64,000 bases of DNA, taken from NCBI RefSeq assembly GCF_004135935.1, contig NZ_CP025086.1, positions 124,001 through 188,000 of the forward strand. Direction: 5' to 3'. The stretch's first letter is position 1. Each line of letters opens with the position of its first letter. The position numbers and the translations under genes were made by a program. The notes under the pieces are model-generated. The model was not told the DNA's origin and did no database searches. It worked only from the letters and a program-made list of their open reading frames with translations. This DNA is from Methylovirgula ligni (lineage in GTDB: Bacteria > Pseudomonadota > Alphaproteobacteria > Rhizobiales > Beijerinckiaceae). Shown here piece after piece: positions 1 to 64,000 of this stretch.

Positions 1-1303
1 GGACGAGATGACGCAGCTCCAGGATGAGATTGAGGCGCAGGGCCTTTGGGATCTCGACAGCCAGGTCGAGCAGGCGATGGACGCGCTCGGCTGCCCGCCA
101 GACGACTGGCCGGTCGACAAGCTGTCGGGCGGCGAGCGCCGCCGTGTCGCGCTCTGCCGGCTGCTGCTCGAAAAGCCCGACCTGCTGCTGCTCGACGAAC
201 CGACCAACCATCTCGACGCCGAGACGGTCAACTGGCTCGAAGGCCATTTGCGGACCTATCCCGGCGCCATCCTGATCGTCACCCACGATCGCTATTTTCT
301 CGACAATGTGACGGGCTGGATTCTCGAACTCGACCGCGGCCGCGGTATCCCGCACGAAGGCAATTATACCAGCTACCTCAAGCAGAAGGCCAAACGCCTC
401 GCGCTCGAGAAGAGCGAAGACGCTTCGCGCCAACGCCAGATTGAGCAGGAGGCCGAATGGATGGGAGCCTCGCCCAAGGCGCGGCAGGCCAAGTCCAAGG
501 CGCGCATACAGCGCTACCAGGATCTCGTCGACAAGCAGGCGGACCGCGTGCCCTCGGCGACGCAGATCGTCATCCCGGTCGCCGAGCGTCTCGGCAACAC
601 CGTCGTTGATTTCACCGATCTCTCCAAGGGTTTCAGCGACAAGCTGCTCATCGACGACCTCACCTTCAAGCTGCCGCCCGGTGGTATCGTCGGGGTGATC
701 GGCCCGAATGGCGCCGGCAAGACGACCCTGTTTCGCATGATCACCGGGCAAGAGAAGCCCGACAAAGGCTCGATCACGGTCGGCGAGAGCGTCAAGCTCG
801 GCTACGTCGATCAGTCGCGCGATGCGCTCGATCCCAAGAAAAACGTCTGGGAAGAGATTTCGGGCGGCCAGGAGGTGATCTATCTCGGCAAGCGCGAGAT
901 CAACTCCCGCGCCTATACTGGCGCCTTCAACTTCAAGGGGACCGACCAGCAGAAGAAGGTCGGCCAGCTCTCGGGCGGCGAGCGCAACCGCGTGCATCTC
1001 GCCAAGATGCTGAAGTCAGGCGCCAATCTGCTGCTGCTCGATGAGCCGACCAACGATCTCGATGTCGAGACGCTACGCGCACTTGAGGACGCGCTGACCG
1101 ACTATGCCGGCTGCGCCGTCATCATCTCGCATGATCGTTTCTTTCTGGACCGGATCGCGACGCATATGCTCGCCTTCGAGGGCGACAGCCATGTCGAATG
1201 GTTTGAAGGCAATTTCGCGGATTACGAGGAAGACAAGAAGCGCCGTCTCGGCGTGACGGAACTCGTTCCGCACCGCATGAAATACAAGAAATTTTCGAGG
1301 TAG
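1..1303 (+). CDS. ettA: Energy-dependent translational throttle protein EttA (ABC-F ATPase), 5' truncated
   Basis: ABC-F family ATPase without membrane domains; in characterised relatives it binds the ribosomal E site and gates translation elongation by ATP/ADP ratio. The reading frame is open to the window's left edge, so the start and the first Walker A motif lie outside; about 433 of roughly 550 usual residues are visible. Seen: first ABC signature [13 protein letters not shown] followed by [12 protein letters not shown], a basic linker rich in Arg/Lys/Gln, second Walker [10 protein letters not shown], second signature [13 protein letters not shown] and Walker [13 protein letters not shown], each followed by an H-loop (THDR, SHDR). 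The Met codon at position 8 is internal, not the start. It converges with the YbjQ-like gene downstream. The EttA subgroup rather than another ABC-F is judged from overall resemblance. Confidence 0.93.
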
Positions 1304-1343
1304 GAAGGCGGCTTTCCGCTGTCAGTGCGCGGACCAAAACGAC

Positions 1344-1373
1344 GAAGCAATCCGCATAAAACTGGATTGCTTC
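1344..1373. repeat. Palindromic intergenic repeat unit (GAAGCAATCC stem)
   Basis: A perfect 10-bp inverted repeat (GAAGCAATCC / GGATTGCTTC) with a 10-base loop. No T run follows it, so it is not an obvious intrinsic terminator. From memory, palindromes with a GAAGCAATCCAG-type stem are common dispersed intergenic elements in Bradyrhizobium, Methylobacterium and relatives. I see only this copy here. Confidence 0.5.
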
Positions 1374-1389
1374 ATGTCGCTGGGATGAC

Positions 1390-1411
1390 GGGCCGGCACA
1401 GGTGCCGGCCC
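1390..1411. terminator. GC-rich hairpin between convergent genes
   Basis: GGGCCGGCAC and GTGCCGGCCC form a near-contiguous 9-10 bp stem exactly between the 3' ends of ettA (+) and the YbjQ-like gene (-). No T tract is present on either strand, so efficient intrinsic termination is uncertain; a bidirectional terminator role is inferred from position. Confidence 0.4.
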
Positions 1412-1422
1412 AACGTCAATGT

Positions 1423-1710
1423 TTACGAGGCCCGCATCAATTTCACGGCGAGGCCGGTGACCTTGACCCTTTGAAGGGTCGCCGCGCCGGGCAGGTCGCC
1501 GTCGTCGGCATGATCGACGCCGTAATCGACTTCGATGATCGCGTCGGCGTCGCAGTCTTCCGCGACATCGACCAGGTTCTCAAGCGCCTTGGCCTTGTAG
1601 AAGTCTTGTGTCACCGCCGAGCGCCGGCCGTGCCAACCCGAAGCGGCTTGAATGCGGCCGATCGGCACCACCTTCACTCCGTCGATTTCGTTATCGTAGA
1701 TGATCCGCAT
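1423..1710 (-). CDS. YbjQ/UPF0145-like (DUF74) heavy-metal-binding-domain protein
   Basis: A 95-residue soluble protein with no signal peptide. The pattern of an N-terminal strand ending VVPIGRIQAASG, a middle helix with ARALG-like ALENLVDVAEDCDADAI followed by an acidic strand, and a C-terminal VKVTGLAVKL resembles the YbjQ/DUF74 fold, which forms pentameric rings of unknown function. Length is slightly short of the usual 100-110 residues. It is a single gene, convergent with ettA. Resemblance is by eye only and could be a different small alpha/beta family. Confidence 0.55.
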   Translation of the reverse strand: MRIIYDNEIDGVKVVPIGRIQAASGWHGRRSAVTQDFYKAKALENLVDVAEDCDADAIIEVDYGVDHADDGDLPGAATLQRVKVTGLAVKLMRAS

Positions 1711-2260
1711 AATTCATTCCGTCCTTCATTCACTTTGATGCCGAACATCCGCCCGTTCATGCACCGAAGCTGTCTTTTTCTTACGATCCCTTAGGGGCTT
1801 CTCCCTGGCGCGCGATCTGAGTTTTCTTTGGTCCGCACCGACCGCTGTATCCTCTCACCATGCCCGCGTTACGGGGCGCAAAGAGGGAGAGAATGTGGCT
1901 TTCATCGGTGCGTCACGGCTCTCACGACGACTATGCGTTCACAACGCATTAAAACTTCGTTTCGAATCGCACGCTTTGCACTGATTCGCTGCGCTTGAAT
2001 TTCCCGCACGCAGTTAACGAAAGCCATATGAAAGTCGGCCACCTCTTGTGTTTATCGACGCCTGTGTTCTTTGCGCCATGCAGGAACCATGCAAGGCGCG
2101 CAGCCCGGTGGATATTTGTCTCGCCTCCGTAATGCGGAAGTACATGGTCCGCATGACACCTCTGCATTTAACGCGGTGAAGCTGAACACCACCCGAATGC
2201 AATCGGGCGAAAAAGTGGAAACGCGCGGCGAAGCGGCCCTTAGATGCCCCCGAATTTTAC
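1711..2260. other. 550-bp intergenic stretch without a clear gene
   Basis: No ORF with recognisable homology. It holds upstream sequence of the YbjQ-like gene, a 19-codon ORF at 1893-1952 preceded by a good Shine-Dalgarno (GAGGGAGAG), and a short hairpin ATGCGTT-CAC-AACGCAT at 1933-1949 that overlaps the end of that ORF. I do not see a SAM-II or cobalamin riboswitch-like pattern here. Confidence 0.5.
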
Positions 2261-2289
2261 TTTACAATATAAACATATCTTTATATGAT
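2261..2289 (+). promoter_or_regulatory. Sigma-70 promoter of the arsR-metF-metH operon
   Basis: TTTACA (2261-2266), a 17-bp spacer, and TATGAT (2284-2289). Each hexamer differs by one base from consensus. The predicted start of transcription is near 2296, about 15 bases before the chosen ATG at 2311. The spacer is occupied by the operator-like palindrome at 2267-2286. Confidence 0.7.
2267..2286. promoter_or_regulatory. SahR-like operator palindrome inside the met promoter
   Basis: ATATAAACATATCTTTATAT is a 20-bp inverted repeat with one mismatched pair (C8/C13). It fills the promoter spacer and overlaps the -10 element, so a bound repressor would block RNA polymerase. The next gene encodes an ArsR-type DNA-binding domain fused to a methyltransferase. 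ArsR-type SahR regulators of methionine-cycle genes bind AT-rich palindromes of this style. Assignment is by position and symmetry. Confidence 0.65.
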
Positions 2290-2310
2290 TTATGAAACTT
2301 GAGAGCAGCG

Positions 2311-3318
2311 ATGGCCTCTGAGACGACCTCTTTCGAAACCTTGCTCGACGCGCTCGCCGCGGCGGGAGAGCCGACACGGCTGCGCCTGCTCGCCCTGCTC
2401 GCCGAGGCGGAACTGACGGTCACCGAGCTCGTCACCATCCTCGGCCAGTCGCAGCCGCGCATCTCGCGTCATCTCAAACTGCTGCTGGAGGGCGGGCTGG
2501 TCGAGCGCCATCGCGAGGGGGCCTGGGTCTTCTTTCTGGCCGCGAGCACGGGGCCGATTGCCAAATTGCTGAGCAATATCCTCGCGACTCTCGCCCCACA
2601 GGATACCGCCCGCCAGGCGGATCGCGACCGGCTCGCCGAGGTTCGCCGCGCTCGCGTCGAGCAGGCCGCCCGCTATTTCGCCGCCCATGCGGCGGACTGG
2701 GACAAGCTTCGCGCCCTGCATATCCGCGAGGAGCGGGTCGAAACTGCCGTTACGGAGCTCATCGGCCGGGCGCCGCTGAACGCCGTTCTCGATCTTGGCA
2801 CCGGGACGGGCCGGATGCTCGAACTCGTCGCACCGCGCGCCGAACGCGCCGTCGGTATCGACCAATCGCCGCAAATGCTGGCCCTCGCCCGCGCCCGGAT
2901 CGAGAAAGCCGGACTGCGCAACGTCCAGCTCCGCCAGGGGGACATCTATGCCCTGCCCGTCGAGCATAGCTGCTATGATCTCGTCATCATCCACCAGGTC
3001 CTGCATTACCTCGACGATCCCGCCCGCGCCGTGCGTGAGGCGGCGCGGGCGCTCCGCCCCTCCGGCCGCCTGCTGATCGTCGATTTCGCCCCGCATGAGG
3101 AAGAGAGCCTGCGCACGCAGCACGCGCACCGCCGCCTCGGCTTCTCTGGCGAGGAGATCGCTGGCTTGATGGAAGAAGCCGGCCTTGACGTGATCGGCCG
3201 GCGTGATCTCGTTCCCAGCAAGAAGGACGGCGGCAAGCTGACCGTCTCCCTCTGGCTCGGCCGCGACCGCCGCGTCATCGCCGATCCAATCCCCCTCACC
3301 AATCGCGAGTTTGCCTGA
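2311..3318 (+). CDS. ArsR-family regulator fused to a SAM-dependent methyltransferase domain (SahR-like)
   Basis: 335 residues. The N-terminal 95 or so residues form an ArsR winged helix (GEPTRLRLLALLAEAELTV, then SQPRISRHLKLL as recognition helix). The C-terminal half is a class I methyltransferase with motif I VLDLGTGTGRML, acidic motif VGIDQS and the post-motif LRPSGRLLIVDF. Start chosen at ATG 2311 (GAGAG upstream at 2301-2305) rather than TTG 2299, which lies almost at the predicted transcription start. The stop overlaps the metF ATG by one base, so the two are translationally coupled. Inferred role: autoregulated repressor of methionine-cycle genes sensing SAH or SAM through the C-terminal domain. 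Whether that domain still methylates anything cannot be told. Confidence 0.88.
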   Translation: MASETTSFETLLDALAAAGEPTRLRLLALLAEAELTVTELVTILGQSQPRISRHLKLLLEGGLVERHREGAWVFFLAASTGPIAKLLSNILATLAPQDTARQADRDRLAEVRRARVEQAARYFAAHAADWDKLRALHIREERVETAVTELIGRAPLNAVLDLGTGTGRMLELVAPRAERAVGIDQSPQMLALARARIEKAGLRNVQLRQGDIYALPVEHSCYDLVIIHQVLHYLDDPARAVREAARALRPSGRLLIVDFAPHEEESLRTQHAHRRLGFSGEEIAGLMEEAGLDVIGRRDLVPSKKDGGKLTVSLWLGRDRRVIADPIPLTNREFA

Positions 3319-4238
3319 TGGCCCTGGCCGATTTCTCCGAACCTCAGCCGCGCGCCAGCCGCCGGATCTGCTCGGGAATCAATGTCTCGTTTGAATTCTT
3401 TCCGCCGCAGACGGAGGAGATGGAGCGAACCCTGTGGAACTCGATCGAGCGGCTCGCGCCACTCGCACCCGAATTCGTCTCGGTCACCTATGGCGCCGGC
3501 GGAGCGACGCGCGAGCGCACCCACGCGACGGTCGCCCGCCTCGCCGGCGAAACAGCGATCAAGCCTGCTGCCCATCTCACCTGCGTCGGCGCGACATGCG
3601 CGGAGGTCGATGAGATCGCCCGCGCCTATTGGGAGATCGGCGTGCGCCACATCGTGGCGCTGCGGGGTGACCCGCCGGGTGGGGTCGTCGGCCGCTTCCA
3701 CCCGCATCCCGGCGGCTATGCCAATTCCACCGCACTCGTCACCGGGCTGAAACGGCTCGCCGATTTCGAGATTACCGTCTCGGCCTACCCGGAAGGCCAT
3801 CCCGAAAGTGCCTCGGTCGATCAGGACATCGATGTGCTGAAAGCCAAGATCGACGCGGGCGCGACCCGTGCCATCACCCAGTTCTTCTTCGAGAACGAGG
3901 TCTATTTCCGCTTTCTCGACAAGGTGCGCGACCGAGGCATCGAGATTCCGATCATCCCGGGGATCGTGCCGGTGCAGAATTTCCGCCAGACGGCACGCTT
4001 TGCCGAGAGGGCCGGAGCCACGGTACCGGGGTGGCTCGCCGAGCGCTTCGAGGGGCTCGATGACGACCCGACGACGCGGCGGCTGATCGCCGCGACCGTC
4101 GCCGCCGAACAGGTTTTCGACCTCGTTGACGCGGGCATCGACCATTTCCATTTCTACACAATGAACCGCGCCGATCTCGTCTATGCCATCTGCCATTTGC
4201 TCGGCCTGAGACCCACGGCCGAGACGAAAGTCGTCTGA
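3318..4238 (+). CDS. metF: 5,10-methylenetetrahydrofolate reductase
   Basis: 306-residue TIM-barrel flavoprotein that reduces methylene-THF to methyl-THF, the methyl donor for MetH. Recognised by N-terminal SFEFFPP with the conserved Glu, VTYGAGG, the substrate loop ALRGDPP, the ITQFFFENEVYFRFLDKVR segment and the closing GIDHFHFYTMNR. Length fits bacterial MetF. The first roughly 20 residues before SFEFFPP are slightly longer than in E. coli. It is cotranscribed with the upstream regulator (1-base overlap) and abuts metH (ATG directly after the TGA). Confidence 0.95.
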   Translation: MALADFSEPQPRASRRICSGINVSFEFFPPQTEEMERTLWNSIERLAPLAPEFVSVTYGAGGATRERTHATVARLAGETAIKPAAHLTCVGATCAEVDEIARAYWEIGVRHIVALRGDPPGGVVGRFHPHPGGYANSTALVTGLKRLADFEITVSAYPEGHPESASVDQDIDVLKAKIDAGATRAITQFFFENEVYFRFLDKVRDRGIEIPIIPGIVPVQNFRQTARFAERAGATVPGWLAERFEGLDDDPTTRRLIAATVAAEQVFDLVDAGIDHFHFYTMNRADLVYAICHLLGLRPTAETKVV

Positions 4239-7958
<3,720 letters not shown>

Positions 7959-8011
7959 TCTGGCACGAGATTGGAATAGCAGCAGCGGGACAGTTCACAG
8001 GAGGCCCGTGC

Positions 8012-8242
8012 GTGCCGCTCTACAGCTACCATTGTTCGAAATGCGACAAGGATTTTGAGCTGCTGGTGCGTTCCAGCGACACGCCCGCCTGCCCCACCTG
8101 CGGCAATATCGAGATCGCGCAGCAGGTCTCCTTCGTGGCGCCGGAGAACAAAAGCCGCGCCTTCCTGCGCGGGGCGCGCGACCAGGCGGCGCGCGAGGGC
8201 CATCTGAGCAATTTCAGCCGCTCCGAGCGTGGCGGGAGCTAA
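8012..8242 (+). CDS. FmdB-family zinc-ribbon protein
   Basis: 76 residues. A small putative regulatory protein with a zinc ribbon (CSKC and CPTC) starting PLYSYHC, typical of FmdB/CxxC_CxxC_SSSS proteins whose function is poorly known. The longest ORF starts earlier, inside metH, but GTG at 8012 is preceded by a perfect AGGAGG (7999-8004) at 7 bases and gives the family's usual N terminus. The stop codon overlaps the stop of the convergent amidase gene. Confidence 0.85.
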   Translation: MPLYSYHCSKCDKDFELLVRSSDTPACPTCGNIEIAQQVSFVAPENKSRAFLRGARDQAAREGHLSNFSRSERGGS

Positions 8243-8985
8243 CTCGACGCCAGCAAATCCTGCAGAGTCTTCAGCGTCGAAAGATCGGCTTTGCCGTCGA
8301 TTCGCGCGGGCCGGAAATGGCGCTGGAAGGCAATCACCACTTTCTCGGTCTGATCGTCATAGACCCCCGTGACGTCGAGTCCGTAACCATAGGCCACGAG
8401 TTTGCGCTGAAGGTTCCAGACTTCCGCGCCTTCGTCGCCCAAGCTCAAGCCCGCATCGGGGCCCAGCGGATGCGGCGGCACATAATGGCCGACCCCGGCC
8501 GACGCGAGCTTCGCCCACGGAAAAAGCTCACCCGGATCGGCTTTGCGCTCCGGTGCAATGTCCGAATGCGCGAGAATGTCTTGCGGCGGAATCCCATACC
8601 GCTGCGCGATGTCCCGGCAAAGCGCGATGACGGCTTCGATCTGCGCATCGGGAAACGCCGGGTTCCCGAAATCATGGCCGCCATTGACGATCTCGATGCC
8701 GATCGAAGCGGAATTCATGTCGGTCTCGCCGGCCCAAGAACTTTTACCGGCGTGCCAGGCGCGGCGGGCCTCGGGCACGAGCTGAAATATCCGCCCGTCT
8801 TCCTCGACGACATAATGCGCTGAAACTTCCGACGCCGGATCGCGCAAGCGCTCCAGAGCCGCGGCGCCCGTCTTCATGCCGGTGTAGTGCAGGATGATCG
8901 CGCGCGGCACCTGCTCGTCCCTGTCGCCATGGTTCGGCGAGGGATGCGCGACGGCCAAGGGACTGTCAGGCGCGAAATCTTGCAT
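8239..8985 (-). CDS. N-acetylmuramoyl-L-alanine amidase (AmpD/AmiD type) with peptidoglycan-binding domain
   Basis: 248 residues. An Amidase_2 domain (roughly residues 25-165) has the zinc-binding histidines in ILHYTG and LAHSDIAPERKADPGE, and the GIEIVNGG core strand. A C-terminal PG_binding_1 domain spans about residues 175-245 (LQRKLVAYGYG, FQRHFRP). It cleaves the amide between MurNAc and L-Ala, in anhydro-muropeptide recycling or turnover. No signal peptide is evident, which favours a cytoplasmic AmpD-like role, although the peptidoglycan-binding domain is more AmiD-like. Convergent with fmdB, with overlapping stop codons. Confidence 0.9.
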   Translation of the reverse strand: MQDFAPDSPLAVAHPSPNHGDRDEQVPRAIILHYTGMKTGAAALERLRDPASEVSAHYVVEEDGRIFQLVPEARRAWHAGKSSWAGETDMNSASIGIEIVNGGHDFGNPAFPDAQIEAVIALCRDIAQRYGIPPQDILAHSDIAPERKADPGELFPWAKLASAGVGHYVPPHPLGPDAGLSLGDEGAEVWNLQRKLVAYGYGLDVTGVYDDQTEKVVIAFQRHFRPARIDGKADLSTLKTLQDLLASS

Positions 8986-9003
8986 GAGGTTGGGCCGCGC
9001 CGA

Positions 9004-9327
9004 TCAATATCCGTAATACGCCACGCAGATCGGGCGCCCATAGACATCATAGCCCCAATGTGCGCAGCGCGGCGGTGGCGGCGGATAATAGCCCGGCGGC
9101 GGTGGCGGCGGCGGTCGCGTGTTGGCGCCCACAATCGCACCGGTCGCGGCGCCCAGGACGCCGCCCGCGAGAGCCGCGCCCGGCGACCCCCCGGCCGCCG
9201 CGCCGAGCGCCAATCCGGTCGCTCCGCCGATCGCCGCACCCGATGTCGCGCGCTGCTCCGGCGTATAGCCGCAGCCGGAGAGGACAAGACCGAGCATCGC
9301 TATCGAAAGGCCGTTGCGCATCTTCAT
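9004..9327 (-). CDS. Glycine-zipper lipoprotein
   Basis: 107 residues from the ATG at 9327, which has GGAGG upstream (9333-9337). The longer ORF start is not needed. Lipoprotein signal peptide with lipobox LVLSGC, then a glycine-zipper segment rich in GAAIGGATG-type repeats (alternating Gly/Ala every fourth residue), then a Pro-rich tract and a C-terminal CVAYYGY end. Such proteins are outer-membrane anchored in alphaproteobacteria (YMGG/17-kDa-like family); function unknown. Confidence 0.8.
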   Translation of the reverse strand: MKMRNGLSIAMLGLVLSGCGYTPEQRATSGAAIGGATGLALGAAAGGSPGAALAGGVLGAATGAIVGANTRPPPPPPPGYYPPPPPRCAHWGYDVYGRPICVAYYGY

Positions 9328-9431
9328 TTCTGCCTCCACCGCGAAGGAAATGCCTTTTTCAAAGGTGCAGAAATCCCTTAAAATTTTGTCGGGATCGCGG
9401 TGGGCGTGCGGCGCCAATATTCCGCTTCGGT

Positions 9432-9460
9432 TGACGGCAGACCGTCACGCGCCTATCCCG
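9432..9460 (+). promoter_or_regulatory. Promoter of rnpB
   Basis: TTGACG (9432-9437), 17-bp spacer, TATCCC (9455-9460). The predicted start of transcription, about 9466, falls at the 5' strand of the rnpB P1 helix. Confidence 0.5.
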
Positions 9461-9846
9461 AGCCGGCCAGTCGGCTGGATGGCCGCCGCTTTTGCGGAGG
9501 AAAGTCCGGGCTCCATAGAGACACGGTGCCGGATAACGTCCGGCGGGGGTGACCCCAGGGATAGCGCCACAGAAACGAGACCGCCCGCCGGTTCGCCGGC
9601 AGGCAAGGGTGAAACGGTGCGGTAAGAGCGCACCGCGTGGCTGGTAACAGTCGCGGCATGGCAAGCCCCACCGGGAGCAAAACCGAATAGGGGCGCAGGC
9701 GGTCTCGCAAGAGGCCGCAGGGCCGTCTCTGGCCCGCGTCCGGGTAGGTTGCTTGAGACGGTCGGCAACGGCCGTCCCAGAGGAATGGCCATCACGCGCG
9801 CTTCGCGCGCCATACCAAACCCGGCTTATAGGCCGACTGGCAATTT
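9461..9846 (+). ncRNA. rnpB: RNase P RNA, bacterial type A
   Basis: Catalytic RNA of RNase P, which matures tRNA 5' ends. Helix P1 is perfect: GCCAGTCGGC (9467-9476) pairs with GCCGACTGGC (9832-9841). The hallmark GAGGAAAGTCCGGGCTC follows at about 9498 (P4/J3-4 region), a GGTAACAG-type segment is in the middle, and AGAGGAATGGCC and ACCAAACCCGGCTTA appear near the 3' end. A T run (9844-9848) directly follows P1. Ends are approximate by a few bases. It converges with the giant coiled-coil gene. Confidence 0.95.
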
Positions 9847-9881
9847 TTACGCGCCATTTTTACGGGCCGTGCGTGGCCGGC

Positions 9882-12800
9882 TTAGTTCAGCCGGCCCGCC
9901 GCGTGCGCAAGCATCGTATAGACCTTGCCCGTCTCCGAGGTGAGATAGGTGCGGGTCAGCGTGTCGTCGCGATCGTCGCGGCTGACATCGGCAAGCAGGC
10001 GCTCGAATTCCTGGATATAGCGATCGACCGTGATGCGGAATTCGCTGTCGCCACGATAGCGGCGGCGGATTTCCTCGAAGGTCTGCGCGCCGCGGCCGAT
10101 GTAGATGCCGCGCGCGAAGGCTCCGCTCTCGCCGCTGCGATAGCGATCCCATGCCTCGGCGATCGCCGCGTGATCGACCATCCGCGCGATATCGTGGGAG
10201 ATCGTCTCCAGCGGCTCCGAGGCCGCGGCGGCGCGCCCGATCGCGGGCAGGCCACGCGGCGGCGACGGCTCTTCCGGCTGGAACGGCCGGCGCGGCGTCT
10301 GCTGATCCTCGCGCGAGGCGCGGGCCAGCAGATCGGACAGCCAGCCAGGGCTACGGTCGGCGGCCGCGGGACGCGGTGGTGCCGCCGGCGCCGGTGCCGG
10401 GCGTGCCGCACGCGGCGGCTCGGACCGTGCGGGCTCCAGCCGTCGCGCGGGTGCGGCCTCACGCGGGGCGGTCACCGGGTCCGAAAGATCGTAGGAATGC
10501 CCGGAACGCGCGACGATATCCGTCAGCTCGTTGAGCGCCTTGATCTGATCGGCGACGGCCCGGCGCATTGCTGCGGTTTGCTCGGCCGTCTCCTGCGGCA
10601 GGCCGACGGCGTTGCGGCGGACTTCCTCGCGGGTCGTCTCCAGCTCGCGCTGGATCTCGCGGGCAATGCCGCGCATCTCCGCCGCGGCCGTCTGGAACCG
10701 CGCCGTCGATTTGCCGAAGATATCTTCGATCTCGGCGCTCGCCTGCTGATAGGCCGCCTGCAGAAGCTCGGCGGTGCGCTCGCGCTCGCTGCCGATCGAA
10801 GCACGGATATCACTGAATTGCCGTTCCACCTGGCCTGCCGTCATCTGCGATGTATTCGCCAGATATGACCCGATCTCCTCCGCGCGCGCCTCGGCGCGGC
10901 CGAAGGCTTCATCGACGAGAGCCTGGAACGACCCCATCACACCTTCGAATTCCTCGCGCCGGGCCGCAACGGTGGTCAAAAGGCTTTCGATCGCGCCGCG
11001 GCGTTCGTGGAGCGTCCGGTCGAGTTCAACCTGCGAGCGCGACAGATCGGCGGCGGCGGCGGCTAAAGACTGCTGCTGTTGCGCGATAACCTGATAGAGC
11101 GCCTCGGCGCTGCTGATCGTCGAACCGGCATTGGCGCCGAGGCTCTCGATCTGCTCGCCGATGTTGGCGGTCGCCCGTTCGAATTCGGCGATGCGCGCGG
11201 CAAGAGCGATTTCGACACTCGCGAAGCTCGCCTGGGCGCTTTCAACAGTCCGCTGCACGGCGGCGTTCTTCTCATCGAGAGCGCCGATGGCTTCAGTCAT
11301 GCCAGCGCGCACCTGATGATGCGTGGAGACAAGCGAATCGACCGAAGCGCTGGCGCCGGCCGCCAGAGCAGTGTTGAGGCTTTGCGTCGATTGATCGAGC
11401 GTGGCGGCGAGTTCCGCCTGCTTCTGGCCAATCCTTTCGACAAGATCCGAACCCTTCGTGTCGAGGACGGCACGGATGTCGTCGGACCGTGCGCTGAGCG
11501 TGTCGTGCAAATTGCCGCCGCGCTCGTCGAGCGTGGCCTGCAGCTCGACCAGGCGCCCCGCCAAAGTCGAGCCGATCTCGTTGACGCGGCCCGCAAGGAC
11601 CCCGCCGATCTCGGCGATACGGCCGGCGAGCGTGGTGTCCAGATCTTGCGAGGCCTGGCCAAGCAGACTGCGCAGCGCATCGGCACGGCCACTCAGCAGA
11701 CCTTCGAGCTGGCCCGATTCGTGGTCGAGCGCGGCGCTGATCGAGCCGGTGTGGTGGGCAAGCGTCTGGTCGATCTCCTGCGCCCGCGCCGCCAGATTGT
11801 CGGAGAGCTCGCGCCCCCGCTGGTCGAGGTCACTGGTGACGAGATCGAGCCGGCCGACGATCTGCTCCTCGAAGCGGGCGATGCGGCTATCAAGCGTATC
11901 GGCGATCTCGCTGGCGCGAACGCCCAGCACCTCGTTCACGTCCTGCGCCTGATCGGACAAGGTCTGCGCGATCTCGATCGCGCGGCCGCCCAGCAGACGG
12001 TTGACCTCGTCGGCCTTGACCGAGAGAGTCTGCGCGATCTCCGTGGCACGCGCCCCCAGCACTTGATCGACCTCATCGGCTTTGGCCGACAGCAGCAGTG
12101 CAATTTCCGCCGCCCGGCCTGCCAGAGAGGCGTTGATTTCGCCGGCACGCGCATCGAAGGTCGTATTGATCTCGTTGGTCTGACTGCTCAGGACCGCGCT
12201 GATTTCCTCCGCGCGATTTGCCAGCAAATCGCCGATGCCGGCGGTGCTCGCGCTCAGTAAATGATGCGCTTCGCCGGCCTTTTCGGCGAAATTCTCGGTA
12301 AAGGCCGCGACCTGCTGCGCCAGATCGGCATTGATCGCTTCGGCGCGCGCCTCGAGCGCCTGCGTAACTTCGCGATTGCCATCGCTCAGCACGCGGGCGA
12401 TTTCGAGCGTCCGTGCGGCAAGCGTCTCGTGCAGCGTGCGGGCACGTCCATCAAGCGCATTGTCGATCCGGCCAAGCAGCCCTTCCAGCGAATCGGCGAC
12501 CTGCTGCGCCCGTGCGGAGGCGCGATCGTCCAGATTCTGCGCCTGCTCGGCGAAGACCGCGACGGTATGATCGTTGTGCTCGGAGAGCTTGCGGTCGAGT
12601 TCGCCGCCCTGGTTGTCGAGCACGCCCTGCAATGTCTCGAAATGCGAGGAGAGCCGAGCCGCGAGCGCATCGGCGCTTTCGCCAAGCCGCTCGGCGATCT
12701 CGTTACCGTGGCCGGAAATGGCATCCTCGAACCGCGCGAGCCGCTCGGACAAAGTCTCGTTGATACGCTCGCCATGCGTCGCGATGGCGCCGATGGCATC

Positions 12801-14537
12801 GCCCGCCGTCTCGGCGAAGCGATCGTTGAGCGTCCCCGCGTGATAAGCGAAACTGTCGAAAGATTCTTGCGCCGTGGCCGCGAGGCGCTCGTGCATCCGC
12901 TCGGAATGTGCCGTGAGCGTCGAGGAGGAGTCCTCGAGCACGGCGGCGGCGCGAGCGCTCGCATCGTCGAGCTTTTGCGCGATTTCGCTGATGAGGCTCT
13001 GGCCGCTGTCGCGCAAATGCGTGTCGACATCGGCGAGCCTTTGCGTCAGGTCATTCGAGACTTGATCGAAGGCCGAGGTCGCCCCGCTCAGCGCCAGGGC
13101 AGCGCGCTCGCTCGCATCGTCGAGCTTCTGCGCGATATCGCTGACGAGGCTCTGGCCACTGTCACGCAAATGCGCGTCGACATCAGCGAACTTTTGCGTC
13201 AGGTCGTTCGAGACTTGATCGAAGGCCGAGGTCGCCCCGCTCAGCGCCAGGGCGGCGCGCTCGCTCGCATCGTTCAGCCGCTGCGTAATATGGCTCGCAA
13301 AAGCCTCGCCGGTTTCGTTGAGATGGGCGTCGATCTCGCTGAGGCGCTGATTGAAGCTTTGCGCCAGTTCGGAGTTGGCGCGCCCGATGCTCGCTTCGAC
13401 GGCCTCACGCGCCTGATCGAGCCGGCCGATAATGTCCTCGCCGTGAGCGGCCAGCGCGCCGACCAGATCTTCGCCCGCCTGAGCGAGCGAGAAGCGGATT
13501 TCCTCGGCCTTGGCGCCGAGCGAATTGGTGATGCGATTGCCGGTGCCGTTAAGGTTTTCGGTCAGGCCGCCGGCGGCGCTGTCGAGCTCGCGGGCAAAGG
13601 AATCCTGCGCACTGCCGATCGCCGCACGCATCCGCTCGCTGTTGGCGAGCATCGATTCGCGCTCGGTCGTCAGCTCGTCAACGAGCGAACGGATCCGGCG
13701 CTCGTTTTCCGAATAGGAACGCTCGAGATTGGAGACCTCGGAACGTACCAGGGTTTCAAGTTCGCCCGCGCGGGCCAGTGCCCGCTCGATGCCGTCGCCC
13801 ATCGAGACGATCTCGCGGCGGATGGCTTGCGACAACGTCACCATTTGCTCGCTGGCGATCGTCTCCGGAGCGGAAAGCCGCATCGCGATCTCAACCATCG
13901 AACGCGCGGTCAGACGCATCTCCTGCGCCCGGCGCGCCAAGAGCGCGGTGACGACGAAGAAAATGACCGGCCCAAGCGCGATAATCGCGAACAACGCGGT
14001 CTCCGGACGCAGGGCCGAAGCGCCGGGAACCAGAAGTTCGGCACGATGCGCGCCGAAATAAAGCCCGGCGAGAACGAGCCAGACTAAAGACAAAAGCCCG
14101 GCAATGACCAACGGCGCCGGGCTCGGGCGCTGGTTCAGCGCCCGGAGCATCGCGCCGACGGAATGGCGGTCATCGTTGGCCGGCGCGCCAGCCGGCTGGA
14201 CGGGCGCCTGGCTGGCGGCAAAATCGCTCTGCCCCGCCGACTTTCCGGTCTCCGGCTTCTTTGGCACGAAGAGCGGGTGTTCCTCGACCTCCGGCAGGCG
14301 CGGCAGCGAACGATCGTCCGGGCCGAACGACGGCACACCGAGCGCCGGTCCTTCCGGATAGCGCCGCATGACCTTCGGCGTCTTGTCGGGGTCGGAAGCC
14401 TTCGGGAAAATCGGCGTCGAAATCTCCGGCGCCTTATTTTCATCCTCGGCGGGCGAGTCGGCGGAAAGGTTCAACGCCTCTTCGATCGCCGACAGCGCCG
14501 CAGCCGCCGGATCTTGCGCCTTATTGGACGTCGCCAT
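9882..14537 (-). CDS. GPR/RgsE-like giant membrane-anchored coiled-coil protein (polar growth)
   Basis: 1551 residues. An acidic, Pro-rich cytoplasmic N terminus (1-140), two transmembrane helices (about 142-162 and 182-201), then over 1000 residues of almost continuous coiled coil with apolipoprotein-like repeats (recurrent RAxEI and LSxRAxEI units), and a compact conserved C-terminal domain containing FEEIRRRYRGDSEF and YIQEFERLL. This architecture matches the growth pole ring protein of Agrobacterium and RgsE of Sinorhizobium, large proteins that organise unipolar peptidoglycan growth. Those are near 2000 residues; this one is shorter. Residues in the middle include a near-perfect 51-residue tandem duplication. 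Orthology is inferred from architecture and remembered C-terminal motifs. Long plus-strand ORFs over it are shadows. Confidence 0.75.
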   Translation of the reverse strand: MATSNKAQDPAAAALSAIEEALNLSADSPAEDENKAPEISTPIFPKASDPDKTPKVMRRYPEGPALGVPSFGPDDRSLPRLPEVEEHPLFVPKKPETGKSAGQSDFAASQAPVQPAGAPANDDRHSVGAMLRALNQRPSPAPLVIAGLLSLVWLVLAGLYFGAHRAELLVPGASALRPETALFAIIALGPVIFFVVTALLARRAQEMRLTARSMVEIAMRLSAPETIASEQMVTLSQAIRREIVSMGDGIERALARAGELETLVRSEVSNLERSYSENERRIRSLVDELTTERESMLANSERMRAAIGSAQDSFARELDSAAGGLTENLNGTGNRITNSLGAKAEEIRFSLAQAGEDLVGALAAHGEDIIGRLDQAREAVEASIGRANSELAQSFNQRLSEIDAHLNETGEAFASHITQRLNDASERAALALSGATSAFDQVSNDLTQKFADVDAHLRDSGQSLVSDIAQKLDDASERAALALSGATSAFDQVSNDLTQRLADVDTHLRDSGQSLISEIAQKLDDASARAAAVLEDSSSTLTAHSERMHERLAATAQESFDSFAYHAGTLNDRFAETAGDAIGAIATHGERINETLSERLARFEDAISGHGNEIAERLGESADALAARLSSHFETLQGVLDNQGGELDRKLSEHNDHTVAVFAEQAQNLDDRASARAQQVADSLEGLLGRIDNALDGRARTLHETLAARTLEIARVLSDGNREVTQALEARAEAINADLAQQVAAFTENFAEKAGEAHHLLSASTAGIGDLLANRAEEISAVLSSQTNEINTTFDARAGEINASLAGRAAEIALLLSAKADEVDQVLGARATEIAQTLSVKADEVNRLLGGRAIEIAQTLSDQAQDVNEVLGVRASEIADTLDSRIARFEEQIVGRLDLVTSDLDQRGRELSDNLAARAQEIDQTLAHHTGSISAALDHESGQLEGLLSGRADALRSLLGQASQDLDTTLAGRIAEIGGVLAGRVNEIGSTLAGRLVELQATLDERGGNLHDTLSARSDDIRAVLDTKGSDLVERIGQKQAELAATLDQSTQSLNTALAAGASASVDSLVSTHHQVRAGMTEAIGALDEKNAAVQRTVESAQASFASVEIALAARIAEFERATANIGEQIESLGANAGSTISSAEALYQVIAQQQQSLAAAAADLSRSQVELDRTLHERRGAIESLLTTVAARREEFEGVMGSFQALVDEAFGRAEARAEEIGSYLANTSQMTAGQVERQFSDIRASIGSERERTAELLQAAYQQASAEIEDIFGKSTARFQTAAAEMRGIAREIQRELETTREEVRRNAVGLPQETAEQTAAMRRAVADQIKALNELTDIVARSGHSYDLSDPVTAPREAAPARRLEPARSEPPRAARPAPAPAAPPRPAAADRSPGWLSDLLARASREDQQTPRRPFQPEEPSPPRGLPAIGRAAAASEPLETISHDIARMVDHAAIAEAWDRYRSGESGAFARGIYIGRGAQTFEEIRRRYRGDSEFRITVDRYIQEFERLLADVSRDDRDDTLTRTYLTSETGKVYTMLAHAAGRLN
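12961..13266. repeat. Tandem 153-bp repeat within the GPR-like gene
   Basis: Two adjacent units (12961-13113 and 13114-13266) plus partial flanking similarity keep the reading frame (51 codons). The encoded unit includes ALALSGATSAFDQVSNDLTQ and HLRDSGQSL. The units are nearly identical at DNA level, unlike the diverged coiled-coil repeats around them, so the duplication is recent or homogenised. Confidence 0.85.
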
Positions 14538-14853
14538 GATAACCTCTTACGCAAACGGAGATACGCATCCGCACCCTACTCACGACGCGTTTTGCCACCG
14601 GCCGGCGGCAAAACCGCAAACATTCCGTTAACCAAAGGCAGTCTACATCCGCGCTAGAGCGATTGAAACCGCCGCTGTCGAAGGTTTGCAAACGTCGTTA
14701 ACGCGGCCTTCACCATAAAAACAAAGAATTGCCGCACGCGGGCGCCACCACGGTTATCCCTGTAACTTGTCAAGCAAAATCCGTACGATGGCAAGCTGCC
14801 GATAAGGCCAGCGCAAAATTCGCTGGGGACGGATTCATGAATCGCGGGCCGCA
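14538..14853. other. Divergent intergenic region with a 26-bp inverted repeat
   Basis: 316 bp between the GPR-like gene (-) and the HPt gene (+), so it must hold both promoters. At 14589-14614 GTTTTGCC and GGCAAAAC flank a central CCGGCCGG-type core; only one pair in 26 bp is mismatched. No T run follows, so it may be an operator rather than a terminator. No gene was recognised. Confidence 0.5.
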
Positions 14854-15222
14854 ATGAAGCCGGCGTTGACCGAAGAGATAGTACGATCGGTGAAGACGTT
14901 CGATCCGCATCATCTCGCGTCGCAAACCGGCGGCGATACGGCGCTTCAACGCGAACTGCTGATACTCTTTGCCGACCAATCCACAGCGATCCTGTCAGCA
15001 CTGGACGATCCCGCCGCCACGCCGCTTGCCCGCGCCGATCTCGCACACAAACTCACGGGCTCTGCCAGGGCCGTCGGCGCCTTTGCCCTCGCGGAAGCCG
15101 CCGCAGCCGCGGAGGCCGAGTGGCGGGCGGGCGCCGCCGCGCCAGACGCATTTGCGCGCCTTCCCGGCGCCAGCGAGGCCGCATTGGCGGCCATCCGGCG
15201 CCATCTCGGCGAGCGTCCGTAG
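14854..15222 (+). CDS. Orphan histidine phosphotransfer (HPt) domain protein
   Basis: 122 residues forming a single HPt helical bundle. The phospho-acceptor is His65 in DLAHKLTGSARAVGAF, the typical AHxLKGS-like signature. Such proteins relay phosphate between a hybrid kinase receiver and a response regulator. No kinase or regulator gene adjoins it. It is divergent from the GPR-like gene. Partner unknown. Confidence 0.8.
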   Translation: MKPALTEEIVRSVKTFDPHHLASQTGGDTALQRELLILFADQSTAILSALDDPAATPLARADLAHKLTGSARAVGAFALAEAAAAAEAEWRAGAAAPDAFARLPGASEAALAAIRRHLGERP

Positions 15223-15278
15223 CCGCCAATTTCCGCAATCCAGGCGGGTAATTGCTGCGCTGCGGCAAAAAAGTCCCG

Positions 15279-15296
15279 CCAAAACCGCGGTTTTGG
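15279..15296. promoter_or_regulatory. 18-bp perfect palindrome upstream of the ferredoxin gene
   Basis: CCAAAACCGCGGTTTTGG is perfectly self-complementary, in the 175-bp gap between the HPt and ferredoxin genes, about 100 bp before the ferredoxin start. It has no loop, which fits a dimeric protein binding site better than an RNA hairpin. The regulator is unknown. Confidence 0.4.
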
Positions 15297-15397
15297 GCCA
15301 AATTCCGGCTTCGTCGCCAAGACGAGGCTATTCATTGTGCAAGCTCTTCATTAAAAGGCGCGCAATCCCCTCCTTCAAACCTCCAGAGAAAGCATCA

Positions 15398-16845
<1,448 letters not shown>

Positions 16846-16856
16846 AAACCGGCGCC

Positions 16857-16888
16857 AGATAAAAAAGGACCGGCCCGAAGGCCGGTCC
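16857..16888 (-). terminator. Intrinsic terminator of the SphA-like gene
   Basis: GGACCGGCC-CGAA-GGCCGGTCC (16867-16888) is a perfect 9-bp stem with a tetraloop. Read on the minus strand it is followed by a T6 run (16861-16866), so it ends the minus-strand gene. On the plus strand, after the reductase gene, it lacks a T tract. Confidence 0.85.
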
Positions 16889-16921
16889 AAGTCACATGCC
16901 CTGGACGGGAGCCTGTGAAAT

Positions 16922-17824
16922 TCAGTATTTGGCGACGACCGGTGCGGCCGGCGCCGGGGGATTCCACAACGGAATGATGATGCGGCCCCAAACCCGCGTG
17001 TCCGGGCCACCGAGGCTGAGCGGCGCCTGATTGTTCGCCAGGACGCTGCGCGTCGCGAAGACTTCCGCCGTCACCGATCCGAAGGTGTAGCCGACGAGAC
17101 CGCCGAGCGCGACCTGGCTGTAACGATAATTGCCGTAGTCGTTGCCGACCGTGTTGCTGATGTCGGTCGACGCATTGCCGACGAGACCCAGCTCCCACTT
17201 GTCGATGTGCTTCACCGCCGAGAAATCGACGTCGATCGTATCGGGCTGAGTCTGGTAGCCGTAGCTGGCGTTGTTGCCGCTGATGCCGAGGGTGAAGTTC
17301 GCCCCGAGGCTCCAGCCGTCGGTGGTGTTGTAAGCGATGCCCGCGAGATCGGTGAACGTCCAGAAATTGCCGCCGATCCCGAGCTGGCCGACGTCAGTAT
17401 TGACCGGGAAGAAGGCACCGGCGAATTCCGACACGCTCCAGCCGCTGCCGAGGTTCCACACTTCGCCGATAAGGGCCGCCGCATTGTAGAACGACGTATC
17501 GCTCACGCCGGCGGTGTGATCCCCGACGCTCAGCTCCGGCACTGCGGCGATCGCCTCGACATGGCCGCCGAGGAAATCCCACGGCGTCGACCACACCAAT
17601 GTCGGAAGGTTGACCTCCGCATCGACCCGGCCGATGCCCGACTGGCGGTTCATGTAATAACCGGTGTCGGCAAAATAGAGACCGCCGGGGAGAACCACGG
17701 CGACCGGCAGATTCATCGTCCAGCCGGCAGGGCTGACGGTATCCGCAAAAGCCTTGGTTCCGGTGATGCCAAGTACGGCCATTGTACATAGGGCCGTTGT
17801 CCCGGCCAGTTTTGTAATTCTCAT
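16922..17824 (-). CDS. SphA-like outer-membrane channel (phenol MetA-deg / transporter family)
   Basis: 300 residues from ATG 17824 (GGGGGA at 17831-17836). Signal peptide of about 27 residues ending ALA-like at GTKAFADTV, then a beta-rich, aromatic protein: VAVVLPGGLYFADTGYYMN near the N terminus, alternating hydrophobic strands, and a C-terminal segment with VWGRIIIPLWNPP. This fits SphA / Phenol_MetA_deg outer-membrane proteins, presumed uptake channels for hydrophobic compounds. It does not end in the classical terminal Phe. It is divergent from the Fnr-type regulator across 237 bp holding an FNR box, so oxygen control of it is possible. Confidence 0.75.
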   Translation of the reverse strand: MRITKLAGTTALCTMAVLGITGTKAFADTVSPAGWTMNLPVAVVLPGGLYFADTGYYMNRQSGIGRVDAEVNLPTLVWSTPWDFLGGHVEAIAAVPELSVGDHTAGVSDTSFYNAAALIGEVWNLGSGWSVSEFAGAFFPVNTDVGQLGIGGNFWTFTDLAGIAYNTTDGWSLGANFTLGISGNNASYGYQTQPDTIDVDFSAVKHIDKWELGLVGNASTDISNTVGNDYGNYRYSQVALGGLVGYTFGSVTAEVFATRSVLANNQAPLSLGGPDTRVWGRIIIPLWNPPAPAAPVVAKY

Positions 17825-17948
17825 GCAAATTCCCCCACGGTTTGCGCATGTCATATATGAGGAACTTGCACCCTCCGGGCGCGCGACGGATGATCCTGCT
17901 CAAGTCCGCCCTGCATCAACTCGCGGCAAATTGTCTCCCCCGTTTGGC

Positions 17949-17962
17949 ATGATCCAGATCAA
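17949..17962. promoter_or_regulatory. FNR/FixK box
   Basis: ATGATCCAGATCAA matches the TTGAT-N4-ATCAA consensus at 9 of 10 specified positions. It lies 100 bp upstream of the Fnr-type gene and 125 bp upstream of the divergent SphA-like gene. Rhizobial fnrN genes are autoregulated through such sites. Confidence 0.7.
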
Positions 17963-18061
17963 TTTCCGCCCGCTGATTCTGCGTCAGCTTAGTGACGGTA
18001 AACATTAGAGATTGAGGCGCGGGACACGGCATCCGGCCCGGTCGCAAACCCGCGAAAAGAA

Positions 18062-18775
18062 GTGGATCTAGCAAGAAACTTTTTGGCAGAGAAAAGCCGC
18101 GCGTGCAGCTATTGCGAGCTGCGCAGCAAGGGCTTCTGCAGTCATTTCTCGGACAGCCATAAGGCGCTCCTCGCCGAAGTCTCCCGGCTGGTGACGCTCG
18201 AATCGCACAAGACCCTCTTCCGCCAGGGCGAGGAAACCGACAGCGTCTATGTCGTCCGCACCGGCATGCTGCGCCTCTATCAGCGTATGCTCGACGGCCG
18301 GCGGCAGGTCATCGGTTTCGCCAAGGCGGGCGATCTCCTGCTGTTCCCGCTCAGCGAGCGCAACGACTATAGCGCCGACGCCCTCGATTCGGTCTATCTC
18401 TGCCAATTCCGGCGGCAGGATTTCCATGGCTTGCTGCAGCGCGAGCCGGAGGTTCTTTCCGCTCTCGCAGTGGTGACGCACGAGGAGTTGACGCGCGCGC
18501 GCAGCCAGATTGCGCTTCTCAGCCAGCGAAAAGCCGAGCCCAAAATGGCGCAATTTCTTCTGACGCTGTTTGAAAGCTGCGCGCGGCCCGATTCGAATCC
18601 GGCGAACGTCCCCGTGCGCGTGCCGCAAGCCGATATCGCCGACTATCTCGGCATGACGGTCGAGACGGTGAACCGGACGATGGCGCGCCTCGTCCGCGAG
18701 GCGATCATCAGCGTCGCCAAACAGGGGTTCGATCTTCTCGACACCAAACGCCTGCGCGACATCGCCGAGAGTTAA
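18062..18775 (+). CDS. Fnr-type oxygen-sensing transcriptional regulator (FnrN-like)
   Basis: 237 residues, Crp/Fnr superfamily. Four candidate [4Fe-4S] ligands: Cys15, Cys18 and Cys26 (C-x2-C-x7-C, the FnrN spacing) and Cys114 in the beta-barrel. A cyclic-nucleotide-type barrel runs from about 40 to 120, then the dimer helix, then a helix-turn-helix with ADIADYLGMTVETVNRTMARL carrying the E..NR recognition residues of Fnr/FixK. Start is GTG 18062 with a weak upstream AAGAAG. Role: senses oxygen through cluster disassembly and activates microaerobic genes. The FNR box upstream suggests autoregulation. Confidence 0.9.
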   Translation: MDLARNFLAEKSRACSYCELRSKGFCSHFSDSHKALLAEVSRLVTLESHKTLFRQGEETDSVYVVRTGMLRLYQRMLDGRRQVIGFAKAGDLLLFPLSERNDYSADALDSVYLCQFRRQDFHGLLQREPEVLSALAVVTHEELTRARSQIALLSQRKAEPKMAQFLLTLFESCARPDSNPANVPVRVPQADIADYLGMTVETVNRTMARLVREAIISVAKQGFDLLDTKRLRDIAES

Positions 18776-19870
18776 TTAGTTCTTATGTGCCGCGTCGGGG
18801 GTTTTCTTTTCCGACTGGAAAAGAAATGGCGCGACATCGCCAATGCCGGGAGAAGATTCGACCTCGAAGGGCATCGGCCGGCACACCGCCATGGCGGAAA
18901 GGCCGACGCGCGCAGTCAGCATGCCGTTCAGCACCCCCTCTCCCAGCCGCGCCGAAAGTTTCGCCGCGATGCCGTGCCCGACGACCTGCTGGATCAGCGA
19001 ATCGCCGATGGCGACGCCGCCAGTGATCGCAAGATGCGCTCCGACCGAGCGCATCAGCTTGATGAAGCCGAAAAAGCCCGGGCGTCCGCCATAAATCTCC
19101 GAAATCCGTCGTACCAGCCGCAGCGCCTGCGCGGCAACGAAAGCGACATCGATGAGCGCGCGCGGCGAAATCGCCGTCACCATCGAGACGCGCTTGGCGG
19201 CGCCGGCGATCTCGCGCGCAACGTTGCGATCGAGCGGCAGGACGAGGTCGCGCTCGGCAATGTCGATGAGATCGCGTCCGTCGATAATCTCCTTGGTAAG
19301 GTCGAGCAGATTGGCACGCACGGCGGCGTTCGCGCCGCGCTTGGCCTGCAGGCCGACAAGCTCAGCGACGAGACGGCGCGCCGCGTCGCGATCGTCGGCC
19401 GCGCGCGCGGCGGCAAAGCTCATATGCATATGCGCGATCTTGCTTTGCCGGGCGATGCTCCAGATTTCGCGCGCCGCCATTACGGCCAGCGCGAAAAGCG
19501 CAAGGCCGCCGAGGCCGACCGCCACATAGCCCAGCACTTTCGAGCGCGAGAAAAGCTCAACGACGAGCGAGATCAGCCAATTGCTCAAGGCAACCAGGAT
19601 GAAGCCGCCGGCCGCGGAAAAGAACAGCCCGCCCCAGGATATGAGGCTGCTGCGCGTGATGCCGCGGCCCTGTGCCGATTCGACCGCGCGTTCGGCCGGA
19701 TCGATGGGCGCCACCGCCTTCGCGGCCTCGGCCTCGACGAAATCCTCGACCGGCTCGAGCGTGAACGTCTCGGGCATGGGCTCCGCCGCGCCCGGCTTGC
19801 CGATTCGAAACGCCTGAGGCTTTATCTTTGCTTCGCTCGCCACGGAAATCCTCTTTGAGCCCTCAATCAA
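18776..19870 (-). CDS. YcjF/UPF0283 (DUF697) inner-membrane protein
   Basis: 364 residues. An acidic N-terminal region, then a pair of hydrophobic helices (about 75-100 and 110-130), and a C-terminal helical domain with ISPRALIDVAFVAAQALR and IGDSLIQQVVGHGIAAKLSARLGEG segments separated by a few residues, typical of TIGR01620/YcjF. It overlaps the end of ycjX by 8 bases and the two always pair, though their role (envelope stress-associated in E. coli) is not settled. Confidence 0.88.
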   Translation of the reverse strand: MIEGSKRISVASEAKIKPQAFRIGKPGAAEPMPETFTLEPVEDFVEAEAAKAVAPIDPAERAVESAQGRGITRSSLISWGGLFFSAAGGFILVALSNWLISLVVELFSRSKVLGYVAVGLGGLALFALAVMAAREIWSIARQSKIAHMHMSFAAARAADDRDAARRLVAELVGLQAKRGANAAVRANLLDLTKEIIDGRDLIDIAERDLVLPLDRNVAREIAGAAKRVSMVTAISPRALIDVAFVAAQALRLVRRISEIYGGRPGFFGFIKLMRSVGAHLAITGGVAIGDSLIQQVVGHGIAAKLSARLGEGVLNGMLTARVGLSAMAVCRPMPFEVESSPGIGDVAPFLFQSEKKTPDAAHKN

Positions 19871-21365
19871 ATCTGTCGCCGATCAAAAATTGCAAGGCGC
19901 GGTCGAGGCGGATGTGCGGCAGGGGCAATGCCATGCCGGCGGCATCGCGCTGCGCGATCGGCGGCCGGAAGCGCACGAAACGATAATCCGCCATGCGTGG
20001 ATCGACCACGCCCATATCGCCGGAGAAGACCGCGTCCGGGTCGCGTGGCAGTTCGCCGGGGAAGATGGCCGCCTCCGTGCGGCCGTCGAAAACCTCGTTG
20101 CCGATGCGCTCGCCCGCCATCGAAATGCCGACGACAGCGGCCAGCGCCGCATTGCCCCGGCCGCCGACATTGGCCTCGTGCGTCGCCCGCACGGCGGCGA
20201 GCGCCACAACATCGATCGCAGCGCCGACATCCTCCGATCGTGCGATGGCGCGTGCCGTCAACCGACGCAGGATCGCCTCGAGCCGATCATGGCTCACGTG
20301 GTTGAGATGGTCCGCTTTCGTCGCGGCAAAGAGGATTTTGTCGATCCGCGGCCGCAGCAAGCTGGTCAGCAGCGTGTTCTTGCCGGCGCGAAAGGCGTTG
20401 AGAACCTCGCCGAGCGCATGTTCGAGATCGCGCACCGCCCCGACACCGGCATTGAGCGCGGCGAGAACGTCGACAAGTACAATCTGGCGATCGAGACGGG
20501 CGAAATGGTCGCGGAAGAAGGGCCGCACGATATGGTTGCGATAGGCGTCGTAACGGCGCGCCATCATGCCGGCGAGCGATTGCGGGGCGATCTCGCTGCC
20601 TTCGGTGAGCGGCAGCGGGGAGAAGGTGAGCAGCGGCGAGCCTTCGAGATCGCCCGGCATCAGAAACCGTCCCGGCGGCAGGGCGGAAGCCGAGATCGGC
20701 TCCGCCCGGCAAGCGCGCAGATAGGCGGTGAAAAGCATCGCCGCCTTCTGTGCCACGGCCTCATCGGACAGCGCCGCGGGATCGAGGCTAGTCACATAGG
20801 CGCGCCATTCGGCGGCAAGCGGGGCCCGCGCCGGGGCGAGGCTGGCTTCCAAAGTATCCTGCGACCAGCGCTGATAGGATTTTCCAAGCAGCGGCAGATC
20901 GAGCAGCCACTCGCCGGGATAATCGACGAGATCGATCGAGAGCTGCGAATTGCGCCGGCCGAAGCTCGTCTCGCGCTCGAATTCCAGCGTCAGCCGCAGT
21001 TCGGAGATGCGCCGCGTCGACTCGGGCCAGGCGCGTTTTTCGGAATCGCCGCCGGGGCCGGTCAGTGTCGCGATATGCTCCTCATAGGCAAAGCGCGGCA
21101 CGGCATCGTCCGGCTGCGGCTCGATCGTGCCGCGCACCAGCCGTCCCTCGGCATGGACGCGGAAAACCGGCAGCGGATTCTTGCCGCCCTGCGCCGCGAC
21201 GCGGGCGGCGAGAGTGAGTTGCTGGACGAGCGCGGTGACGAAAATCGTCTTTCCCGCGCCCGACAGACCGGTGACGCCAAGCCGCAGCGCCCGCCCCGAA
21301 AGGGATTCGGCGAGGTTCTGGATCGCCAGCCCGGCATCGAAGAGGAAATCGGCGAAAGAGGGCAC
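19863..21365 (-). CDS. YcjX-family (DUF463) P-loop NTPase
   Basis: 500 residues. N-terminal P-loop GVTGLSGAGKTIFVT near residue 33, then a DUF463 body with SIDLVDYPGEWLLDLPLL (Walker B/G3-like) and the VDVLAALNAG segment. Cytoplasmic GTP/ATP-binding partner of YcjF, translated just before it with 8-base overlap. It begins 27 bases after sixA in the same direction. Confidence 0.9.
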   Translation of the reverse strand: MPSFADFLFDAGLAIQNLAESLSGRALRLGVTGLSGAGKTIFVTALVQQLTLAARVAAQGGKNPLPVFRVHAEGRLVRGTIEPQPDDAVPRFAYEEHIATLTGPGGDSEKRAWPESTRRISELRLTLEFERETSFGRRNSQLSIDLVDYPGEWLLDLPLLGKSYQRWSQDTLEASLAPARAPLAAEWRAYVTSLDPAALSDEAVAQKAAMLFTAYLRACRAEPISASALPPGRFLMPGDLEGSPLLTFSPLPLTEGSEIAPQSLAGMMARRYDAYRNHIVRPFFRDHFARLDRQIVLVDVLAALNAGVGAVRDLEHALGEVLNAFRAGKNTLLTSLLRPRIDKILFAATKADHLNHVSHDRLEAILRRLTARAIARSEDVGAAIDVVALAAVRATHEANVGGRGNAALAAVVGISMAGERIGNEVFDGRTEAAIFPGELPRDPDAVFSGDMGVVDPRMADYRFVRFRPPIAQRDAAGMALPLPHIRLDRALQFLIGDRFD

Positions 21366-21392
21366 GGAAGACCCCTTAAATGGCCATGCGAT

Positions 21393-21908
21393 TCATTTGG
21401 CCAGAACGTGGCGAGTCACAAAATGTTCGAGCTGGCCGTCGCCGCGCCGCGCTTTGCGCCAGGTATCGACGTCGAAATCGATGACCGCCAGAGCCGGTGC
21501 GGGGAAATGCCCGCGCATCCGCGCCAGTTCCGACTTGTTGCCGCGTCCGGCGAGGACGAGCGCCAGTTCCGCCAGGCCCGGATTATGCCCGACGAGGAGC
21601 AGAAACTTCGCATCCGGCGGCGCCTCGGCGACGACATCCTCCAGTGTGCGCAGATCGGCGCTGTAGAGGTCCGGCAGATAATCGACGGTGAAAGTATCGC
21701 CGGCGCCGCGCTCCAATCCCTCGAACGTCTCCTTTGCCCGCCTGGCGGGCGAGACCAGCGCGAGATCGGGCTTAAGACCTGAATCGTGGAAATAGCGGCC
21801 CATCCGCTCGGCCATGTCGCGACCGGTCGGCGTCAACTCGCGCTCGGCATCCGATTCATCGGTGAGCGGAACGGCTTCGGCATGGCGCAGGATCGCGAGA
21901 CGCAACAT
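21393..21908 (-). CDS. sixA: Phosphohistidine phosphatase SixA-like
   Basis: 171 residues from ATG 21908 (the longer ORF begins at an upstream TTG with no obvious ribosome site). Histidine-phosphatase core: LAILRHAEA with catalytic His, DLALVSPARRAKET, and FLLLVGHNPGLAEL with the second His. No signal peptide. SixA proteins dephosphorylate HPt-type phosphohistidines or the PtsN system. Substrate here unknown. Confidence 0.85.
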   Translation of the reverse strand: MLRLAILRHAEAVPLTDESDAERELTPTGRDMAERMGRYFHDSGLKPDLALVSPARRAKETFEGLERGAGDTFTVDYLPDLYSADLRTLEDVVAEAPPDAKFLLLVGHNPGLAELALVLAGRGNKSELARMRGHFPAPALAVIDFDVDTWRKARRGDGQLEHFVTRHVLAK

Positions 21909-22005
21909 CAAAAGACCGGTTGGGACCAAAATTCAGCCGGTCGCCCGGCGGCGCTATTATCCCCCGCGCGGCGGCGCTTGCAAAGCCACGCCGGCGGAAC
22001 TCTCT

Positions 22006-22839
22006 TCAAAAACGTCCGCATTCGGCGGCGATCGCCTCCTGGATCGCAGCCTGCAATTCGCGCACGATTTCATTTTCCTCAGAGGGATAGGCGATGGCGT
22101 CGAGCCGACTGCACGGGGCAATCAGCCGCAGACTGCTGGTGGCGAAAAGCGCATCCGCGCGCGAGAACTTCTCCAGCGGCAGCGAGCGCTCGGCAACGTC
22201 ATAATGCAAGCCATGCGCCTTCGACAGAACGAAGGCTCGTGTCGTGCCGGCGAGCGCGCCATCGGAGAGCGGCGGCGTCACCAATTGACGCCCGAATACC
22301 GCAAAAATATTCGCGCTCGCAAGACAAGCGACGCGGCTGTGCGTATTTTCGAACAGAACTTCATCGGCGCCCCTGGACGCCGCCTGCTCCAGCGCGATGA
22401 CGGAATCGAGGTAGGGAATCGCCTTGATGCGCGAGCCGGGCGAGGTCTCGTTGCGCCGGATCGCCGTCGTGCCGAGCTTCAGGACCGGGAACAGCGGGCG
22501 TCCCAGTTCGGCCGCGACGCCGAAGAATACCGGTTTCGGCTGTTTCGGAAACAAGAGACCGCGCGGACCCGGCCCGCGCGTCAGCGTCAGCCGCACCGCG
22601 CCATCGACAATCGACTCGGCGAGCGCATCGAGAGCCCGCGCCGCGACGGATTCATCGAAGGGGATGCCGAGAATTTCGGCGGCGTCCGCCATCCGGTCGA
22701 TATGCGACTTGCGCCGGAAGATGCGGCCGTTGCGCGCCAGCGACGTGTCGAAAATCCCGTCGCCCAGCGTCAAGCCGCGGTCCGTCAGGTCGAAAGGAAC
22801 GATCGACTGCTCTCGCAACGCGCCATCAAACCAGAACAC
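22006..22839 (-). CDS. pabC: Aminodeoxychorismate lyase (class IV aminotransferase fold)
   Basis: 277 residues, PLP enzyme. Starts FWFDGAL and has LTLGDGIFDTSL, the catalytic Lys in SRIKAIPYLDSV, and LFENTHSRVACLASANIFAVF-type cofactor loop (read as two halves). It releases p-aminobenzoate and pyruvate from aminodeoxychorismate. A branched-chain or D-amino-acid aminotransferase is the alternative, but overlap with pabA (14 bases) and adjacency to pabB argue for PabC. Confidence 0.85.
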   Translation of the reverse strand: MFWFDGALREQSIVPFDLTDRGLTLGDGIFDTSLARNGRIFRRKSHIDRMADAAEILGIPFDESVAARALDALAESIVDGAVRLTLTRGPGPRGLLFPKQPKPVFFGVAAELGRPLFPVLKLGTTAIRRNETSPGSRIKAIPYLDSVIALEQAASRGADEVLFENTHSRVACLASANIFAVFGRQLVTPPLSDGALAGTTRAFVLSKAHGLHYDVAERSLPLEKFSRADALFATSSLRLIAPCSRLDAIAYPSEENEIVRELQAAIQEAIAAECGRF

Positions 22840-23431
22840 GCGGCTTTCTTTCTACTGTGAGGCGCAAGAAATTAGCGAAAAGAGCATGGCCAAATTCCGT
22901 CAGGATCGATTCAGGATGAAATTGCACGCCATAGACCGGCGCGGCGCGATGCGAGAGCGCCATGATCTCGCCCTCTTCCGAGACCGCATCGATCGCAAGC
23001 TCCGCCTCGAGCGCCGCTGTCGGCTCGACGATCAGTGAGTGATAGCGCCCGACCACCAACGGCTGCGGCAGGCCCTCAAAAAGCCCGGTGCCGTCATGCG
23101 CGACCCGCGACGTGCGCCCGTAGAGCGGCCGCTTGGCCGGTACGACCTTGCCGCCGAACACCTCGCCGATCGCCTGATGACCGAGGCAAACGCCGAGGAT
23201 CGGGATCTCGCCGGTAAGTTGCGCGACAACGGCTTCGGAAATCCCCGCCTCGCGCGGCGTGCCAGGGCCGGGCGAAATCACAATCGCCGCGGGAGCCGCA
23301 CGGCGGATCGCGGCAATGTCGATCTCATCGTTACGGCGCACGGCAACGTCGCGGCCCAATTCCTCAAAATATCGGGCGACATTGAAGACGAACGAATCGT
23401 AATTGTCGATGACGAGAACCTGACCGCTCAT
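22826..23431 (-). CDS. pabA: Aminodeoxychorismate synthase component II (glutamine amidotransferase)
   Basis: 201 residues. Class I glutamine amidotransferase: VIDNYDSFVFN at the N terminus, ISPGPGTP, nucleophile Cys in ILGVCLGHQAIG, and the catalytic His in VQFHPESILTEFG. It delivers ammonia from glutamine to PabB. It could also serve TrpG's role, as in some bacteria. It overlaps pabB by 4 bases and pabC by 14, indicating one coupled operon. Confidence 0.9.
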   Translation of the reverse strand: MSGQVLVIDNYDSFVFNVARYFEELGRDVAVRRNDEIDIAAIRRAAPAAIVISPGPGTPREAGISEAVVAQLTGEIPILGVCLGHQAIGEVFGGKVVPAKRPLYGRTSRVAHDGTGLFEGLPQPLVVGRYHSLIVEPTAALEAELAIDAVSEEGEIMALSHRAAPVYGVQFHPESILTEFGHALFANFLRLTVERKPRVLV

Positions 23432-24852
23432 TGCGCTGCTTCTTCCAGTTCATCGGCGGCGCCGAATGCCTCGAACAGGCGCTTCACCTTCACTTCCGTC
23501 TCGACATATTCCGCAACGGGATCAGACAGAATGGTGACGCCGCCGCCCGCATGCAGCGAGGCACGGCCCGGCTTCAGCACCGCGGTGCGGATAGCGATGT
23601 TCATATCCGTCGTACCGTCAAACCCGATATAGACAATCGAGCCACAATAATAGCCGCGCGAGACCTTTTCGATCGCGTCGATGATCTCCATCGCGCGGCG
23701 CTTCGGCGCACCGGTCACCGAGCCGCCGGGAAAGGTGGCCGCGAGGAGATCGACGATATCCTTGTCCGCCGCAAGTTCGCCCGTCACCACGGAGACGAGA
23801 TGGTGGACGTTGGCATAGGATTCGAGACCGCACAGCACCGGCACGTCCACCGAATTCGGCCGGCTGACGCGGGAGAGATCGTTGCGCAGAAGATCGACGA
23901 TCATGATGTTTTCCGCGCGGTCTTTTTCCGACTTTTTCAGCGCCTCGGCGCGGCGGGCGTCTGCCGCGGGGTCCGGCGAGCGATTGATCGTGCCTTTGAT
24001 CGGCCGCGTCTCGATCGCGCGCCCGCGCTTGCGCAAAAGCAGTTCGGGCGAAGAGGAAGCGATCACCGTTCCGCCCAGATTGAGATAGGCTGCGAAGGGC
24101 GCCGGATTGGCGGCGCGCAGTTTCTCGTAGAAGCCAAAGGGCGAGAAATCCGCCGGCAGATGTGCAGAAAACCTTTGCGCGATATTCGCCTGGTAGATGT
24201 CGCCCGCAAAAATATGCGCCTGAACCTGCTCGATCGCAGCATGATAGGCTGCGGGCGTGAAATTCGAGGTCCAGCCGCGAATCGGCTGCGGTTGTTCGAC
24301 GTTGCCGCGCGCGGAATGGCTGATGAGGTGCAACACCTGCTGGATTCGCGCGGTGGCACGCGCCGCGCGTGCGTCGGGGTCGGTCTCCGGCAGGCCGGAG
24401 GAAAAAATATAGGCGCGCCGCAGAAGATGGTCGAACGCCAGAACAAGGTCATAAAAACCGAGCGAAACCGGCTCGTCCTGGGCGATGGTATGCTTGCCAC
24501 CGCGCAAGCCGTCGAACTCCCAGCCGAATTCATAGGGCACGGCGCCGATCACCCCGCCCTGAAACGGCGGCAGGTCCGGATCAGCCGGCACCGCGAACCG
24601 CGCCAGAAGGGTGCGGAGGGCCGCCAAGGGCGGTGCGTCGAGAGACGCCCCGTTCCAGGCCGCCTGGCCACCGATTGCGGTAAAACTGCCGAAAGGTTCT
24701 ATTCCGATAAAGGAATAGCGCCCCAGCTTCGGCTCGAACATCGCGCTGTCGAGAAAGGCGAATCCCGGCCGCTCGGCGAGGACGCGCGCGACATCGAGCG
24801 GCTCGCGCCACTTGAGGTCATGCATCCAAAGTCCGTCGAGCTTTGTGGCCAC
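23428..24852 (-). CDS. pabB: Aminodeoxychorismate synthase component I
   Basis: 474 residues from GTG 24852, which has GGGAAG just upstream; the ORF remains open to 24999 but homology begins only near MHDLKWREPLDVA. Chorismate-binding fold with PIKGTINRSPD (the Lys that marks PabB rather than TrpE), KDRAENIMIVDLLRNDLSR and GGSVTGAPKRRAMEII. It aminates chorismate using PabA-derived ammonia. First gene of the pabB-pabA-pabC folate operon. The exact start is uncertain (GTG 24852 or ATG 24825). Confidence 0.9.
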   Translation of the reverse strand: MATKLDGLWMHDLKWREPLDVARVLAERPGFAFLDSAMFEPKLGRYSFIGIEPFGSFTAIGGQAAWNGASLDAPPLAALRTLLARFAVPADPDLPPFQGGVIGAVPYEFGWEFDGLRGGKHTIAQDEPVSLGFYDLVLAFDHLLRRAYIFSSGLPETDPDARAARATARIQQVLHLISHSARGNVEQPQPIRGWTSNFTPAAYHAAIEQVQAHIFAGDIYQANIAQRFSAHLPADFSPFGFYEKLRAANPAPFAAYLNLGGTVIASSSPELLLRKRGRAIETRPIKGTINRSPDPAADARRAEALKKSEKDRAENIMIVDLLRNDLSRVSRPNSVDVPVLCGLESYANVHHLVSVVTGELAADKDIVDLLAATFPGGSVTGAPKRRAMEIIDAIEKVSRGYYCGSIVYIGFDGTTDMNIAIRTAVLKPGRASLHAGGGVTILSDPVAEYVETEVKVKRLFEAFGAADELEEAAQ

Positions 24853-25051
24853 GTTGTCTTCCCGCCGAAATCGGCGTGTTTCCCTAACATTTTCATCAAG
24901 AACTTGAAAACAGGCACGCATATGTGCATGCGAAGGGCGCGCTGCAACCTGCGCCCGCGCGCTAGTTTCGCATCCCACTCGAAGTGATTTTGCAAACATC
25001 GGCCGCCGGCCCTACCATATGTGCGGCTGGTCTTTTCGTGAAAGGTTTGCA

Positions 25052-25312
25052 ATGTGGCGCGTCGTCCTGAGGCCGGCGCTTCTGTTCCTCGCGCCTTTCC
25101 TGCTTTATGTGGCGTGGCTTGCTTTAAGCCGGACGATGCCCTTTGCCCGCCAGCATTGGGGCCGCACTGTCGTTTCGAACCTGACGCTCCTGGGCCTTGC
25201 CGTCGCGGTGATTGGAATGCTCGCCTTCGGAATTTTTGCTGACCGCCGCTTCGGCGCCTATCAGCCTGCGCATATCGAGAATGGCGTGCTCGTGCCCGGA
25301 CACATCCAATGA
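25052..25312 (+). CDS. DUF6111-type small membrane protein
   Basis: 86 residues from ATG 25052 (GAAAGG upstream). Two hydrophobic helices (residues about 5-24 and 39-61) separated by a basic loop (SRTMPFARQHWGR), then a short tail with HIENGVLVPGHI. Its stop overlaps the cca start (ATGA), so it is translationally coupled to cca, a pairing I recall from other Rhizobiales. Function unknown. Confidence 0.75.
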   Translation: MWRVVLRPALLFLAPFLLYVAWLALSRTMPFARQHWGRTVVSNLTLLGLAVAVIGMLAFGIFADRRFGAYQPAHIENGVLVPGHIQ

Positions 25313-26577
25313 GCTCCATCGCGGTCGAAGCGCCGGCGGCAGCATTGGCGCTGCTCAAGAACCAGGGACTTCAGCGCATCCTCGCGCTTCTCGATGGTGA
25401 CGGCGAGGAAGCGCGGCTGGTCGGCGGCGCGCTGCGCAACGCCCTCCTCGACAAACCGGCGACGGAATTCGACATCGCCACGACCGCAACGCCCGAAGTC
25501 GTTGCCGCGCGGGCGCAGGCGGCGGATCTTCGCGCCGTGCCGACCGGCCTCGCGCATGGCACCGTCACGGTTATTGTCGACGGCCATCCGTTCGAGGTGA
25601 CGAGCCTGCGCGAAGATGTCGAGACGGACGGACGCCATGCCGTCGTCCGCTTCAGCCGCGATTTCGCCGCCGACGCACAGCGGCGCGACTTCACCATGAA
25701 TGCTCTGTCGCTGAGCCGCACCGGCACACTCTACGATTACGTCGGCGGCCTTGCCGACATTGCCGCAAAAAAGCTGCGCTTCATTGGCGACCCGGCCGAG
25801 CGGATCAAGGAAGATTATCTGCGCATCCTGCGCTTCTTCCGCTTCTCCGCCGGCTATGCGGAAGGGCCACTCGATACCGAGGGACTGCTCGCCTGCATCC
25901 GCGCCCGCGACGGATTGGCGCGGCTGTCACGCGAGCGCGTCCGCAACGAGTTGCTGAAACTCCTTGCCGCGCCCCGCACAGGCGAAGTGACGCGCGAGTT
26001 TTCCCGGTCCGGTCTGCTCGGTCCGCTGATCGCCTCGGCGCCCAATCCGCAAAGGCTCGAACGCCTGCTGCAATTCACGCAGGGTGAGGAGCGCGATCCG
26101 ATTTTGAACCTCGCCGCGCTGGCGCTGAACCTGCCTGAGGACGCGCATCGCCTGCGCGACAAACTGCGCCTCTCGAACCCCGAGCATCAGCGGCTGGTGC
26201 GGGCGGCGGAAGCCCTCGAGACCCTGCATGGCCGGGACACGCCACCGGCGCAACAGGGTTTATTGAAACTACTGTTCCTCTACGGCCGCCGCGCCGCCTG
26301 CGACGCGCTCGTCCTTGCCGCCGCCGAGGCCCGCGATGCGGCGGCCGAATGGCGCGCGGCGCTCGACGTCCTGCGCACGGCGAAGGAACCGCGCCTGCCC
26401 TTCAGTGGCGACGATCTCATCGCCCGCGGCATCGACGCCGGCAAAGCCGTGGGCGATGCGCTGAGGCTCCTGGAATCGCGCTGGATCGAAGCAGGCTATC
26501 CAGAGGCGCCGGACCGGCTCGCCGAATTGCTGGACGAAGCCGTGATCACCATCCGCAAGCAGGGCAGCGCGGCTTAG
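25309..26577 (+). CDS. cca: CCA tRNA nucleotidyltransferase / poly(A) polymerase family
   Basis: 422 residues. Adds or repairs the 3' CCA of tRNA. Class II nucleotidyltransferase head: LVGGALRNALLDKPATEFDI, RDFTMNALS and the binding segment RIKEDYLRILRFFRFSA. The C-terminal helical body is of alphaproteobacterial length. It overlaps the upstream DUF6111 gene by 4 bases. Confidence 0.92.
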   Translation: MSSIAVEAPAAALALLKNQGLQRILALLDGDGEEARLVGGALRNALLDKPATEFDIATTATPEVVAARAQAADLRAVPTGLAHGTVTVIVDGHPFEVTSLREDVETDGRHAVVRFSRDFAADAQRRDFTMNALSLSRTGTLYDYVGGLADIAAKKLRFIGDPAERIKEDYLRILRFFRFSAGYAEGPLDTEGLLACIRARDGLARLSRERVRNELLKLLAAPRTGEVTREFSRSGLLGPLIASAPNPQRLERLLQFTQGEERDPILNLAALALNLPEDAHRLRDKLRLSNPEHQRLVRAAEALETLHGRDTPPAQQGLLKLLFLYGRRAACDALVLAAAEARDAAAEWRAALDVLRTAKEPRLPFSGDDLIARGIDAGKAVGDALRLLESRWIEAGYPEAPDRLAELLDEAVITIRKQGSAA

Positions 26578-26618
26578 ATTCCCGCACTTTTCTCACAGCC
26601 CGATAAGGGATGCGCACA

Positions 26619-27137
26619 ATGTCCGCCGCGATTCGTCTGGCTCTGAGCAATTTCACCGTAACCTTTTTTGTGATCGGTCTTCTCGCATCCGGGATCGTGT
26701 TGCTTCGCGCGCCAAAGCCGCTCACACCCCGCGCGATCCACGAAGCGCTGTTTTCCTATTTTCTGTTTTTCTCGATCGGCGTGAGCTTCTTCTACAATTT
26801 TGTCATGCACACGTTTTTCGGGGCCATGTCGGCGCGCTTCATCGGCTGGGCCGACAGCCCATTCCAGGCCGAGGTCGGATTCGCAAGTCTTGGTTATGCG
26901 GTTGTCGGCTTTCTCGCCTTCCGCGGCAGCTTTGGATTACGGCTCGCCGCTGTCGTCGGCCCGTCTCTGTTTCTGCTTGGCGCCGCTGCAGGCCATCTCT
27001 ATCAGATCGCCAACACCCATAATTTTGCGCCCGGCAATTCGGGCGCCGTCCTTTACAGCGACATCCTGATCCCCGTCGCGGGCTTCGTTTTGTTATGGCT
27101 GCAGTCGCGCATCAAGCCGGAAGACGCTGCACGTTGA
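26619..27137 (+). CDS. Four-helix membrane protein, DUF6790-like
   Basis: 172 residues from ATG 26619 (AAGGGA upstream; ATG 26610 is also possible). Four to five hydrophobic segments, with an asparagine/histidine motif FYNFVMHTFFG in the second loop and HLYQIANTHNFAPGNSG later, both of which recur in DUF6790 proteins as I remember them. Function unknown. Its stop lies 4 bases from the end of the convergent mfd. Confidence 0.6.
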   Translation: MSAAIRLALSNFTVTFFVIGLLASGIVLLRAPKPLTPRAIHEALFSYFLFFSIGVSFFYNFVMHTFFGAMSARFIGWADSPFQAEVGFASLGYAVVGFLAFRGSFGLRLAAVVGPSLFLLGAAAGHLYQIANTHNFAPGNSGAVLYSDILIPVAGFVLLWLQSRIKPEDAAR

Positions 27138-27140
27138 GGC

Positions 27141-30100
27141 TTAAGCCGCCTTCTTCTTCACCATGGCGGCAAGCGTTCGCAGAATCGTGCGTGTGCCGTC
27201 GAGCCGCTCGGCCGGATTCTCGAAATCTCGGATGAAGACGACGCGCATATCGGGCCGCACCTTGGCCTGCGACCCCTGCTCCGCGACATAGCGCACGAGG
27301 GCTTGCGGATTGGCGAAGGAATTGTCGCGGAAGGTCAGGGTGACGCCCTTCGGCCCCGCCTCGACCTTTTCGACATTGGCCCTGCGGCAGAGCGCCTTGA
27401 TGGCGACGAGCGCGAGCAATTGCTCGACCTCGCGCGGCAACGGGCCGAAGCGATCGATCATCTCGGCCGCCATCGCCTCGATCTCGGTGTCGGTTTCGAG
27501 CGTCGAGAGGCGGCGATAGAGGCCGAGCCGCAGATCAACATCGGCGACATAATCCTCCGGGATCGTCACCGGCGTGCCGAGCGTGATCGCCGGCGACCAG
27601 GCCTCCTCCGCCGGTTCCTCGATGCCGGCCTTCAGCGCCAACACCGCCTCTTCCAGCATCTGCTGATAAAGCTCATAGCCGACCTCCTTGATGTGGCCGG
27701 ATTGATCCTCGCCCAGCAAATTGCCGGCGCCGCGGAGATCGAGATCGTGGGTCGCGAGCTGGAAGCCCGCGCCGAGCGTATCGAGCGATTGCAGCACGCT
27801 CAGGCGCTTTTCGGCCTGCACCGTCAGCTTTTTGTGGAGTGGCGTCGTGAACAGGGCATAGGCGCGTGACTTGGCGCGCCCGACCCGGCCGCGCAATTGA
27901 TAGAGCTGCGCCAAGCCGAACATATCGGCGCGATGGACGATGAGCGTATTGGCGCGCGGAATGTCGAGCCCGGATTCGACGATCGCCGTCGAGAGCAGAA
28001 TGTCATATCTGCCATCATAGAAGGCGGCCATGCGCGCTTCGAGTTCCGAAGCCGGAAGCTGGCCGTTGGCGATCACATATTTCGCCTCCGGCACGTTCTG
28101 GCGCAGGAAGGCGCCGGCCTCCTCGATATCCTCGATGCGTGGACAGACGTAAAAGCTCTGGCCGCCGCGATAGCGTTCGCGCAGTAAAGCCTCGCGCACG
28201 AGCAGCGGATCGAACGGGCTGACAGAGGTGCGCACCGCCAGCCGGTCGACCGGCGGCGTCGCGATGATCGAAAGTTCCCGCACGCCAGTCAGCGCGAGTT
28301 GCAGCGTGCGCGGAATCGGCGTTGCCGAAAGCGTCAGCACATGCACTTCGGCACGCAGCTCCTTCAGCCGCTCCTTGTGCTTGACGCCGAAATGCTGCTC
28401 CTCGTCGATGATGACGAGGCCGAGATTCTTGAAGGCGATCTGCTTGCCGAGCAGCGCATGTGTGCCGACGACGATGTCGACTTCGCCGGAGGTAAGCGCC
28501 GCCTTCGCGGCCTTGGTCTCCGCCGTTCCGACCATGCGCGAGAGTTGCGCGACCTTGATCGGCAGGCCGGCGAAGCGCGCGGCGAAATTCCTGGCGTGCT
28601 GGCGCGCCAGCAAAGTCGTCGGCACGACGACCGCCACCTGCTTGCCGTTGATCGCCGCGACGAAAGCGGCGCGCAGCGCCACCTCCGTCTTGCCGAAGCC
28701 GACATCGCCGCAAACGAGCCGGTCCATCGGCTTTCCCGAGGCGAGATCGTCGAGAACGGCCTCGATCGTCGCTGCCTGATCCTCCGTCTCGTCATAAGGA
28801 AAGCCCGTACAGAAGGCTTCGTAAAGCGGCTCAGGCGGCACGAGCTTCGGCGCCGCGTGGGTCTGCCGGGACGCGGCGATGCGCAGAAGGCCCGCGGCCA
28901 TTTCGAGGATGCGCTTGCGCATCCGCGCCTTGCGCTTCTGCCAGCCCGCTCCGCCGAGCCTGTCGAGCTCGACCTCGGAATCCTCCGATCCGTAGCGCGA
29001 CAAAAGCTCGATATTCTCGACCGGCAGGAAGAGCTTGTCGCCGCCGGCATAGTGGATTTCGAGGCAATCGTGCGGCGCGCCCGCCGCCTCGACCGGCGTG
29101 AGGCCATGAAAGCGCCCGATGCCGTGATCGACATGGACGACGAGATCGCCCGCCGTGAGTGCGCCGATCTCGGCGATGAAATCCTGTGCGCGGCGCGCTT
29201 TCTTGCGACCATGAATCAAACGGTCGCCGAGAATGTCCTGCTCGCCGATCACCGCGAGCGCGGGCGCCTCGAAACCAGTTTCGAGGCCGATGACGGCCAG
29301 CGCGACAGCGGATTTCGGCAGCCGCAAAGCCTCGCCGAAGGACGAAACCGGCTCGAGCGCGTGAATGCCGAAGTCCTTCAGCACATGGCCAAGACGCTCG
29401 CGCGAGCCCTCGGACCAGCCGGCGACGACAACGCGCTTGCCCTGCGCCTGCAAGGATTGAACATGCTCCGCCGCAGCGCGGAAGACATTGGCGCCCTCGT
29501 CCGCACGCTCCGCCGCGAAATTACGGCCGAGCTTGCCGGCGCAATCGATGACCGGCGTCCTGCTGCCTTCCGGCGGCAAAAACGGCGTGACCCGCGCGAC
29601 GCCTTGCGACGCCAGCGCCTTGTCCCATTCCTTCGCCGGCAGATAAAGCGCGTCGGGCGCCAGCGGCTTATAGGGCGAATTGACGGGATCGGCATCGTGC
29701 GCGCTTTTGCGCGCCTCGTAATAATCACGGATTTGCGCGAAACGTTCGCCCGCAGCTTCCTCCGTCAATGGATCAAGCACCAGCGGGGCGCCGCCGGTAT
29801 AATCGAACAACGTGTCGAGCCCGTCGTAAAACAACGGCAGCCAATGTTCGAGGCCGGGATGACGGCGGCCTTCGCTCACCGCCTCATAGAGCGTGTCGCC
29901 GCGCAAGCCGCCGCCGAATTGCGTGACATAGCCTTGACGGAAGCGGCGCATGGAGTCGGACGTCAATTGCACTTCGCTCATCGGCACGAGATCGACGGCG
30001 CGCAGCGGCGCGACCGTCCTCTGCGTCTCGGGATCGAAGGTGCGGATCGATTCCAGCGTATCGCCGAAGAAATCGAGCCGGATCGGCTCCGGCAACGACG

Positions 30101-30659
30101 GCGCGAAGAGATCGAGAATACCGCCACGCACGGCATATTCGCCGGTATCGCGCACGGCGGAGGCGCGGGCGAAGCCGTTGTTCTCCAGCCATTGCGTGAG
30201 GCTCGTCATGTTGACGGCATTGCCGGGCGCGGCGGAGAAGGAATCGGCCGCGATTTTTTCGAGCGGCGGCACGCGCTGGAGGACAGCATTGATCGTCGTC
30301 GAGAGAATGCGCGGACGCTCGGCGGCGGTGCGCGAACGCGCGAGTCGCGACAATACCGTCATCCGCCGTGCGGCGATCGCCGCATTGGGCGACGTGCGAT
30401 CGTAGGGCTGGCAATCCCAGCCGGGGAAATCGAGCACTTCGATCTCCGGTGCGGCGAAGGCGAGCGCCTCGTTGAAGGCGCGGGCGCGCTGCTCGTCGCG
30501 GGCGACGTGGGCCAGCACGACGGCGCGATCCTCCGCCGCCGGGGCCAGCGCCCGGGTCAGGTCGGCGATGCAAAAGGCATCGAACCCGTCCGGCAGGGAG
30601 GCCAGGATAAGGGTCTGCTTTTTGGCAAGTTCGGCAGTCGCGCGTTTGATATCGGTCAC
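27141..30659 (-). CDS. mfd: Transcription-repair coupling factor
   Basis: 1172 residues, full length. Displaces stalled RNA polymerase and recruits UvrA. UvrB-homology module at the N terminus (FPGWDCQPYDRTSPN), RNA-polymerase-interacting domain near VVHVDHGIGRFHGL, SF2 translocase with Walker A GDVGFGKTEVALRA and DEEQ box IIDEEQHFGVKHKERL, motif VI QLRGRVGRAK, and a C-terminal TRCF domain. The long plus-strand ORF over it is a shadow. Confidence 0.97.
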   Translation of the reverse strand: MTDIKRATAELAKKQTLILASLPDGFDAFCIADLTRALAPAAEDRAVVLAHVARDEQRARAFNEALAFAAPEIEVLDFPGWDCQPYDRTSPNAAIAARRMTVLSRLARSRTAAERPRILSTTINAVLQRVPPLEKIAADSFSAAPGNAVNMTSLTQWLENNGFARASAVRDTGEYAVRGGILDLFAPSLPEPIRLDFFGDTLESIRTFDPETQRTVAPLRAVDLVPMSEVQLTSDSMRRFRQGYVTQFGGGLRGDTLYEAVSEGRRHPGLEHWLPLFYDGLDTLFDYTGGAPLVLDPLTEEAAGERFAQIRDYYEARKSAHDADPVNSPYKPLAPDALYLPAKEWDKALASQGVARVTPFLPPEGSRTPVIDCAGKLGRNFAAERADEGANVFRAAAEHVQSLQAQGKRVVVAGWSEGSRERLGHVLKDFGIHALEPVSSFGEALRLPKSAVALAVIGLETGFEAPALAVIGEQDILGDRLIHGRKKARRAQDFIAEIGALTAGDLVVHVDHGIGRFHGLTPVEAAGAPHDCLEIHYAGGDKLFLPVENIELLSRYGSEDSEVELDRLGGAGWQKRKARMRKRILEMAAGLLRIAASRQTHAAPKLVPPEPLYEAFCTGFPYDETEDQAATIEAVLDDLASGKPMDRLVCGDVGFGKTEVALRAAFVAAINGKQVAVVVPTTLLARQHARNFAARFAGLPIKVAQLSRMVGTAETKAAKAALTSGEVDIVVGTHALLGKQIAFKNLGLVIIDEEQHFGVKHKERLKELRAEVHVLTLSATPIPRTLQLALTGVRELSIIATPPVDRLAVRTSVSPFDPLLVREALLRERYRGGQSFYVCPRIEDIEEAGAFLRQNVPEAKYVIANGQLPASELEARMAAFYDGRYDILLSTAIVESGLDIPRANTLIVHRADMFGLAQLYQLRGRVGRAKSRAYALFTTPLHKKLTVQAEKRLSVLQSLDTLGAGFQLATHDLDLRGAGNLLGEDQSGHIKEVGYELYQQMLEEAVLALKAGIEEPAEEAWSPAITLGTPVTIPEDYVADVDLRLGLYRRLSTLETDTEIEAMAAEMIDRFGPLPREVEQLLALVAIKALCRRANVEKVEAGPKGVTLTFRDNSFANPQALVRYVAEQGSQAKVRPDMRVVFIRDFENPAERLDGTRTILRTLAAMVKKKAA

Positions 30660-30689
30660 GGTTCAATCTTCGGATGCAAGCGCAAGGGT

Positions 30690-30968
30690 TCAGATATGGA
30701 TCGGCCCGGCATGGATGTGAAACCGGCGCAGCTTTCTGAACACAGGCGTGTCATAGCTCGATGGGATTTCGGCTTCGCCCGTCAGCCAGGTGAGAATGTC
30801 GCGGTCCTGCGCCTCCAGAAGCACCTCGTAGTCATCGAGCTCCGCCGCGCTCAGATTGGCGATCTCGGCTTCGGCGAACCGGCCCATGAGGAGGTCGGTT
30901 TCGCGCATGCCGCGATGCCAGGAGCGGAACAGGGCCCGCCTGCGGCGCGGGTCGGAAAGCTGTGTCAT
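30690..30968 (-). CDS. sdhE: FAD assembly factor SdhE
   Basis: 92 residues. Promotes covalent flavinylation of succinate dehydrogenase (and fumarate reductase). The key RGMRE motif is present (SWHRGMRETDLLMG), followed by helices ending EVLLEAQDRDILTWLTG typical of the SdhE/YgfY family. It sits 30 bases upstream of mfd on the same strand, as in other Rhizobiales. Confidence 0.9.
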   Translation of the reverse strand: MTQLSDPRRRRALFRSWHRGMRETDLLMGRFAEAEIANLSAAELDDYEVLLEAQDRDILTWLTGEAEIPSSYDTPVFRKLRRFHIHAGPIHI

Positions 30969-31009
30969 GGGTCTCCACCGATTGGGAATAGGCCGCTTCG
31001 TATCGCCTT

Positions 31010-31124
31010 AGCGCGCTTTCCGGCCAGATGGAAAATCGTCCCGCCGATAAGAAATCGCCCAAAATCGAACGATTGGCGCGTGTTCGCATCGCAAAAGTCA
31101 TACATTTTTTCTGGAACGCGCCGC
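31010..31124. repeat. Two-hairpin intergenic repeat, copy A
   Basis: About 115 bp starting AGCGCGCTTTCCG and ending CTGGAACGCGCC, roughly three quarters identical to 42121-42233. Outer arms of the second hairpin (GGCGCG..TTC and GAACGCGCC) keep pairing although the bases differ from copy B. It lies in the divergent gap between sdhE and the DUF721 gene. Confidence 0.7.
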
Positions 31125-31177
31125 GCAGCCGGGCGCCATCGCCTTTGATCGGCACGCCGCGCGGGCTATAAGTAGCC

Positions 31178-31726
31178 ATGCCGAAGGCTCCGCCCTCCCG
31201 CGCTTCCGCCTCCCGCGCCGCTTCGTCTCGCGGGCCTTGGTCGCGCCCGCTCGCCGACCTCGTCGATGCCGCTATCGACCCCGTGCTTGCCCGTCAAGGC
31301 TTCGGTGAGTCGCAGATCGTCCTCTATTGGGAAGATATTGTCGGCGAGCGGCTTGCCGCAATGTCGGAACCGATGGCGCTCAAATGGCCGCCGCGCGGCA
31401 AGGCGTCGAGGGAACATGCGCCGGCGACGCTCGTTGTCCGGGTCGAGAGCGGCTTCGCCCTCGAATTGCAGCATCTTGCCGGAGTTGTGATCGAGAGGGT
31501 CAACGCGCATCTCGGCTTTGCCTGCGTCGACCGGATCGGCCTGCGCCAGGGCCCGCTCTTGCGCAAAAGCGCCCGCAAGACCCGCCCGGCGCCGCCCTCG
31601 GAAGCGCAGGTCGCAGCGGCGGCGGCGATCGTCGGCGACATTGCCGAAGCGCCGCTGCGGCAGGCGCTGACGCGGCTCGGCGCGCGCATTATCGAACATT
31701 CACTTGACCGCAAGCCCACGCCATGA
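31178..31726 (+). CDS. DUF721 (DciA-like) domain protein
   Basis: 182 residues. A Ser/Arg/Pro-rich N terminus, then a DUF721 core: VLARQGFGESQIVLYWEDIVGERLA (seen as a run with the WxxIVG motif), ATLVVRVESGFALELQHL, and VNAHLGFACVDRIGLRQG, followed by a helical tail. DUF721 includes the DnaB-helicase loader DciA, but this alphaproteobacterial form is not proven to load helicase. It starts the DUF721-dsbA-(yccF)-smc block seen in Rhizobiales; the usually adjacent mutY is absent here. Confidence 0.8.
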   Translation: MPKAPPSRASASRAASSRGPWSRPLADLVDAAIDPVLARQGFGESQIVLYWEDIVGERLAAMSEPMALKWPPRGKASREHAPATLVVRVESGFALELQHLAGVVIERVNAHLGFACVDRIGLRQGPLLRKSARKTRPAPPSEAQVAAAAAIVGDIAEAPLRQALTRLGARIIEHSLDRKPTP

Positions 31727-31782
31727 TCGGAAATCCGCGCTGGATTATCCGCCATATCGCTTAACTCTTCGCAGGATTGCTC

Positions 31783-32454
31783 ATGCCTCACTGTCAACAG
31801 CGTTCGGCTCTGAAATTGCTCGGGATCATTGCGAGCCTGGTCATGGGCGGATGGCTCGCGGCTGGGCTTGCACCCGCGCAGGCGGACGATCAGACCACCA
31901 TCCCGCCGGAGAAACTCTTTGCGCCGCAGGCGCTCCCCGACATCGTTGAGGGCAAGGCCGATGCACCGGTGACGATCGTCGAATATGCCTCGATGACCTG
32001 CCCGCATTGCGCCCGCTTCCACGCCGAGACCTATCCGGCTTTGCTGAGCAAATATGTCAACACCGGCAAGGTGCGCTTCATCCTGCGCGAATTCCCGCTC
32101 GATCCGCGGGCGGCGGCGGCTTTCATGCTGGCGCGCTGCGCCGGCGACGGCGACAAGCGCACGGCCGTGATCGACCTTCTGTTCAATTCGCAGCAGAGCT
32201 GGGCCGAGTCCGACAAGCCGCTCGACACGCTCTCCGGTTTGATGCGACAGACAGGCATGAGCGCGAAGGATTTCGACGCCTGCCTCAACAATCAAAGCCT
32301 CTACAATAACGTCATCAAGGAACGCGATGACGCCGGTAAGGATTTTGTTATCGACGCGACGCCGACCTTCTTCATCAACGGCAAAAAATACAGCGGCGAA
32401 ATCTCGATCGACGCCTTGAGCAAAATCATCGATCCGCTGCTCGCGAAGAAGTAG
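31783..32454 (+). CDS. DsbA-family periplasmic thiol-disulfide oxidoreductase
   Basis: 223 residues from ATG 31783 (AGGA at 31773). Signal peptide of about 35 residues ending APAQADD, then a Thioredoxin_4 domain with active site CPHC in EYASMTCPHCARFH and the cis-Pro loop IDATPTFFINGKKYSG. It catalyses disulfide formation or isomerisation in the periplasm. It follows the DUF721 gene by 56 bases, upstream of smc as in related genomes. Confidence 0.92.
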   Translation: MPHCQQRSALKLLGIIASLVMGGWLAAGLAPAQADDQTTIPPEKLFAPQALPDIVEGKADAPVTIVEYASMTCPHCARFHAETYPALLSKYVNTGKVRFILREFPLDPRAAAAFMLARCAGDGDKRTAVIDLLFNSQQSWAESDKPLDTLSGLMRQTGMSAKDFDACLNNQSLYNNVIKERDDAGKDFVIDATPTFFINGKKYSGEISIDALSKIIDPLLAKK

Positions 32455-32508
32455 ACTGCATAAAAGGTCGGACAGGCGGGGGCTTGACCCGGATCGGAGA
32501 AAACCGCC

Positions 32509-32919
32509 ATGAACCTGTTGCAGTTTATCCTGAATATCCTGTGGATCGCGTTCGGCGGCATCTGGATGTCGGTCGCTTGGGTGATCGCCGGCATCATCAT
32601 GGCACTGACGATCATCGGTCTGCCCTGGGCGCCGGCAGCCTTCCGTATCGCGGCCTATACTTTGCTGCCCTTCGGCAGCCGCGCCGTGCCCCGGACGGAA
32701 CTCACCGGGCGCGAGGACGTGGGCACCGGGCCGTTGGGACTCATCGGCAACATCCTGTGGCTGGTCCTTGCCGGCTGGTGGCTGGCGCTGGCGCATGTCC
32801 TTACCGCCGCGCTCTGGGCGATCACGATCATCGGCCTGCCCTTCGCCTGGGCGCATTTGAAGCTCGCCGGCCTGGCGCTCTGGCCGATCGGAAAAGTCAT
32901 CGTCCCGGCCAACGCCTGA
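32509..32919 (+). CDS. yccF: YccF-family inner-membrane protein
   Basis: 136 residues with two repeated YccF domains: each contains a hydrophobic helix pair followed by a TIIGLPWAPAAFRIA or TIIGLPFAWAHLKLA motif. Four transmembrane segments are likely. Function unknown. It lies between dsbA and smc on the same strand. Confidence 0.92.
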   Translation: MNLLQFILNILWIAFGGIWMSVAWVIAGIIMALTIIGLPWAPAAFRIAAYTLLPFGSRAVPRTELTGREDVGTGPLGLIGNILWLVLAGWWLALAHVLTAALWAITIIGLPFAWAHLKLAGLALWPIGKVIVPANA

Positions 32920-33068
32920 AAAGGCTGTTGCGCACAGGAAATATGGCCTCTCGCCTTGCGCTCGGGCGTGTGCTCCCGGCGTAATCGCGGCGGAAAACTA
33001 TGATTCCGGTTTCGTAGCGAATATGAACAGTCAATTGGAAAAGCAAAGGCTTAGCGTCCGGACCGGCA

Positions 33069-36000
33069 ATGAAATTTAAACAGCTCCACATCGCCGGTTT
33101 CAAAACCTTCGTCGAACCGACCGACTTCCTGATCGAGCCGGGCCTGACCGGCATTGTCGGGCCGAATGGTTGCGGCAAATCCAATCTTGTCGATGCCCTG
33201 CGCTGGGTGATGGGCGAAAGCTCGTCGAAGAACATGCGCGGCGCCGAGATGGACGACGTTATCTTCTCGGGCAGCGGCAACCGGCCGGGCCGCAATATGG
33301 CGGAAGTCCGCCTGACGCTGGACAATACCGCCCGCACGGCGCCGGGTGCCTTCAACGACAGCGACGTGATCGAGGTCGGCCGGCGCATCGAGCGCGACGC
33401 CGGCTCGAATTTCCGCGTCAACGGCCGCGAGGTCCGCGCGCGCGACGTGCAGCTTCTCTTCGCCGACGCCTCGACCGGCTCGCGCTCGCCAGCCATCGTG
33501 CGCCAGGGGCAGATTGGCGAGATCATCAACGTCAAGCCGCAGCAGCGCCGCCGTATTCTCGAAGAGGCCGCCGGCATCGCGGGGCTTTATTCGCGCCGGC
33601 ACGAGGCGGAACTGCGGCTGAAGGGGGCGGAGGACAATCTCGTTCGCCTCGAAGATGTGGTGAAGCAAATCGAGGCGCAGATCGACGCCCTGAAGCGGCA
33701 GGCGCGGCAGGCGACGCGCTATCGCAATCTCGCGTCCGACATCAAGCGCCACGAGGCCCTGCTCGCGCTCGTCAATTTCCGCGAGGCCAATGCGCAGGTC
33801 GCCGCCGCGGAAGCCAAGGCCGAAGCCGATCTCAAGCTGGTCGCCGATACGACCTTGCAGCAGGCCGAGACCGCGCGTCTTCAGGCTGTCGCGGCGCATG
33901 AATTGCCCCCGTTGCGCGAGGCGGAAGCCGCCGCCGGCAGCGAATTGCAAAAACTGGTTTTGGCGCGCGAAACGCTCGAAGGCGAAGAGCGCCGCGCCAA
34001 GGCGCGCCTCGCCGAGCTCGAGCGGCGCATCACCCAGATGAACGCCGACCTCACCCGCGAACAGGCTTTGATCGAGGACGCGGCCTCCGTGCTCGCGCGC
34101 CTCGACAACGAGGCAGCGGAGCTTGCCGCCTTCGGCAGCGGCGATCAGCAGGCTGAGGCCGAAGCGCGCGAAAAGCTCGCGCAAGCCGAGACGGCGCTCG
34201 CGACCTCGGAGGCTGCGCTCAACGCCGCGCAAAGCACCTTCTCCAACGCCGAAGCGCAGCGCAACGCGCTCAACAAGAGCCTGAACGACGAGACACAAAG
34301 GCTTGTGCAATTTGAGGCCGAACTCGCCAGAGTGAGCGAGGAGCTCGCCCGGCTGCATAGTGAAATCGAAAGTGCGAGCGGCGATGAAGGATTGGCCGGC
34401 GCGTTCGACGCCGCGCGGACCGCCGCAGAAGAAGCCGAAAGAGACATGCTGGCCGCCGAGGCCGCGCATGTCGAAGCCCGGCGGCTTGAAGCCGAAACGC
34501 GCGCGCCCTTGCAGGACGCCGAGCGCAAAGCCCAAAGCCTCGCGACCGAGGCGCAAACCGTCGCCAAGCTGCTCACCGATTCGGGCTCGAGCCGCTGGCC
34601 CGCCGTCGTCGAAGAAATCAGCGTCGCCAAGGGCTATGAAGCCGCAATCGGCGCGGCCTTGGGCGACGACCTCGACGCCTCGACCGATGCCGAAGCGCCG
34701 GCGCATTGGGATGCGCTCTCGGCCGAAGGCGATCCCGCCCTGCCCGCGGGCGTCGTCCCGCTCGCGCAGCATGTCTCCGCGCCGACCGCGCTCGCGCGCC
34801 GCCTCGCCCAGATCGGCGTCGTCGCCCGTGGCGAAGGCAAGGCGCTCCAGGCGCATTTACGGCCGGGCCAACGGCTCGTCTCTGTCGAAGGCGATCTCTG
34901 GCGTTGGGATGGTCTCTGCCTCGCCGCAGAGGCGCCAACGCCAGCCGCGCGCCGCCTTGCCGAAAAGAACAGGCTCGGCGATCTCACCCGCGAAGCGGAA
35001 CTGGCTCGTCAGGCCGCAGAGGAATTGAAAGCCAAAGCCGAAGTGGTGCAGGCTGAGCTTCGCGCCAGGGCCGAGGTCGAGGCAAAAGCCCGGCAGACGC
35101 ATCGCGAGGCCCTGCGCGCCGTCGAAGGCGCGCGTGAAGCCGCTGCCGAGGCCGAGCGGAAAAAGGCACAGGTCGCGGCACGGCTATCGGCGCGTGAGGA
35201 AGCGGCGCAACGGCTCACCGCGAGCCGCGACGAAGCCGGCGTCAATCGCGCCAAAGCCGAGGCCGCGCTGAAAGAACTCGCCGCGACGCCCGAATTGGCC
35301 ATGGCGCTCGAAGCCGCGCGCGCCGGAGCGGCGCAGGACCGCACCACCACCGCCGAAGCGCGTGCGCATCTGCAAGCGCTCGTGCATGAGGCGCAGGCGC
35401 GGACAAAACGCCTCGCCGCCATCGGCGAAGAACGCGGCTCCTGGCAGACGCGGCGCGAGCGCGCCCTTGCGCAGATCGGCGAGTTCGACTCACGCCTCAA
35501 GGAAGCCGGCGCGGAGCAGGAAAAGCTCGCCGAGGCGCCGGACGAATTTCTGCGCCTGCGCCGCAATTTGATGGATCAGATCGAGGCGGCGGAAAATGCC
35601 CGCCGCACGGCGTCTGATGCGCGTACGGCAGCGGAAGAACGTCTTGCCGAGGCCGACCGTGCGGCGCGCAGGGCGCTGGAGGCAATGAGCGCCGCGCGCG
35701 AGGAAAAGGCGCGCAGCGAAGCGCGGCTCGAAGCCGCGCGCGAGCGCTTTGCCGCGATCGCCCATCACATCGCGACCGAATTGCAATGCGAACCTTCCAG
35801 CCTCGCCGGGCTCGCCAAGGTCGATCGCGACAGCGAATTGCCGGAGGTGGCGGCCGTCGAGTCGAAGCTCGAAAACCTGAAGGCCGAGCGTGAACGGCTC
35901 GGCAATGTCAACCTGCGCGCCGATGAGGAATTGACCGAGGCGGAGACCCGCCGCACCAACCTGACCAGCGAGCGCGAGGATTTGACCGAGGCGATCCGCC

Positions 36001-36524
36001 GCTTGCGTCAGGCGATCCAGAGCCTCAACAAGGAAGGCCGCGAGCGCTTGCTCGCCGCTTTCGACGCGGTGAACGCGCATTTCAAGGATCTCTACACCAC
36101 GCTCTTCGGCGGCGGCACGGCGGAGTTGAAACTCGTTGAATCCGAAGACCCGCTCGAAGCGGGGCTTGAAATCCTCGCCCAGCCACCGGGCAAGAAAATG
36201 CAGATCCTCTCGCTGCTTTCTGGCGGCGAGCAGGCGCTGACCGCGCTGTCGCTGATCTTTGCCGTGTTCCTGACCAACCCGTCGCCCATCTGCGTGCTGG
36301 ACGAGGTCGATGCGCCGCTCGACGATGCCAATGTCGAACGCTTTTGCGATCTGCTGGAGCAGATGGTGAAGCGCACCGACACGCGCTTCATCACCATCAC
36401 GCACAACCCGATCAGCATGGCGCGGATGGACCGGCTCTTTGGCGTGACGATGGCCGAGCGCGGCGTCAGCCAATTGGTGTCGGTGGAACTCGCCGAGGTC
36501 GAACGTTTCCTCGAAGCGGTGTGA
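33069..36524 (+). CDS. smc: Chromosome segregation protein SMC
   Basis: 1151 residues, full length. ATPase head: Walker A GPNGCGKSNLVDALRWVMGE at the N terminus; signature LSGGEQALTALSL and Walker B CVLDEVDAPLDDANVERF at the C terminus. Two long coiled-coil arms meet at a hinge around residues 510-590 (WPAVVEEISVAKGYEAA, then ALGDDLDA). Condensin core that organises and segregates the chromosome; its ScpA/ScpB partners are not in this window. A terminator-like hairpin follows. Confidence 0.97.
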   Translation: MKFKQLHIAGFKTFVEPTDFLIEPGLTGIVGPNGCGKSNLVDALRWVMGESSSKNMRGAEMDDVIFSGSGNRPGRNMAEVRLTLDNTARTAPGAFNDSDVIEVGRRIERDAGSNFRVNGREVRARDVQLLFADASTGSRSPAIVRQGQIGEIINVKPQQRRRILEEAAGIAGLYSRRHEAELRLKGAEDNLVRLEDVVKQIEAQIDALKRQARQATRYRNLASDIKRHEALLALVNFREANAQVAAAEAKAEADLKLVADTTLQQAETARLQAVAAHELPPLREAEAAAGSELQKLVLARETLEGEERRAKARLAELERRITQMNADLTREQALIEDAASVLARLDNEAAELAAFGSGDQQAEAEAREKLAQAETALATSEAALNAAQSTFSNAEAQRNALNKSLNDETQRLVQFEAELARVSEELARLHSEIESASGDEGLAGAFDAARTAAEEAERDMLAAEAAHVEARRLEAETRAPLQDAERKAQSLATEAQTVAKLLTDSGSSRWPAVVEEISVAKGYEAAIGAALGDDLDASTDAEAPAHWDALSAEGDPALPAGVVPLAQHVSAPTALARRLAQIGVVARGEGKALQAHLRPGQRLVSVEGDLWRWDGLCLAAEAPTPAARRLAEKNRLGDLTREAELARQAAEELKAKAEVVQAELRARAEVEAKARQTHREALRAVEGAREAAAEAERKKAQVAARLSAREEAAQRLTASRDEAGVNRAKAEAALKELAATPELAMALEAARAGAAQDRTTTAEARAHLQALVHEAQARTKRLAAIGEERGSWQTRRERALAQIGEFDSRLKEAGAEQEKLAEAPDEFLRLRRNLMDQIEAAENARRTASDARTAAEERLAEADRAARRALEAMSAAREEKARSEARLEAARERFAAIAHHIATELQCEPSSLAGLAKVDRDSELPEVAAVESKLENLKAERERLGNVNLRADEELTEAETRRTNLTSEREDLTEAIRRLRQAIQSLNKEGRERLLAAFDAVNAHFKDLYTTLFGGGTAELKLVESEDPLEAGLEILAQPPGKKMQILSLLSGGEQALTALSLIFAVFLTNPSPICVLDEVDAPLDDANVERFCDLLEQMVKRTDTRFITITHNPISMARMDRLFGVTMAERGVSQLVSVELAEVERFLEAV

Positions 36525-36535
36525 GTACTGTCATC

Positions 36536-36569
36536 GTGCAGGCAACGAAGTTTCGCTGCCTGCACTTTT
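36536..36569 (+). terminator. Terminator downstream of smc, nested in a longer palindrome
   Basis: GTGCAGGCA (36536-36544) pairs with TGCCTGCAC (36557-36565) and CGAA/TTCG extends the inner stem; TTTT follows. An outer inverted repeat GTCATCGTG (36530-36538) / CACGATGAC (36570-36578) encloses it and competes with its base. It sits between the convergent smc and fae-like genes. Confidence 0.75.
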
Positions 36570-36587
36570 CACGATGACGTTACCGGC

Positions 36588-37127
36588 TTAATCGTCGAAC
36601 ACGCCCTCAAGCGCGTAATGGCTGATCGTCTTGCGGTTGGCGATCAATTGGTCGGCCGTCGGCTCGCCCTTAATGGCGCGCGAGATCGCGAGCTTCGTCG
36701 CCTCGTAATTGGTGCGGTAGAGATCGCGGCGGTCGAGATTCTCGTCGGTCGCGCAGCGCGGATCGAGCCAAATCATGATGATCATGCAGAGAGTGTCGGC
36801 CTGATCCTTCGGCAGGATTCCCTCGGCGAGGCTGTCGACGATGGCATCGCCCGTCGCGGCCTGGACGATTCCGCCCAGCAGTTCGACGTAAGCCTCCGAG
36901 CGCACTGTCATCTTGGTGGTCATCATCGTCGCCGGACGAACCTGTTGATTGAGATCGCGGATGACGAACATGCGCGGGTGGCCCGCGACCTGCCCGGTCA
37001 TCGCCGCAAAGGCATTGCCCACCGGCCCTCTGATGTCGCCGATCAGCACTTCCGGCATGGCATCGGTGAATTGCCCTTCTGCGGCCAAAACAGTCGCCTC
37101 GCCGGTACGCAACCAAATCTCGCTCAT
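36588..37127 (-). CDS. Formaldehyde-activating enzyme (Fae) homologue lacking the catalytic His
   Basis: 179 residues. Fae condenses formaldehyde with tetrahydromethanopterin in methylotrophs. Family features are clear: VLIGDIRGPVGNAF aligning with the IIGPRGSPAETAF region, the TMMTTKMTV strand, VDSLAEGILPKDQAD, and NYEATKLAISRAIKGEP near the C terminus. The proposed catalytic His17 of the Methylobacterium enzyme aligns with Met24, so canonical activity is doubtful. It resembles the paralogous Fae2/Fae3 class. No H4MPT-pathway genes lie nearby. Its ATG has GAGAGGAAC upstream. Convergent with smc. Confidence 0.85.
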   Translation of the reverse strand: MSEIWLRTGEATVLAAEGQFTDAMPEVLIGDIRGPVGNAFAAMTGQVAGHPRMFVIRDLNQQVRPATMMTTKMTVRSEAYVELLGGIVQAATGDAIVDSLAEGILPKDQADTLCMIIMIWLDPRCATDENLDRRDLYRTNYEATKLAISRAIKGEPTADQLIANRKTISHYALEGVFDD

Positions 37128-37331
37128 GTCGTTCCTCTCACGCTGCGTGCCCGCATTAACACTCGCGCTAACATTGGGTAAAGGCGGAAAGCGTCAAGCT
37201 TTGGCCCGCGGGCCAGTCTTGCCGCGACCCGCCCAAAAGTCATGTTCAGTCGCGGTTAATGCTGCATTTTTGATATTCACTTGCGAACTCGCGGGGTTTG
37301 CGCGGTTCACATAACCATAAGGGGAAGCCTG

Positions 37332-37493
37332 ATGTTGAAGAAAATGATCGCGGCGATCGTGCTGGTTTTGGCTGTCGCTTTTGCACCGCTGGCCGCCATG
37401 GCGGACCATGTCGTCGTCGTCCACCACGGTAATGATTGGCATCATCACCACCACCATCACCACCACGATCACGTCGTCGTCGTGCATCACTAA
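37332..37493 (+). CDS. Tiny secreted polyhistidine peptide
   Basis: 53 residues from ATG 37332 (AAGGGGAAG just upstream). A textbook signal peptide (MLKKMIAAIVLVLAVAF, cleavage after AAMA) leaves about 29 residues: DHVVVVHHGNDW, nine consecutive His, then DHVVVVHH. The flanking VVVVHH units repeat. A strong terminator follows, so it is a monocistronic unit. It is presumably a periplasmic chelator of a transition metal or lanthanide; the metal is inference. Not in a named family that I know. Confidence 0.8.
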   Translation: MLKKMIAAIVLVLAVAFAPLAAMADHVVVVHHGNDWHHHHHHHHHDHVVVVHH

Positions 37494-37516
37494 GCACAAG
37501 CGTCTGAGCTTGTGTC

Positions 37517-37549
37517 TCGCGCCAGGTTCCCGCCTGGCGCGATTTTTTT
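37517..37549 (+). terminator. Intrinsic terminator after the polyhistidine gene
   Basis: TCGCGCCAGG (37517-37526) pairs with CCTGGCGCGA (37533-37542) over a 6-base loop, followed by T7 (37543-37549). A strong Rho-independent terminator. Confidence 0.93.
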
Positions 37550-37662
37550 AGCCAAAGAGGGGCAAATCGAACCGCGGGCGCAGGATTGCCACGCCCCTGC
37601 CCCCGAGGCTAAGGTGCGCCGCCCAATGCTCAAAGCCGTGGGAATAAATGGAGAAACGCCCA

Positions 37663-38130
37663 ATGAAGAAAGCTTTTGTGCTCGCGGCCGGTTCGGTCGC
37701 GTTGTTGTTTTCGTGCGCGTCAGCCTTTGCCATCGAGTCGGAATACAAGGCGGCGTCCACCCACCCCGTCGATGCCGTCTGGGCGAAAGTCGGCGATTTC
37801 TGCGGCATCGGCACCTGGCACCCCGCCGTCGCGAAATGCGAACTCTCGCATGGCAACAAGATCCGTACCCTGACGCTGAAAGGCGGCGGCACGATCGTCG
37901 AGCGCCTGGTGAAGTGGGACAAGGGCCACCATGACTACGTCTATCGCATCGTCTCCAGCCCGCTGCCGGTGAAGAACTATATTTCGACCATCAAGGTCGT
38001 CGCCGACGGCACGGGCTCCGATGTCATCTGGACCGGCAAATACAAGGCCGTGAAGGGCACGAGCGATGCCGACGCGCAGAAGGTAATCGACGGCATCTAC
38101 AAGGCCGGCGCGGACGCTCTGGCGCAGTAA
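37663..38130 (+). CDS. MxaD-like periplasmic SRPBCC-domain protein
   Basis: 155 residues from ATG 37663 (GGAGAAA upstream; ATG 37648 is alternative). Signal peptide ending SAFA, then an SRPBCC/START-like fold: AVWAKVGDFCGIGTWHPAVA, RTLTLKGGGTIVERL, SSPLPVKNYISTIKV, and a final helix IDGIYKAGADALA. Several of these segments match MxaD, a periplasmic protein of methanol dehydrogenase clusters that assists electron transfer to cytochrome c. No mxaF or xoxF lies in the window. It is flanked by terminators on both sides. Confidence 0.8.
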   Translation: MKKAFVLAAGSVALLFSCASAFAIESEYKAASTHPVDAVWAKVGDFCGIGTWHPAVAKCELSHGNKIRTLTLKGGGTIVERLVKWDKGHHDYVYRIVSSPLPVKNYISTIKVVADGTGSDVIWTGKYKAVKGTSDADAQKVIDGIYKAGADALAQ

Positions 38131-38152
38131 GCAGTCTTTTCTCGTCGTGAAG

Positions 38153-38186
38153 CGCTCTCCCCCGACGGGGGAGAGCGTTTTCTTTT
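38153..38186 (+). terminator. Intrinsic terminator after the SRPBCC gene
   Basis: CGCTCTCCCCC (38153-38163), loop GAC, GGGGGAGAGCG (38167-38177), then TTTTCTTTT. It also separates this gene from the convergent tonB. Confidence 0.93.
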
Positions 38187-38191
38187 CGGCA

Positions 38192-39190
38192 TCAGCGCGC
38201 CGGGAAATCCATCTTGGCGATGAATCCATGCGGCTCGCCATAAGGCGGCTGCGGAAACGGCGCGGCCCGGCGAACCGCGGCAACCGCCTCTTGGTCGAAT
38301 TCGGGATAGCCGCTGGTGCGATAGAGTTCGCTCTGGACCAGATGCCCGGAATCGTCGACCCAAAAGGCGACGACGACCTCGATATCGTCGTGGATGATCC
38401 GTGTCGGGAAATGGCGCTGACGCATGATCAGGCCAAAGAGGACGGAGAGATAACGCATGTCCTCCGTGCCGCCGTTAACCGGCGAGACTTCGGTCTTGGC
38501 GGCGAAGGTGTAATTCGGCGACGGCATCAGTGACGCGAGCTCGCGCGCGACGGCACCGCGCTCGTCGTCCGGCAGCGGCGCATGGCGCTTTGCCTGCCGC
38601 ATGCGCACGGCGGTCTTCTTGTCCTTGATCGGCGCCGCTTTCGACAAGGCCTCGGCGTCCTTGTCGTCTTTCTGCTCCTGCGGCGATGTCGTCTGCTGCG
38701 CGGCCTCGGGAGCGGCGTTCTGAGCCGGCTTCGGCACGTCGGGCGTCGGTTTGGTATCGTTGGCGGGCGCGGGTTTCGCCATCACCGGCGCGCGGGTCTG
38801 GTCGTCAAGCGCCTCGCGCTTGATCGTCTCCTGATTCGGCGCGCGCGGCGCGTCGAAGGCGGGCTTTTCCTCCCGCTCATATTGCGGCGGTTTCGGCTTC
38901 GGCTGCTCGGGCTTCTTCTGTTCCGGCTTCGGCGGCGGTGGCGGAGGGGGCGGCGGCGGTTCGATGACCACCTGAACCGGAATCTCCTTCTCCGGCGCGG
39001 CGATGTTCTTGTCCGGCTGGTCGGCAAGAAACAAAAACAGCAGCACCGTGAGGTGCAGCAGCAGACAGGCCAACAGCAGTTGCGGAAACCGACGCCGGGC
39101 CCTGCGCCAAAAAGGGTCGGCGATTGCGAACAGCCGATCTTCCGGCCGCGCCACCACGGTTTCCTGAGAGAAAGAAGGCACGTCCGTCAC
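38192..39190 (-). CDS. tonB: TonB-family energy transducer
   Basis: 332 residues. A short cytoplasmic N terminus with an Arg-rich stretch, one transmembrane anchor (LLLACLLLHLTVLLFLFLA, about residues 38-57), a periplasmic Pro/Lys-rich spacer with ten consecutive Pro near residue 80, and a C-terminal TonB domain (VVVAFWVDDSGHLVQSEL, SGYPEFDQEAVAAVRRAAPF, then FPAR). It couples the proton motive force to outer-membrane receptors. ExbB, ExbD and a receptor are absent here. It is next to two small periplasmic, possibly metal-related genes. Confidence 0.9.
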   Translation of the reverse strand: MTDVPSFSQETVVARPEDRLFAIADPFWRRARRRFPQLLLACLLLHLTVLLFLFLADQPDKNIAAPEKEIPVQVVIEPPPPPPPPPPKPEQKKPEQPKPKPPQYEREEKPAFDAPRAPNQETIKREALDDQTRAPVMAKPAPANDTKPTPDVPKPAQNAAPEAAQQTTSPQEQKDDKDAEALSKAAPIKDKKTAVRMRQAKRHAPLPDDERGAVARELASLMPSPNYTFAAKTEVSPVNGGTEDMRYLSVLFGLIMRQRHFPTRIIHDDIEVVVAFWVDDSGHLVQSELYRTSGYPEFDQEAVAAVRRAAPFPQPPYGEPHGFIAKMDFPAR

Positions 39191-39517
39191 AGAGGCGCTT
39201 TCACGTTACCGGGCCGGAAATTCTTCGCCAGCCTGCGCCAAAAATAAGATTCGGCGCAGGCTCGTCAGCCGGCCATGCCCAACCTTTTGTCACATCCGGC
39301 TTCTCGGCGACAAGTACACCGGAAAATCAAATGTCTTCATAGCCTTAGAACAACACTTCGGCAGCTTGACAGCGGCAGGGGGCATTTTTATGGTGCCGCC
39401 GCTTTCTCCGGCAAAGCAGGGCCTGGCAAGACGCAGCGTGTCTTCTCATCCATCTCGCTTTTTGCGCGGGAGCACATTATAGAGCGCCAGTCCCGCTTCC
39501 AGGAAGGCGGATTGGCG
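39191..39517. other. Divergent tonB / atp operon intergenic region
   Basis: 327 bp containing the atp promoter candidate (39366-39394) and the upstream region of tonB. I see no additional gene; the atpI ORF is open upstream but without homology. Confidence 0.5.
39366..39394 (+). promoter_or_regulatory. Promoter of the F0 ATP synthase operon
   Basis: Perfect TTGACA (39366-39371), 17-bp spacer, TATGGT (39389-39394, 4 of 6 matches). A start near 39401 would give a leader of about 117 bases before atpI. Confidence 0.55.
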
Positions 39518-39901
39518 ATGGCAAAAGACGAGGGTTCGGACGGCCGGAGCGAAGCCGGTCACACCAACGGGGGGCACGACGCGGGCGAAGACGCCGCCTT
39601 GCAGGCGCGGCTTTCCAGATTATCAAACGCACTCGAGCAGCATCAAAATTCGGCCGAGCCGGATGGGATCAAAGTGCCGGAGCTTTCCGGCCAAGAGCTG
39701 AGCGCGTCAAATATTGGGTTTCGTGTGCTTGTCGAATTCTTCTCGGCGATTCTCGTCGGAACGCTTATCGGCTGGCAAATCGACAAATGGGTCCATACGG
39801 GTCCGATCTTTCTCATCATCTTCCTGCTCTTGGGGATGGTGGCGGGGCTGGTGAACATTTATCGGATCACGGCCGGCCCAAAGCCGCCGCGCGCCGGGTG
39901 A
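39518..39901 (+). CDS. atpI: ATP synthase assembly protein I
   Basis: 127 residues from ATG 39518 (AGGAAGG at 39501-39507). Hydrophilic N terminus, then two transmembrane helices (GFRVLVEFFSAILVGTLIG and GPIFLIIFLLLGMVAGLVNI) with the GWQIDKW loop typical of AtpI/AtpQ. Helps assemble the c-ring. First gene of the F0 operon. TTG 39512 is a possible alternative start with better spacing. Confidence 0.88.
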   Translation: MAKDEGSDGRSEAGHTNGGHDAGEDAALQARLSRLSNALEQHQNSAEPDGIKVPELSGQELSASNIGFRVLVEFFSAILVGTLIGWQIDKWVHTGPIFLIIFLLLGMVAGLVNIYRITAGPKPPRAG

Positions 39902-39961
39902 AGGCAGAATAAACGTAGCGCCGCGGCGCCGCGGGCTGGTTTAAGGGGTGCAGGTTTCGCA

Positions 39962-40705
39962 ATGGATCCTATTCATCAATTTACTGTCGAGCCGTTCGTG
40001 CCTGTGCATCTCTTCGGGCTCGATGTCAGCTTCACCAATGCTTCGCTGTTCATGATACTGGTCGTCGCGCTCGTCAGCATCGTCATGCTGATCGGCACCT
40101 CACAGCGTTCGATCGTTCCCGGACGGCTGCAATCGGCCGCCGAAATGTCTTACGAATTCGTCGCCTCGACCGTGCGCATGACCGCCGGCAACGAGGGCAT
40201 GAAATTCTTCCCGCTGATCTTCACGATCTTCATGTTCGTCCTGGCCTGCAACCTGCTCGGCCTCCTGCCCTTCAGCTTCTCGATCACCAGTCAGATCGTC
40301 ATCACCTTCGCGCTGGCGATCGGGATTATTCTTGTCGTGATCGCAGTCGGCGTCTCCAGGCACGGCCTGCACTTTCTGAAGCTGTTTGTGCCGTCGGGCG
40401 TCACGATATGGCTTTTGCCGTTCATCGTCGTCATCGAGGTTATTTCCTTCCTGATACGGCCAGTCACCCTCTCCGTCCGTCTCTTCGCCAACATGCTGGC
40501 CGGCCATATCACGCTGAAGGTGATGGCAGGTTTCGTCGCCGCGCTGCTCGGCGCCGGTGCTGCCACGTGGATCGTCGCACCGCTGCCCTTCCTCGCCAAT
40601 GTCGTACTCCTGGGCTTCGAACTCTTCGTTGCGGTTTTGCAAGCCTACATCTTCACCATCCTTTCTTGCGTCTATCTCAACGACGCAATTCATCCGGGCC
40701 ACTGA
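39962..40705 (+). CDS. atpB: F0F1 ATP synthase subunit a
   Basis: 247 residues, five to six transmembrane helices. The essential stator Arg is in SVRLFANMLAGH; the last helix has the GFELFVAVLQAYIFTILSCV hallmark. It forms the proton half-channels facing the c-ring. It follows atpI by 60 bases and precedes atpE. Confidence 0.96.
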   Translation: MDPIHQFTVEPFVPVHLFGLDVSFTNASLFMILVVALVSIVMLIGTSQRSIVPGRLQSAAEMSYEFVASTVRMTAGNEGMKFFPLIFTIFMFVLACNLLGLLPFSFSITSQIVITFALAIGIILVVIAVGVSRHGLHFLKLFVPSGVTIWLLPFIVVIEVISFLIRPVTLSVRLFANMLAGHITLKVMAGFVAALLGAGAATWIVAPLPFLANVVLLGFELFVAVLQAYIFTILSCVYLNDAIHPGH

Positions 40706-40760
40706 ATAAAGAGCGCAACAACAGATCGGTCGCCCTTCAATACATGCAGGAGTTTTAAAT

Positions 40761-41018
40761 ATGGTAGATGCAATCGCGAGCCCCGGCGACATCGTCACGG
40801 CGGGCAAATATATCGGCGCCGGTCTCGCCGCCGTCGGTACGGGTGCCGCCGCTATCGGCGTGGGTCTGGTGTTCGGCCACTTCCTGTCGGGCGCACTCCG
40901 CAACCCGACGGCGTCGGATGCGCAGTTCGGTCGCGCCTTCGTCGGCGCCGCCTTGGCGGAAGCGCTCGGGCTTTTCGCCTTCCTCGTTGCGCTGCTGCTT
41001 TTGTTCGCACTTCATTGA
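40761..41018 (+). CDS. atpE: F0F1 ATP synthase subunit c
   Basis: 85 residues, a helical hairpin. First helix is Gly/Ala-rich ([20 protein letters not shown]), the polar loop has RNPTA-type [10 protein letters not shown], and the second helix carries the proton-binding Glu in [19 protein letters not shown]. Forms the rotor ring. Confidence 0.97.
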
Positions 41019-41078
41019 TCTCAACGGCGCGAGCTGCTTCCGGCGGCTCGCGCTTCATTCATTTTGCAGGACTCGAAA

Positions 41079-41618
41079 ATGGCAGAAGGTACGGCCCAAA
41101 CAACAGCCAGCCAGGCCCAGCCGGCCCAGCAGCAATTTCCGCCATTCGATACGACCAATTTTGCGTCGCTGCTGATCTGGCTCGCGCTGACCTTCGGCCT
41201 GCTCTATTGGCTGATGTCGCGTATCGCCCTGCCGCGCGTTGCCGGTATCCTTGAAGCGCGTCACCACAAGATCAATACGGACGTGCTCGCCGCGCATGCC
41301 AAGCGCAAGGAGGCGGATCAGGCCGCCACCGATTATCAAAAGACCCTGGACAACGCCCGCACCGATGCACAGGCGCTCGCGCAGGAAACCCAAACCCGCC
41401 TCGCCGCGGAAGCCGACGCCAAGCGCCACACCCTTGAGGCCGAACTCGGCGCTCAACTCGCCGCCGCCGAAAAGCAAATCGAAGAGACGAAGGCCAAGGC
41501 TATGGCCAATGTCGATCAGATCGCGCAGGAAACCGCGGCGGCCATTGTCGAACATATCACCGGCAAGCCAGCCGACGCGGCCGCCATCGCCGGCGCCATC
41601 GCCAAGCTCAAAGCCTAG
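41079..41618 (+). CDS. atpF': F0F1 ATP synthase subunit b' (second b-type subunit)
   Basis: 179 residues from ATG 41079 (an in-frame TTG at 41064 is unlikely). A Gln/Pro-rich N terminus, one membrane helix (SLLIWLALTFGLLYWLM), the typical PRVAGILEARHHKI sequence and then an Ala/Glu-rich stator coiled coil. The presence of separate b' and b genes is typical of Rhizobiales and phototrophic alphaproteobacteria. Confidence 0.94.
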   Translation: MAEGTAQTTASQAQPAQQQFPPFDTTNFASLLIWLALTFGLLYWLMSRIALPRVAGILEARHHKINTDVLAAHAKRKEADQAATDYQKTLDNARTDAQALAQETQTRLAAEADAKRHTLEAELGAQLAAAEKQIEETKAKAMANVDQIAQETAAAIVEHITGKPADAAAIAGAIAKLKA

Positions 41619-41636
41619 AGCAGAGGGAGCCGCCCC

Positions 41637-42122
41637 ATGCATTTCGATGCCGAATTCTGGGATACTATCGCCTTCATCGCTTTTGTCGGCCTGCTTGGCT
41701 ATTTCGGCCTGCACAAGAAGATCGCGGATGCCCTCGACAAGCGCAGCGCGCGGGTGAAGGCGCAGCTCGACGAAGCGATCTCCCTGCGCAAGGAAGCCGA
41801 GGATTTGCTCGCCTCTTTTGTCGTGAAGAAGAAGCAGGCGGAAGAGGAAGCCAAGGCCATTATCGCCCAGGCGCAAGTCGAAGCCGAACTCATCGCCAAG
41901 GAAGCCCATGCCCGCGTCGCTGATTTCGTCCAGCGGCGCACGAAGCAGGCGGAAGACAAGATCGCCTCCGCCGAAACGCAGGCATTGGCGCAAGTGCGCG
42001 ACGCCGCGACCGATGCCGCGGCCAAGGCCTCGGAGATCGTGCTGAAGACGCAAGCGCAGGGTGCCTATGGCGACGAACTCGTCGAGCAAGGCATCGCCGG
42101 CCTCAAGCGCCTGCTGCACTAG
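41637..42122 (+). CDS. atpF: F0F1 ATP synthase subunit b
   Basis: 161 residues. N-terminal membrane anchor (FWDTIAFIAFVGLLGYFGL), then ALDKRSARVKAQLDEA and a long stator coiled coil. It pairs with b' to hold F1. Last gene of the F0 operon. Its stop codon overlaps the first bases of repeat copy B, so the element may form the 3' end of this transcript. Confidence 0.95.
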   Translation: MHFDAEFWDTIAFIAFVGLLGYFGLHKKIADALDKRSARVKAQLDEAISLRKEAEDLLASFVVKKKQAEEEAKAIIAQAQVEAELIAKEAHARVADFVQRRTKQAEDKIASAETQALAQVRDAATDAAAKASEIVLKTQAQGAYGDELVEQGIAGLKRLLH

Positions 42123-42233
42123 CGCGCTTTCCGACCGGATGGAATCATCCGGTCGACAAGAAATCGCGCCGATTCAATACGTCGGAGCGTGTTCTCATCG
42201 GAAAAGTCATGCAACTTTTCCGGAACACGCTCT
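42121..42233. repeat. Two-hairpin intergenic repeat, copy B
   Basis: Similar to 31010-31124. Hairpin 1 is perfect: CGACCGGATG (42132-42141), loop GAAT, CATCCGGTCG (42146-42155). Hairpin 2 pairs AGCGTGTTC (42186-42194) with GAACACGCT (42223-42231) and GGAAAAGT (42200-42207) with ACTTTTCC (42214-42221). The outermost ends are imperfect inverted repeats (AGCGCGCTTTCCG / CGGAACACGCT). It begins inside the atpF stop codon. Confidence 0.75.
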
Positions 42234-42396
42234 AAGCAGCGGCGCGATAGCCGCGGCCGGCCATGAAAAGGTCGCGGTCGCATGGCTAAAGGCAGGGACG
42301 GATCGGCGCGTTGATTTTCCGCTGCGGGCGCGGTTCGGGCCTCCCCCTTGCGCGGGCCTCTCATCCAGCCCGCAGCTTTCGCCCGACGAGGTTTGG

Positions 42397-43575
42397 ATGA
42401 AGCGTTCCCCACGCCGGCTTTTTGCTTTCCGAGGCTTTGCCGCCGCGCGTCTGGCGGCCGCGATCGCACTATTTGCGGCTCTGTCCGGCGCGGCCTTCGC
42501 TCAGGGCTATGATTGCGCCGGCCTGCGCGCTCAGATCGCCGGGCTCGACCGGTCGAACGCCCGCGCCAACCCCTATGCCGGGACGATCCGCAGCCAACGA
42601 GCGGGGCTTCAGCGCACTGCGGACTATGCGCACAAGATCGGCTGCGACCGTCAGCAATTCATATTTTTCGGCTCGCCACCGCCGGCACAGTGCGGCCAGA
42701 TCAACGCGCAAATCGCGCAATTGCGGGCCAGTCTCGCGCAACTCGAAGGCAGCGCCCGCGGCATGCTCGATTCGCCGCAGCGCCGGCAGATGGTCGCCAG
42801 TTACAACGCCTATTGCCGTCAGCAGACGGCAACGCAGGGCGGCTTCCTCGGCGGCCTGTTCGGCGGCCCCACGCAGCAGAGCAACGAGCCCGATATCGCC
42901 GACGTTCCCTCGCCCGATGCGCTGCCGGCGACGGACCAGCCGGGACAGCCGACGGGCGGTTCGGAAATGCTCTGCGTGCGCCATTGCGACGGCGCCTTTT
43001 TCCCGATCACGGACGCCCCGGGGCGCGACCAGGAGACGCTGTCTGACTTCTGCAAGGCCTCCTGCCCGAATGCTGAGGTCAGCGTCTATTCGCGGGTGCC
43101 CGGCCAGGTGATCCAGACGGCGGTCGGGCTCGACGGCAAAGCCTATATGAGCCTGCCGGCCGCGCTCAAATACCAGAAGTCGCTCGACGCCTCCTGCACC
43201 TGCCGCGCGCAGGGCGCCACCTGGGGCGATACGCTGGCTGGCGCGGAAGCCATGCTGAGCCACAGCAAGAAGGGCGAATTCGTCGTCACGCAGGAGAAGT
43301 CCGACGAGATGGCGCGCCCGACGGCAGCGACACCGGACAAAAAGAAGAAGCGCGCCCCAGTCCCCGCCGCGGACGACACCAGCGATCAGGACATCATCGA
43401 TCAGGACGCCGCCGCCGCCGCGCAGGTGCCGACCGCGAGCACCGATTCCGCCGGCATTTCCGCGGGCAACGTCAAGAACCAGAGCTCCTATCCGCAGGGC
43501 GCGGGACAGACGACGGAAATCACCACGCCCGAAGGCGTCAAGCAGCGCGTCCGGATAGTCGGGCCTCAGCCTTAG
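42397..43575 (+). CDS. DUF2865 exported protein
   Basis: 392 residues from ATG 42397 (GAGG at 42388). Signal peptide with Arg-rich start and cleavage near AAFAQG. The mature part has six or more Cys ([64 protein letters not shown]), the DUF2865 hallmark being the VRHCDGxxFPI segment, and a Lys/Asp-rich tail. Function unknown, conserved in Rhizobiales. Its end overlaps the convergent gltX by 38 bases. Confidence 0.85.
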
Positions 43576-44887
43576 CCCGGCCGATCAGCGGCAGCAGGGC
43601 GGCAAGTTCCGGCCCTTGCTCCCGCCCGGTCAGCGCCAGCCGCAGCGGGTGGTAGAGCGCCCGGCCTTTCCGATTCGTTTGAGTTTTCAACAGATTTGTC
43701 CATTCGGCCCAGGTCGTCTGATTCCACGGCTCGGCGGGCAGCAGCGCCCGCGCGGCGGCGATAAAATCCGCGTCCTCAATGGCCGGGGCGATCGTCCCCT
43801 CGACGACAGCCCACCAGATCGCGACATCGCCGAAGGTTTCGAGATTGCCGCGCACGGCGAACCAGAAGGCTTCCGCGTTCGGCCCGCTGATGCCCGCGAG
43901 TGCAAGACGGCCGGCGGCGGCCGCAAAGGACATCTGGTGCAGCGTCCGCGCGGAAAGCGTCTTTAACTCCGCGGGATCGAACCGCGCCTGATTGCGGCTC
44001 ACATGCGAGAAATCGAAATCCGCGGCGAGTTCGTCGAGCGATTGCACGGGATGAACCGAGTCCGAGGTTCCGGTCAGCACGGCGCAGGCGGCGACCGCGA
44101 GCGGCTCGATCCCCTCCTCCCGAAGCGTGCCGATCGATAATGCGCCGCTGCGCTTCGAGAGCCCCTCGCCCGAGGCGGTCGTCAGCAAATTATGATGGCC
44201 GAAGACCGGCGCCGCGTTTGCGCCGCCGAGTGCCTCGAAGAGCTGGATTTGCACGGCAGTATTGGTGACGTGGTCTTCGCCGCGGATGATATGGCTGATC
44301 TCGAGGTCGAGGTCGTCCACGACGGAGGGCAGCGTATAAAGATAGGTTCCGTCCTCGCGCACCAGCACCGGGTCGGACAGGGAGGCGCAGTCGATATGGC
44401 TCGCGCCGCGGACGAGATCGTCCCAGTGCACAACCACATGATCGAGCAGAAAGCGCCAGTGCGGCCGGCGGCCGGCCGCTTCCAGCGCTGCCCGGTCGGC
44501 CTCGGTCAGGGTCAGGGCGGCGCGATCGTAGATCGGCGGCAGGCCGCGCGCCTGCTGGCGTTTGCGCCGGCGCTCCAGTTCCTCGGCCGTCTCGTAGCAG
44601 GGGTAGAGTCGTCCGACGCCCCGCAATTTCGCCGCCGCCGCGTCATAAAGCGGGAACCGCTTGGACTGATGGACGATTAGATCGGGCGCGATCCCAAGCC
44701 ATTTGAGGTCTTCCTCGATCGCCTCGGCATATTCCTGTTTGGAGCGGGCCACATCAGTGTCATCGAAACGCAAAATGAATCGGCCACGGTCTTTCGTTAC
44801 AAAAAGAAAGTTGATGAGCGCCGTACGGACATTGCCGATATGGATTCGGCCAGTGGGCGAGGGAGCAAAGCGGACAACGGGCGGCAT
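43538..44887 (-). CDS. gltX: Glutamyl-tRNA synthetase (GluRS, second-copy type)
   Basis: 449 residues. Class I aaRS: HIGH motif in [21 protein letters not shown]-equivalent EGLSKRSGA; conserved [10 protein letters not shown] and [11 protein letters not shown]. The anticodon-binding C-terminal region is of ordinary length. Many alphaproteobacteria hold two gltX copies; whether this one charges tRNA-Glu or also tRNA-Gln is not visible. The 3' end overlaps the DUF2865 gene by 38 bases on the opposite strand. Confidence 0.94.
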
Positions 44888-45025
44888 GATTTTCCTTTCG
44901 TTTACGGCCTACCCTCGCAACCGCCAGACCGCAAGGCTGATGCCCGGTTGCAGGTTTCCATGCCGCCGTTGGATTGCGTTCGCGGGCCAATGTGGGCAAA
45001 CTGAAAAGGTGCGGAGGCGCCGCTG

Positions 45026-46159
45026 ATGACGCTAGCCTGGGCCCTGGCCCTTATCTGTCTTGTTCTCGTTGTCCTCAACCTGATCAGCGACGGCATTGCA
45101 ATCCGCAATTCCAAGCCCCGCGCGACGCCGCTGCCGCCGGCCCCGGATTCGCCGGGCGTATCCATCGTCCGTCCCTGCTGCGGTATCGACAATTTCTGCG
45201 AGGAAACGCTCGGCTCGAGCTTCAAGCTCGATTACCCTTCCTATGAGGTCATTTTCTGCGTCGCCCGCAGCAACGACCCCGTTATCCCGGTCCTGCAAAA
45301 GCTGATCGCGGCCAATCCCGCAGTTCCGGCGACACTGATCATCGGCGACGAGCGCATAAGCGCCAATCCCAAGCTTAACAATTGCGTGCGCGGCTGGGAG
45401 GCGGCCAGGCACGAATGGGTCATCCTCGCCGATTCCAACGTGCTTATGCCGCGTGATTATATCCAGCGGCTCCTTGCCGCCTGGCAGCCGACGACCGGCC
45501 TTGTCTGCTCGATGCCGCAGGGATCACATCCGCAGAATCTCTGGGCCGAACTCGAGATCGCTTTCCTCAATACCTATCAGGCGCGCTGGCAATATGCGGC
45601 GGACGGCGTCGGCACCGGATTCGCCCAGGGCAAGAACATGCTCTGGCGCCGCGATATTCTGGACGACGCGGGCGGCATCCGCGCCCTCGCAGCGGAGATC
45701 GCGGAGGACGCCGCCTCGACCAAAGTGGTGCGCGCCGCGGGCCTCGAGATCAATCTCGTCGACAGCCCCTTCCCGCAGCCGCTGGGCAAGCGGACGCTCG
45801 GCGACGTCTGGAGCCGCCAAATCCGCTGGGCGCGCATGCGGCGCAAGACGTTCCCGCTGCATTTCTTCCCGGAGCTTCTCTCCGGCTCCGCCACGCCCGC
45901 GATCATCGGCGCCTATGCCGCCGGTCTCTTCGGGGTCACGCCGCTGGCCGGCGCCGCGCTGGTTCTCGCCATACTCTATAGCGGTGAGACGGCGCTCGCG
46001 CTCTCCAACAGATGGCATTTCTCCTGGCGCCTGCCGTTCCTCTTTCTGCTGCGCGATCTGATGTTGCCGGTCGTCTATTTCGACGCCTGGCTGGTCAACG
46101 ATTTCGTCTGGCGCGGAACGGAAATGACGATGCGCGAAAAGGAGCGGCCGAGCACGTAG
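45026..46159 (+). CDS. GT21-family glycosyltransferase (ceramide glucosyltransferase-like)
   Basis: 377 residues. N-terminal membrane anchor, GT-A fold with SIVRPCCGIDNFCEETLGSS, acidic pairs in VILADSNVLMP, and the processive-type RQIRWARMRR motif ((Q/R)xxRW), then three C-terminal membrane helices. GT21 enzymes transfer glucose to ceramide or related lipids; some Rhizobiales make glucosylceramides. The lipid acceptor is inference. Start ATG 45026 has GGAGG at 45013-45017. Confidence 0.85.
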   Translation: MTLAWALALICLVLVVLNLISDGIAIRNSKPRATPLPPAPDSPGVSIVRPCCGIDNFCEETLGSSFKLDYPSYEVIFCVARSNDPVIPVLQKLIAANPAVPATLIIGDERISANPKLNNCVRGWEAARHEWVILADSNVLMPRDYIQRLLAAWQPTTGLVCSMPQGSHPQNLWAELEIAFLNTYQARWQYAADGVGTGFAQGKNMLWRRDILDDAGGIRALAAEIAEDAASTKVVRAAGLEINLVDSPFPQPLGKRTLGDVWSRQIRWARMRRKTFPLHFFPELLSGSATPAIIGAYAAGLFGVTPLAGAALVLAILYSGETALALSNRWHFSWRLPFLFLLRDLMLPVVYFDAWLVNDFVWRGTEMTMREKERPST

Positions 46160-46195
46160 AGCGCCCGGCCGGAAAGAAGCGCGCGCGCCGCGCGA

Positions 46196-46450
46196 CTAGT
46201 GCATCGCGCCACTCTTTTTGTCACCCGACGGCGAAGCGTGATGCCCCATCGAGTGATGCGTCATGCACCCGCCCTTCTTGTCGCCGGATGCGCAAGCGTG
46301 ATGGCCGGTGTAATGGTGCTCCATACAACCGCCTTTCTTGCCGCCGGACGCGCAAGCGTGATGGCCGGTGTAATTCGTCATCCCGGTGGCAAAGGCCGGC
46401 GCTGAGAAAGCCAATGCGCTCAGCATCGCAATCGCAAATTTCCACGCCAT
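46196..46450 (-). CDS. Small secreted His/Cys repeat peptide
   Basis: 84 residues. Signal peptide (MAWKFAIAMLSALAF, cleavage after AFA), then three tandem 20-residue units: TGHHACASGGKKGGCMEHH, TGHHACASGDKKGGCMTHH, and a decayed third MGHHASPSGDKKSGAMH that has lost both Cys. Each unit offers HH, two Cys and another HH, a plausible soft-metal site. Strong ribosome site GGAGG upstream. No named family recognised. Metal binding is inference. Confidence 0.82.
   Translation of the reverse strand: MAWKFAIAMLSALAFSAPAFATGMTNYTGHHACASGGKKGGCMEHHYTGHHACASGDKKGGCMTHHSMGHHASPSGDKKSGAMH
46201..46380. repeat. Three tandem 60-bp repeats in the His/Cys peptide gene
   Basis: Units line up exactly at 60-bp spacing (for instance GCGCAAGCGTGATGGCCGGT at 46290 and 46350, degenerate at 46230). 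The 5'-proximal two units of the gene are nearly identical; the third, next to the stop, has diverged. Confidence 0.88.
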
Positions 46451-46582
46451 GAATTTCCTCCTGTGCTGCAGCTCTCATGGCCGCCGAACAGGACTCGTAT
46501 AGCATGGAAGAAAATTCTCCGCGAAGCATCGCCGCCAGCCCCCATGGGGACTGGCGTAACGATAAGCAGCGCTTGAGCTGTG

Positions 46583-47968
46583 TTATTCCGCCGCGACGAC
46601 CGCCGGCGGGCGTTGCAGACGCTCCGCCTTCAAAAGCTCCGCCACCAGGAACGCCACCTCGATCGCCTGCTCGGCGTTGAGACGCGGATCGCAATAGGTG
46701 TGATAGCGGTCGGAGAGATCGGACTCCGAGATCGCCCGCGCGCCGCCGGTGCATTCGGTGACGTTCTTGCCGGTCATTTCGAGGTGCACGCCGCCGGCAT
46801 AAGTGCCCTCGGCATGATGTACGGCGAAGAAGCTGCGGATTTCGCTCATGATACGATCGAACGGCCGCGTCTTGTAACCCGAGGCCGCCTTGATCGTATT
46901 GCCGTGCATCGGATCGCAGGCCCAGAGCACATGCCGGCCCTCGCGCTGAACGGCGCGGATGAGCTTGGGCAGATGATCGCCGACCTTGTCGGCACCGAAA
47001 CGGCAGATCAAGGTGAGCCGACCCGGCTCGTTCGCGGGATCCAGCCGGTCGATGAGTTGCAGCAGATTTTCCGGCGTCAGCGACGGACCGCATTTAAGCC
47101 CGAGCGGATTTTCGATGCCGCGCAGATATTCGATATGTGCATGGTCGAGCTGGCGCGTGCGGTCGCCAACCCAGAGCATATGGCCGGACGTGGCGTAATA
47201 ATCGCCCGTCGTCGAATCGACGCGCGTCAACGCCTCCTCGAAGCCGAGCAGCAAAGCCTCGTGCGAGGTGTAGAAATCCGTCTGCCGCAATTCCTGATGC
47301 GATTCCGGATCAAGCCCGATCGCCCGCATGAAGCCGAGCGTCTCGGTGATGCGGTCGGCCAATTCCTGATAGCGCGCGGACTGCGGGCTGTCCTTGATGA
47401 AGCCGAGCATCCAGCGATGCGCGTTCTCAAGATTGGCATAGCCACCCGAAGCGAAGGCGCGCAGCAGATTGAGCGTCGCGGCGGACTGGCGATAGGCATC
47501 GAGCTGGCGCTGCGGGTCCGGCACGCGCGCGGATTCGGTGAAGGCAATGTCATTGACGATATCGCCGCGATAGCTCGGCAGCGACACATCGCCTTTCTTC
47601 TCGAAAGCCTCGGAACGCGGCTTGGCGAATTGCCCGGCAATTCGGCCGACCTTGATCACCGGCAGCGCGGCGCCAAAGGTCATCACCACCGACATCTGTA
47701 GGAAGACGCGGAAGAAATCGCGGATATTGTCCGCCGCATGTTCGGCGAAGCTCTCGGCGCAATCGCCCCCCTGGAAGAGGAAAGCCTCACCCTTCGACGC
47801 CTTGGCGAGCAGCCCCTTCAGCTTGCGCGCCTCACCGGCGAAGACGAGCGGCGGGAACGAGGCGAGCTGGCGCTCGACATCGGCAAGAGCCTGCGCGTCC
47901 GGATAATCCGGCGCCTGCTGAATGGGCTTTGTCCGCCAGTTTTTGGGCGACCAGGGTTCGAGAGGCAT
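46583..47968 (-). CDS. Class II 3-deoxy-7-phosphoheptulonate (DAHP) synthase
   Basis: 461 residues, plant-type (class II) enzyme for the first step of the shikimate pathway, condensing PEP with erythrose 4-phosphate. Typical segments: [15 protein letters not shown] near the N terminus, [15 protein letters not shown] (metal-site Cys), LSLPSYRGD-like [12 protein letters not shown], and [20 protein letters not shown]. Length is normal. Single gene on the minus strand. Confidence 0.95.
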
Positions 47969-48115
47969 GACACGATCCGAAGCGCCGCGAAGTGCCGGCG
48001 CGATGCAATTGATGAGAACGAATTTCAGCGGCTGCTGTTAACACGATATGTGATGCTTGGCGACACTCGTCAACCAAACCGCCCGCGCAAGCCTATATTG
48101 CTGATTTAAAATGGC

Positions 48116-49543
48116 TTACGACGTTCGTTCCTCGTCCATCAGCGCCGCTGCCTCACCGGGGTCGAGCTTGACCTGCTCGTAGCGGGCACGGCGGCTGTGC
48201 AGTGTCACCAATTCCTCGGCGGAGGTCGGATGCACTGCGGTCGTGGCGTCGAAATCGGCCTTTGTGGCTCCCATTTTAACAGCGATTCCGAGGAGTTGCG
48301 CCATCTCGCCGGCATCGTCGCCGAGAATGTGGACGCCCAGCACGCGGTCCGTCTCGCCATCCACGATGATCTTCATGAAGACCTTTTCCGCCCGGCCCGA
48401 CAGAGTCGCCTTGAGCGGCCGAAACTGCGTCTGGAACACATCGACGACCGCGTGCTTCAACCGCGCCTCGGCCTCGGTGAGGCCGACCGTGCCGAGTTCC
48501 GGCGTCGTGAACACCGCGGTCGGAACATTGGAATGATCGATGGCGCGCGCCGTGCCGCTGAAGACCGTATCGGCAAACGCATGGCCTTCGCGGATCGCGA
48601 CGGGCGTCAGCGCCAGACGGTTCGTCACATCGCCGACGGCGTAGATCGACGGCACCGAGGATTGCGAATAGGGATCGACGCAGACCGCGCCGACGCCATC
48701 GAGGCGCACGCCCAGCTTTTCGAGGCCGAGACCGCGGGTGTTCGGATGCCGCCCCGTCGCAAGCAGAACCTGATCGACAACGAGCGTTTCGCCCTTGGCC
48801 AAGGTCACGCTGATGGCCTCGCCTTTCTTCTCAAGGCGCGTCGGCATGTTCTCGAATTTAAAGACAATCCCGGTTTCGCTTAATGCGTCGCGCAAAGCCG
48901 CGCGCAGATCGTCATCGAAGCCGCGCAGGATGTTCTCGCCACGCAGGGCGATGGTGACTTCGCTGCCGAGGCGGCGCAGCAAGGCGCCGAACTCGACGGC
49001 GATATAGCCGCCACCGACGATGAGAATGCGCTTGGGCTGTTGCTTGAGATCGAAGATTTCGTTCGAGGTGATGGCGAGCTCGCGGCCTGGCACGTCCGGC
49101 CCGAGAAAGGGCGCCGCGCCGGTCGCGACAAGAATCACCTTGGCCGAGATGGTGCGGCCGTCGGCGAGCAGCCGCACCTTGTGCTCATCCTCGACCAAAG
49201 CGCGGCTCTCGATCAGCGTGATGCCGGCCTTTTCGAGATTGGCGCGATAGATGGCCGAAAGACGCGTGATCTCTTTCTCTTTCGCCGCGACGAGCTTCGA
49301 CCAATCGAAAGCGGCCGAGCCGAGCGTCCAGCCAAAACCTTCCGCATCGGCGAAGGCGTCGGCGAAGCGGCTCGCATAGACCATTAGTTTTTTCGGGACA
49401 CAGCCGCGGATGACGCAGGTGCCGCCGACGCGAAATTCCTCCGCCAGCATGACTTTCGCGCCATAGCCAGCGGCGATCCGGGCGGCGCGCACGCCGCCGG
49501 AGCCGGCGCCGATGATGAAGAGATCGACATCGTAATCCGCCAT
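48116..49543 (-). CDS. gor: Glutathione-disulfide reductase
   Basis: 475 residues from ATG 49543 (the ORF is open further upstream, but only inside rpiA). FAD-binding IIGAGSGGVRAARIA, redox-active disulfide GGTCVIRGCVPKKLM, NADPH-binding VGGGYIAVEFGALL, and the C-terminal HPTSAEELVTL with the catalytic His. Reduces GSSG with NADPH. Its start overlaps the rpiA stop (TGATG), so they are coupled. Confidence 0.95.
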   Translation of the reverse strand: MADYDVDLFIIGAGSGGVRAARIAAGYGAKVMLAEEFRVGGTCVIRGCVPKKLMVYASRFADAFADAEGFGWTLGSAAFDWSKLVAAKEKEITRLSAIYRANLEKAGITLIESRALVEDEHKVRLLADGRTISAKVILVATGAAPFLGPDVPGRELAITSNEIFDLKQQPKRILIVGGGYIAVEFGALLRRLGSEVTIALRGENILRGFDDDLRAALRDALSETGIVFKFENMPTRLEKKGEAISVTLAKGETLVVDQVLLATGRHPNTRGLGLEKLGVRLDGVGAVCVDPYSQSSVPSIYAVGDVTNRLALTPVAIREGHAFADTVFSGTARAIDHSNVPTAVFTTPELGTVGLTEAEARLKHAVVDVFQTQFRPLKATLSGRAEKVFMKIIVDGETDRVLGVHILGDDAGEMAQLLGIAVKMGATKADFDATTAVHPTSAEELVTLHSRRARYEQVKLDPGEAAALMDEERTS

Positions 49544-50247
49544 CAGACCAGGCTCCCATAAACGGTGACGCCCTGCGCCCCGGCAGAGATGACGGCGCTG
49601 GCAAGGCCGAGGAACAGCCCGTGTTCGACGACGCCGGGAATGGCGGTCAGCCGCGCCGCGAGATCCTCCGGCGCTGGAATGATTCCGAAGGCGCAATCGA
49701 AAATGTAATGGCCGCCATCGGTCACAAAAGGCGCGCCCGAGGCCTCCTTGCGCAAGCGTATTTCGCCGGAGCTGCCAGCCAGTGCGGATTCTCGCGCGAT
49801 GAGATGGCGCGTCGCCTCGACGCCGAAGCGGTTGACCTCGACCGGCAGCGGAAACTTCCCAAGCGTCTGCACCGCCTTCGAGGAATCGGTGATGACGACC
49901 ATGCGATTTGAGGCAGCGGCGACGATCTTCTCGCGCAGCAGCGCCCCGCCGCCGCCTTTGATGAGCCGCAGGGCCGGGTCGAATTCATCGGTGCCGTCGA
50001 CGGTGAGATCGAGGGTCTGCAAAGTGTCGAGATCGGCGAGCGGGATGGCGAGCGATTCGGCCTGGGCGCGCGTACGCTCCGAGGTCGGCACGCCGATGAC
50101 CTGAAGCCCCTGCGCCACTCTTTCGCCCAGCAAGGCGACAAAATGCGTCGCCGTGCTGCCGGTGCCGAGGCCGAGGCGCATACCGGGCTCGACAAGTTCG
50201 AGCGCCTTGGCCGCGGCCTGCCGCTTCAATTCATCCGCATTGCTCAT
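49543..50247 (-). CDS. rpiA: Ribose-5-phosphate isomerase A
   Basis: 234 residues. [16 protein letters not shown] phosphate loop, DGTDEFDP catalytic acid region, and [13 protein letters not shown]. Interconverts ribose 5-phosphate and ribulose 5-phosphate in the pentose phosphate pathway (and formaldehyde-fixing cycles). Translationally coupled to gor by a one-base overlap. Confidence 0.95.
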
Positions 50248-50292
50248 AATGGCCAGCTAGGCTCTCGCCCGCCACGCGTCAACAGGACGGCC

Positions 50293-50667
50293 CTATTTCG
50301 CGAGCGGCGTACAGACGACTTTATCGTTGAGGACGTAGCAGATCGACATCAGGCCGTTGCGCAAATCGACGCGGAACACGCCGCCTTCGCGTTCATGACT
50401 CGAGGCGACAAGAGCATAATCGCTCGGTCCCTGGGGACCTGCACCCTGCCCCGGCTCGTAGCAGAGCGTGACGCCGACCGTTCCTTCCTTGAGCCCATAT
50501 TGGCAGGCGCCGACCTCCCCCGTGGCGCGATCGAGCCGATAGACGCGGTTCAAATCCCGTTCCGGCGCCGCCAGAAAATCGTAATTCCCGGCCAAGGCAC
50601 CGCCCGCGCCGAGGCTAAACAGGCCAATGGCCAGACAGAGAGCGGCAGGCGGGAAAAATCTCGGCAT
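50293..50667 (-). CDS. Exported hypothetical protein
   Basis: 124 residues. Signal peptide (residues 1-26, ending GGALAGN), then a beta-rich domain of about 95 residues with three Cys (ACQYG, LCYEP, SICYV) and a fourth near the C terminus (VCTPLA). It contains RVYRLDRATGEVGACQYG and FRVDLRNGLMSICYV, two similar strand-turn units. Not recognised as a named family. It lies upstream of rpiA on the same strand and divergent from gph. Confidence 0.75.
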   Translation of the reverse strand: MPRFFPPAALCLAIGLFSLGAGGALAGNYDFLAAPERDLNRVYRLDRATGEVGACQYGLKEGTVGVTLCYEPGQGAGPQGPSDYALVASSHEREGGVFRVDLRNGLMSICYVLNDKVVCTPLAK

Positions 50668-50787
50668 TGGAGGCTCCGGTTCTGCGAATCGGCCCTATTC
50701 TATACCGGTGGCGGTCAAAACTGCGGTCGCCGCGCGCGATGGCGCGAATGCTTGATCCCGCAACGCAAGATGCTTATGCCCTGCCCC

Positions 50788-51492
50788 ATGACCCAACCGC
50801 TTCTCGTCTTCGATCTCGATGGCACGCTTGCCGAAACCGCCCCGGACCTCGTCGCAACGCTCAATCAGGTGCTGGCGGAGATCGGTGTTGCGCCTGTGAC
50901 CTATGAGTCGGCGCGCGCCATGGTCGGCGGCGGCGCCCGGCTGATGATCGAGCGCGCGCTGGCGCATGCCGGGGTTTCGCTGCCCAAGCCGAAGATCGAC
51001 CAGATGTTCGACGACTTTCTGGTCCATTACAACGCGCATATCGCCGATGCCTCGACGCTCTTTCCCGGCGTTCTCGCGGCGCTCGACCAGTTCGAGGATG
51101 CCGGCTGGCGCTTTGCGGTCTGCACCAACAAGATCGCTCAATCCTCCGTTCTTCTCCTGAAAGCCCTCGGCGTCGCCGACCGTTTCGCGGCGATCTGCGG
51201 CAAGGACACATTTGCGATGAGCAAGCCGGACGGCCGCGCGCTGCTGATGACGATCGAAAAGGCCGGCGGCCGGCACGACAATGCCGTCATGGTTGGGGAT
51301 TCGAAGACCGATATCGAAACGGCGCAGAACGCCGGGGTTCCGGTCGTCGCGGTCGATTTCGGCTATTCCGACCATCCGGTGGCGACCTACAAACCCAATC
51401 GGGTGATCTCGCATTTCGATGCGTTGTGGGACGCCGTGGCGGATATTGACCGAGGCGCGGCCGTCGGCGGCGTGCGGAAAGCCTCGACATGA
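50788..51492 (+). CDS. gph: Phosphoglycolate phosphatase-like HAD hydrolase
   Basis: 234 residues from ATG 50788. HAD motif I VFDLDGTLAETAPDL, motif II in VCTNK, motif III Lys in MSKPDGRALL, motif IV VMVGDSKTDIETA. It removes phosphoglycolate made by Rubisco or DNA repair. ATG codons at 50770 and 50776 are also in frame and none has a clear ribosome site. The longer upstream ORF is antisense to the exported protein and is spurious. Confidence 0.88.
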   Translation: MTQPLLVFDLDGTLAETAPDLVATLNQVLAEIGVAPVTYESARAMVGGGARLMIERALAHAGVSLPKPKIDQMFDDFLVHYNAHIADASTLFPGVLAALDQFEDAGWRFAVCTNKIAQSSVLLLKALGVADRFAAICGKDTFAMSKPDGRALLMTIEKAGGRHDNAVMVGDSKTDIETAQNAGVPVVAVDFGYSDHPVATYKPNRVISHFDALWDAVADIDRGAAVGGVRKAST

Positions 51493-51551
51493 GCTGCGGC
51501 GGCACGGCTTGACTTGCCCATACCGGGATGCGTAAACCCTCGCGGAACTGA

Positions 51552-51626
51552 GGGCGCGTAGCTCAGCGGGAGAGCACTCCCTTCACACGGGAGGGGTCAC
51601 AGGTTCAATCCCTGTCGCGCCCACCA
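51552..51626 (+). tRNA. tRNA-Val (anticodon CAC)
   Basis: 75 bases including an encoded CCA. Acceptor GGGCGCG (51552-51558) pairs with CGCGCCC (51616-51622); D arm GCTC...GAGC; anticodon stem CTCCC/GGGAG with loop TTCACAC giving CAC; T arm ACAGGTTCAATCCCTGT. A possible promoter (TTGACT at 51509) lies upstream. Confidence 0.97.
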
Positions 51627-52035
51627 TCAAGCCAATCAGTTAAATAAGCCGTTCCGTTAAAAAGACCGCCGGCAAGGGCAGCCGTCTTTTGATCCGATCA
51701 GCGGACGAAAGGCGATAGCCCGAATTTGTAGATGTTCGCTGCCGGGCGAGCCGCTTCAACTCACTTCAAGACACTCCGCGCCCTGAGCGCGAAAGGATCC
51801 ACGTCGTTTGATAGCAGGGCGAACCTGCGGGACGCGGCGATCATCATGCAGGTCACAGACCCAACAAAGATCACACCCGGAAGCGTCTGTGCGTCCTCGC
51901 ACATTCCATGGCGCTGAACTGCTGAACTCTCGTAGAGCAGCTCTCTGCGCCAACTCCGCGCGCCATATCGTTCTGAGCTGCGACACTTCGACAAGTCATT
52001 TTGGTTCCAATGCATCGTTCGATAGGAGCAGCATT
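51627..52035. other. 409-bp intergenic region after tRNA-Val
   Basis: An imperfect hairpin with A-rich and T-rich arms (AAAAGAC near 51660, GTCTTTT near 51685) may end the tRNA transcript. The rest holds only short ORFs on both strands without recognisable homology, possibly a decayed gene. Confidence 0.4.
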
Positions 52036-53805
52036 ATGAAGCCCGGTGACGATTCAACTGAGGATTCGAAAAGCCAAATCCAAAAACCAAGCGATGGAAT
52101 AAACCGCCGTGCGATTCTTTTATCGGGAACCGCACTCGCCGCCGCGTCAGCACTGGCCTCGGGCGTTCCGCCGGAAGTCGCACGCGCGCAGCAGCCATCG
52201 GCCGCGCCATCAGGCAAGCAGCCGAACATTCTCGTTATCATGGGCGATGACGTCGGCTGGTTTAATATCGGTGCCTATCATCAGGGCATCATGTCCGGCA
52301 AAACACCCAACCTCGACAAGCTCGCCGCCGAGGGCATGCGCTTCACCGACTATTATGCCGAGGCAAGCTGTACCGCTGGCCGCGCCAATTTCATCACCGG
52401 CCAGATTCCACTGCGGACAGGCATGACGACGGTCGGTCAGGCAGGAGCGGATGTCGGCCTGCCGGACCAGGCCATCACGATCGCGACAGTTCTCAAATCG
52501 CTCGGCTATGCAACGGGGCAATTCGGCAAAAACCATCTCGGCGACAAGAACAAATATCTGCCGACGCTGCACGGCTTCGACGAATTTTTTGGCTATTTGT
52601 ATCACCTCGATGCGATGTCGGATCCCTATTGGTTCGACTATCCGCAGGATTGGCTCGACAAATATGGACCGCGCAATCTGGTTCACTGCTACGCGACGGA
52701 TGTGGACGATCCGACCGAGGAACCGCGTTGGGGTCGCGTCGGGAAGCAGAAAATAACTGACGAAGGCCCGCTCCCTCCCTTCCCGAACATGAGCGCCGAT
52801 CATCAGTTCTGGCAAAAAGGTCGCCCCGCCAAATACGATATGGAAACCTTCGACGAGGTGCTCGTCGATCACACCAAGGGATTCATGGACAAAGCCAAAC
52901 AGGACGGCAAACCGTTCTTCATCTGGCACAATACGACGCGCATGCACGTCTTTACGTACCTGTCGGAAAAATATCAGGCGTTGATGAACTACAACAGCAA
53001 TTACAACGTCGAAGAAGCCGGCATGGCCCAGTTGGACGATTCCGTCGGCGCGTTGTTAAAACATTTGGACGATATCGGCGAAGCCGACAATACGATCGTC
53101 GTTTTCACGACGGACAACGGCGCGGAAGTCTTCACCTGGCCCGATGGCGGCATGACGCCATTCCGCGCGACAAAGGGCACAGTATACGAAGGCGGTTTCC
53201 GCGTACCGGCGATTATCCGCTGGCCGGGGAAGATAAAACCCGGCTCGGTCGAGAACGGCATCTTTTCAGGTCTCGATTGGCTACCAACTTTTGCGGCCGC
53301 GGCCGGCAATCCGAACATCAGCGAGCAATTGCTCGCAGGTGTGCAACTCGGCGAGCGCACCTACAAGAACCATTTGGATGGCTATAATCAAATCGATTTA
53401 CTTACGGGCAACGGACCCTCGGCGCGGCACGAAATATTCTATTTCGGTGAAGCGCAACTTGGTGCCATCCGCATCGACGATTTCAAGTTCCAGTTCATCC
53501 AGCAACCCTTTGGGTGGCCGGGCGAGAAGGTGACGACGGATATGCCCACTATCGTCAATCTTCGGCAGGACCCGTTCGAACGAACGCCGTCCGTCCGCGG
53601 CGAGACGCTCAATGATCTGGGCGGCGGCTATATGAACGACTTCCTGGCACGCGAATTCTGGCGCTTCGTGCTTGTGCAGCAGAAGGTTGGGGCCTTGGTC
53701 CAGACGGCCATCGAATATCCGCCTATGCAAGCCCCTGCGTCTTTCAATCTCCAGGCCATCAAGGCCAAGATCGACGCGGTGGTGAAGAGTCGCGAAGGAC
53801 AATAG
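52036..53805 (+). CDS. Tat-exported arylsulfatase (formylglycine-type sulfatase)
   Basis: 589 residues from ATG 52036 (AGGAG at 52024-52028). Twin-arginine signal (NRRAILLSGTALAAA). Sulfatase fold: metal ligands in LVIMGDDVGWF, formylglycine motif CTAGR at Cys112 to Arg116 (Ala replaces the Pro of CxPxR), GKNHLGD with Lys and His, and FTTDNGAEV with the late Asp/Asn. It hydrolyses sulfate (or phosphonate/phosphate) esters in the periplasm. No sulfatase-modifying enzyme is adjacent. Base composition looks lower in GC than the neighbours, and it directly follows a tRNA gene, which would fit acquisition by transfer. Confidence 0.9.
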   Translation: MKPGDDSTEDSKSQIQKPSDGINRRAILLSGTALAAASALASGVPPEVARAQQPSAAPSGKQPNILVIMGDDVGWFNIGAYHQGIMSGKTPNLDKLAAEGMRFTDYYAEASCTAGRANFITGQIPLRTGMTTVGQAGADVGLPDQAITIATVLKSLGYATGQFGKNHLGDKNKYLPTLHGFDEFFGYLYHLDAMSDPYWFDYPQDWLDKYGPRNLVHCYATDVDDPTEEPRWGRVGKQKITDEGPLPPFPNMSADHQFWQKGRPAKYDMETFDEVLVDHTKGFMDKAKQDGKPFFIWHNTTRMHVFTYLSEKYQALMNYNSNYNVEEAGMAQLDDSVGALLKHLDDIGEADNTIVVFTTDNGAEVFTWPDGGMTPFRATKGTVYEGGFRVPAIIRWPGKIKPGSVENGIFSGLDWLPTFAAAAGNPNISEQLLAGVQLGERTYKNHLDGYNQIDLLTGNGPSARHEIFYFGEAQLGAIRIDDFKFQFIQQPFGWPGEKVTTDMPTIVNLRQDPFERTPSVRGETLNDLGGGYMNDFLAREFWRFVLVQQKVGALVQTAIEYPPMQAPASFNLQAIKAKIDAVVKSREGQ

Positions 53806-53813
53806 CTGAAATA

Positions 53814-53875
53814 CGGGCGCGTGCCCCGCGCGCCCGATCCGGCCTCGGGGACGGCGCGCGTCGCGCCGGTCCCCG
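53814..53875. terminator. Two tandem GC-rich hairpins after the sulfatase gene
   Basis: CGGGCGCG (53814-53821) with CGCGCCCG (53829-53836), then CGGGGAC (53846-53852) plus GGCGCG with CGCGCC plus GTCCCCG (53869-53875). No T tract follows. They sit just after the sulfatase stop, so a transcript-stabilising or weak terminator role is inferred. Confidence 0.45.
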
Positions 53876-54159
53876 CATCGGCTGATCGGCCGCAAAGCTA
53901 CCGCCCGCCCTATCAGGCAGCGGCCTATACAAACTCCCCAACGTCAGAAACTGTCGATAAATTTCACACAAAACTGCCGTGAATGGCATTTCACGTTGTG
54001 AATCAACGTATATGAGCGTGGAATAAGCGGTCTGCGGAAGTTGATTCGGCTCGTCTCGACAAAATTGAGCCTTTTTTGTCGCGAATATGCGCGCCATTCA
54101 AAGCTTCGTGAAGATTTTCAAGAGCCGGGCTCTTGCGGGCTTATGGCTATAGAGGAGAA
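53876..54159. other. Intergenic region upstream of the small exported protein
   Basis: AT-richer stretch with overlapping TTTCAC/GTGAA inverted repeats around 53967-53999 and a T6 run near 54070. No gene recognised. Confidence 0.3.
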
Positions 54160-54423
54160 ATGATGCTTTCGATAAACCGCAAATTGAAATTGAATATTAC
54201 GAATATCTGCGGCGGCTTCGCTGCAGCTCTCGTCTCCATCACCATTCTGTCGTCTTCCGCGATGGCCTTTACTTGCGACGACGTTCGCGGCCTGAGCCGT
54301 GCAGAGCAGGACTATTGGGTGAAGCGGCTCAATATCTCCGTGACGGAGCGGCGCCAGATTTGGGCGGCCTGCTATCGCGATTACCGGCCCGGCCTTCAGT
54401 CGGCGCAATTGGTTCGCCGCTAA
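54160..54423 (+). CDS. Small exported protein of unknown function
   Basis: 87 residues (ATG 54160, or 54163 with ideal spacing from GAGGAG at 54152). Signal peptide ending SSSAMA, then about 50 residues starting FTCDDVRGLSRAEQDYW and ending with CYRDYRPG. Two Cys could form one disulfide. Its stop lies 15 bases from the end of the convergent response-regulator gene. I recall similar small exported proteins in Bradyrhizobium and Beijerinckiaceae, none characterised. Confidence 0.7.
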   Translation: MMLSINRKLKLNITNICGGFAAALVSITILSSSAMAFTCDDVRGLSRAEQDYWVKRLNISVTERRQIWAACYRDYRPGLQSAQLVRR

Positions 54424-54437
54424 CCGCGCAAGGTCGC

Positions 54438-55133
54438 CTAAGCGTCCGACGCGGAGCGTGGGCGCTTATCGGCGATCCCCGCGTCGGCCAGGACGGCCGC
54501 GAAATCGACCTTCGATAATTGCATCGCCGCCATCGTCCGGCTGTGGACGTTGAGCTTGCGGAAGATCTCGGTGATGTGCGCCTTCACCGTCGTCTCGCCA
54601 ACGCTCAGTTCATGCGCGATCTGCTTGTTGAGCTTGCCCTGGCGCAGCATCTCGAGCACACGCAATTGCTGCGGCGTCAGCGTTTTGAGGCGCGCGGCGA
54701 CGCTCGGCCCCTCGCTGGCCGGCGAAGGCGAGTCTGGCGCATACCATTCCGGCACATAGACCATGCCGTTCATGACATTGCGGATGGCCGCGGCGAGTTC
54801 CGGCTTGCGCACGGATTTCGGAATGAAGCCCGCGACGCCGCAGGCCAATGCCTCGCCGACGATGCGGCTGTCCTCGAGCCCGGAAACCACCACCACCGGC
54901 AAACGTGGGCGCTGCCGCCGCAAGGCGAGAAGCCCTTCGAAACCGCGCGTGCCCGGCATCGTCAGATCGAGCAGCAGCAAATCGATGTTCTCCTCGGTTT
55001 CGAGGATTTTTTGCGCCGCTTCGATCGAACTCGCCTCCAAAATCTCCGCGACGGGAAACGCGAGATGGATGGCGTTCTGCAACGCCTCGCGAAACAGCGG
55101 GTGATCGTCGACGATTAAAAATCGCTCCAGCAT
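54438..55133 (-). CDS. NarL/FixJ-family response regulator
   Basis: 231 residues from ATG 55133 (an in-frame ATG at 55184 exists but adds no homology). Receiver domain with IVDDHPLFREAL acidic pair, phospho-acceptor Asp56 in LLLLDLTMPG and Lys in FIPKSV; a linker; then a LuxR helix-turn-helix LTPQQLRVLEMLRQGKLNKQ with GETTVKAHITEIFRKL. The hybrid kinase gene lies 190 bases upstream on the same strand and is its likely partner. Resembles AgmR/ErcR-type regulators of alcohol oxidation; targets unknown. Confidence 0.9.
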   Translation of the reverse strand: MLERFLIVDDHPLFREALQNAIHLAFPVAEILEASSIEAAQKILETEENIDLLLLDLTMPGTRGFEGLLALRRQRPRLPVVVVSGLEDSRIVGEALACGVAGFIPKSVRKPELAAAIRNVMNGMVYVPEWYAPDSPSPASEGPSVAARLKTLTPQQLRVLEMLRQGKLNKQIAHELSVGETTVKAHITEIFRKLNVHSRTMAAMQLSKVDFAAVLADAGIADKRPRSASDA

Positions 55134-55323
55134 CGTCTGCCCCAATCGCTTGGTTTCCGCAGATATAACATCCGGTACGAGCATTTAAAAAAGTCCCTGT
55201 TGGCGCGGCGCCGCGGCGCCCAACCCTCACACCGGCGGGGCATCTGCATCATAAAAGCCGGCACGCCGCGCGCCATTGGACTTTCGGCGTATGCAACAGA
55301 GAAAACTACGCCTTCGGGCCGCC

Positions 55324-56694
55324 TCAGCTCTTCCGTAAAAGATGAGCGATCAGCGAGCGCATCTCAGCCGGCTTCACCGGTTTCAGCATGATCTCGCAAC
55401 CGGCGCTCAGCACGGCCTTGGCGACTTCCGGTGTGCGATCGGCCGTCACGACGATGGCGGGAAGCCGGGCGCCAAACACCTTGCGGAGCAGGCGCACGGA
55501 CTTGAGGCCGGTTTCGTGATCGTCGAGATGATAATCCGCGAGAACGATGTCCGGCGCCGGGCCACCCGCGAGATCGCTGGCCTCGCTGAAATTGCGAACG
55601 GCGCGCGTCTCGCACCCCCATTGCTTCAGCAGCGTCACCATACCGGCGGCGACGGCGGGATCGTTCTCGACGACAACCACGCGTCCGGACAATTTCACCT
55701 GCTGCACCGGCGACTGGCTCGTTCGGCCCGGCTGACGCGCCATTGCGGCGGCCCGTTTCGCGCGCAGGCCGAAGCACGAGCCGCGACCCTCTGCCGAACG
55801 CAGGAAAAGCTCGTGGCCAAGCGCGGCACTCATCCGCCGCACGATCGAGAGTCCAAGCCCGAATCCGAGACTTCCGTCGCGCTCGGAGGCTTCGCCGCGT
55901 TCGAACTCCTGGAAGATCACTTCCCGCTCGCGCGCGGCGATTCCCGGCCCGGTGTCGTAGACGGCGACACAGGCATCGGCGCCGCGCGGCCGCGCGCAGA
56001 TCAGCACATGGCCCACGTGCGTGTAGCGCACCGCATTGGCCGCCAGATTCTGAACGATCCGCCGCAGCATGATCGGATCGGACATCACCCACATCCGGGT
56101 CGGCCGATAGCGCAGCGAGATCCCCTTCGCAGCAGCGAGCGGCAGCAGGCCGACGACAACGGAATTGAAAATCTCGTTGAGATCGACAGGCTGAATATTT
56201 GGCCGCAAGGCGCCGGACTCGAGCCGCGACAGATCGAGAATTGTACGCAGCAGATCCTCGACAATCGACAGCGCATGATCGACCTGTCCAACGAGTTGCT
56301 GGCCCGGCAGGCCTTCCTCCATCTCGGCCAGCGCCGACAACGTCAGGCGCGCGGCTTGCAGCGGCTGCAATACGTCGTGTCCGACAGCGGTGAAAAAGCC
56401 CGTCTTGATGCGATCGGCGCGCTCGGCGACATCGCGCGCGCGCTTGAGATCGAGGTTGGAGCGCTCCAATTGCGCGAGCGTATCCTTGAGCTCTTCGGTG
56501 CGCGCCTTGGCCTCGGCGCCGAGCGCGATCGCTGCCTGGAACAACGAGGACGCGTTTTCCGGCTGGCCCAACGCGCGTTCGACGCGGCGCACGAGCGCGC
56601 GATTGACCCTGGTCAGCTTTTCGATGTGCTGATCGGCGGATTCCGCCTCGGCTGTTTGTCTATCGCGCCTGCTAGGATCGACAAAATTCATCAT
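55324..56694 (-). CDS. Soluble hybrid histidine kinase with C-terminal receiver
   Basis: 456 residues, no membrane segment. N-terminal coiled coil (residues 20-100), dimerisation helix with His106 in GHDVLQPLQAARL (the HDxxQPLxA box of the NahK/ErcS' group), HATPase with NLAANAVRYT and YDTGPGI and FGLGLSIVRRM, then a receiver with LADYHLDDHETGL. Likely autophosphorylates and passes phosphate via its own receiver, possibly needing an HPt protein, to the NarL-type regulator next door. Cytoplasmic, so it senses an internal signal or another kinase. Confidence 0.9.
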   Translation of the reverse strand: MMNFVDPSRRDRQTAEAESADQHIEKLTRVNRALVRRVERALGQPENASSLFQAAIALGAEAKARTEELKDTLAQLERSNLDLKRARDVAERADRIKTGFFTAVGHDVLQPLQAARLTLSALAEMEEGLPGQQLVGQVDHALSIVEDLLRTILDLSRLESGALRPNIQPVDLNEIFNSVVVGLLPLAAAKGISLRYRPTRMWVMSDPIMLRRIVQNLAANAVRYTHVGHVLICARPRGADACVAVYDTGPGIAAREREVIFQEFERGEASERDGSLGFGLGLSIVRRMSAALGHELFLRSAEGRGSCFGLRAKRAAAMARQPGRTSQSPVQQVKLSGRVVVVENDPAVAAGMVTLLKQWGCETRAVRNFSEASDLAGGPAPDIVLADYHLDDHETGLKSVRLLRKVFGARLPAIVVTADRTPEVAKAVLSAGCEIMLKPVKPAEMRSLIAHLLRKS

Positions 56695-56783
56695 TCGCGC
56701 TCAGGGCCGCCGCGACGCCACTCGAACAGCATCAAAAAGCTAAGCAATTTTACAGTTTTGCCCCGAAGTTGTCCATGCGGCCG

Positions 56784-58472
56784 CTAAATTTCGATGACCA
56801 GCACATTCACCGTCGGTTTCTTGCCCCAGACGACGCCGACAGCCGCACGCACCGCCTTTTCGACGGCACCGGAGACGACATCGGCATCGCGGCGCTTTGG
56901 CCGCGGCAGGGAATCGAACGTCTGGAAGACTGCGGCGTCGACGATCTCATCAAGGCTGACACCGGCTTCCGTCTTTTCTGGCAGGCCCGTGAGCGCAACA
57001 TCCGGCACGCCGGCCATTTCGCCCTTCCGATCGATGGCGAGGGCGATCGTCACGACACCGGCGAAGGCGAGCCTCTGGCGCGCTCTGACAGGCTCGCTCT
57101 CCAATGGCAGAAGAATGCTGCCGTCCCGCGCGAGCTGGCCATGCGGCACTTCATCGACGATCGCAGGGTCTCCCGGCGCAAGCAGAACCACATCACCATT
57201 GCGCGCCTTGACCACCGTCTCGATGCCGCGTTCGGCGGCAAAGAGCGCATGTTCGGCGAGATGAAGCTCTTCGCCGTGCGCGGGAACGACGATCTTCGGA
57301 CGTACCCATCCATAGAGTTGCGCGACCTCGCCGCGGCGCGGATGGCCCGAGGCGTGAACCAGCCCAGCGCGATCGGTGATGACCTCGATGCCCTGCTTGA
57401 CGAGATTGTTGATGATGCGGCCGACCTCGCGCTCGTTTCCGGGAATCGTGCGCGAGGAAAAAATCACCGTATCGCCCGGTGAAAGCTTGGCGATCGGATG
57501 ATCGTCAAGAGCGATCCGCGCCATCGCGGCGCGGCTTTCGCCCTGACTGCCGGTCGCAAGCAGAACCATCTCCTCTCGCCGAAGCGAGGAATAAGATTCA
57601 CCCGAGAGAAACGGATCGACCCCCTCGAGGAAGCCGCTTTCGCGCGCGACATTGACGACGCGCTCCATCGCGCGGCCGAGAAGCACGACCTTGCGGCCGG
57701 CAGCCTTGGCCGCCAGCGCGACGGCGCGAATGCGCGCGACATTGGAGGCGAAAGTCGTGACCACGACGCGCCCGCGCGCCTCGCCGATCACGTCGCGCAA
57801 CGCCAAAGCGACGTCGGCCTCCGAGGGGCTCACGCCCTCGCGCAGGATATTGGTGGAATCGCAAACAAGCGCGAGCACGCCCTCGTCGCCGATCTCGGTC
57901 AGACGGGCGGAATCCGTCGGCAGGCCAAGCCCCGGCTCGGGATCGATCTTCCAATCGCCGGTGTGCAGAACTGTGCCGTGCGGCGTGCGGATCGCGAGCG
58001 CGCAGCTTTCGGGGATCGAATGCGCCATGGAGATGAATTCGACATCGAAAGGGTCGAGCTTCAGGCGGCCGCCCTGCTTCACCGTCGAGACGTTGATTTC
58101 CGGCGCATTGGCCAGACCTTCGAGGCGCGCTGCCAGAAGCGCCGCGGCGAAGGGCGTCGCGAAGAGCGGACAGCGAAAGCGCGGCCACAGGTCCGCGACC
58201 GCGCCGATATGGTCCTCATGCGCATGAGTGATGACGAGACCAACAAGGTCACGTTTGATCTTCTCGACGAAAGCGAGGTCCGGCAGAATGATCTCGATGC
58301 CGGCTTTTTCCGGATCGGCGAAGGCGAGGCCGCAATCGACCATCAGCCATTTGCGCTTGCGACGCGGGCCGATGCCATAGAGCGCGACATTCATCCCGAT
58401 TTCGCCGAGCCCTCCGAGCGCTACAAAGACCAGTTCACTATCAGCCCCGTCCATCCACTCCACCTTGCTCAA
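56784..58472 (-). CDS. rnj: Ribonuclease J
   Basis: 562 residues. Metallo-beta-lactamase/beta-CASP nuclease: GEIGMNVALYG, catalytic THAHEDHIGA, the LHTGDWKIDP and VCDSTN motifs, the GSQGE motif in VLLATGSQGESRAA and VHASGHPRRGEV. It has 5'-3' exo- and endonuclease activity in RNA processing. It overlaps birA by 4 bases at the end of the nuo-birA-rnj unit, an arrangement shared by many Rhizobiales. Confidence 0.95.
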   Translation of the reverse strand: MSKVEWMDGADSELVFVALGGLGEIGMNVALYGIGPRRKRKWLMVDCGLAFADPEKAGIEIILPDLAFVEKIKRDLVGLVITHAHEDHIGAVADLWPRFRCPLFATPFAAALLAARLEGLANAPEINVSTVKQGGRLKLDPFDVEFISMAHSIPESCALAIRTPHGTVLHTGDWKIDPEPGLGLPTDSARLTEIGDEGVLALVCDSTNILREGVSPSEADVALALRDVIGEARGRVVVTTFASNVARIRAVALAAKAAGRKVVLLGRAMERVVNVARESGFLEGVDPFLSGESYSSLRREEMVLLATGSQGESRAAMARIALDDHPIAKLSPGDTVIFSSRTIPGNEREVGRIINNLVKQGIEVITDRAGLVHASGHPRRGEVAQLYGWVRPKIVVPAHGEELHLAEHALFAAERGIETVVKARNGDVVLLAPGDPAIVDEVPHGQLARDGSILLPLESEPVRARQRLAFAGVVTIALAIDRKGEMAGVPDVALTGLPEKTEAGVSLDEIVDAAVFQTFDSLPRPKRRDADVVSGAVEKAVRAAVGVVWGKKPTVNVLVIEI

Positions 58473-59248
58473 TGGCCGAGAATCACGTCCCCGGCCTCGA
58501 TCACGTGAACGCCCTGCGCATCCCGCAGCACCAAGCGCCCATCGGCATCGATTGATTCAAACGTTCCTGCGAATTGCCGCGCTGTCGTCGTTACCTTGAT
58601 CTCGCCGCCAATTCCCGCAGCAAGCCTTAACCATTCCGCGCGGATTACGTCAAAGCCCTGCTGGAAGAAGCCAAGCCAGTTCGTCATTTCTTCGGAGAGC
58701 AGAAGGAAAACATCCTCTGCCCTGTGCCGCGCCGCGCCCGTGTCGATAAAGGCCGCCGCCCTGTAAGGCAAATCCGGCGGGCAGGATTGGCAATTGACGC
58801 CGAGGCCGATGACGGCGGCGTAGCCCTGCGCCAGCGCCCGCCCCTCGGCAAGAATCCCCGCCAGTTTGGCGTCATCAAGCAGGATGTCGTTCGGCCATTT
58901 GAGCCTGATCCGGGTGCCGTCGGGGCTGAGCCGCCGCAGGGCATGCGCCAAAGCCACTCCGGCGACGAAGCCGAGTTGCGGTGCAGCGCGCGGCGTCACC
59001 TCATCGATCAGCAGAAGGCTGGCGTAGAGATTGCCGGGCGGCGATTGCCACTGGCGCCCATGCCGGCCGCGTCCTTTTGTTTGCGCCCGCGCGACGATCC
59101 AGGTCCGGTTAGCTGAAGCGCCACCCGCCGCGAGGTCCAGCGCCGCATCGTTGGTCGAGCCTATGGTCTCGAAAGCACGCAGCCGGAAGCCGGCGGCAAT
59201 GGCCGTTTCGGCAAGAGCGAAGCCCTGAGCCCGGCTTTCCAGGGTCAA
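58469..59248 (-). CDS. birA: Biotin-[acetyl-CoA-carboxylase] ligase
   Basis: 259 residues, without the N-terminal DNA-binding domain of E. coli BirA, hence group I. Motifs: TIGSTNDAALDLA, GRGRHGRQWQSPPGNLYAS, RLKWPNDILLDDAKLAGIL and GLGVNC. Attaches biotin to carboxylase carrier protein. It follows nuoN by 3 bases and overlaps rnj by 4. Confidence 0.93.
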   Translation of the reverse strand: MTLESRAQGFALAETAIAAGFRLRAFETIGSTNDAALDLAAGGASANRTWIVARAQTKGRGRHGRQWQSPPGNLYASLLLIDEVTPRAAPQLGFVAGVALAHALRRLSPDGTRIRLKWPNDILLDDAKLAGILAEGRALAQGYAAVIGLGVNCQSCPPDLPYRAAAFIDTGAARHRAEDVFLLLSEEMTNWLGFFQQGFDVIRAEWLRLAAGIGGEIKVTTTARQFAGTFESIDADGRLVLRDAQGVHVIEAGDVILGH

Positions 59249-59251
59249 AGA

Positions 59252-60685
59252 TCAGAACAGCGTCTTGGCCGCGGCCGCGGTCGCGGCGACGAAGGGCGCC
59301 GGATAGGCAAAGAGCAGCAGGACGAAGAGCCCCGCCGCGGCGAGGACGACGCGTAGCGTTGCGGGCGCCTTGTCGAACGCCGCCACCGGCTCGTCGAAAT
59401 AGATGATCTTGACGACACGCAGATAATAATAGGCCGCGACGACGCTGGTGAGGAAGCCGATGACGGCGAGCCCGTAAAGATGGGCCTGCACCGCGGCGTC
59501 GAAAACATAGAATTTGGCGAAGAAACCCGCGAGCGGCGGAACGCCCGCCAGCGAGAACATCAGCATCGACAGATAAAAGGCCATGCTGCCATCGGTGCGC
59601 GCGAGGCCGGAAAGATCGCTGATGTTCTCGACCGCTTTACCGTCGATGCGCATCGACAGGATCGCGGCGAAAGTGCCGAGAACCATGACGACATATACGC
59701 TGAGATAGAACAGAACGCCGGCGACGCCCGTCTCATTATGCGCGGCAAGACCCACCAGCGCGAAACCGACATGCCCGATCGAGGAATAAGCCATCAGCCG
59801 CTTGATGTTCTGCTGGCCGATGGCGGCGAAAGAGCCGAGCACCATCGACAGAATCGACAGGAAGATGATGATTCCTTGCGACTGCGGCGCAACACCCGGG
59901 AAAACGCTGATGATGACGCGCACGACAACGGCGAAGGCGGCGACTTTCGGCGCCGAAGCGAAGAAGGCCGTCACCGGAGTCGGCGCACCCTGATAGACGT
60001 CGGGCGTCCACATGTGGAAGGGCACGGCGGAAATCTTGAACGCCAGGCCCGCGAGCAGGAAGACGAGACCGAAGATCACCCCGAGCGAGGGCGTGCCGCT
60101 CACCGCCGACGCGATGCCGGCGAAGGAGACCGTTCCGGCAAAGCCGTAAAGCAGCGAAGCGCCATAAAGCAGCATGCCCGACGACAGCGCACCGAGGACG
60201 AAATATTTGAGCCCAGCCTCGGAGGCTTTCGCGTCGTCGCGATGGAAGGCAGCAACGACGTAAAGCGCAAGCGACATCAATTCGAGGCCGAGATAAAGCG
60301 CGATGAGACCATCGGCTGAAATCAACATGGACATGCCGAGGGTCGACAGCAGTACGAGCACCGGAAACTCGAACTTGTTGATCTTCTCCCGCACCAGAAA
60401 ATTATGCGCGATCAGCAATGTGACGATCGAGCCGGCGTAGCAGAGCCCCTTCGCGAAGCGGCCAAAGCCATCGTCGATGAAGGCACCGCCAAATAGCACA
60501 GCATTCGACCTGCCGCTGAAAAGCGACAGCAGCGCAAGGCCGAGGATGCCGACGGCAAGCTCGGTGATCAAAAGCTCCGCCCGCGGCCGCAGAGCGCCGA
60601 TCAATATGAGGATGAGAACGCCAAGCGCGAGGATCGTCTCCGGAAGACTGTGGGCGAGCGCGAAAAGAATGCCGAAAGTGCTCAT
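59252..60685 (-). CDS. nuoN: NADH-quinone oxidoreductase subunit N
   Basis: 477 residues, about 14 transmembrane helices. Proton-pumping antiporter-like subunit of complex I with essential Lys in [13 protein letters not shown]-flanking helices ([12 protein letters not shown]) and [14 protein letters not shown]. It overlaps nuoM by 4 bases. Confidence 0.96.
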
Positions 60686-62205
60686 TCGGAGAAACCTGCC
60701 AGTTGCAGCACCGCGGGATGCAGCGACGCCAAGCGCGCGCCGGCGCTGTGAATGAGGCTCGCGACCGAACTGGCCGAGCTGTCAAGAATCGGCGCTGGAT
60801 GCACGCCATAATAGAGGACGAGCAGGATCAAAGGCGCCAGCACGACAATCTCGCGCGGCGAGAGATCGAGAATGTTCTGCAGGCTCGTCTTGTCGAGCAC
60901 ACCGAAGATGACGCGGCGATAGAGATAAAGCGCATAAGCCGCCGAAAGGATCGTCCCCAAAGCCGCGAAGGCCGCCACCCACGTGTTGACGCGGAAGACG
61001 CCGAGCATGGTGAGGAATTCGCCGATGAAGCCAGAGGTGCCCGGTAGCCCGATATTGGCCATGGTGAAAATCATGAACGCGACCGCATAGAGCGGCATCC
61101 GCTCCACGAGGCCGCCATAGGCGGCGATCTCGCGGGTGTGCATCCGGTCGTAAACGACGCCGACGCAGAGGAATAGCGCGGCGGAGACGAGGCCGTGCGA
61201 GATCATCAGAAAGATCGCGCCCTCGATGCCCTGCTGTGTCATCGAGAACAGACCGATCGTGACGAAACCCATATGCGCGATCGACGAATAGGCGATGAGC
61301 TTCTTCATATCGGTCTGCACCAGCGCGACAAGCGAGGTGTAGATGATCGCGATCACCGACAGCGCATAGATGAGCGGCGCGAAATAGACCGAAGCATCGG
61401 CAAACATCGGCAGCGAGAAACGTAGGAAGCCGTATCCGCCCATCTTCAGGAGCACGCCGGCAAGGATCACCGAGCCGGCCGTCGGCGCCTCGACATGCGC
61501 ATCCGGCAGCCAGGTATGGACCGGCCACATCGGCATCTTCACCGCGAAAGAGGCGAAGAAGGCGAGCCACAGCCATTTCTGCATCGAGGCCGGGAAATCG
61601 GTCTTCAGCAGGACGGTGATGTCCGTCGTATGGGCATAGGTATACATCGCCAGGATGGCGACGAGCATCAACAGCGAGCCGAGCAGCGTATAGAGGAAGA
61701 ACTTGAACGCAGCGTAGACGCGCCTCTTGCCGCCCCAGATGCCGATGATGAGAAACATCGGGATGAGGCCGCCCTCGAAGAACAGATAAAAGAGAACGAG
61801 ATCCAGCGCGCAGAACACGCCGACCATCAGCGTCTCCAGCACGAGGAAGGCGATCATATATTCCTTCACCCGGTTCTGGATCGACTGCCACGAGGCCAGG
61901 ATGCAGAACGGCATGAGGAACGTGGTCAGCACGACGAAGGGCGCCGAAAGCCCGTCGAGACCGAGCTTGTAGACGAGACCGCCGCCGAACCAGTGTTTCT
62001 CCTCGACGAGTTGGAAGGCCGAAGAGCTGAGATCGAGCCGCGCATAGACGACTAGCGAAAGCACGAAGGTGATGAGCGTTGTCGCTAGCGCCGCCCAGCG
62101 CGCGTTCGCCTTCGCCGCCTCGTCGTCGCCACGCAGCGTAAGGATAAAGGCGACGCCGACCAGCGGCAGAAAAGTGAGCCCGGTGAGAATGCCGAAACCG
62201 AACAT
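60682..62205 (-). CDS. nuoM: NADH-quinone oxidoreductase subunit M
   Basis: 507 residues, about 14 transmembrane helices. Antiporter-like complex I subunit with the conserved Glu in [30 protein letters not shown] and [14 protein letters not shown]. One-base overlap with nuoL and 4-base overlap with nuoN, in canonical L-M-N order. Confidence 0.96.
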
Positions 62206-64000
62206 CAGCGCAGGCTCCCAACGAGATAATAAGTGATGAGCGCCGCGACGCCGATCAGCATGGCGAAGGCATAATGATAGAGATAGCCGGTCTGGAGCCG
62301 CACGACACTCTTGGTCACGTCGACAACGCGCGCCGCGACGCCGTCCGGCCCGAGCCTATCGATGATGTTCTGATCGCCGCCCTTCCAGAACAGATTGCCG
62401 AGCCAGAAGGCCGGCTTCACGAAGATGCGGTCATAAAGCTCGTCGAAATACCATTTGTTGAGCAGGAAGCGGTAAAGCCCCGGCAGCGCATCCGCCCATT
62501 TCTGCGCCGTGCCCGGTGCGAGAATATAGACATAAAGCGCGACGAAGAACCCGCCGACCATCATCAGTGTGGGGGCCAGGCTCACCAGCGGCGGCACATG
62601 CTCCATCGCTTCGAGAATGTGGTTCGCCGGGCCATAGAAGAGCGACGACTTCCAGAACGCATCAGCTCCGCTGCCGATGAAATAATGTTTGAAGACGAGG
62701 CCGGCTGCCAGCGCGCCGAGCGCCAGAACATAAAGCGGGATCATCATCACCACGGGCGATTCATGCGGATCGAGCGCATGGGCATGATCGCCGTGCGCGT
62801 CATGCCCGTGATCATCATGGCCGTGTGCGTGATCATCATGCGCATGGTCGTGGGCGGCCTCTTCGTGCGCTGCCTGCCAATGCGCCGGACCGAAGAAGGT
62901 CATGAACACGAGCCGCCAGGAATAGAAGGACGTGAGCCCCGCCGCGATTGTGACGAGAATGAAGGCATAGGTCGCCGTCCAGCCATGCCCCGCGTAGGAC
63001 GCCTCGATGATCGCGTCCTTCGAGAAATAACCGGCGGTCAGCGGGAAGCCCGTCAGTGCCAGAGTGCCGACAAGCATCATGAGGAAAGTCGCGGGGATTT
63101 TCCGCGCCAGCCCGCCCATCTTGCGCATGTCCTGCTCGTGATGCATCGCGACGATGACCGAGCCAGCGCCGAGGAAGAGAAGCGCCTTGAAGAAAGCATG
63201 CGTGAAGAGGTGGAAGATGCCGAGGGAATACCCGCCGACGCCGAGACCGACGAACATATAGCCAAGCTGCGAACAGGTCGAATAGGCGATGACGCGCTTG
63301 ATATCGTTCTGCACGAGGCCGACGGTCGCCGCGAAAAAGGCCGTCGTGCCACCGATGAAAGTGACGAAGCTAAGCGCCTCCGGCGATTGCTCGAATAAGG
63401 GCGAGAGGCGCGCGACCATGAAGACGCCAGCCGTCACCATCGTCGCCGCATGGATCAAGGCCGAGACGGGCGTCGGGCCTTCCATCGCGTCCGGCAGCCA
63501 GGTGTGCAGCAGGAATTGCGCCGATTTGCCCATCGCGCCCATGAAGAGCAGCAGGCAGGTGACCGTCAGCGCATCGAAATCGCCGCCGAACACGTGAATG
63601 GTCTTGTGGGCGAGGCCCGGCGCCGCGGCGAAGATCGGATCGAAAGCGACCGAATTGGTCAGGACGAAAACGAGGAAAATACCAAGTGTAAAGCCGAAGT
63701 CGCCAACACGATTGACGACGAAAGCCTTGATCGCCGCCGCATTGGCCGAGGGCTTCTGATACCAGAAGCCGATGAGCAGATAGGAGGCGAGACCGACGCC
63801 CTCCCAGCCGAAAAACATCTGTACCAGATTGTCGGACGTCACCAGCATGAGCATGGCGAAGGTGAAGAGCGACAGATAGGCGAAGAAACGCGGCCGCGAG
63901 GGATCCTCGTTCATGTAGCCGATCGAGTAGAGATGGACGAGCGCGGATACGGTCGTCACGACGACCAGCATGACAGCGGTCAGCGTATCGACGCGCATCG
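62205..64000 (-). CDS. nuoL: NADH-quinone oxidoreductase subunit L, 5' truncated by the window
   Basis: At least 598 residues visible of about 650-700; the frame is open at the window's right edge and the Met near 63998 is internal. Antiporter-like subunit with the long lateral helix. Motifs: [39 protein letters not shown] and [16 protein letters not shown]. Between two membrane helices lies a loop of about 40 residues with roughly a dozen His alternating with Asp/Ala/Gly (62761-62881). Confidence 0.95.

Follow-up and report, generated by a model that had tools for sequence, protein, structure and literature searches.

The window, a stretch of 64,000 nucleotides from Methylovirgula ligni, encodes a 1551-residue protein that, judged by its sequence, is an orthologue of RgsE and an ordinary member of the known GPR/RgsE family. 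The protein itself adds one more RgsE; the interest may lie in the variation of length, with register kept, across its relatives. The long central coil is an array of 11-residue (hendecad) units. In the family, this coil gains and loses length mostly in 11-residue steps, with the register maintained and the length varying several-fold. Two readings are qualified by the results: the mutual exclusivity of RgsE and MreB, and the use of the apolipoprotein match as an argument for lipid binding.

Anatomy and kinship of the protein

The gene lies at 9882..14537 on the minus strand, as an open frame of 1551 codons read from 14537 to 9882 with an ATG at 14537. The initial annotation had given this frame correctly, without the strand. 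The choice of ATG is backed by the start motif MAT..KAQDPAAAALSAIEEALNL, common to many relatives. The conserved N-terminal motif MATSNKAQDPAAAALSAIEEALNL (residues 1-24, 14466..14537, minus strand) has a similar counterpart at the start of many relatives and is mostly missing from those with short coils. The protein has a single whole-length match in its own 3.30-Mb genome. A scan of the locus for promoters and terminators yielded nothing clearly exceeding chance. Two antisense open frames face the gene on the plus strand, at 12261-14087 (608 codons) and 9753-10868 (371 codons); long antisense frames are common opposite GC-rich coding DNA.

Two N-terminal membrane helices, as initially annotated, are confirmed by the alignment with RgsE, by AF2 helices and by the hydropathy of L002, a near-identical relative from a Methylovirgula MAG. 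They span approximately residues 142-162 (14052..14114, minus strand) and 181-200 (13938..13997, minus strand), with limits set by eye. They are followed by a conserved feature that was absent from the earlier anatomy, a juxtamembrane helix module (residues ~203-315, 13593..13931, minus strand). Of the 14 invariant columns in a 40-sequence alignment of residues 120-330, 12 are located in this stretch, as are 14 of the 16 that are nearly invariant. Modelled with AF2, the same region shows one helix per membrane segment, the second of which continues out of the membrane as a long helix that is broken beside an invariant Pro; with a pTM of 0.44, only the local structure of this model counts. A profile search with the N-terminal region gave a best E of 0.071.

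The coil ends at a proline-rich linker (residues ~1335-1437, 10227..10535, minus strand), identified from the sequence with its start set by the proline rule described below. The conserved C-terminal domain, also anticipated initially, comprises about 112 residues (1440-1551, 9885..10220, minus strand) and is recognizable in relatives and in the RgsE alignment. AF2 predicts a confident, all-helical fold (mean pLDDT 88.9, pTM 0.82). We could not assign this domain to a known fold, as the matches from all three approaches were weak: Foldseek gave a best E of 1.4 and VIA-align a best Z of 3.9 over 51 residues, neither a convincing PDB match, and the profile comparison with PDB sequences reached a best E of 0.02, to designed proteins.

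The C-terminal 112 residues match five records of a plasmid collection, four from Sinorhizobium and one from Shinella, at 58.6-59.5% identity. The S. meliloti match is a 6270-bp CDS annotated as 'kinesin', with a product of 2089 aa; RgsE has a published length of 2089 aa (PMC7327166). The initial annotation had proposed a comparison of the C-terminal 110 residues with GPR/RgsE. In pairwise alignment with S. meliloti RgsE (SMc00190), 65 of 111 residues are identical at the C terminus (59%, E 3e-47), as are 76 of 162 (47%) in the membrane and juxtamembrane region. The two genomes also share their surroundings. Upstream of the gene, both carry divergent genes for an Hpt-domain protein (14854..15222, plus strand; Pfam Hpt at 26 bits, cut-off 24.6) and a 2Fe-2S ferredoxin (15398..15718, plus strand; Pfam Fer2), each in a conserved position. 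A YcjF-like DUF697 protein is encoded further away (18776..19870, minus strand), and a YcjF-family gene is also found near S. meliloti rgsE. The identities in the C-terminal and membrane regions and the shared neighbours are the basis for calling the protein an RgsE orthologue, and the GPR/RgsE-type identity first suggested for it holds.

The neighbourhood is widely preserved in the order, Rhizobiales. Where a locus includes 2.5 kb or more of DNA upstream of the gene, Hpt is present in 49 of 60 loci labelled MreB-negative and 26 of 26 labelled MreB-positive, and Fer2 in 56 of 60 and 26 of 26, respectively. Outside the order, Hpt occurs in 7 of 18 loci and Fer2 in 1 of 18. In the tree, the protein is placed among the hendecad-type members, adjoining its own genus, with the RgsE-type proteins of the order. 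S. meliloti RgsE has the same TM pair, juxtamembrane module, C-terminal domain and Hpt and 2Fe-2S neighbours, and is reported to be 42% identical to GPR (PMC7327166). GPR of A. tumefaciens (Atu1348), which we liken to the Methylovirgula protein by description and not by sequence, is described as having two N-terminal TM segments, ~1700 aa of helical sequence, a proline-rich region and a C terminus that is required for function (PMC8262873); it differs in its length of 2115 aa.

Directly downstream of the gene lies an amidase gene (8239-8985, minus strand), encoding an AmpD-like N-acetylmuramoyl-L-alanine amidase with a PG-binding domain. Of 120 other loci, many of which include little downstream DNA, 6 have a relative of it downstream and in the same orientation. 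Among the plasmid records, the 3.72-Mb CP090106.1 (L008), labelled S. meliloti Ak57 'plasmid pSymB', holds rgsE together with cytochrome bc1 and folate genes and is probably a mislabelled chromosome. The Shinella record NZ_CP069303.1 (4.6 Mb, 'plasmid') also holds the gene.

A hendecad coil

The hydrophobic residues of the coil recur with a period of 3.662 (= 11/3) at a spectral power of 101. The highest power among 200 residue shuffles is 10.4, and among 200 block shuffles, which keep local amphipathicity, it is 42.1. The phase at 11/3 stays within ~100 degrees over residues ~300-1090 (about 790 residues; 11268..13640, minus strand) and is lost afterwards, in the less regular coil end delimited by the phase analysis (residues ~1091-1334, 10536..11267, minus strand). 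Three positions stand out as apolar, L (0.72 LIVMF), I/L (0.63) and A/L (0.40), spaced 4-3-4 with Arg and Glu nearby, and two further positions reach 0.22 and 0.31 LIVMF. Proline accounts for 0.3% of the coil and Trp is absent.

RgsE has a similar coil period of 3.655, and most long coils in the order fall between 3.653 and 3.668. A clade of 38 shorter-coil proteins (support 100 in a quick tree) lies mostly at 3.59-3.63, and 20 proteins from outside the order at 3.567 to 3.634. The exceptions are G147 and its genus, g77, at 3.605-3.638, and G032 (3.668) and G062 (3.658) within the short-coil clade. We rejected the 11/3 period as a mark of cells that lack MreB: it is present in the MreB-positive G060, G061, G098 and G062, and missing from 14 MreB-negative proteins. 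In the limited set of publications consulted, neither a hendecad register nor indels in steps of 11 residues are described for GPR/RgsE, and by a word count 'hendecad' does not appear in PMC8262873.

The very long apolipoprotein-like helical region noted initially is present, with the whole protein matching PF01442 at 185 bits (cut-off 90) and coil residues 301-1070 alone at 192 bits. A lipid-binding surface that organises membrane growth, in place of a coiled-coil rod, has already been proposed for GPR (PMC8262873) and would agree with this match. We scrambled residues 301-1070 once within equal phases modulo 11 and shuffled them once completely. The phase-keeping scramble still scores 106 bits, above the cut-off, and the full shuffle gives no match. 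Because the 11-residue periodicity is enough to yield a match above the cut-off, the match in itself is no evidence of lipid binding, and 'apolipoprotein-like' need mean no more than this periodicity. The real coil scores well above its scramble (192 vs 106 bits), so that a similarity beyond periodicity is conceivable. However, the few strongly apolar positions, their 4-3-4 spacing, the adjacent Arg and Glu, the scarcity of proline and the lack of Trp form a pattern that appears to fit a coiled coil better than a lipid surface. We therefore regard the lipid-binding alternative as improbable and treat the region as a probable coiled-coil rod.

ZorA models of the Zorya system also match the coil, at up to 71 bits, with the best stretches within residues 284-1028. 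The phase-keeping scramble still matches them, at up to 59 bits, and the TM region alone matches none of the PADLOC families, with no MotA/ExbB-type membrane domain detected there. Membership in the ZorA or MotA-ExbB-TolQ families was rejected on these grounds, the similarity being one of coil periodicity only.

Coil length and its 11-residue steps

Coil length was measured by one rule: it starts 20 residues past the second membrane helix and ends at the first window of protein sequence that is rich in proline. This gives 1114 residues for the Methylovirgula protein and 1647 for RgsE. The protein had been described as shortened, which is true in comparison with GPR (2115 aa) and RgsE (2089 aa) but not with the order. 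Coils in the first 100 in-order proteins range from 374 to 2550 residues, 55 of them shorter than 1114. A further 40 in-order proteins, fetched for the indel work, are all longer, at 1388 or more. Overall, 55 of 140 in-order relatives, a chosen and not a random set, have a shorter coil. The other frames from the same genus measure 1257 to 1636 aa, save one that is cut by a contig end. Within the 61 proteins of the first 100 that have the hendecad period, 17 have a coil below 1114 residues, placing this coil on the short side of its type. For the family as a whole, its length is unremarkable and marks no lower limit. The suggestion that it samples how far the coil can shrink is overstated, given in-order coils down to 374 residues.

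To follow changes in length, we used 83 proteins from 20 genera, 18 in the order and two outside (g160 and g273), aligned within genera. The comparison is restricted to spanning-tree pairs that are at least 60% identical, 60 of the 63, and leaves out 80 residues at the beginning of the coil and 100 at its end. Of the coil indels of at least 3 residues, 108 of 164 are multiples of 11, against 5 of 108 in the C-terminal and 2 of 90 in the N-terminal linkers. Two other gap settings gave 116 of 187 and 99 of 149 for the coil. The phase concentration of the indels at 11/3 is 0.85 in the coil and 0.32 and 0.18 in the linkers; for indels of at least 10 residues, it is 0.86 in the coil, 0.48 (27 indels) and 0.09 (38 indels) in the linkers. 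Indels shared by several pairs are counted repeatedly in these figures (for example, 29 and 36 in g77, 40 in g45), and in distant pairs the aligner may favour in-phase gaps. The 23 pairs that are at least 90% identical contain 42 coil indels, from 9 genera. Thirty of these are multiples of 11 and the remaining 12 equal one to three heptads plus any number of hendecads. By our count, 23 of the 68 possible lengths between 3 and 70 would belong to one or other of these two classes by chance.

The 11-residue steps could arise by mutation alone, through slippage between DNA repeats of 33 or 66 bp or their unequal exchange, and with no selection on the register. The 22-residue step is the commonest in close pairs (18 of 42), and the coil of the Methylovirgula gene itself contains a 66-bp tandem repeat (11962-12089; 1.9 copies, 77% match) and a 153-bp one (12945..13273, minus strand; 2.2 copies, 92% match). 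The latter is a duplication of 51 residues, or 4 x 11 + 7, which the closest relative does not have. A purely mutational origin fits less well with the indels that are not multiples of 11. Among those of at least 10 residues, the classes 3, 4 and 7 modulo 11, which are near register, account for 34 of 43 in the coil (21 of 27 without g77); in the linkers, they make up 9 of 22 and 15 of 36. When all indels of at least 3 residues are included, coil and linkers differ less (46 of 56 vs 59 of 103 and 48 of 88), because short indels of 3 and 4 residues are frequent in every region. In addition, the genus g77, with a period of ~3.61, uses indels of 29 and 36 and has no multiple of 11 among its 17 indels. 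We consider mutation alone a credible explanation that falls somewhat short of an even chance; slippage and selection for register may act together. A more general rule, that the indels of each lineage follow its own period, was rejected. The fit in g77 is mild (phase concentration 0.90 at 3.607 vs 0.83 at 11/3), and in g273, where the periods are 3.626 and 3.634, indels of 44 and 132 residues occur.

The retained register makes the question of how long the coil must be a clean experiment, in which changes by whole hendecads are compared with changes that break the register. It is conceivable, though we doubt it, that the coil acts as a register-locked ruler and that its hendecad count fixes a physical distance in the growth pole, such as the diameter of a ring or its offset from the tip. 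If so, the geometry of the pole would evolve in 11-residue steps, with the 11/3 pitch under selection all the way from the membrane to the C-terminal domain and the count free. That pole geometry depends on coil length at all is a guess.

Distribution, MreB and the proposed role

The C-terminal domain was detected in 39 of 41 near relatives, both misses being drafts (60 and 86% completeness), and, of the 297 genomes sampled from the order, in 291, the misses being G059, G088, G146, G163, G212 and G301. In the class sample, where matches with E up to 1e-4 were accepted, it is present in 113 of 289 genomes, including 109 of the 285 from outside the order. Twenty of these 109 outside carriers were fetched; by hydropathy, 12 have two N-terminal membrane helices and 8 have one. 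The wide spread is partly known from the published survey of RgsE, which reports it in all Rhizobiales families, with distant homologues in Emcibacterales and Rhodospirillales (PMC7327166).

A full-scoring MreB (367 bits or more) is encoded in 33 of the 297 order-sample genomes, and all 33 carry the C-terminal domain. Outside the order, 105 of the 109 domain carriers have MreB, the four without it being G354, G437, G475 and G501. Krol et al. described Rgs proteins and MreB as apparently mutually exclusive, and the four MreB-bearing Rhizobiales that they saw had no Rgs homologues (PMC7327166). For RgsE, the Rgs protein examined here, this exclusivity fails in the larger sample. The presence of the gene was initially taken to imply unipolar, budding-like growth. 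Since the domain coexists with MreB, both within and outside the order, the gene by its presence does not imply such growth. The role of the domain in MreB-bearing bacteria may differ, and Krol et al. likewise allow for a different role in other orders (PMC7327166).

Coil length also differs with MreB. The first 100 in-order proteins consist of 28 labelled MreB-positive and 72 labelled negative. The former are what was fetched of the 33, after 5 were dropped as possibly truncated frames of 170-815 aa (G080, G094, G140, G216 and G281). Seven of the 72 were left out, with MreB untested or not clearly negative (L003, L004, L006, L007, L008, L009 and L057, the last from genome G033, in which an MreB fragment scores 103 bits). 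All 28 MreB-positive proteins have coils below 1000 residues, and 48 of 66 MreB-negative proteins, including that of the window, have coils of at least 1000. The idea that the loss of MreB determines coil length was rejected. The pattern is mostly that of one clade on the tree, the coil class differs in one of six independent pairs that differ in MreB and is the same in five, too few for a test, and outside the order long coils occur together with MreB (G537, G553, G408, G427 and others).

Polar growth in M. ligni is nevertheless likely, on grounds other than the presence of this gene. Its genome has no MreB, the best match scoring 64.7 bits in a 689-aa frame that is DnaK-like by size. MreC was not found by a search that was positive in 8 of 14 control genomes, and there is only one FtsW/RodA protein. 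With 11 YkuD matches in addition, the gene set resembles that of A. tumefaciens, which is described as having 14 putative LDTs and lacking MreBCD, RodA and PBP2 (PMC11527210).

Very probably, the protein is an inner-membrane anchored scaffold for polar growth, as GPR and RgsE are. The two membrane helices and the conserved juxtamembrane helix would anchor it in the inner membrane. The coil of ~1100 residues, a mostly continuous hendecad array, would extend into the cytoplasm as a stiff rod, for which we calculate ~165 nm at full extension and 0.15 nm per residue, followed by the proline-rich linker and the folded helical C-terminal domain. The protein would most likely self-assemble at the growing pole, and the assembly would most likely act as a scaffold, keeping the machinery that builds wall and membrane in place. 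Across the family, both end modules are conserved, and lineages maintain their helical register as 11-residue units are gained or lost. A scaffold role in M. ligni is proposed by analogy with published experiments, in which GPR and RgsE form a polar ring or focus, their depletion leads to loss of shape and their overproduction to branching (PMC8262873, PMC7327166). Near the tip, GPR is reported to assemble into a ring that is ~200 nm wide and consists of six foci (PMC8262873). Partners named for RgsE are RgsA, RgsS and TolQ (PMC7327166), and Brucella RgsE is reported at the new pole only (PMC9938171).

A general polarity landmark, which marks a pole without directing polar wall growth, would be modelled on TipN of Caulobacter. 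By description, TipN is likewise a membrane protein with a large cytoplasmic coiled coil at the new pole (PMC4460556, PMC8546619). GPR has been reported as similar to it (PMC8546619), and TipN has been termed analogous (PMC13170164). The occurrence of the C-terminal domain in many MreB-bearing Alphaproteobacteria, some of them with frames of 700-1000 aa, points in the same direction. However, the M. ligni copy groups with the RgsE-type proteins of its order, in a genome without MreB and MreC. TipN, set beside it by description only, has 882 aa (PMC13170164) and belongs to an MreB-bearing cell, and is stated not to be encoded in most alphaproteobacterial genomes (PMC5182065). A landmark function is thus unlikely for this protein, for which we favour the polar-growth scaffold. 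Outside the order, several proteins that have a membrane segment and share the C-terminal domain are encoded by frames of 727-881 aa, a size that would fit that given for TipN.

Four of the six domain-less genomes of the order come from one genus (g76, family f23), and none of the four is MreB-positive; relatives in f23 score weakly. A loss or strong divergence of GPR in this MreB-less lineage is possible. A second, weaker copy of the C-terminal domain was observed in L066 (G026), G251, G316 and G511. The second copies sit in frames of 414-448 aa or, in G511, in a second long protein, with that of L066 ending at a contig end, and are possible paralogues.
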